This document shows positions 1 through 30,020 of a DNA stretch of 30,020 bases, piece after piece. A program made the translations under genes and the position numbers. Source of the DNA: a virus. A model generated the notes under the pieces. That model had not been told where the DNA came from. It saw only the letters and a program-made list of their open reading frames with translations, and ran no database searches. Numbering within the stretch: position 1 is the stretch's first letter; every line of letters begins with the position of its first letter. The stretch covers positions 1 through 30,020 of the IMG/VR virus record IMGVR_UViG_3300009497_000027, one strand, 5' to 3'.

Positions 1-939
1 CAAGCATCGTCAAATCCAGAAGTTAATTTAGAAACCTTAACAGTCCCGCAGGGGCAGCGAGAAGTCGCAGAGTATCAAACTTCAAATCAGACAGTGCCCG
101 GTCAGTATATGCCTCCCGAAAGAGTGTACCCCGCTCCCGATTCAACATTAGAGGGTGGCCGCGGTGGTATTGATGTGAACGAGAGCTTTAAGCAAAACCC
201 AGCACTGCAAACGGATGGTAGTGGTAATATATTACCCCCACCAGATGGCCCTGGAGATGATATAACAACATACTCTCCACCCGATGTTTCAAACTTACCT
301 CCGATAGAAGACATTCTTTCTAAATTACCGGAAGCACCCGGACGACCCCAAACGCCTTACTCTCCACCTGATGTTTCAAACTTACCTCCGATAGAAGACG
401 TTTTTTCTAAATTACCGGAAGCGCCCGGACGACCCCAGCAAGAGCCAGCACCCGCACCAGCATCAAGAGCTCCAACACCCCCGCCGACTCAGCCAAAAGC
501 TCAAGGCCAGTCCCCAGTTTACGGAAAAAAAGACGACGGCACTTACGGAGTGGTTGGTTACAGAGATAACCGAGAAATGAAAAAAGGTATGGGTGGTACT
601 AGAATAAAAGAATGGACGGCATCCATGGACAGAGATCGAAGGGAAGACGATTTCATGAATCGTGCACGCCAGGGACAAGTCTCTAACCCGCTTAATTCGG
701 AATACAATCGAGCACTTGGTCAACAAAACGAAGATGCATTTGCAAAAAGAAGAGCCCAACAAGCCGAGTTCGCCAGAAAATCCGCCAGAGAGAAAGAGCT
801 CGCCGCAATGCCAACACCAAGAGCAAACGCTGCTATGGATATCATGAACGGACTACCTCAAGCCGATCAAGTAGGAATAGTAAATCAATACCGAAAAAGA
901 AGAGGCGAAAAGCCTATTTTTAACCCATACTCGGCTTAA
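1..939 (+). CDS. Pro/Gln-rich virion-associated protein, 5' end cut by window
   Basis: The frame is open from base 1, so the gene begins outside the window. A GTG at 94 is a possible internal start, but the upstream codons look equally coding. At least 312 residues are visible. The N-terminal half is low-complexity, rich in Pro, Gln, Asp and Ser, and holds two near-identical 29-residue units (bases 271-438). The C-terminal half is charged and probably helical, rich in Arg, Lys, Glu and Ala, ending FNPYSA. There is no signal peptide or membrane segment in the visible part. It ends 12 bases before the giant polyvalent gene, so both are probably co-expressed and this is likely a virion or ejection protein. 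I do not recognise a family; the function is inferred only from position and composition. Confidence 0.8.
   Translation, partial: QASSNPEVNLETLTVPQGQREVAEYQTSNQTVPGQYMPPERVYPAPDSTLEGGRGGIDVNESFKQNPALQTDGSGNILPPPDGPGDDITTYSPPDVSNLPPIEDILSKLPEAPGRPQTPYSPPDVSNLPPIEDVFSKLPEAPGRPQQEPAPAPASRAPTPPPTQPKAQGQSPVYGKKDDGTYGVVGYRDNREMKKGMGGTRIKEWTASMDRDRREDDFMNRARQGQVSNPLNSEYNRALGQQNEDAFAKRRAQQAEFARKSAREKELAAMPTPRANAAMDIMNGLPQADQVGIVNQYRKRRGEKPIFNPYSA
271..438 (+). repeat. Tandem 87-bp coding repeat, two copies
   Basis: Two in-frame copies begin at 271 and 358 with a period of 87 bp (29 residues). Each encodes YSPPDVSNLPPIED, a short variable part, then KLPEAPGRPQ. They differ mainly at synonymous sites and at IL versus VF in the middle, so the duplication is old enough to have drifted but still conserved. 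Confidence 0.9.
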
Positions 940-951
940 CGCCTAAAGTTT

Positions 952-3900
952 ATGTCTTTCGACGACTCAGTTCTCAACGACTTAGGAATTAACGACAACT
1001 CAGGCGAAAAAGACGACGGGTTCGAAAAGTTTCTAAGCAAGCCAATCCAAAGGCAGTATCAGCCATTTGGCGGGCCGAAGCCTCAGACCCAAAGCTCAAT
1101 AGCTGAGCCCCAATACGCTCCGCCCGAGCCTCAGCCTCAGCCGCAAGCTCAGCCATATCATAATTTTAATGATTATGATCTCGATGCTTATGAGCAGGCA
1201 AAGAAGCAGCACAGCCAGATTAGTCAGTATGCTCGCGAGAACAAAAAATCCGCGAGTCATTACGGGAGTTTGTACGATGATTTCAAGAAGAAAGAATTCA
1301 CACCCTACTTTGAAAGCATGGGTGGATTCGGAGACTTTGAAACTGACGAGGAGTACATCAGTGCAATCGATGAAATGTACAAATCCGATCTCAAGAACAG
1401 TCAGTCAGAAGATGGATTTTTCGGTGCTTCCGACGCAAAACTTGCGTCCCAAGAAAATTTAAAAAAATACGCATCCTGGAACCAACCAAATGGGATGCGG
1501 GACAAATTTCTCAGGCTAAAGGCCGAAAGGGATAGGCGTAAGGCCACAGCGGAACAGGCAGAGTCTATGGAATATGCTCTGTTCGAACAGATGACCAATA
1601 TCCCAATTGCTCAGCGCGAGGCTTTGGACGCGAGTCTTAAGTCACGAACCGCAAAACCGAGAAGCAAGAAGGCAACCGACGAAATGCTTAACCAGATGCA
1701 GTTCGAGGATCCGGTCGTTGACATGGTCACCGGTGAGGTTATTAATTTAGAAAAGACTGACCCAAGAACTAGCCCGCCATCCGCAGTTAATATGGTTACG
1801 GGTCAAAGGACTCCAGCCGCAGGTAAGCAGGCTAAAAGATTAGAAGCTGCAATGCGTGGGGACATGGCCGGATTCATGAGCCGCAGGGAATCGGTCGCTA
1901 AGGATAGACAACTTCGGGACAAAGGATTCATGTTCTCAAATGGTGGTCAAATTGACGGACGACCTATTGGCATGAGCCGTAAGGATACTGATCTTCTTGA
2001 TCTCGAGGAGATGAAGAAGGCTGGAATGACAGAGTACAAAGGTCAGCCTATTGAACAGGCAATCGAGTCTTTGGGTGGAATGGAGAGAGTAAAAGTCGCG
2101 AAGGTCATGCAATCCGTCTATGCCGCGAAAAGTAATTACGAAGATGTACAGCTTGAGTATTTAAAGAATTCCGGTGGAGCAAAGGGCGATGCCTTGCGTG
2201 AGAAAATGGAAGCGGCCAGGGAAGAAGTAAACAAGACTATTGGATTAGCGGCACAGTTCGGATTGGATAATGAATTATTCGAGCAGGCTGAAACGACTGG
2301 TTGGTTATCTGCTATTGGGAATGCGGTTAAGCGTGGATTGCTCATGAGTGAAATGAGTAATTATACTCCCGACTTTCTAACCAATACATTGGATGCGGAT
2401 GAGATGCAGAAATTCATTGAGATTGCATCTGAAATCGAGGAGTTACCTACGAGCTCAACCATGAAACGGGTGAAGTCAACCAAATCGGATGGCCCTCTCG
2501 ATGCGATAGGAAATCTGTTATTTGATAACCCCGCCGCGATTCCTGAAATGTTTGTGGAATCAATGGCATCATTTCTCCCATCCGCAATTAAATGGATGCT
2601 TCCTACCGCTGCAACAGGAGCATTGGCCGGTTCAATCATCCCCGGAGCTGGAACGGCCGCGGGTGCAACTTTTGGAGCTCGAGCATCATGGGGTACCGCA
2701 TCATTTGTTTTGGAAGCATCGGGCATGGCATTGGAAGGGATGCAGGAATTAGGAATTGATTGGAAGAATCCAAAGATATTTGCGGCCGCATGGACCAATG
2801 AAAGCATAAGAAATAAGATCCAAAAGAAGATGGTTCAGAAGGGTACACCGATAGCGGTCGCCGATATGCTTACGGGTATGATGGCTGGTAAAGTCATGGC
2901 AATTGCGAACCATACCGGTAATGCAATGTTCAAGGGTGGTAAGCTTTTAAATAAGACACAGTTTAATAAAACCGCTGGAGCTGTTCCTCGGTTCACAAAA
3001 TTCCAAAAAACCCGTAATGCTGCGGCCGAACTAGGTGCAGATTCGCTCATGGGTATGTCCGGAGAATATCTCGGACAATGGGCAAGTAAAGAACCTGGCG
3101 AGGATTGGGACTGGGATGCAATTGCCGCTGAAGGAATTGTTGGCGTTGGCCCAGGTGTACTATCATCCGCACTGGAAATGCGCAGTCGAAGCGGAAACTA
3201 TTTTGGCAATGCACCGATTGAAATAACCGGCGAGCAGATGACCGAGACAGGATCCATGGGAACTGTTACCCGTGCCGGATATTCCGCACCTTATCAGACA
3301 TTTAATGATGCCGAATCAATGATGGGGCATCTCGGCACATTGAAGGGGGTTAGTCCAGAATCACTAGAATTTACCCGAAGCTTTTTAGAGCAGATGTACG
3401 CCGCCAAACCGGAAGAGATGGCGAATTTAAAAATCGCATTTAGCCCACGGACTCCAGATTCTAATATGGAAAATCGCGGCACCTTCGAGTCACGCGACGG
3501 CCAGAATTTAATGTACATTAACGAAGAGCAGTTTGCTGCTGACCCTATGGGTGCGTTCATGCACGAATCCGGTCACTTCGCTCGAGTTTTTATTCTATCC
3601 GATTCCGAGCTGATGACATTATGGGACGGCCTTGGTTCTGATGCTCAACTCGAAGCTTATGCTCAATACTTTACAAAAAAACCTGATCTATCTTTTGACT
3701 CACTTCCTGAGAATGAGCAGAAAAAAATCAGACGCGCGTTTGACCGTACTAAAAGAACTGCACCCGACGTTCTAGCTGAGGAGTGGTTTTCATACCAATG
3801 GGGTAGGGTGCTTAATGAGCAGACAGCTGATAAGAATATAGCAAGCAAACTTAAAAGTTTTAAGGACGGAATTTTAAAAGATGCACTCGCACCTTACATC

Positions 3901-6900
3901 GGAACTGAAGATTTAGCCGGATCCACTAAGTCCGAAAAAAACATACTAAATGCACGGATTTTACAATTCCTAGGATACGAGAACGGAATGCCTACCCCCA
4001 AGGTTCCAGACGAAGGAGGCAAGCCCAGTAGCACGACCCCGCAGACCAAGGAGCAGACCCAAAGAAAGCTTAACGCAATGCCGGGAACCCCGCAGGAGAA
4101 ATCCAAAATCGCAAAAGCGGTTAACGCAATGCTCGGCGCGGACATCCTTACGGAAAGCCCGTCATTCTATTCGAATATGAACAGAGCCGCAGCGGTCGCA
4201 GCGTCCAAAGATATCGAGGATATTGAAAAGAAAAAGGAAGATGCGGAAACTGTAGCGGATACACTTAAGGAATCTAATCTTAGACGATTAGAAAAGAAAA
4301 TAGCTAAAAGAAAAAAGACCGATGGTTATGACGCAAAAGATCAACCACAAGACACCCCCTCTCCAGAAGAATTAAATGAGCAACAGCTTAGAGAGGAGTC
4401 GGGTTTTCAACCAAAGCCCAAGCCAGAGGAAATAAGTGAATCACCAGGCGGAAAAGAATTACCTAAAGAATTAGGAACCGTACCACGGGAACCTCAAAAG
4501 TCCGACGGTCTATTTCCAACAAAGCCAAACTCCAAAGCTGCACAAAAAAGAATCAAAAGAGCGGAGAAGAAGGAAGCACAGAAAGCGGAGATTAGGAAAA
4601 AGCGCGATGCTATAAGGAAAGCGAAACAAAAAGAAACAGTCCCATTCCGAGTCGATGAGATTGCTCCTAAAGATTACGAGAAACCTAGAGCTAGTAGAAC
4701 GTTTGACACACCAGCACCAAAACTCGGAACCGAACAGGATAAACTCAATCAACGCACTCCTTCCAAAAATAATACAACCGCTTCGGTTAACCCAAAAGCA
4801 ACAAGCAGAAGCGAGCAGGAAATACTTAAGCTCGATAAAATTCTTCCAAAAACAAAAGAAGAACTAGATCAAATTCGCGATTTAAAGGATCAGTTAAGCG
4901 AAAACCAAGCAAAGTTTGATTCAGTAGTTTCTTTAGACAAAGCGATCGAGGCAGCAGTACAAGAACTAGCGGAAGAGGGCAGCCCAAGCATTACTCAGAT
5001 CATTTCCAAAGTTCTTAACCTAGAAACATTACTCAAGCTGTCCCCCATCTCATTTGTATCCGAAATTGAGAAAGCGATGAACCCTACCGCCAGCCGATCC
5101 AAGGTTCCAAGCTCCAAGGACATTGAGGACATGGCAACCGAGGCGAGGGAGAGAATCGAGGATATTAAAGAATTGCTCAACCTCAGACTCGCGGAGATCG
5201 ACCGGGAAATCGCAAGCCTTGAGAAAAGTCCAGCAGCTCAACCCCAGCCAGCGGCAGGGTGGCAAAAGTCCACAGCACCCACTCCAGCAAAAGTGTTTGC
5301 AGGCATTGGTAGTAGAGCGCTCCCCCCTAGTGCTCAGAAAGAAGTTGCAAAATTATTCAATCAAAAAGGCCAGTCGAAACCGTCAAAAGTTCATTCAGGA
5401 TCCGCTAAAGGTTCAGACTATTTATTTGAAATGCTCGCTGTGAAAGCAGGAATTGCTGTTGAAGCTCACACTTTTGAAGGCCATCGAGGCACAGCAGGCG
5501 ACCCCGCTAATTTCAAGAAGCATTCGCAAGAGGAGCTAAATAAAGCCGACTCTGCTTTAAAAAAAGCTAACGAGACATTAGGTCGTACCTTCCCCGCCAA
5601 AGACCAACATACAAATAATTTACTCCGGCGTAACTACTACCAAGTAGTGGACTCAGATCAGATAATAGCCTTTGCACCCTTACTAAACGGACTTGTTCAA
5701 GGAGGCACTGGCTGGGCTGTTCAAATGGCGATTGATATGGGTAAAGAAGTCCACATCTTCGACACCAATACAGCTCAGTGGTTCAGCTGGCCCCAGCCAG
5801 CAGCCCAAGGCCAAGGGCCGAAGGTCAGATACCTCGGCGGTGTAAAAGCAGTTAATGAAGCTGAGGCTAAAGGTGAGGGTGTGAGCACTTTAAGAAAAGC
5901 GGGTGAGCAGCATTTTGGAAACCCTTTTAGCCACCTCGACAATTCCAGAGACACTACTAAAACCGGAACCAGAACAGAAGCTGTGGAAAAATATAAGCAG
6001 TGGTTAGCCGGTACCGATTTTAAAAATGTAAAACAGGAGCGTAGAAAGTGGGTTATAGATCAAATTGAGTCAGGAGCGTTAGAAGGTAAGGACTTACTCT
6101 ACTATACAAAACAGCAACCTAATCACGCAGAAGCTCTTGCTCAGTTCATCGCTAGCAAAGGCCAAGGGCCGAATGCCGGAGCCCAAGCAGAAATAACCGA
6201 GCTCCAGTCAAAGCGTAAGCTTGTAAAAATGTACCTCCACTTCATCGCCCCCGAGGAGGCATCCGTTGATTGGAAGGATGTACCGCATAACTTAATGACC
6301 TACCGCAGATATAAGATGGTAAAGGGCAATAAAGTATACAGCCCGGAGTACAGTAAGTTCCAACCGGTCACCTATGGCATGCTCGCTAGTATGAAGGATT
6401 GGCAATTTAAAGATGACAAGTCCACAGAATACCCGAACATAGAATATAAAGTAAGTCGTCAGGAGCGGGATAAGACCGATCTAAGGAGCCCACAAGAATA
6501 TCTTTGGGATTATGTAAATCACGAATTTAAACCACCACCCGTTTCCGATAAAGATAAAGCAGAAATAGGAAAACCTTTTTACGGAGGACTAACCGAAAAC
6601 CAATACCGTATGAAACTGGAAGCTATAAAAGCTTCTGCTATGTTCACTAAGCAACAGGATATTGGTAAGGAGCCTATGGGTTCTGCTCGTTGGGAAGTGG
6701 AAAATGATATTAAACAAGAAGCCCGACGCGGATACCCCAGCGGTTTTACCACAGAGCGCGGAGCAAATTTTGGAGCGGTTATTGCCGAAAGAATTAGGCA
6801 AAAGGGTTTGTCCGGAAAAGTAAAATCAGATGGTACAAAAGCATACGCAAATTTCGATTTAGAAACTCTCGAGCCTACAATTACCGACGTTGTAGCACTG

Positions 6901-9900
6901 ATGATGGCTAACGGCCGAACATTAGAACTGCTAGGTGATCCAAGCGATTCCATGAAAGATTTCGACCACATGCTTTTTGTAATCGCACGGGAAGAAATGA
7001 AATCCAAACTTCTCGGGGAGAAGGATAAAGGTGGTGTTCCAAGCGATCTGGAAAATCAATTTGAATATGCAGAAGAAGACGGCGATCCGTTTATAAAAGT
7101 TCAGCCCGGTGCAACACTAGCTAAGACTCTGCTTGGGGTGTTGAGTACAAAAGCCCGTCTCAAATTTGAAAGAGATTATTTAGATTACATCGTAGAAAAT
7201 ACGCAACTTTCCGATTCAACGTCTACCAAATTAAATTTAGAAATGAGCAAAGAAGGGATGCGTCTAGACTCCCTCTCCGGAGACAACCCCAAAGTAGCTC
7301 TTGAAAAACTTGGAGAATACCTAGACTCCATTAAAGAAAAACGCGGAGTTGATGTTCGCGGTAAGCTTGTACCAATACCTAGAAAAGTTCAGAAAAGTCT
7401 AACAGAAGCCTATGAACTTCTCCGTGCAAGAGTTGATAACGAGAAGTACTTAAGCGACCAGTTGAACGGTCACACAATAGAAGTTATCGGTGGAGTCTCC
7501 AAACCTCAGTCAAAAACAGTTTCAAAGTTCCGAGTAAAACCGGAAGATGTTTATGATTTCAGAAGACCGTTGAGTCGGACATCCGAAAACATACCCGCAA
7601 AAGGTGATCACGGAGCTTTTACCGCCGGCGATATGTATAAAACCTTTGATGTCATGACAGCCTTTTCTAAAAGGCGTGAATCTCCTGAGCTTGTAGCCGA
7701 CATGATCATGGGTGCATCGACGGGATTCGAAAAAGAAAGAACTAATGTTGGAAAATCCGAGACTCTACCCAATAATCCAATAAACATGGATCGGGCTGAA
7801 GCGGATCTACTATCATCAACAGATATTAGTGCAGTCGATCTAGCTAACTGGTATTTAGGAGCTAAGGGTTCTGAAGTTAAGAGAATGGCTGACTTGCAGA
7901 TGACCCCGTCATCTAAGGATAATAAACAACTACCAGGCGGCCTTGGCGAAGGACTCCTTCCCTATGTCTTTAGAGATTTCATAACTGCAATGTATGAAAA
8001 TTTAAATATCAAAGATTTAGATCTTAAGATCAAAGACGCAGAATCTGATAAAACCTTTGATTGGACTTATACCGAAGGTCGAATGATGATGGGTGGAGAA
8101 CTTGTCGATTTTAACATGTTCACAGACAAAGAAGGTATGATGCATCCAGAAGTTATGGAAGCACTGACCCGACCCATTGTTCAGGCAGTTTTAGATGCTG
8201 AAGGCATTGATGTATACGATCAGTTTGACGCAAATTCAGAAAACATTCTTCAGCGGGATACCCAGAAAGCCGAAAGCTTTGACAAAGATGACTCCGCGGA
8301 GATGCAGACTGAAGCAGACGACACAGATTCAGGTGCTCAAACATCAAAAGTTGAAGTTAACCCCGTAGAACAGGAATCTTTAAACCAGTTCCAAAATGAC
8401 AAAAGACAGGAGCTTGGTGTTGATCCTGACCCAGTAAATAAAAACCCGGTCGAAAAACCAATTACGCTATCGGATCTTGTTAAGTCAAATTTGAAAGACA
8501 AAACTCCTGAGGAGATAAAAGCTTTCACCGACGACTCAATGACTGACAGCTTTAAACAAGCTCAGTTAGCAGAAAACATAAAAGAATTTGAGGAAACCTT
8601 CACCCCCAAGAAAAGCAAGAGCAAGAACCGCACGCTCAATTCCGATGCGGGCAAGCAAGAGATGCCGATGTCACCTTTAAATGTCTATCGAAGCACCGAC
8701 GCAGACTTTGGGTTTGAAGAGGATTTTAGATTAGAAACAACCGTAGGCCAGGAGCTTAAAAAATTAGGCATTAAAGTAGACAAAAACGGTGTCCCCTATA
8801 CTGACAATAAAGTCGCAATCAAAAAAGGGTTCCCGATGATTTTGTACCGGGGGGTAAAATACAACCCGAAAACCAAAACTACAGGTCGGCCAGCCGAAGG
8901 AGTTTTCTTCACTCGAGAATTTGAGACCGCAGAGGCGTATGCCAACGGCTATAAGATGTCTGGTAATTACGAAGCGGACATGAAGGCCATGGACAGCTAT
9001 CGGGATGAGCTCAAAGCCAACGGTGAAAAATTAATAGTATTTTCTTACCTCTACCAATCTCCCGGTAATAGTATGACTAAAAAAGCTGGGATTGCGCCGA
9101 AACAAAAAGAGCTAACCGTCGGTACTATGGAAGGGCCAGAAGACTATAATGCGATGCTCGAGTTTGGCGAATACACTTTTGGAAGCGGCACAGGTGAAAG
9201 ATCTTATGTTTTAAAAACATCTCAGTTATCAGGTTTAGATGGTTTGCTAGCTGCACACGAAATCAATGCGGATTCGAGTATTAATGAAGATGGTAGCACT
9301 CCTAAACTAATACCTTTTAATGAAATACCTCAGAATGGTCTAAACCCTCGAGAGTTAGATAAGTTTGAAAGAGAAGACACAGAGAGAAATCTTCAAAACC
9401 GCACGCTCAATTCCGATGCAACGCTGACCAGCGATGTTAACCCAAATCTTGCGAAGGCAAACCTTCTCAGCAGAATTGCGGGCGATAGCGAATTAAAAAA
9501 GAATTTCGAGGAATGGCTTAAGGACAAAAAGGATTCAGAATTAGCCGGTAGCTTTATGATGAGCTTTGTTGACCAGGCGGATCCATTAAAGAAAGTACAC
9601 CGCTCACTATTTGAAACACTCAAAGCAGCGGGAATGGACATCACTAAAGGCCCAATGCGTAGTCTTTACAATATGCTCAATGTCCACGGCAAATGGCATC
9701 AGTATTTCGGAAAAGGGTATGACACCGTTGAACAGGCAAGGATCCAATATATCCAGCCAATTAAGGATGCGATGCTTAAATACGGTATCGATCAAGGTAC
9801 CTTTGGAAATTACCTCCTTGCCCGTGCTGCACCGAGTAGGAACCAACATCTCAGGGATAAGGTCAAAAGACTACAGAAGGAGGCCGAAGGATTGACCGGG

Positions 9901-12783
9901 ACTGAGCGTCAAACTGCGTTGAAAGATATTCAAGAAGTGTATCTCAACGAAGATGGTACCATAAAAGATTCCGGAATATCCGATCAGGCAGCGTATAATT
10001 TAATTACTGAGTATGAAAATAACTCAAAGACCGGGGCTAATTTCGTAAACTTTTTAAATGAAGCGTTGGATCCTTATTACAACATGAATAAGGAATCTAT
10101 ATCCATGCTCAGGGAAGCCAGCATGATTAGGGAGAGCACGCAGCTTGATGGTGTCCAGGAGGGTTTAAGTGAATACGACCGCATGGTTGGTGCGATGTCC
10201 AAGATTGACCTGGCAAATCCAAACTCAGACTTTAATTTTGCCGGGTCAAAAGTTAAACTCTCCGATCCAAAATACTCATACTCTCCCATGCAGGGATTTG
10301 AGGGGGAGACCGAAGCATTCTTTGATGCCGAGCGCGCATGGGAAGAATTAGGAAAAGGACAGAATAGTTCTGGGAAAGGTTGGGATCAGCCAAAATCTGA
10401 ACTGCTACGCGATCCAGCATTTGGTCGGGTAAAAGGAACCCGCGGACCGAACCCCGACAGCGTATTAGCAAATGCAATTAATCAATTCTTTGATTCCGCA
10501 ATTCGAAGTCATAAGAATGAAGTCTCCCGAAGCTTCGGGGAAATGTTCCAGTTGATGAGGTCTATTGCGTATCCCGATAGAGAAAATCCTTACGAACCGA
10601 ACGATCCAGAACTTAAAATTGCTTACGGTCAGATGTCTAAATTACCGGAAGAGCAGAAGAAGAAAATTAAGGAAGAATTCGATGAAATCTTTGAACAGGA
10701 TTTTAATGAGACCTCGGAGAAAAACACGCTTAAGTTTGACGACGAGTATGTAACCGATGGGAATACGGGAGAATTTGTAGCTAAAAGAAAAACCTTAAAT
10801 GCTAAGTTCAAACAAGATCCGTTAGTATTTGTTTACCGAGTAAACGGAACCCCAATGTTCATTAAATTTAAGAACACCACGAAGGGTACACGCATGGCTC
10901 GTTCGATGAAGAATTTAAAGTACGAGTCTCTCCCTTCAGTTCTTAAATATTTCAACAAGATTACGAGATTCATGGCTCAAATGTTTACATCGATGAATCC
11001 GGCTTTCATCATTCCCAACTTCTTCCGGGATTTAGGAACGGCATTCATTCATTTAACTGAGGACGATAAAAAGAAACTGGTTAAAGATGTATTCAAATTT
11101 AAGAATTTAAAATGGATAAAGTCTATTGCACAAGCTGAGCTTTATATCAGTCAGGGTAAAGGCCCCATGAAGGCTTTGAATATTAAAGAAACAGAAAGAC
11201 TTAAAGGACAAACTGAAGCTCAGTACGCACAGGCAATTTTAAAGCGTGGAAATAAGATAGAAATGTATGCCTACGCAAAAAGAAACGGAGCAAAGATTGG
11301 ATATGTTCGTCATGACACAGTTCCCGAATTGATTCGTAATATAAAGAAGGAAACCGGCAAGAGCGAAGGTGCAACCAAGCGTCGTCTTAAAAACGTACTA
11401 TCATATGTTGATGCCGCAAATACTGGTGTAGAGAATTCTGTTCGTATGTCCACATTCTGGGCAGCGATTAAAAATGGATACACCCCTCAAGAATCAGCCA
11501 CCATGTCCAGGAATATAACCGTGGACTTCAATCAGAAGGGTGAACTGACACAGGCATTTGGATCACTCTATGTATTCTTTGGTGCGGCAGTTAATTCAAC
11601 ACACCGCTTCATGACTACCTTAAATCGTAGAAGCCCGGCCGAGCGAGCAACATTAATTGGTGGAATTGCAACCGCATCATTCCTAGTCGCAACCTTTAAC
11701 CGTTTAATGGATGACGATGAGGATGAGGCTGTACCAGATTACGATACAATTAGCAGTTATAAAAGAGACACTAATTTAATCATGCCAATCCCAGCAGGAC
11801 TGCCAGGTTTCTTTAATGATAAAAAAGACACAGGGTATTTCAGTATGCCGCTTCCTCTTGGGTACAATTTATTCTGGTCAATGGGTCAGGTAGTAGCGGA
11901 TACATTTGCAAATAATTACGGAGGCATTCGTGGAGGATCAGGAGTAATGGAAGGTGCGAATCGGTTATTGGAAAGTTCAATGAATGCATTTAATCCAGTC
12001 GGTGGTGCAAGTATTGCGACAATCGGAACTCCAACCTTTGTCACTCCAATTATTGAATTATGGGCAAATAAGAATTTCATGGGTCGTGAAATCAGATATA
12101 AAGATGATCAATTCGGAGTACCAGAACCTGGACATATGCAGGATCCAAAAAGCACACCCGCACATTGGAATGCATTATCAAAAGGATTAAATGAATTCTT
12201 TGGTGGGAATGATGTAATTAAAGGATCTTTATCCGGAGCCTTTGGGGCTAAGAATCCGTTAATGTACGATCAAGATTCTGATATAAAATTTGATATCTCA
12301 GGAAATCAATTCAAGCATATGTTCTATGGATACTTAGGTGGTCCAGGACAGCTTTTGGACACTGCATTTGGAGGCTTATTCTCTGCGGTAAAAGGTAAAG
12401 CATCTATCGATAATGTTGGTCAGGTTCCAATTATTAACCGATTCATGCGAGGCACGACCTACGGCTCGCACACCAGAGAATTGTACTACAACCTTCGGGA
12501 CACAGTTAAGACCGCAGAGAGTGCAGTTAAGGATGCTAAGAAGATTAGTCCGAAAGCATACAGCTTAGTGAACAACGACCTTCGACCATTACTCTCAATC
12601 AATAGCCAATTAAAAGCATTCGAAGCCCAAAAGAATAAGTTCAGCAGACTTAAGTCAAAGGTCGAAAGTGCAAGTAACCTGACAGATGCGCAAAAAACGC
12701 AACGCATTGCGGACATAGAAGAGAAAGAGTTAAATATGATGGTTAAGGTCATCAAGAAAGCACAGTCGCTTGGAATTTCATGA
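952..12783 (+). CDS. Giant polyvalent phage protein (zincin, SLOG, DUF4326, ART-like, LPD38-like)
   Basis: A single 3943-residue protein. Visible parts in order: a Pro/Gln-rich N-terminus; a hydrophobic Gly/Ala-rich segment at about 528-577; a zinc-metallopeptidase motif HESGH at 871-875 with a possible third ligand at E943/E944; a disordered Lys/Glu/Pro linker at about 1017-1440; a SLOG/DprA-like nucleotide-binding fold with GIGSR at 1450-1454 and GGTGW at 1584-1588; a DUF4326-like domain with GNPF at 1656-1659; a long region I do not recognise; an ADP-ribosyltransferase-like domain with YRG at 2632-2634, FFT at 2652-2654 and GERSY near 2748; and a C-terminal region from about 3348 resembling large polyvalent-protein-associated domain 38. 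Polyvalent proteins are known phage and conjugative-element products delivered into the host with DNA to counter defences or reprogramme it. The stop overlaps the portal start. Fold assignments are from motif recognition only. Confidence 0.88.
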   Translation: MSFDDSVLNDLGINDNSGEKDDGFEKFLSKPIQRQYQPFGGPKPQTQSSIAEPQYAPPEPQPQPQAQPYHNFNDYDLDAYEQAKKQHSQISQYARENKKSASHYGSLYDDFKKKEFTPYFESMGGFGDFETDEEYISAIDEMYKSDLKNSQSEDGFFGASDAKLASQENLKKYASWNQPNGMRDKFLRLKAERDRRKATAEQAESMEYALFEQMTNIPIAQREALDASLKSRTAKPRSKKATDEMLNQMQFEDPVVDMVTGEVINLEKTDPRTSPPSAVNMVTGQRTPAAGKQAKRLEAAMRGDMAGFMSRRESVAKDRQLRDKGFMFSNGGQIDGRPIGMSRKDTDLLDLEEMKKAGMTEYKGQPIEQAIESLGGMERVKVAKVMQSVYAAKSNYEDVQLEYLKNSGGAKGDALREKMEAAREEVNKTIGLAAQFGLDNELFEQAETTGWLSAIGNAVKRGLLMSEMSNYTPDFLTNTLDADEMQKFIEIASEIEELPTSSTMKRVKSTKSDGPLDAIGNLLFDNPAAIPEMFVESMASFLPSAIKWMLPTAATGALAGSIIPGAGTAAGATFGARASWGTASFVLEASGMALEGMQELGIDWKNPKIFAAAWTNESIRNKIQKKMVQKGTPIAVADMLTGMMAGKVMAIANHTGNAMFKGGKLLNKTQFNKTAGAVPRFTKFQKTRNAAAELGADSLMGMSGEYLGQWASKEPGEDWDWDAIAAEGIVGVGPGVLSSALEMRSRSGNYFGNAPIEITGEQMTETGSMGTVTRAGYSAPYQTFNDAESMMGHLGTLKGVSPESLEFTRSFLEQMYAAKPEEMANLKIAFSPRTPDSNMENRGTFESRDGQNLMYINEEQFAADPMGAFMHESGHFARVFILSDSELMTLWDGLGSDAQLEAYAQYFTKKPDLSFDSLPENEQKKIRRAFDRTKRTAPDVLAEEWFSYQWGRVLNEQTADKNIASKLKSFKDGILKDALAPYIGTEDLAGSTKSEKNILNARILQFLGYENGMPTPKVPDEGGKPSSTTPQTKEQTQRKLNAMPGTPQEKSKIAKAVNAMLGADILTESPSFYSNMNRAAAVAASKDIEDIEKKKEDAETVADTLKESNLRRLEKKIAKRKKTDGYDAKDQPQDTPSPEELNEQQLREESGFQPKPKPEEISESPGGKELPKELGTVPREPQKSDGLFPTKPNSKAAQKRIKRAEKKEAQKAEIRKKRDAIRKAKQKETVPFRVDEIAPKDYEKPRASRTFDTPAPKLGTEQDKLNQRTPSKNNTTASVNPKATSRSEQEILKLDKILPKTKEELDQIRDLKDQLSENQAKFDSVVSLDKAIEAAVQELAEEGSPSITQIISKVLNLETLLKLSPISFVSEIEKAMNPTASRSKVPSSKDIEDMATEARERIEDIKELLNLRLAEIDREIASLEKSPAAQPQPAAGWQKSTAPTPAKVFAGIGSRALPPSAQKEVAKLFNQKGQSKPSKVHSGSAKGSDYLFEMLAVKAGIAVEAHTFEGHRGTAGDPANFKKHSQEELNKADSALKKANETLGRTFPAKDQHTNNLLRRNYYQVVDSDQIIAFAPLLNGLVQGGTGWAVQMAIDMGKEVHIFDTNTAQWFSWPQPAAQGQGPKVRYLGGVKAVNEAEAKGEGVSTLRKAGEQHFGNPFSHLDNSRDTTKTGTRTEAVEKYKQWLAGTDFKNVKQERRKWVIDQIESGALEGKDLLYYTKQQPNHAEALAQFIASKGQGPNAGAQAEITELQSKRKLVKMYLHFIAPEEASVDWKDVPHNLMTYRRYKMVKGNKVYSPEYSKFQPVTYGMLASMKDWQFKDDKSTEYPNIEYKVSRQERDKTDLRSPQEYLWDYVNHEFKPPPVSDKDKAEIGKPFYGGLTENQYRMKLEAIKASAMFTKQQDIGKEPMGSARWEVENDIKQEARRGYPSGFTTERGANFGAVIAERIRQKGLSGKVKSDGTKAYANFDLETLEPTITDVVALMMANGRTLELLGDPSDSMKDFDHMLFVIAREEMKSKLLGEKDKGGVPSDLENQFEYAEEDGDPFIKVQPGATLAKTLLGVLSTKARLKFERDYLDYIVENTQLSDSTSTKLNLEMSKEGMRLDSLSGDNPKVALEKLGEYLDSIKEKRGVDVRGKLVPIPRKVQKSLTEAYELLRARVDNEKYLSDQLNGHTIEVIGGVSKPQSKTVSKFRVKPEDVYDFRRPLSRTSENIPAKGDHGAFTAGDMYKTFDVMTAFSKRRESPELVADMIMGASTGFEKERTNVGKSETLPNNPINMDRAEADLLSSTDISAVDLANWYLGAKGSEVKRMADLQMTPSSKDNKQLPGGLGEGLLPYVFRDFITAMYENLNIKDLDLKIKDAESDKTFDWTYTEGRMMMGGELVDFNMFTDKEGMMHPEVMEALTRPIVQAVLDAEGIDVYDQFDANSENILQRDTQKAESFDKDDSAEMQTEADDTDSGAQTSKVEVNPVEQESLNQFQNDKRQELGVDPDPVNKNPVEKPITLSDLVKSNLKDKTPEEIKAFTDDSMTDSFKQAQLAENIKEFEETFTPKKSKSKNRTLNSDAGKQEMPMSPLNVYRSTDADFGFEEDFRLETTVGQELKKLGIKVDKNGVPYTDNKVAIKKGFPMILYRGVKYNPKTKTTGRPAEGVFFTREFETAEAYANGYKMSGNYEADMKAMDSYRDELKANGEKLIVFSYLYQSPGNSMTKKAGIAPKQKELTVGTMEGPEDYNAMLEFGEYTFGSGTGERSYVLKTSQLSGLDGLLAAHEINADSSINEDGSTPKLIPFNEIPQNGLNPRELDKFEREDTERNLQNRTLNSDATLTSDVNPNLAKANLLSRIAGDSELKKNFEEWLKDKKDSELAGSFMMSFVDQADPLKKVHRSLFETLKAAGMDITKGPMRSLYNMLNVHGKWHQYFGKGYDTVEQARIQYIQPIKDAMLKYGIDQGTFGNYLLARAAPSRNQHLRDKVKRLQKEAEGLTGTERQTALKDIQEVYLNEDGTIKDSGISDQAAYNLITEYENNSKTGANFVNFLNEALDPYYNMNKESISMLREASMIRESTQLDGVQEGLSEYDRMVGAMSKIDLANPNSDFNFAGSKVKLSDPKYSYSPMQGFEGETEAFFDAERAWEELGKGQNSSGKGWDQPKSELLRDPAFGRVKGTRGPNPDSVLANAINQFFDSAIRSHKNEVSRSFGEMFQLMRSIAYPDRENPYEPNDPELKIAYGQMSKLPEEQKKKIKEEFDEIFEQDFNETSEKNTLKFDDEYVTDGNTGEFVAKRKTLNAKFKQDPLVFVYRVNGTPMFIKFKNTTKGTRMARSMKNLKYESLPSVLKYFNKITRFMAQMFTSMNPAFIIPNFFRDLGTAFIHLTEDDKKKLVKDVFKFKNLKWIKSIAQAELYISQGKGPMKALNIKETERLKGQTEAQYAQAILKRGNKIEMYAYAKRNGAKIGYVRHDTVPELIRNIKKETGKSEGATKRRLKNVLSYVDAANTGVENSVRMSTFWAAIKNGYTPQESATMSRNITVDFNQKGELTQAFGSLYVFFGAAVNSTHRFMTTLNRRSPAERATLIGGIATASFLVATFNRLMDDDEDEAVPDYDTISSYKRDTNLIMPIPAGLPGFFNDKKDTGYFSMPLPLGYNLFWSMGQVVADTFANNYGGIRGGSGVMEGANRLLESSMNAFNPVGGASIATIGTPTFVTPIIELWANKNFMGREIRYKDDQFGVPEPGHMQDPKSTPAHWNALSKGLNEFFGGNDVIKGSLSGAFGAKNPLMYDQDSDIKFDISGNQFKHMFYGYLGGPGQLLDTAFGGLFSAVKGKASIDNVGQVPIINRFMRGTTYGSHTRELYYNLRDTVKTAESAVKDAKKISPKAYSLVNNDLRPLLSINSQLKAFEAQKNKFSRLKSKVESASNLTDAQKTQRIADIEEKELNMMVKVIKKAQSLGIS
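5242..5801 (+). repeat. SLOG domain bounded by short direct repeats
   Basis: CCCCAGCCAGC occurs at 5242-5252 and again at 5791-5801, 549 bases apart (183 codons, in frame). The repeats encode QPAA-type linker on each side of the SLOG-like domain. The match is short, so chance similarity of Pro/Gln linkers is possible. Confidence 0.55.
5807..6173 (+). repeat. DUF4326-like domain bounded by 16-bp direct repeats
   Basis: AAGGCCAAGGGCCGAA occurs exactly at 5807-5822 and 6158-6173, 351 bases apart (117 codons, in frame), coding for a KGQGP-like linker on each side of the DUF4326-like domain. The left copy follows directly on the right-hand repeat of the SLOG module. Confidence 0.75.
8626..9419 (+). 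repeat. ART-like domain bounded by 23-bp perfect direct repeats
   Basis: A perfect 23-base repeat lies at 8626-8648 and 9397-9419, 771 bases apart (257 codons, in frame). Both copies encode NRTLNSDA and lie exactly at the two edges of the ADP-ribosyltransferase-like domain. Identity extends through third codon positions, which points to DNA-level duplication rather than protein-level conservation. Confidence 0.85.
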
Positions 12784-14801
12784 AACAAACAAATTTACGA
12801 CTTACAAAAAAACAGGAGGAGAAACTTGTAAAATACGCACTAGAGCGTGTTGAGCAGTTAAAGGAGGATAATAGGGAGCGCATTGAGAACGATAAAATTT
12901 CGTGGAAAATGTATCACAACGATCGTACAGATCGGGTAGGGTACGACGGAATATTTAGTCACTCCAATCTGTCAGTCCCTATGACCAGCCTCGTGGTCGA
13001 TCACTTCATGGCTCGTGCTGAGGATGAGATCACTGGCACATCTCCATATTTTAAATTCGAAGCTCAGGGAGCAGGCGATATCGATATGGCTGAGACCTAC
13101 GATAAATACTTTAATTGGAAAATTGAGGATCAAGCAAATACCAGAGAAAGACTCGAAGAATCATACCTCCATTTATTTATCCAAAGAGCCTTAGTCCTGA
13201 AAGCTGTGTACGAAGAAGATGTATCTACATGGTATGATTATGAAAGAAATGGACTCTTTAATTTACAGACCGGTGCATTTGAAGATATCCCAGGCCAAGG
13301 ACCTATAATCGAAGGCGAAGACCAGTTCATTCCAGAAATGAACCCAATGACCGGAGAATCAGAACTTCGACTTGCATCCGATCCTAGTTTTGTAATGACT
13401 CCAGGTGTACATGAATTCCAACCACTTCCGGAAGGAGTCCCAACCCAAATGGTGAAGTACAAAGGCCCAAGGTCGGAGGTCGTGGACTCAGATCGTTTCC
13501 TATGTCCCAGCCATGCAGAATCTATTCAAGATGCTGACATCGTTGTTGAAATGTATGACAAAGATTTGAATTGGGCTAAAGAAATGTTCCTTGAGCGTGA
13601 ATGGTTAAGCTTTGGGGATTTTTACAATTTATTAAATAAAGATGCTAATCCAAGAAGTCCGATTGAAAAGAATGAGGAAAGAACTGAGAATTTAGATTTT
13701 GATTCCGAAGAAAATCCGAGCATGCAAGTTCTTGAATGTTGGATGAAGAGAGATGTTCTCGGAACAGGACAACCTCAGGAATTTTGTATATTCATAGACC
13801 CAGAAACTGAAAAACCAATTTTCTATGAATTCGTAGCAAAATTAACTCCAGATAACCATATTCCATATACAGTAGTATCTATTGGAAAAGAGCGTAATAA
13901 ATGGTGCGGATATAGTTTACCCGAAAGAATCCGTTCTTTTCAGGAATATGTAGACAAACAATTTAATTCCCAAAGCTACCGTAATGAACTCGCTGCGAAT
14001 CCGATCATCGGTGTCAACCCGCAGGCCGTGGAAGATGAGCCTGAGGATGTAGAATTACATGCTGGTAAGATATTTGAATTGAAGGATCAATATAGCATTG
14101 ATGACTTTATGACCTTTGCCGCTGTGCCTAATGTCGATATCCGTACCCAGGATCTAATTGATTTTGTATTTGGAATTGTTCAGCTCTGGTTAGGTGTTTC
14201 CAATATGGCTCAGGGAGATTATCAGGCATTGGCTCCTGCTAATACAGCGACTGGAGTAGAAGCAACATTGCGCGAGGCATCCAAGATTGGTCGCCGATGG
14301 ATGCGTAGAATTGTCCGCGGATTTGAGGATCATTTGACTAAACTTGTACAAGTATCCATGGCCACGATTGATGAGGAAGAAGTCTTTGAATACATGGAAG
14401 GAGATGTCCGTGCATTCGGTGTTATGTCTCCCGATGCAATTAGAGATATCGGAATCAATGTTCGGGTCATACTGTCTCAAGACCAAGGACAGCGAGCTAT
14501 AGAAAAAGCAAATTTAGCATTACAGACACAGGATCGATACTTCCAATCTCCACCAGAGATGCGCCCATTTATGCGTCCTATGCTCAAGCGTATTCTTGAT
14601 GCCATGGGATTTGAAAAGACTGATGAATTACTTCCTCCCGAAGCTCCGGCTGATCCAAAATCTGAAGCTGAAATTGCTAAGATGTTAGGTGACAATGCAG
14701 CGCAGGGCGGAGAGAGTCCTGAACCAACCGATGGCGTTCAAGCAGCAACTGCTGGTATGGGTAATAGTAACCCACAAGGCATGAACCAATACCAAGGATA
14801 A
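12780..14801 (+). CDS. Portal (head-tail connector) protein
   Basis: 673 residues, a usual length for podovirus-type portal proteins. It starts with a basic/acidic helical segment, then a stretch with WKMYHNDRTDR and an MTSLVVDHFMAR helix typical of portal N-termini. A long acidic insertion (about 150-230) is followed by a beta-rich middle part. A conserved-looking C-terminal half contains RSFQEYVDKQFNS, NPIIGVNP and the GVEATLREASKIGRRWMRRIVRGFE helix region that lines the channel in such proteins. The tail is low-complexity, rich in Pro, Ser, Gly and Asn. The ATG overlaps the stop of the polyvalent gene (ATGA), indicating coupled translation. The portal forms the dodecameric ring at the capsid vertex through which DNA is packaged and ejected. 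The call rests on family resemblance and on a scaffold/capsid pair downstream. Confidence 0.85.
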   Translation: MKQTNLRLTKKQEEKLVKYALERVEQLKEDNRERIENDKISWKMYHNDRTDRVGYDGIFSHSNLSVPMTSLVVDHFMARAEDEITGTSPYFKFEAQGAGDIDMAETYDKYFNWKIEDQANTRERLEESYLHLFIQRALVLKAVYEEDVSTWYDYERNGLFNLQTGAFEDIPGQGPIIEGEDQFIPEMNPMTGESELRLASDPSFVMTPGVHEFQPLPEGVPTQMVKYKGPRSEVVDSDRFLCPSHAESIQDADIVVEMYDKDLNWAKEMFLEREWLSFGDFYNLLNKDANPRSPIEKNEERTENLDFDSEENPSMQVLECWMKRDVLGTGQPQEFCIFIDPETEKPIFYEFVAKLTPDNHIPYTVVSIGKERNKWCGYSLPERIRSFQEYVDKQFNSQSYRNELAANPIIGVNPQAVEDEPEDVELHAGKIFELKDQYSIDDFMTFAAVPNVDIRTQDLIDFVFGIVQLWLGVSNMAQGDYQALAPANTATGVEATLREASKIGRRWMRRIVRGFEDHLTKLVQVSMATIDEEEVFEYMEGDVRAFGVMSPDAIRDIGINVRVILSQDQGQRAIEKANLALQTQDRYFQSPPEMRPFMRPMLKRILDAMGFEKTDELLPPEAPADPKSEAEIAKMLGDNAAQGGESPEPTDGVQAATAGMGNSNPQGMNQYQG

Positions 14802-14807
14802 TTATTT

Positions 14808-15032
14808 ATGAAAAAGTACACCCACGCAAAAGAGAGCACTAAACCACTACGAGCCGAGCAGAAACGCGCGTTAGATATTCGCAAATCTTCCGACGAGGTC
14901 GATTCTTTAGTAAAAACTGTTGAACGCCAGTTTGGATTTTTTACACCAAAATTTGGTGGAGCCTGGGGTTCTTCTTACAACAGAACAACCGGAGCGATCA
15001 GCAAAAACTACCGAGCAAAAGCTGTCGCATAA
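14808..15032 (+). CDS. Small basic protein of unknown function
   Basis: 74 residues, very basic, with Lys/Arg at both ends. It has a short helical segment (SSDEVDSLVKTVERQFGFF) followed by an aromatic/Gly-rich part (FGGAWGSSYNRTTG). There is no membrane segment, signal or known motif. It sits six bases after the portal stop and three before the next gene. AAGGA nine bases before the ATG is one of the few plausible Shine-Dalgarno sequences here. Position suggests a head or connector accessory protein, but nothing in the sequence proves it. Confidence 0.75.
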   Translation: MKKYTHAKESTKPLRAEQKRALDIRKSSDEVDSLVKTVERQFGFFTPKFGGAWGSSYNRTTGAISKNYRAKAVA

Positions 15033-15035
15033 GTA

Positions 15036-16547
15036 ATGCGCAAGTACCGCAACGGTAAGCAATCTCGTGAACCGAGGCAGCTTTCAAAATACTCTCCCGA
15101 ATACATTCAGTATCGGGGAAACCGTGGCGGCTACTCGGTTAAAGTCGGATTGTGCGATATAACCGGTGACGGAGATGCGGACACCATATCTGTCGCATGG
15201 AGAAACCCAGCAAATGGAAAAGTAGAAAACTGTACAGTCAGTATTCCTCAGGCTCAGGCTCCTACATCCGGCCCGTCAAATCTAACCGCAACCGAAGCAG
15301 TTCCAGCCAGCGGCCCATCGAATCTAATTGCAAGCGAACAACTTGTCGCACCAACTTCCGGCCCATCAAATCTAACCGCAAGCGAAAGCGTTCCAGCCAG
15401 TGGCCCAAGCTCATTAACCGCAAGCGAAAGCGTTCCAGCCACAGGGGATGAGTCTAGTTTTTCCATATCATCAACAGTATCGTTAGATATGATTTATGTA
15501 GAATCAGGCACCTTTACCATGGGCAGTCCAACTACAGAACCAGATAGGGATGCTGATGAAACCCAGCATCAGGTTCAACTAACAAAAGATTTTTACTTAG
15601 GCAAATACGAGGTCACACAGGCACAGTACGAGGCCGTGATGACAGGTAATACGGATGGATTGAGCGCCACGCCAAGCACTTGGCAAAATAACCCGAACCG
15701 TCCGGTGGAAACGGTTTCGCATGATGATATTCAAATTTTTCTTTCGAGGCTGAATAACCAGCAATCCGCCAACATACCAGCGGGCTGGGCTTATGTCCTG
15801 CCCACCGAATCACAATGGGAATATGCCTGCCGCGCTGGCACGACCACGATGTACTCATGGGGAAACATAATTACCAGTTCGAACGCGAATTATAATCTTT
15901 CTATCGGCCAGACTAGTAATGTGGGCAACTATGCCGCGAACCCATGGGGCTTTTTTGATATGCATGGAAATGTGTGGGAGTGGACCGCGGATTGGTACCA
16001 AGCGGCTTATCCCACCGGCAACCCAGTAATTGATCCCACCGGTCCGGCCTCGGGCTCGCTTCGGGTCGCCCGGGGTGGTTCCGCGTACAACAGCGGGCTG
16101 AACCTGCGTTCTGCTACGCGCAACAACCAATCCTCCAACACCACCCCTGGCTACCGTACCCACCGCATTGGCTTCCGTGTGGCTTTAACTCAAATCGAAA
16201 GCGTTCCAGCCACAGGCCCAAGCGGATTGACCGCAACCGAAGAGTCAACAACTATTACTTTTGATGCAGATAACCCAGCAACACTTTCTGGTCATACAGA
16301 CTCTCAAAGCCGTCAATGGTTTGTCACATACTCAAGTGTTGGAGGTTATGTATTCAATGTAAATCCTAACGGAACAGCTTATATTACTGACCCGAATGGT
16401 GTTTCTACTGATGTCACAGACTCAAATACAACAGTTCCTGACACCGACGGCTTGTCCATGATTTCTAATATCTCCGCTTATGACTATTCAGGAAACGGTG
16501 ATACAGAAGTCGCCAGTTTTGATTACATACCTACTCCAGCTCCATAA
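15036..16547 (+). CDS. Tail fibre/receptor-binding protein with FGE-sulfatase (C-type-lectin-like) domain
   Basis: 503 residues. A short basic N-terminus is followed by an EF-hand-like loop (DITGDGDADTI), four SGPSNLTAT-type repeats (15260-15445), then a formylglycine-generating-enzyme/sulfatase-modifying-factor domain at about 149-384, one further repeat, and a beta-rich C-terminal domain. The domain shows classic family landmarks: MIYVESGTFTMGS, YLGKYEVTQAQYEAVM, LPTESQWEYACRAGT, NPWGFFDMHGNVWEWTADWY and a RGGS...IGFRVAL ending. In phages this fold normally serves as a lectin-like binding head rather than an enzyme. Codons are visibly more G/C-rich inside the domain than in neighbouring genes, and 21-base direct repeats flank it, both signs of lateral acquisition. 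Its last about 40 residues resemble a retroelement variable region. The N-terminal plan matches the fibre gene at 17389. Confidence 0.85.
   Translation: MRKYRNGKQSREPRQLSKYSPEYIQYRGNRGGYSVKVGLCDITGDGDADTISVAWRNPANGKVENCTVSIPQAQAPTSGPSNLTATEAVPASGPSNLIASEQLVAPTSGPSNLTASESVPASGPSSLTASESVPATGDESSFSISSTVSLDMIYVESGTFTMGSPTTEPDRDADETQHQVQLTKDFYLGKYEVTQAQYEAVMTGNTDGLSATPSTWQNNPNRPVETVSHDDIQIFLSRLNNQQSANIPAGWAYVLPTESQWEYACRAGTTTMYSWGNIITSSNANYNLSIGQTSNVGNYAANPWGFFDMHGNVWEWTADWYQAAYPTGNPVIDPTGPASGSLRVARGGSAYNSGLNLRSATRNNQSSNTTPGYRTHRIGFRVALTQIESVPATGPSGLTATEESTTITFDADNPATLSGHTDSQSRQWFVTYSSVGGYVFNVNPNGTAYITDPNGVSTDVTDSNTTVPDTDGLSMISNISAYDYSGNGDTEVASFDYIPTPAP
15260..15445 (+). repeat. SGPSNLTAT coding repeats, fibre gene 1
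   Basis: Four tandem units of 14-15 residues with core SGPSNLTA(T/S)E and Val-Pro linkers, followed by a partial unit (ATG). A fifth unit (ATGPSGLTATE) reappears after the FGE domain at about 16208. The units are homologous to the array at 17653-17982 in the second repeat fibre. They probably form an extended linker or stalk. Confidence 0.9.
15425..16216 (+). repeat. 21-bp direct repeats flanking the FGE domain
   Basis: A perfect 21-base repeat beginning CGAAAGCGTTCCAGCC lies at 15425-15445 and 16196-16216, in frame and coding ESVPATG on both sides. The 771 bases from one to the next hold the whole FGE-sulfatase domain. Confidence 0.88.
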
Positions 16548-16838
16548 ATGTCCGACCTAGTAGTATTCGATCAGCTTGCTGATATAAAAAAATTAACGAC
16601 CGATGAATCTTTTATCCATTTGGAAAAGCGTTTTCAGAAAGAGCGCGCAAGATACCTCGCAAAAATGCTCGATCGGGACACAACGCCCGAGGAGACTATA
16701 CAGACAAAAGCAGTCATTAACGCTCTTGAAAGCCTATCGCCGATGGCTCTCGCGGAAAAAGTTCTTAAGATCGAAGTAAAGAACCGCAAGGTTTCACACC
16801 CCGAAATGTTCAGGGTTAAGCGCCCCGCAACCGGTTGA
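16548..16838 (+). CDS. Small helical charged protein of unknown function
   Basis: 96 residues, mostly predicted helix, rich in Lys, Arg, Glu and Leu, with a KRFQKERARYLAKML segment and a second helix ending SPMALAEKVLKIEVK. The ATG follows the previous stop directly. It resembles in general character the short helical proteins often found near phage portal/capsid genes, but no specific family is recognised. The 3' end carries an AACCGGTT palindrome that overlaps its stop codon and belongs to the leader of the next gene. Confidence 0.75.
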   Translation: MSDLVVFDQLADIKKLTTDESFIHLEKRFQKERARYLAKMLDRDTTPEETIQTKAVINALESLSPMALAEKVLKIEVKNRKVSHPEMFRVKRPATG

Positions 16839-16882
16839 GAGGTTTACGCTTTCCATCCATTCTATAATCATATTTTAACCAC
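16827..16882 (+). promoter_or_regulatory. AACCGGTT site plus TAACCAC leader before 16898
   Basis: GCAACCGGTTGAGA at 16827-16840 is followed by TAACCAC at 16876-16882, 15 bases before the ATG at 16898. The same two elements precede the genes at 18453 and 21700. This suggests a phage-specific promoter or processing/translation element. No experimental role can be read from sequence. Confidence 0.55.
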
Positions 16883-16897
16883 AAACTTTTAAATATC

Positions 16898-17206
16898 ATG
16901 GCAAATATAAACCTAGCTTGGAATAACCCTATAGAAACAGATATAGATAACATCTGCGTTCATAGATTTGATACTGACCAGTCTGGAACTTACGCGAACG
17001 ACACTTTAATTAGTGCAGCTGATGCGGCTGCATTTGCAACTTCAGCGCCTATCGTTTTAAATCAATCTGACGTATCATACACATACGCCTCTGGAGCTTC
17101 CTCTTTTACTGACACAGTATCAGCAGGAACATACACTTACGGAGTTTTTTCGAAAAACCAAACTGGTTACGGTCCGGGCGAAGCTCAGACAATAACTGTA
17201 TTATAA
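16898..17206 (+). CDS. Small fibronectin-III-like virion protein
   Basis: 102 residues in an all-beta pattern: NINLAWNNP, then DIDNICVHRF, and near the end SAGTYTYGVFSKNQTGYGPG followed by a final strand. This matches the spacing of fibronectin type III-like domains that decorate phage fibres and capsids. There is no signal or membrane segment. It is preceded by a dedicated AACCGGTT/TAACCAC leader and followed 12 bases later by a short Pro-rich ORF. It could be a fibre subunit, a decoration protein or a binding module; the fold call is moderate and the role inferred from the fibre-gene context. Confidence 0.75.
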   Translation: MANINLAWNNPIETDIDNICVHRFDTDQSGTYANDTLISAADAAAFATSAPIVLNQSDVSYTYASGASSFTDTVSAGTYTYGVFSKNQTGYGPGEAQTITVL

Positions 17207-17218
17207 GGTTAATATCTC

Positions 17219-17392
17219 ATGCCCCTCGTATCTCGCTGGGGCTCGGTAGTAACCACGGTTCCTCCAACCGAGCCAGGGGTTAATAACCCGCAACCTGCAA
17301 CCCTTGTCCTCAGGCCGTTACCTATTGACCAACCGTCAAAGGCCGAAAGCCTTGGGTCGAAGGTTGGAGATCCTGCACCTATTAAAGCATGA
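17219..17392 (+). CDS. Short Pro-rich protein, overlaps next fibre gene
   Basis: 57 codons from ATG at 17219 to TGA at 17390-17392. The product is Pro-, Val- and Thr-rich, begins MPLVSRWGSVVTTVPPTEPG and ends DPAPIKA. The stop overlaps the ATG of the 17389 gene in an ATGA arrangement like that used by the giant/portal and other pairs here. An AAGG lies 11 bases before the start. The overlap and the filling of an otherwise empty gap support it as real. It has no recognised domain. Confidence 0.6.
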   Translation: MPLVSRWGSVVTTVPPTEPGVNNPQPATLVLRPLPIDQPSKAESLGSKVGDPAPIKA

Positions 17393-18126
17393 GCAATACC
17401 CGACTATATAAGAATGGCAGACCGCCAAGTAATCCGAAGAGTTTAACTCGTCGGGATATAGTTCGGGATTCAGCTAAATTTAAAACTGTTGAAAGGGAGC
17501 ATGATCCATTAAGACGGTTTGGAGGATCTGTTGGGGCGGCTTATATTGACAGCGATGGGGATGGTTCACTTGATAAAATTATACGAGTAACCCGTGGTGG
17601 ATCTCTTGGTATATCAAAATATCCGGAAACACCTGTCTCAACTGACCCACCAGTATCTGGCCCAAGCGGATTAACTGCAACCGAAGCAGTTCCAGTATCT
17701 GGCCCAAGCGGTTTAACTGCAACGCAGCAGATTGACCCTCCTGTATCTGGCCCAAGTGGTTTAACCGCAACCGAAGCAATTCCAGCATCCGGCCCGAGCG
17801 GATTAACTGCAACCGAAGCAGTTCCAGTATTTGGCCCATCAGGATTAACCGCAAGCGAAGCAATTCCGGTATCTGGCCCGAGCGGTTTAACTGCAACCGA
17901 GAATGCTCCAGCATCCGGCCCAAGTGGTTTAACTGCAACCGAAGCAGTTCCAGCATCCGGCCCAAGTGGTTTAACTGCAACCAAATTAACTTTAAACATT
18001 GCTCCGTTATCAACTGATCAGAATGCGCTTGTTGCAACTACTCCCGCGGTTGGAACTATTAAGTACAGCAGTGATGTTGATCGTTTGTTTATTTACGACG
18101 GAACTGACTGGCACAACTATCTATAA
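17389..18126 (+). CDS. Repeat-stalk fibre protein with EF-hand-like loop
   Basis: 245 residues. A basic N-terminus is followed by an EF-hand/dockerin-like calcium loop (DSDGDGSLDKI), eight units of about 14 residues with core SGPSGLTAT (bases 17653-17982), and a C-terminal module of the form GTIKYSSDVDRLFIYDGTDWHNYL. That terminal module recurs in several neighbouring fibre genes. The architecture parallels the FGE-domain fibre at 15036 but without an inserted lectin domain, so it looks like its empty sister. It overlaps the next gene by one base (TAATG). It is probably a structural fibre or spacer protein. Confidence 0.8.
   Translation: MSNTRLYKNGRPPSNPKSLTRRDIVRDSAKFKTVEREHDPLRRFGGSVGAAYIDSDGDGSLDKIIRVTRGGSLGISKYPETPVSTDPPVSGPSGLTATEAVPVSGPSGLTATQQIDPPVSGPSGLTATEAIPASGPSGLTATEAVPVFGPSGLTASEAIPVSGPSGLTATENAPASGPSGLTATEAVPASGPSGLTATKLTLNIAPLSTDQNALVATTPAVGTIKYSSDVDRLFIYDGTDWHNYL
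17653..17982 (+). repeat. SGPSGLTAT coding repeats, fibre gene 2
   Basis: Eight tandem units of about 42 bp coding for (V/A)SGPSGLTATEAVP-like segments. Unit 5 has Phe for Ser and unit 2 has a QQIDPP linker. DNA identity between units is high, making slippage or recombination likely, including with the array at 15260-15445. Confidence 0.92.
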
Positions 18127-18383
18127 TGGGTGATATAAAAGTATTCAACAGCGCTGGTCTGAATGACAGCGAGAATACGGTTACCAGTCTTGGTGAAGTA
18201 GTGGGTCGAGTAAAAGATCTATTTCTTTCGAAAACTGAGGCTCAGGTCATTGAGGAAAAGGTCGAAGTAAATACTCAAAATGTTACTCAAGTAGTTGAAG
18301 ATGCTCCGGTTTCACTTAACACATTTAAGGAAATCGCTGATAACCTGGATGTTAACGAATTCTTCGCCGCACTTGAGGATTAA
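18126..18383 (+). CDS. Small fibre-associated protein
   Basis: 85 residues, acidic, starting one base inside the previous stop (TAATG). The C-terminal part VEDAPVSLNTFKEIADNL closely resembles the APxALDTLKEIADAL motif widespread in marine phage tail fibres, placed after a Val/Glu/Gln-rich, probably coiled-coil stretch. It is likely a short fibre segment or connector. There is no lectin or enzymatic domain. Confidence 0.75.
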   Translation: MGDIKVFNSAGLNDSENTVTSLGEVVGRVKDLFLSKTEAQVIEEKVEVNTQNVTQVVEDAPVSLNTFKEIADNLDVNEFFAALED

Positions 18384-18396
18384 AAATAAAATTCGA

Positions 18397-18444
18397 GCAA
18401 CCGATTGAATCGATTCTGTTTTTATACGAATATCAAATAACCAC
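18397..18444 (+). promoter_or_regulatory. AACCGATT site plus TAACCAC leader before 18453
   Basis: GCAACCGATTGAAT (18397-18410) runs into GAATCGATTCTGTTT (18407-18421), then TAACCAC (18438-18444) nine bases before the ATG. All three pieces recur before the fibre gene at 21700, which starts with a related N-terminus. Confidence 0.6.
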
Positions 18445-18452
18445 AAAAACCT

Positions 18453-18968
18453 ATGGCAAATATTTTACAACAAATCGGAACCGCAGTAGGCGGGAAATTA
18501 GCAGAAAAACTAGATTTAGCGGGGGGTACAGTAACCGGATCCTTGGTTATACCAGCACCCACAGCTGAATCTCAAGCAGCTCAAAAAGCTCAGGTTTCTG
18601 CTTTAGAATTATCTATCGGTAATTACGCAACCTTTGTCTCTGCGATTGCTGATGTAACTGTTACATATTCAGATACCGCGGCTAATATTCAATTAATTAG
18701 TGGTGCGGCAAACGGAACCATAGCGGTTTCTAGTGACACTAATGTAATTTACTACGCTGACGGTGGTGTTTGGAGCATCAGTACCATTGACAATATTAAG
18801 GCGGACGCTCTTGCGGCTGGTCAGACATTAAATATTTCAGGAGACACCGAATCAAACATCCGGTCGCGATCCAGCGATGCTACCGGTACTATCATGTTCG
18901 GAACTGATACCTACGATCTCTACATATTCGATGGGACTGATTGGCAAACTTATAACAACGACGCATAA
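18453..18968 (+). CDS. Tail fibre protein with shared N-terminal anchor
   Basis: 171 residues. The N-terminus MANILQQIGTAVGGK matches MSNILSQIGAAVKGK of the fibre at 21700, suggesting a common attachment peptide. Next come a GGTVTGSLVIPAPT fibre strand, a helical SQAAQKAQVSALELSI segment, and two copies of the beta module seen in neighbours (GTIAVSSDTNVIYYADGGVW and GTIMFGTDTYDLYIFDGTDW). The stop overlaps the next ATG by one base (TAATG), so this anchor protein may assemble with the following LamG fibre. The structural role is inferred from fibre motifs. Confidence 0.82.
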   Translation: MANILQQIGTAVGGKLAEKLDLAGGTVTGSLVIPAPTAESQAAQKAQVSALELSIGNYATFVSAIADVTVTYSDTAANIQLISGAANGTIAVSSDTNVIYYADGGVWSISTIDNIKADALAAGQTLNISGDTESNIRSRSSDATGTIMFGTDTYDLYIFDGTDWQTYNNDA

Positions 18969-19750
18969 TGAGCGATTTAAACGTATATACTACAGCAGAA
19001 ATTAACGCGCTAACCCCGATTACTGGTGACCTGGTTGTTGATTCAGATACTAATCAAATCAAACTGTATAATGGAACAGCATGGAAAGCATTTACTACTG
19101 ACAGTCTTGGGATTGCGAATCAGTACAGCGTACAATATGACGGTGTAAATGATTACGCTACATTAGGTAGCACCATAAGTTTTAGCGGAGAATTTACAAT
19201 CAGTACATGGCTAAACTTTGGAACTTTATCAGGAAGTCTGCAAGTATTTTTTGGGGAGGTTGGTTCTTATATCTACATGATGTACAACGGGGCTAACTCT
19301 ACTCTTTATTTTGTACCTGCTGCTGGTCAGACTGGTATAAATACATCCGTAAGTTCGTGGAACGCCTCGGAGTGGCATCATTTTATGGTCACTAGAAATA
19401 GCTCTAATGCTATTACTTTGTATGTTGATGGTTCTTCTGTTCAAACAGGGTCTAATTCAAACACTTTGCAGTTTAGATCATTTGGTCAAAGTAATTATTA
19501 TTACACAGGATACATTGATGAGTATGCGGTTTGGGATAGTGATCAAAGTGCAAATATCGGAGACATCAGAGACTCAACTTTGGGTACTCCTAAAAATTTA
19601 GATGCTATGAGTACTAACCCTTTACATTGGTGGAGAATGGGTGATAATGATTCAGGACCAGGAACAATTATTACTGATGTAGGTTCAGCTACTACAAAAG
19701 TAGATGCAAGCCTCGTTGGTTCTGTTATTTCTTCTACTACTGCTGCTTAA
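18968..19750 (+). CDS. LamG/concanavalin-A-like lectin tail fibre protein 1
   Basis: 260 residues. The N-terminal adaptor module (GDLVVDSDTNQIKLYNGTAW) is followed from about residue 52 by a LamG/concanavalin-A-like jelly roll: YSVQYDGVNDYATLG, FTISTWLNF, WHHFMVTRNSSNAITLYVDG, YTGYIDEYAVWD and PLHWWRMGD. Such domains bind carbohydrates, so this is probably a receptor-binding subunit. It is followed two bases later by a 79-residue acidic protein, and the pair is repeated by the next two genes. It has no visible catalytic motif. Confidence 0.88.
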   Translation: MSDLNVYTTAEINALTPITGDLVVDSDTNQIKLYNGTAWKAFTTDSLGIANQYSVQYDGVNDYATLGSTISFSGEFTISTWLNFGTLSGSLQVFFGEVGSYIYMMYNGANSTLYFVPAAGQTGINTSVSSWNASEWHHFMVTRNSSNAITLYVDGSSVQTGSNSNTLQFRSFGQSNYYYTGYIDEYAVWDSDQSANIGDIRDSTLGTPKNLDAMSTNPLHWWRMGDNDSGPGTIITDVGSATTKVDASLVGSVISSTTAA

Positions 19751-19752
19751 TT

Positions 19753-19992
19753 ATGAGAACATATATTATATTAAATTCCTCTAAGGTTTCTAGTTTTGAC
19801 TTTGATGTTTTGGTCGATAACAGCGAAGAAGGAAGCAGAAAGAGTTTAGACGGTAGTAAGATAGTAGCCCGCTTTGAGGGTGACACTCCTAGCTTTTTAA
19901 TAGGCGAACCGCAGTACACGCAGGAAGAAATACTTCCGATTATGCACAGTGCTGATTGGAGTGATCCTGACGCTGTATTGAGTGCAACTTAA
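19753..19992 (+). CDS. Small acidic protein paired with LamG fibre 1
   Basis: 79 residues, acidic, with alternating hydrophobic strands at the start (YIILNSSKVSSFDFDVLVD) and a helical, acidic end (YTQEEILPIMHSADW). It has no signal or membrane segment. It lies directly after a LamG fibre gene, in the same place as the 89-residue protein after the second LamG gene. A fibre chaperone or a bound cap subunit is a reasonable guess. The family is not recognised. Confidence 0.75.
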   Translation: MRTYIILNSSKVSSFDFDVLVDNSEEGSRKSLDGSKIVARFEGDTPSFLIGEPQYTQEEILPIMHSADWSDPDAVLSAT

Positions 19993-20006
19993 ATAGAATT
20001 TTTAAT

Positions 20007-20885
20007 ATGACAACTATAGATACAATCGCAGACAGAAGCACCGGGACTACGATCGCGGGCAAGGCATACTTCGAAACCTCGACGAATCAATTCATCGTTT
20101 ATAATGGAAGCTCTTGGATCGAACTCGATTCCGATGGCGTTGGCGTTGTCGCGGTCTACGAAAACCGCTGGGGCGCAAGCTTTGATGGTAGTAATGATTA
20201 TTTATCCGTAACGCAAAGCAGTGCGATTAACATATCGGGAGACATAACTTTATCAGCTTGGGTAAAAAGAACTTCAACCAGTAGTTACAACGCAATATAT
20301 ACAAAGCGAGAGGTTGGCGGTTCTATGAATTATCAACTTACAATTAATAATTCTAATGGTCAGCTTGGTTTAGGTCACTCAGGAGGTTCTTGGGTGTACA
20401 ACACAACAACAACACTTTCTACAAACACATGGTATCATGTTGCTGTTACCGTTTCAAGCGACACGGCTCAGTTCTATGTGAACGGAGTTGCTAAAGATTC
20501 GTTTACGGGAATCTCTATAACCGCCACCACTCAAGACCTAGCTATAGGATCAACAATTGGTTATAATTATTTTGGCGGCAATATAGATGAAGCGGCTCTA
20601 TGGGATTGTGCATTATCCGGACCCGACATAGCAAAAATTTACAACGGAACCGCTCCAAACGGAAAACCTACAGATCTAACCAAAGCAACATCGTATGATA
20701 CCGATCGCACCGCGAATCTTGCAGGCTACTGGAGAATGGGAGATGATTCAAGCGATACAGCAACCTCTGGCGGATCCATCGCAACCATAACCGACTCAAG
20801 CGGAAATGGAAATGATGCGGTTCAAGCAACTGCAAACAACCAGCCTACATTCTCAGACTTAACCGGTGAATCGATTTACGCATAA
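20007..20885 (+). CDS. LamG/concanavalin-A-like lectin tail fibre protein 2
   Basis: 292 residues, built like the 18968 gene. An adaptor module (GKAYFETSTNQFIVYNGSSW) precedes a LamG domain with WGASFDGSNDYLSV, ITLSAWVKRTS, WYHVAVTVSSDTAQFYVNG, YFGGNIDEAALWD and LAGYWRMGDDSSD, closing with ITDSSGNGNDAVQ. The two fibres share fold and landmarks but differ clearly in loops, so they may recognise different glycans or act as co-fibres. It follows the 79-residue gene by 14 bases with an AT-rich leader and no Shine-Dalgarno sequence. Confidence 0.88.
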   Translation: MTTIDTIADRSTGTTIAGKAYFETSTNQFIVYNGSSWIELDSDGVGVVAVYENRWGASFDGSNDYLSVTQSSAINISGDITLSAWVKRTSTSSYNAIYTKREVGGSMNYQLTINNSNGQLGLGHSGGSWVYNTTTTLSTNTWYHVAVTVSSDTAQFYVNGVAKDSFTGISITATTQDLAIGSTIGYNYFGGNIDEAALWDCALSGPDIAKIYNGTAPNGKPTDLTKATSYDTDRTANLAGYWRMGDDSSDTATSGGSIATITDSSGNGNDAVQATANNQPTFSDLTGESIYA

Positions 20886-20896
20886 CCTTAAATACT

Positions 20897-21166
20897 ATGG
20901 CAACTAAATATAAATTACTTAATACTCCTGAGGAGTTTGACGCAAAAGAAGCTGAGATGAAATCTTTGCTTTCTATTCCTGATAACGCTGGAACCAGTAA
21001 GTATGCTGAGTCCGTTATGATTGATAATCCCGATCATGCTGATTATGGAATGTTCTTGTTCCCGGTTATAACCGAAGGAAAATGGAAATGCGATCAGCAC
21101 TTCAGCGCTGACGAGCTTGTTGATCATGATTCTTCCTGGGCTAAGCCTGTAGAAGAACTCGTATAA
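20897..21166 (+). CDS. Small acidic protein paired with LamG fibre 2
   Basis: 89 residues, acidic, with a YKLLNTPEEFDAKEAEMKSLL helical start and a central YGMFLFPVITEGKWKC strand pair. It occupies the same slot after a LamG fibre gene as the protein at 19753. It is the last + strand gene before the minus-strand cassette; its stop and that of the antisense gene at 21170 are three bases apart. A candidate fibre assembly partner; function unknown. Confidence 0.75.
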   Translation: MATKYKLLNTPEEFDAKEAEMKSLLSIPDNAGTSKYAESVMIDNPDHADYGMFLFPVITEGKWKCDQHFSADELVDHDSSWAKPVEELV

Positions 21167-21169
21167 CTC

Positions 21170-21406
21170 TTAAGCGGGGGTCGTATTAATTACGACCCAG
21201 GAGCCTGAGCCTAAGTGCATATATAATTTATTTGTATCTGTTCCTAGTGCCAAGGATCCTATTGGATCACCACTCCTAGCTTTAATAACGGCCTCGGTAT
21301 CGATTATTCGAACGAGGCCTTTTTTGCTGTCTGTGACCAATCGAACGGCTGTGCCTATTTCTGCTGCTAACTCATTCGAATGAAACCCCCAAACTATTTT
21401 CCACAT
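21170..21406 (-). CDS. Minus-strand fibre-adaptor-like small protein
   Basis: About 78 residues from an ATG at 21406 (MWKIVW...). The frame is open further upstream, but that part runs antisense-like across the HTH gene and does not look coding. GGAGG abuts this ATG; an earlier ATG at 21436 has AGGAAAG nearby, so the start is uncertain. The C-terminal half DPIGSLALGTDTNKLYMHLG-SGSWVVI is a clear relative of the adaptor module found on the + strand in the fibre genes at 17389, 18453, 18968 and 20007, which supports a real product. It overlaps the end of the HTH gene in another frame. A fibre-like part in a divergent regulatory cassette is odd; its role is unknown. Confidence 0.65.
   Translation of the reverse strand: MWKIVWGFHSNELAAEIGTAVRLVTDSKKGLVRIIDTEAVIKARSGDPIGSLALGTDTNKLYMHLGSGSWVVINTTPA
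21290..21325 (+). terminator. Candidate rho-independent terminator for + strand fibre genes
   Basis: GGCCTCG (21290-21296) pairs with CGAGGCC (21313-21319) across a 16-base loop and is followed by six T. It would stop rightward transcription after the 20897 gene, although it lies inside the antisense gene at 21170. It is reasonable but could be partly coincidental. Confidence 0.55.
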
Positions 21407-21554
21407 CCTCCGCTTTATATCGAATGACCCGTGCATTAATTTCTTTCCTATCCCACCCATATTGTTTAGCCCATCGACGAACGGTACCGGGAGAGACATC
21501 CATCCTTTCACGAATAATTCGTGGCGAAAGATAACGATTTTTTGTTACGCCCAT
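21372..21554 (-). CDS. Small helix-turn-helix DNA-binding protein
   Basis: 60 residues. After MGVTKNR comes a helix-turn-helix pattern: YLSPRIIRERMDVSPGTVRRW, then KQYGWDRKEINARVIRY and KAEDVENSL. This resembles the HTH_17/excisionase/MerR N-terminal fold (select-helix, VS-turn, TVRRW recognition helix, then a short wing and the closing ED-V helix). The protein carries many Arg/Lys as expected for DNA binding. It is one of the only two minus-strand genes here. Just upstream lies an inverted repeat and an ACCGGTTATGACCGT site shared with the scaffold leader, suggesting autoregulation and a link to capsid gene expression. It could be a transcriptional regulator or a recombination directionality factor. 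Confidence 0.8.
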   Translation of the reverse strand: MGVTKNRYLSPRIIRERMDVSPGTVRRWAKQYGWDRKEINARVIRYKAEDVENSLGVSFE

Positions 21555-21566
21555 ATTCGTTTATAT

Positions 21567-21593
21567 ACGGTCATAACCGGTCTAAGCGACCGG
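21567..21593 (-). promoter_or_regulatory. Operator-like region upstream of the HTH gene
   Basis: On the minus strand this holds ACCGGTTATGACCGT (21581-21567), 14 of 15 bases identical to the scaffold leader site at 23587-23601. CCGGTC/GACCGG inverted arms (21577-21582 and 21588-21593) overlap it. A TATATAAA run lies between it and the ATG and could act as a -10 region. Confidence 0.55.
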
Positions 21594-21606
21594 ATGTAAA
21601 ACAGTA

Positions 21607-21684
21607 GCAACCGATTGAGATAGCTGTACTTATTTGGGATGATGCATGTGTCGAATCAACTCTGTTTCGATTTTCCATAACCAC
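21607..21684 (+). promoter_or_regulatory. AACCGATT site plus TAACCAC leader before 21700
   Basis: GCAACCGATTGAGA (21607-21620), GAATCAACTCTGTTT (21653-21667) and TAACCAC (21678-21684) repeat the leader found before 18453, with extra bases inserted between the first two parts. It lies downstream of a terminator and upstream of a fibre gene, fitting a promoter-bearing region. Confidence 0.6.
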
Positions 21685-21699
21685 TATTAATTAATTATT

Positions 21700-22701
21700 A
21701 TGTCAAATATTCTCTCACAAATCGGTGCAGCAGTTAAAGGTAAAGTCGATGGCGTTCAAGCCAACGTTACTGCTGAAGAAACTGCAAGAATCGCAGCAAT
21801 CGCTGCTGAAGCGAGCTCACGTTCTTCTGCTGACACCACTCTACAATCTAACATTGATGCAGAAGCATCAACTGCAAGAGCTGCTGAGTCTGCAAATGCA
21901 ACTGCAATCAGTTCCGAAGCTAGCACCGCCCGTGCTGCTGAAGCTGCAAACGCAACTGCGATTTCTGACGAAGAAACTCGCGCAACTGCTGCTGAAGGTA
22001 CTCTTACCACTAACTTGGCTGCTGAAGCAACCACTGCTCGTGCTGCTGAAGCTGCAAATGCTACCGCAATAAGTGACGAAGAAACCGCTCGTATAGCTGC
22101 TGTTTCTGGTGAAGCATCTACCCGCGCTGCTACTGACACTGCTCTTCAAGGCGAAATTGACGCTGAAGAAACTCGCGCACTAGCCGCTGAAGGTGTATTA
22201 ACCACTAATCTTGCACAAGAAGTTACCGATCGCCAAACTGCTGTTACTGCTGAAGCAGCAACCCGTGCGGCTGCGGTTAGCAATCTTGACACTGTTAAAG
22301 CAAACCTTTCAGGCGCTACTTTTACTGGTGATGTTTCAGGAACTAACTTAACTCTTACCGGAAATCTTACCGTTACTGGTACAACCACCAGCATTGAAAC
22401 TGTTAACTCCCAAGTTAAAGATTCAATCATGCTTCTCAATGACGGAGCAGCTTCCGGAACTAACAACGCAAATGACGTTGGATTGATCATGGAGCGTGGA
22501 TCAAGCGAAGATAATGTTGCATTAGTATTCGACGAAGGTGAAGACAAATTCGTTTGTTACAAAACCTCCGCTGCTGCTTCTTCAACCGACATCTCCAGTG
22601 ACGACACAAGTGCTACTCTTATGGACATCAAAGTTAACGATGTATTCGTTGGTGCTGATAACCTCGGTTCTTACTCCGACTTCAGCACTGCATTAGGTTG
22701 A
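21700..22701 (+). CDS. Alanine-rich coiled-coil tail fibre protein
   Basis: 333 residues. The N-terminus MSNILSQIGAAVKGK is shared with the 18453 protein. From about 20 to 205 is an Ala/Glu/Thr-rich stretch of repeats such as EASTARAAEAANATAISDEETR and GTLTTNLAAE, typical of trimeric coiled-coil fibre shafts. Then follow NLSGATFTGDVSGTNLTLTG and TVTGTTTSIETVNSQVKDSIM, landmarks of marine phage fibre heads, and a VGLIMERG...NVALVFDEGEDKF strand block close to the C-terminus. It ends before a strong terminator, so it is the last gene of its transcript. Probably a major side-fibre subunit. The receptor target is not predictable. Confidence 0.87.
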   Translation: MSNILSQIGAAVKGKVDGVQANVTAEETARIAAIAAEASSRSSADTTLQSNIDAEASTARAAESANATAISSEASTARAAEAANATAISDEETRATAAEGTLTTNLAAEATTARAAEAANATAISDEETARIAAVSGEASTRAATDTALQGEIDAEETRALAAEGVLTTNLAQEVTDRQTAVTAEAATRAAAVSNLDTVKANLSGATFTGDVSGTNLTLTGNLTVTGTTTSIETVNSQVKDSIMLLNDGAASGTNNANDVGLIMERGSSEDNVALVFDEGEDKFVCYKTSAAASSTDISSDDTSATLMDIKVNDVFVGADNLGSYSDFSTALG

Positions 22702-22727
22702 GCCTAATCTAGCTTACTGAATCTCCT

Positions 22728-22764
22728 AAGGGGTCGGAGGTCCAATCCTTCGACCCCTTTTTTT
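22728..22764 (+). terminator. Rho-independent terminator after the fibre block
   Basis: AAGGGGTCG (22728-22736) pairs with CGACCCCTT (22751-22759) with further GG/CC pairing inside, followed by a run of T to 22764. It separates the fibre genes from the lysis cluster. Confidence 0.9.
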
Positions 22765-22771
22765 CTAAAAA

Positions 22772-23260
22772 ATGAATGGCTCATCTTCAAAAAGAAATTT
22801 ACTGGGTGTTAGCAATGTTTTTTTTCTTCTTAGAAAGAGATATAATTGTCGATACATTCTTCCTTTTGTTGTCTTTAGTCTTTCAGCTTGTTCAGTAAAA
22901 ACTTTTGCGCCCACTGCTCTGGGTGCGATTGGTGGTGGGGTCGGTTCTATTGGGGGGCCAGCGACAGCTTTTGCCGGTGCCGGATTGGGGGCTGCTGCGG
23001 GGCAAATAATTAAAGAGTCTGACGCGGTAATTAAAAAAACTGAAGAATTACAAGCTTTAGGAGAGGGTGATGTGGCAAAATTGATTGAATTAAAATTACA
23101 AGAAGAGAGAGGCTTTTTTCAAAAGCTGATCGATGGGATTTACGATATCTTAATGATAAGTGCTGTGGGGATGGCTTTATATTTTATATTTCATTACTGG
23201 CGCGTGAGAACTGTCGCTAAAAAAGTTAACAACCTCGAAAAAAATAACACCCATGATTGA
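22772..23260 (+). CDS. Lipoprotein with C-terminal membrane segment, candidate unimolecular spanin
   Basis: 162 residues from the ATG eight bases after the terminator. A basic stretch (RKRYNCRY) leads into a hydrophobic signal and a lipobox LSAC at 37-40, so Cys40 should be lipidated. A Gly/Ala-rich segment (about 50-78, GAIGGGVGSIGG) and a charged helical part (81-118) follow, then a membrane span at about 124-143 and a basic tail. A lipid anchor at the front and a transmembrane helix at the back is the known layout of unimolecular spanins, which fuse inner and outer membranes at the end of lysis. The long segment before the signal makes the start uncertain. The downstream holin-like gene, overlapping by eight bases, supports a lysis role. 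A glycine-zipper lipoprotein of other function is the alternative. Confidence 0.65.
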   Translation: MNGSSSKRNLLGVSNVFFLLRKRYNCRYILPFVVFSLSACSVKTFAPTALGAIGGGVGSIGGPATAFAGAGLGAAAGQIIKESDAVIKKTEELQALGEGDVAKLIELKLQEERGFFQKLIDGIYDILMISAVGMALYFIFHYWRVRTVAKKVNNLEKNNTHD

Positions 23261-23402
23261 TCAATCTTCTTTAATAGGCTGGGGCGGAACATTAGCCGTC
23301 GTATCTCTCGGGCAATGGAGTGATCTAATTGCCTGCGTCTGTGGAGTTGCGACTACCGCATACATGACCGTAAAACTAATACAAGCACTCAAAAAGAAAT
23401 GA
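23253..23402 (+). CDS. Small holin-like membrane protein
   Basis: 49 residues from ATG at 23253, overlapping the lipoprotein stop by eight bases. It starts MIDQSSLIGWGG, has two short hydrophobic stretches (TLAVVSLGQW and LIACVCGVATTAYMTV) and ends with a basic tail LIQALKKK. This resembles short phage holins in which a GGxLAxxSLxxW motif precedes a membrane span and a Lys-rich cytoplasmic end. Holins open the inner membrane to time lysis. No endolysin is visible in the window, so it may lie elsewhere. Confidence 0.65.
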   Translation: MIDQSSLIGWGGTLAVVSLGQWSDLIACVCGVATTAYMTVKLIQALKKK

Positions 23403-23575
23403 GCGAAGGAAAAAAGAAGGCTAAAGAAAAGAAAATGTGTGGCGATAAATGCATCGCCCCAACCGTCTGCAAAGAAATCTTTAAAGGACAATGTGCATTA
23501 GAAATGATGCAAAATGAAAAGAGCGAGTCTCCTATTGAAAAACCCGGTAATGTAACCGGTAAAAAGAAGTACTAA
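23399..23575 (+). CDS. Small Cys-containing Lys-rich protein
   Basis: 58 residues, starting inside the stop of the holin-like gene (ATGA). Very Lys-rich at both ends, with four Cys at 14, 18, 24 and 32 (CGDKC, then VC, then QC), spaced so that a small metal site or disulfides are possible. It has no membrane segment. Coupled translation places it in the lysis cluster, but no family is recognised. It might equally be a short head-gene accessory, since the scaffold gene follows. Confidence 0.65.
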   Translation: MSEGKKKAKEKKMCGDKCIAPTVCKEIFKGQCALEMMQNEKSESPIEKPGNVTGKKKY

Positions 23576-23585
23576 AACGCTTTAC

Positions 23586-23625
23586 AACCGGTTACGACCG
23601 TCCGCGACATTCGGTAATGTGCGGA
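23586..23625 (+). promoter_or_regulatory. AACCGGTT site and start-proximal hairpin before scaffold
   Basis: AACCGGTTACGACCGT at 23586-23601 shares ACCGGTTAYGACCGT with the HTH leader. Directly after it, TCCGCGACATT (23601-23611) can pair with AATGTGCGGA (23616-23625) with one bulged base and a CGGT loop. This stem ends one base before the scaffold ATG at 23627. The site could be an operator, and the stem an RNA element controlling translation. Confidence 0.5.
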
Positions 23626-23626
23626 T

Positions 23627-24649
23627 ATGGAAACAGCTATCGCGGAGGTTGAATCCCCGCAAGAAACTACTGAAGAAACAAGCATCGAGAATGCCTCAAC
23701 TGAGGATATTCGGAATGCTTTAGGTATAACGCCAGAGACCGTCGAGCCTACGACCGAGGAACAAGTTCAGCAGCCTGAGGCTACAAGCCCAGAGCCGCAA
23801 GCCGAAGCCGAAGCCGAAGAGCCGGAGGAATCAGAAGAGGAGAAACTCGCCAAAAGACGAATCCGTCCAAGAAACGAGTTAGATCAGCAAGTCATAGACC
23901 TATATCGGTCTGAGGGCTTTAGCGGATCCTTTGCTGACGCCTCCCGTGTAATTTACGGTCAGGATGTTCAACCATCTTCCCAAACAACTTATCAGCCCCA
24001 GGAACAAGTCGAGGCGTCCGAGCCCGATCCTATTCAAGGCATTGATAAACAAGCAGACGACATACGAGCTACTATCATGGAGCTTGAAGGAAAAGTCGAG
24101 AAAGCAGCAGAGGATCTTGAGACCACCGAAGCATTACGTCTTCAGCGTGAGATCATGAAAAAGGAACTCGAAGTGCAAACCTTGACTCTCCGTAAACAGC
24201 AAATGGAAGAGGCTCAGAGTCAGCAAGTTTATCAGACCCATCGGAGTAAAGCGATGGAGAGTAGAGACAGAGTTTATGAAAGATTCCCCGCATTGCAGGA
24301 TAAGGCTTCGGTCTATCGTAAGCAGTTCGATGATTATGTTTCACAAGCTCAGTCCGACCCCGACTACGCCGCAGTTTTTGATTCGCCAAAATGGCCTGAA
24401 TTACTCGCCAACGAATTCGCATCAGTATCGCCTCCACCGGTAGTTGCGCAACAGCCTCAAGCCGTTGCCCCTCAGCCGCAGGCACCACAGATGGGAACTC
24501 AGGCAAAGGTCTTGACGACAGGAACTACGGCACAACCTGTAAACGCTCCGATCACCCCGGACGGCTTAATCCAACAGCTTCCTAATATGAACAAAGATGA
24601 TATCTATGCTCTGCTTGGAAATCCTGGAGGAGCACAGCCACTGAGGTAA
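23627..24649 (+). CDS. Capsid scaffolding protein
   Basis: 340 residues, acidic and mostly disordered at the N-terminus (many Glu, Thr, Pro and Gln), then RRIRPRNELDQQVIDLYRSEGF, a motif region seen in podovirus scaffolds. A long coiled-coil follows (about 145-205, ADDIRATIMELEGKVEKAAEDLE onward), then a Pro/Gln-rich linker and a short helical C-terminus (NMNKDDIYALLGNPGG) that probably binds coat protein. It lies 37 bases before the major capsid gene, the standard order. Scaffolds guide procapsid assembly and then leave. Composition, coiled coil and position all agree; no protease domain is seen. Confidence 0.85.
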   Translation: METAIAEVESPQETTEETSIENASTEDIRNALGITPETVEPTTEEQVQQPEATSPEPQAEAEAEEPEESEEEKLAKRRIRPRNELDQQVIDLYRSEGFSGSFADASRVIYGQDVQPSSQTTYQPQEQVEASEPDPIQGIDKQADDIRATIMELEGKVEKAAEDLETTEALRLQREIMKKELEVQTLTLRKQQMEEAQSQQVYQTHRSKAMESRDRVYERFPALQDKASVYRKQFDDYVSQAQSDPDYAAVFDSPKWPELLANEFASVSPPPVVAQQPQAVAPQPQAPQMGTQAKVLTTGTTAQPVNAPITPDGLIQQLPNMNKDDIYALLGNPGGAQPLR

Positions 24650-24686
24650 TAGGAGCAACAATCCTAATCTCAAATAATTAAATAAA

Positions 24687-26177
24687 ATGGCTACAAAATT
24701 CACAACTCCAGCGAGTGCTCCTTCCCAAACTGATACTTTCGGAAGCGGTAACTTGACTAATGTTGATCTCTTAACAAACACTAACTCCTACGGTGACCTT
24801 CTTAAAGGTGACGCTAATTCAGACTTGCGTTCACGTCTTTGGTCTGAGCTCGTATCTCGCGACGCTCGGGAAAAAAACGTATTTGCAAAGTTCATCGGCG
24901 GCGAAGGGAGCGGTAAACCAATCACAGAAAAACGCGATCTTAGCGCAGGCGGATCAGACAAAGTAACATTCACTACTGTTGCTCCTATCAGAGGACAAGG
25001 TGTTCGTGGGGAAGAAATTCTCAAGAACGCTACCGATACTCTTGATTTCGGAACATTCAGCATTGAGGTTGACCTCGTTCGTCATGCAGTTTCTTGGACA
25101 CAAGTTCTTAAGCTCATGAGATTCACCGGTAAGACAATTGACCAGCTTTCAGCTGAAGTCATGTCCGAATGGATGAGCCGTACCGAGCAGGATCAAATCC
25201 AATACGCTCTTCGTCAAATTTGTGCTGCTAAAGGTGCATCTAACACGCTTAGCGGATACGGAACTGGAGCATCTGGTGACCTTAAATATGTTGACGGATT
25301 AAGTACCGACATCATTCAGGAAGCTAAACAAGCTCTTATCGCTAACGGTGGTGAGCCAATGAACACTGGTGGAGACGAGAACCAAGAAATTCCTGGTTAC
25401 TTATTCTTCGCTCCTGACGCTTGCTTACGCCCATTACGTTCAGATCCTGATTACTTAGAAGCTATTACCCAAGCTGACGCGCGTGGAGCAGACAACAAGT
25501 TGTTCTCCGGTTCATACGCTAAGTGGGATAATAACATCATCGCAAATCACAATGTTCTCATCGACACCGCTCGTGGACGTCAAGGTTCTCCTTTACTTCC
25601 TACCTTCTATGCTTTTGAAGCTATAGCTGACGCGGGTAACTCTACCGTAACTATCGGTGGATCTGACGGTGACTATGTTGCAAACTTCCGTGGTGTGTCT
25701 ATCAGAATCCCTGGTGGCGGAGGAGTTGACCTTGTTAACGATTCCGGAACTCACCACATTCTTGGTGTAGATACCGATGGAACTGTTGCATTGTACGAGT
25801 ACACCTCTCAGGCAACAACCGAAAGCTTAGTATTGAACCGTGTAAACGGTGACGGCGGATTAACCGGTAATGTTAAAACCGGTGACGCTTTCAATGCTGG
25901 TGCATTATTCGTTCAAGCTAACGTACTCGGAACCCCAATCGGTTATGCATTAGCCATGGGTAAAGACGCGATGTACTACGCAAAAGGAAAAATCTACGGT
26001 GAGCAAATCTTCCATTACGACGATTTCGCGAACAGTGGAAACGAAGCACACTTGTCAGCTGTTGGTGTTCAATCCGTTTACGGAATGGGCGCACGCAAGG
26101 ACACTCGTGGCAGAATTCCTTCTGTTCAACTTATCGAAGTTGTTCGTCAGGTTCCTGGTCTTTCTTTGACCCAGTAA
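24687..26177 (+). CDS. Major capsid protein
   Basis: 496 residues, with a Thr/Ser-rich N-arm, a long VSRDAREKNVFAKFIGGEGSGKPI region, a charged E-loop-like part (VAPIRGQGVRGEEIL), then FSIEVDLVRHAVSWTQVLKLMRFT, MSEWMSRTEQDQIQYALRQI and a C-terminal GYALAMGKDAMYYAKGKI...VGVQSVYGMGA. The pattern resembles the N4-gp56-like major capsid proteins with the HK97 fold. About 110 residues in the middle (VTIGGSDGDYVANFRG to NVKTGDAF) are Gly/Asp-rich and may form a surface insertion. The leader is AT-rich with no Shine-Dalgarno despite the expected high expression. A terminator follows 39 bases after the stop. Confidence 0.87.
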   Translation: MATKFTTPASAPSQTDTFGSGNLTNVDLLTNTNSYGDLLKGDANSDLRSRLWSELVSRDAREKNVFAKFIGGEGSGKPITEKRDLSAGGSDKVTFTTVAPIRGQGVRGEEILKNATDTLDFGTFSIEVDLVRHAVSWTQVLKLMRFTGKTIDQLSAEVMSEWMSRTEQDQIQYALRQICAAKGASNTLSGYGTGASGDLKYVDGLSTDIIQEAKQALIANGGEPMNTGGDENQEIPGYLFFAPDACLRPLRSDPDYLEAITQADARGADNKLFSGSYAKWDNNIIANHNVLIDTARGRQGSPLLPTFYAFEAIADAGNSTVTIGGSDGDYVANFRGVSIRIPGGGGVDLVNDSGTHHILGVDTDGTVALYEYTSQATTESLVLNRVNGDGGLTGNVKTGDAFNAGALFVQANVLGTPIGYALAMGKDAMYYAKGKIYGEQIFHYDDFANSGNEAHLSAVGVQSVYGMGARKDTRGRIPSVQLIEVVRQVPGLSLTQ

Positions 26178-26216
26178 ACCTAATGGTTCGGAATTTCCCC
26201 TCCCATTAAACCCTCG

Positions 26217-26252
26217 GCCTCTCTCCTGCGTATGCGGGGGAGAGGCTTTTTT
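26217..26252 (+). terminator. Rho-independent terminator after the major capsid gene
   Basis: GCCTCTC (26217-26223) pairs with GAGAGGC (26240-26246), with extra CC/GG pairing in the loop base, followed by six T (26247-26252). Some readthrough is likely, since the next ATG at 26258 has no separate promoter that I can see. Confidence 0.88.
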
Positions 26253-26257
26253 ATATC

Positions 26258-26584
26258 ATGAAAATAATAATAATTGGAAAAAGTAATCAAATGGGTGCAA
26301 CACCCAATATTAGACTAAAAGGCATGTCTCAAATGAGATATAATTTCTTATGGGATCCGGAAATTAGGCATTTTGCTTATGAACCGAAAGACCAAAAAGA
26401 AGCGGATGATATTTTTAGGACACAGGGTCGAATTTACCGAACCATGTACTTTTCTGTTTGGCTTGACACCCCTAAAGCTGAGGCTGAAGAAGCAGCACCC
26501 ACATCTGCTGGTGCAAAATCTCGTCCAAAGTCAAAACCAAAAGCTAAAAGCCAACCGGTCGCAGAAGCGGTTTCTAGCGAATAA
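26258..26584 (+). CDS. Small structural protein with basic C-terminal tail
   Basis: 108 residues. The N-terminal two-thirds is mixed alpha/beta (KIIIIGKSNQMG, RYNFLWDPEIRHFAYEPKDQKEADDIFR, MYFSVWLDTP). The last 40 residues are low-complexity, alternating Ala/Glu and Lys/Pro/Ser (KSRPKSKPKAKSQPV). It sits between the capsid terminator and the adaptor gene, ten bases before the latter's ATG. I recognise no family. A capsid decoration or head-completion protein is plausible by position. Confidence 0.75.
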   Translation: MKIIIIGKSNQMGATPNIRLKGMSQMRYNFLWDPEIRHFAYEPKDQKEADDIFRTQGRIYRTMYFSVWLDTPKAEAEEAAPTSAGAKSRPKSKPKAKSQPVAEAVSSE

Positions 26585-26593
26585 AATGGCTTC

Positions 26594-27346
26594 ATGGCCG
26601 CGATTACATATCTGTCCCTAAAGGATCAGCTTTCTTCTATGCTCGGCGCTGATTCAGCCGCCGATCTTCCACAAGTCGATCAAGATCGCATTGGTATTTA
26701 TATTAATCAGGCGTATCGTGAATGCTATACTCCGATTGATGGTAAACGTCCAATGTGGGCAGAGAAAAAGTTTACTCTGTCATACACTGCCGATCAGGCG
26801 GGTGCTGATTTATCTAAGGAAGTAACTTCGGTTAATAAGATTCCTGTTCTGGTAGGAGAGGGCCCACTTTCTCCAATGACTGGGCCAGAAGCTGAAATAA
26901 GAGCCCGATCGCTTTTCTCTTGGGATTTTAGAGCACCTTCTGGCCGCGGTCTTAATTTTCCTCATTACAAAGATAATGAACCGGAAAAGGGTAGACCTAT
27001 TTGGTACTACATTGATAACCGTAATCATGGAACGGATACTGAAGTAATTCCAAGGTTCTACCTATATCCTGTTCCTGAAAAAGCGTACACCGTTGAGCTT
27101 TTTGCCAATATTGTACCCTCCGAATTAAGCCTTGATACTGACACCCCAAGAATTCCATCCGATTTGGTTTGGGATATTATGTATCCAATGGCTCAGGGAA
27201 AATTACTTTCTGATCCCCGCTATAATGGGGATAATAAAGAATTTATCGCTCGTATGGCTGATGAAGCAAGAAAACGGCTTCGTCAAATGGTCACTCCTCA
27301 AAAACATAAAGGCTCGCTGAGATTGGGTAAACGAGTCGGTTGGTAA
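26594..27346 (+). CDS. Head-tail adaptor / tail tubular A-like protein
   Basis: 250 residues. The start YLSLKDQLSSMLG, then DRIGIYINQAYRECY, and a middle PRFYLYPVPEKAYTVELFANIVPSEL followed by DLVWDIMYPMAQGKLL and a helical, basic end, matches the adaptor proteins that sit under the portal in short-tailed phages (T7 gp11-like). It lies after portal, scaffold and capsid, as expected. The stop overlaps the next ATG by one base (TAATG). Confidence 0.78.
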   Translation: MAAITYLSLKDQLSSMLGADSAADLPQVDQDRIGIYINQAYRECYTPIDGKRPMWAEKKFTLSYTADQAGADLSKEVTSVNKIPVLVGEGPLSPMTGPEAEIRARSLFSWDFRAPSGRGLNFPHYKDNEPEKGRPIWYYIDNRNHGTDTEVIPRFYLYPVPEKAYTVELFANIVPSELSLDTDTPRIPSDLVWDIMYPMAQGKLLSDPRYNGDNKEFIARMADEARKRLRQMVTPQKHKGSLRLGKRVGW

Positions 27347-28746
27347 TGGCTCGGGATCTGACAATTCGGCCATTAGGTCGTCCTAAGGTATCGAAAGATA
27401 ACCAGGCTGGGTTTCAGCGTGTAGCTCGTAGGTATGTAGTCCAAGGTCCGAGGGCTAGTAAAGTGGGGATTGTGGATACAAATAATCCTTTATTTTTACC
27501 TGTCGGAACTGCGGATGAAGAGTTCACCGATCATCTTTTAACAAATCAGCAAATTGAACCATCTCAGGGTTCAATGGATAAAGCTTATCTTGTACGCGAA
27601 TTTACTGAAATACGAAATACTTGGAGTTCTGAATCTGTTACTGAAAGCGGTGATTTGAGAAGAATGCAGAGAAAGTATGCCGTTATTCGAGCAGAGCATG
27701 CTCTTGGGTATGGATCTACTGAATGGGCTAATCACCCACATAATACATCTACTCCTTCGAATGATCCGTGGGATTATCTTCCTGAAGTAGTTAAGGCTAC
27801 AGAACCAACTTCTACGGGCTACGGTCTATTTTCAAAGGCTGGAAGCACTCCTCTTGGATTAAAACCTCCTATGATTGAAACTAACGGAGTTTCATTTGGT
27901 AACATCCCTGTTGTAAGCATACATTCTGAACCTCATGTATCTTTAGGTTCAGCATTGGCCCATATCGCCAGTGGCCTGGGTAGTTTAAGTTGGCTCCGTG
28001 CCACCGTTACCGTTGATTCATCAAATCCTGGGATTGATGTTTGGAGCGTGTCATGGGCTGCGCCAGTTACTGATTACTGGACTAGTAAAGAAGGTAAGAA
28101 ATCTAACGGGGGTTCTTCAGCACCACCTTCATATTTTGATTTTGATCATAATGGTGTTAAGCTTTTACGACTCGGGAAAAAGGCCAGTGGTGGAACTTCT
28201 CAGGTTGTGTATAAAACATATATTTCTTTTGTCGTTGGTGAAGATCCTGGAGAAGAACTATCATCTTTATTTAATGGTGGTGGGTCTACACTTGGTTCCG
28301 CTGTGTCTATGGATTTTCATTTTGTTGGTATTGATGGAAATAGTAGAACCGCTAGCTTTCGACAGGCTATGCCAAATACATGGAAAGCAATCGATACCAC
28401 CGACGGTGTATTTTTTCCAGGTACAGGAACTGGTGTAAAAGAGGGTGATCCTAATCCGAATGGTGATGGCAATTATACGGAAGCTGATGAAATTGCTGAT
28501 GGGGCAGATATAAAAGTAGCCGAAGGAACAGCGAAATCCTACATATTTAATTATGTTCACCAAAAAGGTGCTTCTTACCCACTATATCAAGGTCAGCCAA
28601 TTATGAGAACCGCTGGCCGCATGGATTGGACACACTACTACGACCGTTCAAGTAACTACTCTTCGACCGGCGGCTCTTCGATAGCACCAATATTTTCCCA
28701 CGGAAATCAAAGAATTTGGAAAATCCAAACGGTGTTTATCTCATGA
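27346..28746 (+). CDS. Virion structural protein of unknown type
   Basis: 466 residues from ATG at 27346, which overlaps the adaptor stop (TAATG); a TTG six bases earlier is in frame but less likely. It is mostly beta-rich, with Gly/Ser and aromatic strands such as TGYGLFSKAGSTPLGLKP, VWSVSWAAPVTDYW and KTYISFVVGEDPG. A Asp/Gly-rich loop (GDPNPNGDGNYTEADE) may bind calcium. There is no signal peptide or membrane segment. Position after the adaptor suggests a tail nozzle or tail-tube subunit, but no clear homology to the T7 gp12 family is visible by eye. Confidence 0.78.
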   Translation: MARDLTIRPLGRPKVSKDNQAGFQRVARRYVVQGPRASKVGIVDTNNPLFLPVGTADEEFTDHLLTNQQIEPSQGSMDKAYLVREFTEIRNTWSSESVTESGDLRRMQRKYAVIRAEHALGYGSTEWANHPHNTSTPSNDPWDYLPEVVKATEPTSTGYGLFSKAGSTPLGLKPPMIETNGVSFGNIPVVSIHSEPHVSLGSALAHIASGLGSLSWLRATVTVDSSNPGIDVWSVSWAAPVTDYWTSKEGKKSNGGSSAPPSYFDFDHNGVKLLRLGKKASGGTSQVVYKTYISFVVGEDPGEELSSLFNGGGSTLGSAVSMDFHFVGIDGNSRTASFRQAMPNTWKAIDTTDGVFFPGTGTGVKEGDPNPNGDGNYTEADEIADGADIKVAEGTAKSYIFNYVHQKGASYPLYQGQPIMRTAGRMDWTHYYDRSSNYSSTGGSSIAPIFSHGNQRIWKIQTVFIS

Positions 28747-30020
28747 GCGATTTTACAAGCGATTTAAATGCTGAGAAGTTAAGTGAGATTGAAACTCAGA
28801 TTCAGGAACTTGGTTCTGAAGTTGCTGAAAATCGGGGTGATATTGATCGTTTAGAAATTATTGAGCTTTTTGACCGAAGTGAAGAATCCCGACAGGTAAT
28901 TGTTCATTGGCTGGAGGATGTCGATGGAGATACCATTGTTTCAATAGGTAATGCAAAAGAAGAGTTTGTAAAATTTTCTGAAGAACGGGCTGAAGATCCA
29001 AATGAGCATCAAGTATCTCATGGTGATGTTTTAGTCATTGGTGGTGACTGTCCATGGTATGCTATTTGTGCAAAAGTGGATCGTGGGGTTGGTGGTGGTG
29101 ATGTCGGATTTCAGGCAGAAGATCCAATGGATGTTGCGGGTACCGAATTGGAAAACGGCGAACCGTATAAAGAATTTGTAGTTTGGAGTGGGTGTGGGAG
29201 TGGTGATGGAGATGGCGGCGGAGATGGCTGCGTTGGCACTCCAAGTTCAGTCTGTATTTCTACAGCGACCGCTTCAACAAGCAGTAGTTCTGGCCCACCT
29301 ATTAAAATGACGGAGATAAGAACTCCTGTCCCAGCTCCAGATCCATTATCGACTGACTTTACCTTTAATTCAGGACTCTCTGATTTTACAGTTGTCGAAG
29401 ATAGCAGTGCGACTCCTGAAAGTGGTGAAAGCTTTTTAGCATTTGAGGATAATATTACGGCCGATGATATCTGCCCGGATGGATGTGGTGTAAAACTAAA
29501 CCTCAAGAAAACTGAAATTGAGAAAAAACTACATAAGATATATGCCACACCTCTTGAGCAGAAAAAGGTTGTTATAACACCGAAAGAATTGGTGACAAAA
29601 GATTACACATCAATGACAGCTTCTCTCACAGTGGGTGATGCTACCATATCGTCAGACAGTTGTGGTAATCTTTCTTCTTCGCCTGGATGTGCTGGTGGTG
29701 GTGCGAGTACGGTGTTTGGTTTGGCTACTCTTACTCAAACAGGCACACCAGTAATAGAAGATGCTGATTTATTAGATGTTCAGGATGTGGATCCAGCAGA
29801 TATCACTCCCGTTTCTGTGGGTAACTTAACACTACCAACAGATTTTACTCAGGGGGCTCTTAATTTATCTGATATTGATAATAAAAAAGCTTTTTTACCA
29901 TTACTAGACGGTGTGGACTGCCCTAAAACTGAAACTTTAAGCTACACTAGTAGTCTCAGTATTAATATTTCGGAAGATACTAGTGATTGCGGAAGTTCTG
30001 ATGACGGCTGTAAATCCATA
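28743..30020 (+). CDS. Large Cys-containing structural protein, 3' end beyond window
   Basis: The frame is open from ATG at 28743 (ATGA overlap with the previous gene) to the window edge, giving 426 codons with no stop. The N-terminus is helical (LNAEKLSEIETQIQELGSEV, likely coiled coil), followed by a compact mixed region with CPWYAICAKV and a Gly/Asp-rich run GDGDGGGDGC. The rest is Ser/Thr-rich beta sequence with scattered Cys (DICPDGCG, DSCGNLSSSPGC, and DCGSSDDGC close to the edge). So many Cys in a phage virion protein are unusual and suggest disulfides or metal sites. Co-transcription with tail genes supports a tail or spike role; the family is not recognised. Confidence 0.8.
   Translation, partial: MSDFTSDLNAEKLSEIETQIQELGSEVAENRGDIDRLEIIELFDRSEESRQVIVHWLEDVDGDTIVSIGNAKEEFVKFSEERAEDPNEHQVSHGDVLVIGGDCPWYAICAKVDRGVGGGDVGFQAEDPMDVAGTELENGEPYKEFVVWSGCGSGDGDGGGDGCVGTPSSVCISTATASTSSSSGPPIKMTEIRTPVPAPDPLSTDFTFNSGLSDFTVVEDSSATPESGESFLAFEDNITADDICPDGCGVKLNLKKTEIEKKLHKIYATPLEQKKVVITPKELVTKDYTSMTASLTVGDATISSDSCGNLSSSPGCAGGGASTVFGLATLTQTGTPVIEDADLLDVQDVDPADITPVSVGNLTLPTDFTQGALNLSDIDNKKAFLPLLDGVDCPKTETLSYTSSLSINISEDTSDCGSSDDGCKSI

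Follow-up and report, generated by a model that had tools for sequence, protein, structure and literature searches.

A variable-region-like segment at the end of a phage FGE-type lectin domain, probably carried on an exchangeable cassette

The 30,020-bp virus fragment studied here (the window) encodes an FGE-type C-type-lectin (CLec) domain whose end resembles the variable region (VR) of a diversity-generating retroelement (DGR). CLec and FGE-type targets of such elements are established in phages and bacteria (PMC6328139, PMC8144416, PMC10743442). The locus raises the question of whether a DGR shaped this end and, if so, whether one serves it still.

A lectin-fold domain next to the portal gene

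The window contains a capsid gene and an SU10-type portal gene (12780-14801). Relatives whose portal is 95-99% identical to this one are common in IMG/VR, and records of this clade, which is probably marine or estuarine and podovirus-like, reach 68-71 kb. A search of known phages found no relative of the portal, and only distant matches to the FGE domain. The gene that adjoins the portal gene, at 952-12783, has a product of 3,943 aa, which contains an LPD38 domain and matches DUF4326 marginally.

The 503-aa protein that includes the lectin domain has a conserved N-terminus, 14-residue (42-bp) repeats of the GPSNLTATE type, the FGE/CLec domain itself and a small C-terminal domain (Table 1). The domain matches the PF03781 profile at 155.5 bits against a cut-off of 23.3, and its AlphaFold model has a pLDDT of 94.6; the best solved structures found with Foldseek are PvdO (5hha), TvpA (2y3c, TM 0.82) and FGE. 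So clear a match to the Pfam FGE-sulfatase family is what an ordinary FGE-like enzyme domain, with an end varying by drift, would give, but we find that account scarcely credible. An active FGE enzyme has two active-site cysteines near its C-terminus, and neither of the window residues aligned to Cys336 and Cys341 of human FGE is a cysteine; the domain is fused to repeat linkers inside a phage structural cluster, and the codon pattern of its end is non-random (see below). Because the positions of the active-site cysteines are not occupied by Cys, the domain is more likely a binding module than an enzyme, and by analogy of fold and family it may bind a receptor.

Two near-identical phages (L232 and L167) encode the same N-terminus, the repeats and a comparable C-terminal domain without any FGE domain between them. 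In the window the domain is flanked by the two copies of a 21-bp direct repeat, inside the 42-bp linker repeats. To judge from this absence in near relatives and from the direct repeats in the linker, the FGE domain is a mobile, swapped cassette. Another phage, L001, whose portal is 99% identical, has at the same place an FGE domain 68% identical to that of the window. Elsewhere among viral contigs, related FGE domains terminate large proteins (in L002 and in L005, the latter with a near-identical copy, L008) and make up a lipoprotein-like protein in L003; those of the window, L001, L002 and L008 cluster together with support of 99. No second copy of the window's own cassette was found in the collections searched. 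GC content is 60% over the domain's final 257 bp, against 44% across the window. As a separate observation, L003, a contig listed as viral, has two FGE-domain genes side by side (6341-8821), the first with a lipoprotein-like start.

Table 1. Positions of the lectin-domain gene and of the features within it
Feature	Position in window	Strand	Remark
503-aa gene	15036-16547	+	follows the portal gene and one small ORF
21-bp direct repeat, left copy	15425-15445	+	CGAAAGCGTTCCAGCCACAGG
FGE-type C-type-lectin domain, PF03781	15486-16187	+	residues 151-383; lacks active-site cysteines
Homology island common to L003 (core also to L001)	16050-16187	+	third bases conserved, codon positions 1-2 varied
VR-like core, RGGS to IGFRVA	16071-16184	+	RGGS starts at 16071, IGFRVA ends at 16184
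GCG (Ala350) replacing Trp	16083-16085	+	
TAC AAC AGC	16086-16094	+	first three template-Asn columns
TCC TCC AAC ACC ACC	16131-16145	+	in a loop that exceeds that of 175/204 homologues by 4 residues
TAC CGT ACC CAC CGC	16152-16166	+	template-Asn columns around a fixed Arg
21-bp direct repeat, right copy	16196-16216	+	

The variable segment and its codons

The first-pass annotation had described a retroelement-like end at 16071-16187, and its bounds, its three runs of codons and the GCG at residue 350 all read as it gave them. Its placement of the segment where DGRs put a VR in this fold is borne out by alignment: the last ~115 nt of the domain match the VRs of real DGRs in relatives, exactly where the DGRs of these homologues put them. 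As in known DGR targets, the VR lies at the C-terminal end of the CLec fold and has codons of the AAY-derived type.

Relatives supply positive controls for this pattern. At ten loci (L094, L107, L113, L115, L137, L154, L019, L020, L039 and L040) a template lies nearby, and where it disagrees with the VR the template base is nearly always an adenine (e.g. 16/17, 20/21 or 26/30), mostly in AAC codons at the same columns as in the window. A Verrucomicrobia MAG (L121, 10001-12514, and L336) has a DGR with an FGE-type VR, a template with 16/16 mismatches at A and a reverse transcriptase (RT) between VR and template. RTs also accompany the FGE-type targets of viral contigs L017, L019, L020, L039 and L040, and in all of these except L017 a template was found.

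Ten columns were fixed in advance from the templates of these relatives (codons starting at 16086, 16089, 16092, 16101, 16116, 16122, 16152, 16158, 16161 and 16164). Nine of them are NNC in the window, against 4.0 predicted from the domain's own synonymous usage (P = 0.001), in a test limited to ten columns and few sibling sequences, with only 4/10 window residues having a free third base; L001 and L003 each have NNC at 8/10. The AAC-derived pattern thus goes beyond codon usage. Two codons, ACG at 16116 and CAA at 16128, are at odds with an AAC template. The earlier worry that C-ending codons are merely common in this part of the gene was put to the test. In the same stretch 17/22 variable codons end in C, compared with 6/23 constant ones (Fisher 9e-4, the variable set including loop codons picked by eye), and the contrast persists among residues with a free third base (Fisher 0.014, on the same partly hand-picked set). 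Simple C-richness is insufficient to account for the pattern, given this contrast and the expectation from codon usage.

Comparison between siblings points the same way, with the proviso that L003 was chosen for it after its similarity had been noticed. Between the window and L003, 76% of codons within the variable part have the same third base, as against 40% of those elsewhere in the domain (Fisher 2.4e-5), and between L001 and L003 the figures are 90% and 42% (3e-9); window and L001 show a weaker, similar trend (76% vs 61%, p = 0.08). Among 595 control pairs from genomes without a detected RT the largest such excess is 27 points, and none reaches the L003 comparisons. When only replaced codons are counted, the third base is kept between window and L003 in 14/17 within the VR and 12/64 elsewhere in the domain (2e-6), and between L001 and L003 in 17/18 and 18/72 (7e-8), while window and L001 alone give p = 0.02. 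The corresponding figures are 48/48 and 59/104 for DGR paralogues, and 166/438 and 603/1552 for pooled paralogues from genomes without a detected RT. At the ten template-Asn columns, differences at codon positions 1, 2 and 3 number 8, 8 and 1 between window and L003, and 7, 10 and 0 between L001 and L003. An adenine-templated footprint is thus common to the window, L003 and L001; in the L002 and L005 siblings it is weak or absent, with most of the signal missing.

The main rival explanation dispenses with any DGR, past or present: recombination among FGE genes would have brought in the shared tail, and diversifying selection on ligand contacts would have altered codon positions 1 and 2. The cassette does move, no machinery was seen, and the footprint is partly present in genomes without a detected RT. 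C-enrichment at these columns occurs there too, more weakly (48% vs 24%), and one pair of paralogues (L087) mimics the footprint, with the third base changed at only 1/10 template-Asn columns. Because of these two observations, either the footprint is not exclusive to DGRs or some of the MAGs without a detected RT are incomplete. Selection on point mutations, however, should also make use of third-position changes (as in codons for Lys, Gln, Glu, Met and Trp), and in the L001-L003 comparison the third base stays the same in all but one of the 18 replaced codons, as in true DGR pairs. We consider this explanation unlikely.

Two features of the window depart from what mutagenesis of adenines would give. 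The first-pass annotation had remarked that Ala350 (GCG) in place of the usual Trp is not explained by adenine changes, and this is correct; among 204 homologues, alanine at that position is unique to the window. The length of the loop is matched by one other homologue only, and one further homologue has a loop longer still. Relative to template-like homologues, therefore, the window VR differs by more than adenine substitutions at constant length, and the Trp-to-Ala change and the four extra codons cannot come from adenine mutagenesis of templates like those of relatives.

Searches for a template and a reverse transcriptase

The DGR interpretation offered at first pass thus holds for the position and footprint of the VR. 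Its other half, the machinery, is unsupported: the RT and near-copy template that it proposed to look for were not found in the fragment, among 50 clade records (RT), in IMG/VR pattern scans (template) or in a sample of 1,175 genomes from three phyla (VR near-copy). The window encodes no RT, and a scan of it for a template returned the linker and other low-identity repeats but no copy of the VR. Five of the 50 clade records are 68-71 kb long, and the fetched parts of these five contain no cassette; the records of L001-L008 also gave no RT. IMG/VR was scanned with exact patterns five times for a template or a related VR; none of the scans yielded a template, and the last matched L001, L003 and L004 only. 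VR-containing DNA had no VR-length match in 388 Verrucomicrobiota genomes (window query) or in 395 Bacteroidota and 392 Planctomycetota genomes (L001 query), and the Asn-template pattern was absent from the same 388 genomes. In all fetched loci, near-copies of the window, L001 and L003 VRs were limited to those VRs themselves.

Near-identical contigs have identical VRs (L003/L004 and L005-L008). This is uninformative as a test of activity, as the true DGR contigs L019/L020 behave in the same way.

A VR served at present, by a DGR in an unsequenced part of the genome or in trans from the host or another phage, with the VRs of the window, L001 and L003 converted from related templates, would explain an island with kept third bases that is limited to the VR between otherwise diverged genes. 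The record is a 30-kb fragment of a phage whose clade has records of 68-71 kb, and remote DGR targets are known and are missed in fragmented assemblies (PMC8144416). Against this stand the lack of an RT in the clade and sibling records just described, the lack of a template pattern in IMG/VR, the Ala that replaces Trp and the extra codons of the loop, and we regard current service as quite improbable. Similarly improbable is a common diversification service, in which one DGR borne by a host or another element would rewrite in trans the orphan FGE-tip VRs of several unrelated marine phages.

A frozen or fading target as the preferred reading

The window VR is likely to have been a DGR target in the past. 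The reading that we prefer, with a probability of about 60%, is that it makes up the part of an exchangeable FGE-type CLec cassette that does the binding, and that a DGR shaped this tip before its arrival in this phage or outside it. In an ancestor or another element, retrohoming from a template rich in Asn (AAC) codons would have diversified the end of the domain, the cassette then belonging to, or being served by, a DGR. Recombination in the repeat linkers would subsequently have moved the cassette between phages and into the window phage, where its tip probably contacts the host surface, while the link to the DGR would have been lost. The window VR would later have changed in ways outside adenine mutagenesis, and such changes make a frozen or fading target likelier than an active one.

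A real footprint would mean that binding tips shaped by DGRs can outlive their retroelement, or part from it, and pass from phage to phage as cassettes; searches for RTs would then underestimate how far DGRs reach. Such tips can be detected by the third-base test without a template. An orphan, mobile cassette bearing a VR may be new, a claim that has to wait for a complete genome.

Known systems resemble the window in the domain and differ in the machinery. The FGE-type DGR targets of L019/L020 and L039/L040 are homologous to the window domain (42-43% identity) and their variable columns align with it, but in them an RT and a template lie no further than about 2 kb away, whereas the window has neither. 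TvpA of Treponema denticola (PDB 2Y3C; PMC6328139) is an established DGR variable protein with its own template and RT; the window domain, by contrast, is internal in a phage gene, with no template or RT found. TaqVP, the variable protein of a Thermus aquaticus prophage DGR (PMC6328139), is by its description like the window domain in being an FGE-subtype CLec with AAY-encoded variable residues and no FGE catalytic triad, and differs from it in machinery just as TvpA does.

A second gene of the window, at 17389-18126, has about eight copies of a 42-bp repeat of the GPSGLTATE type, which is also the linker that surrounds the FGE cassette. Two laminin-G/ConA-like lectin proteins are encoded at 18968-19750 and 20007-20885, and near relatives match this stretch in pieces only, which suggests a region of exchanged binding modules. 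Among known phages, the Microcystis phages LMM01 and MaMV have an FGE domain distantly related to that of the window (about 38% identity). The FGE domains of PHROG phrog_18508 and of Microcystis phage records are labelled "kinase"; as the fold is that of FGE, this label looks wrong.
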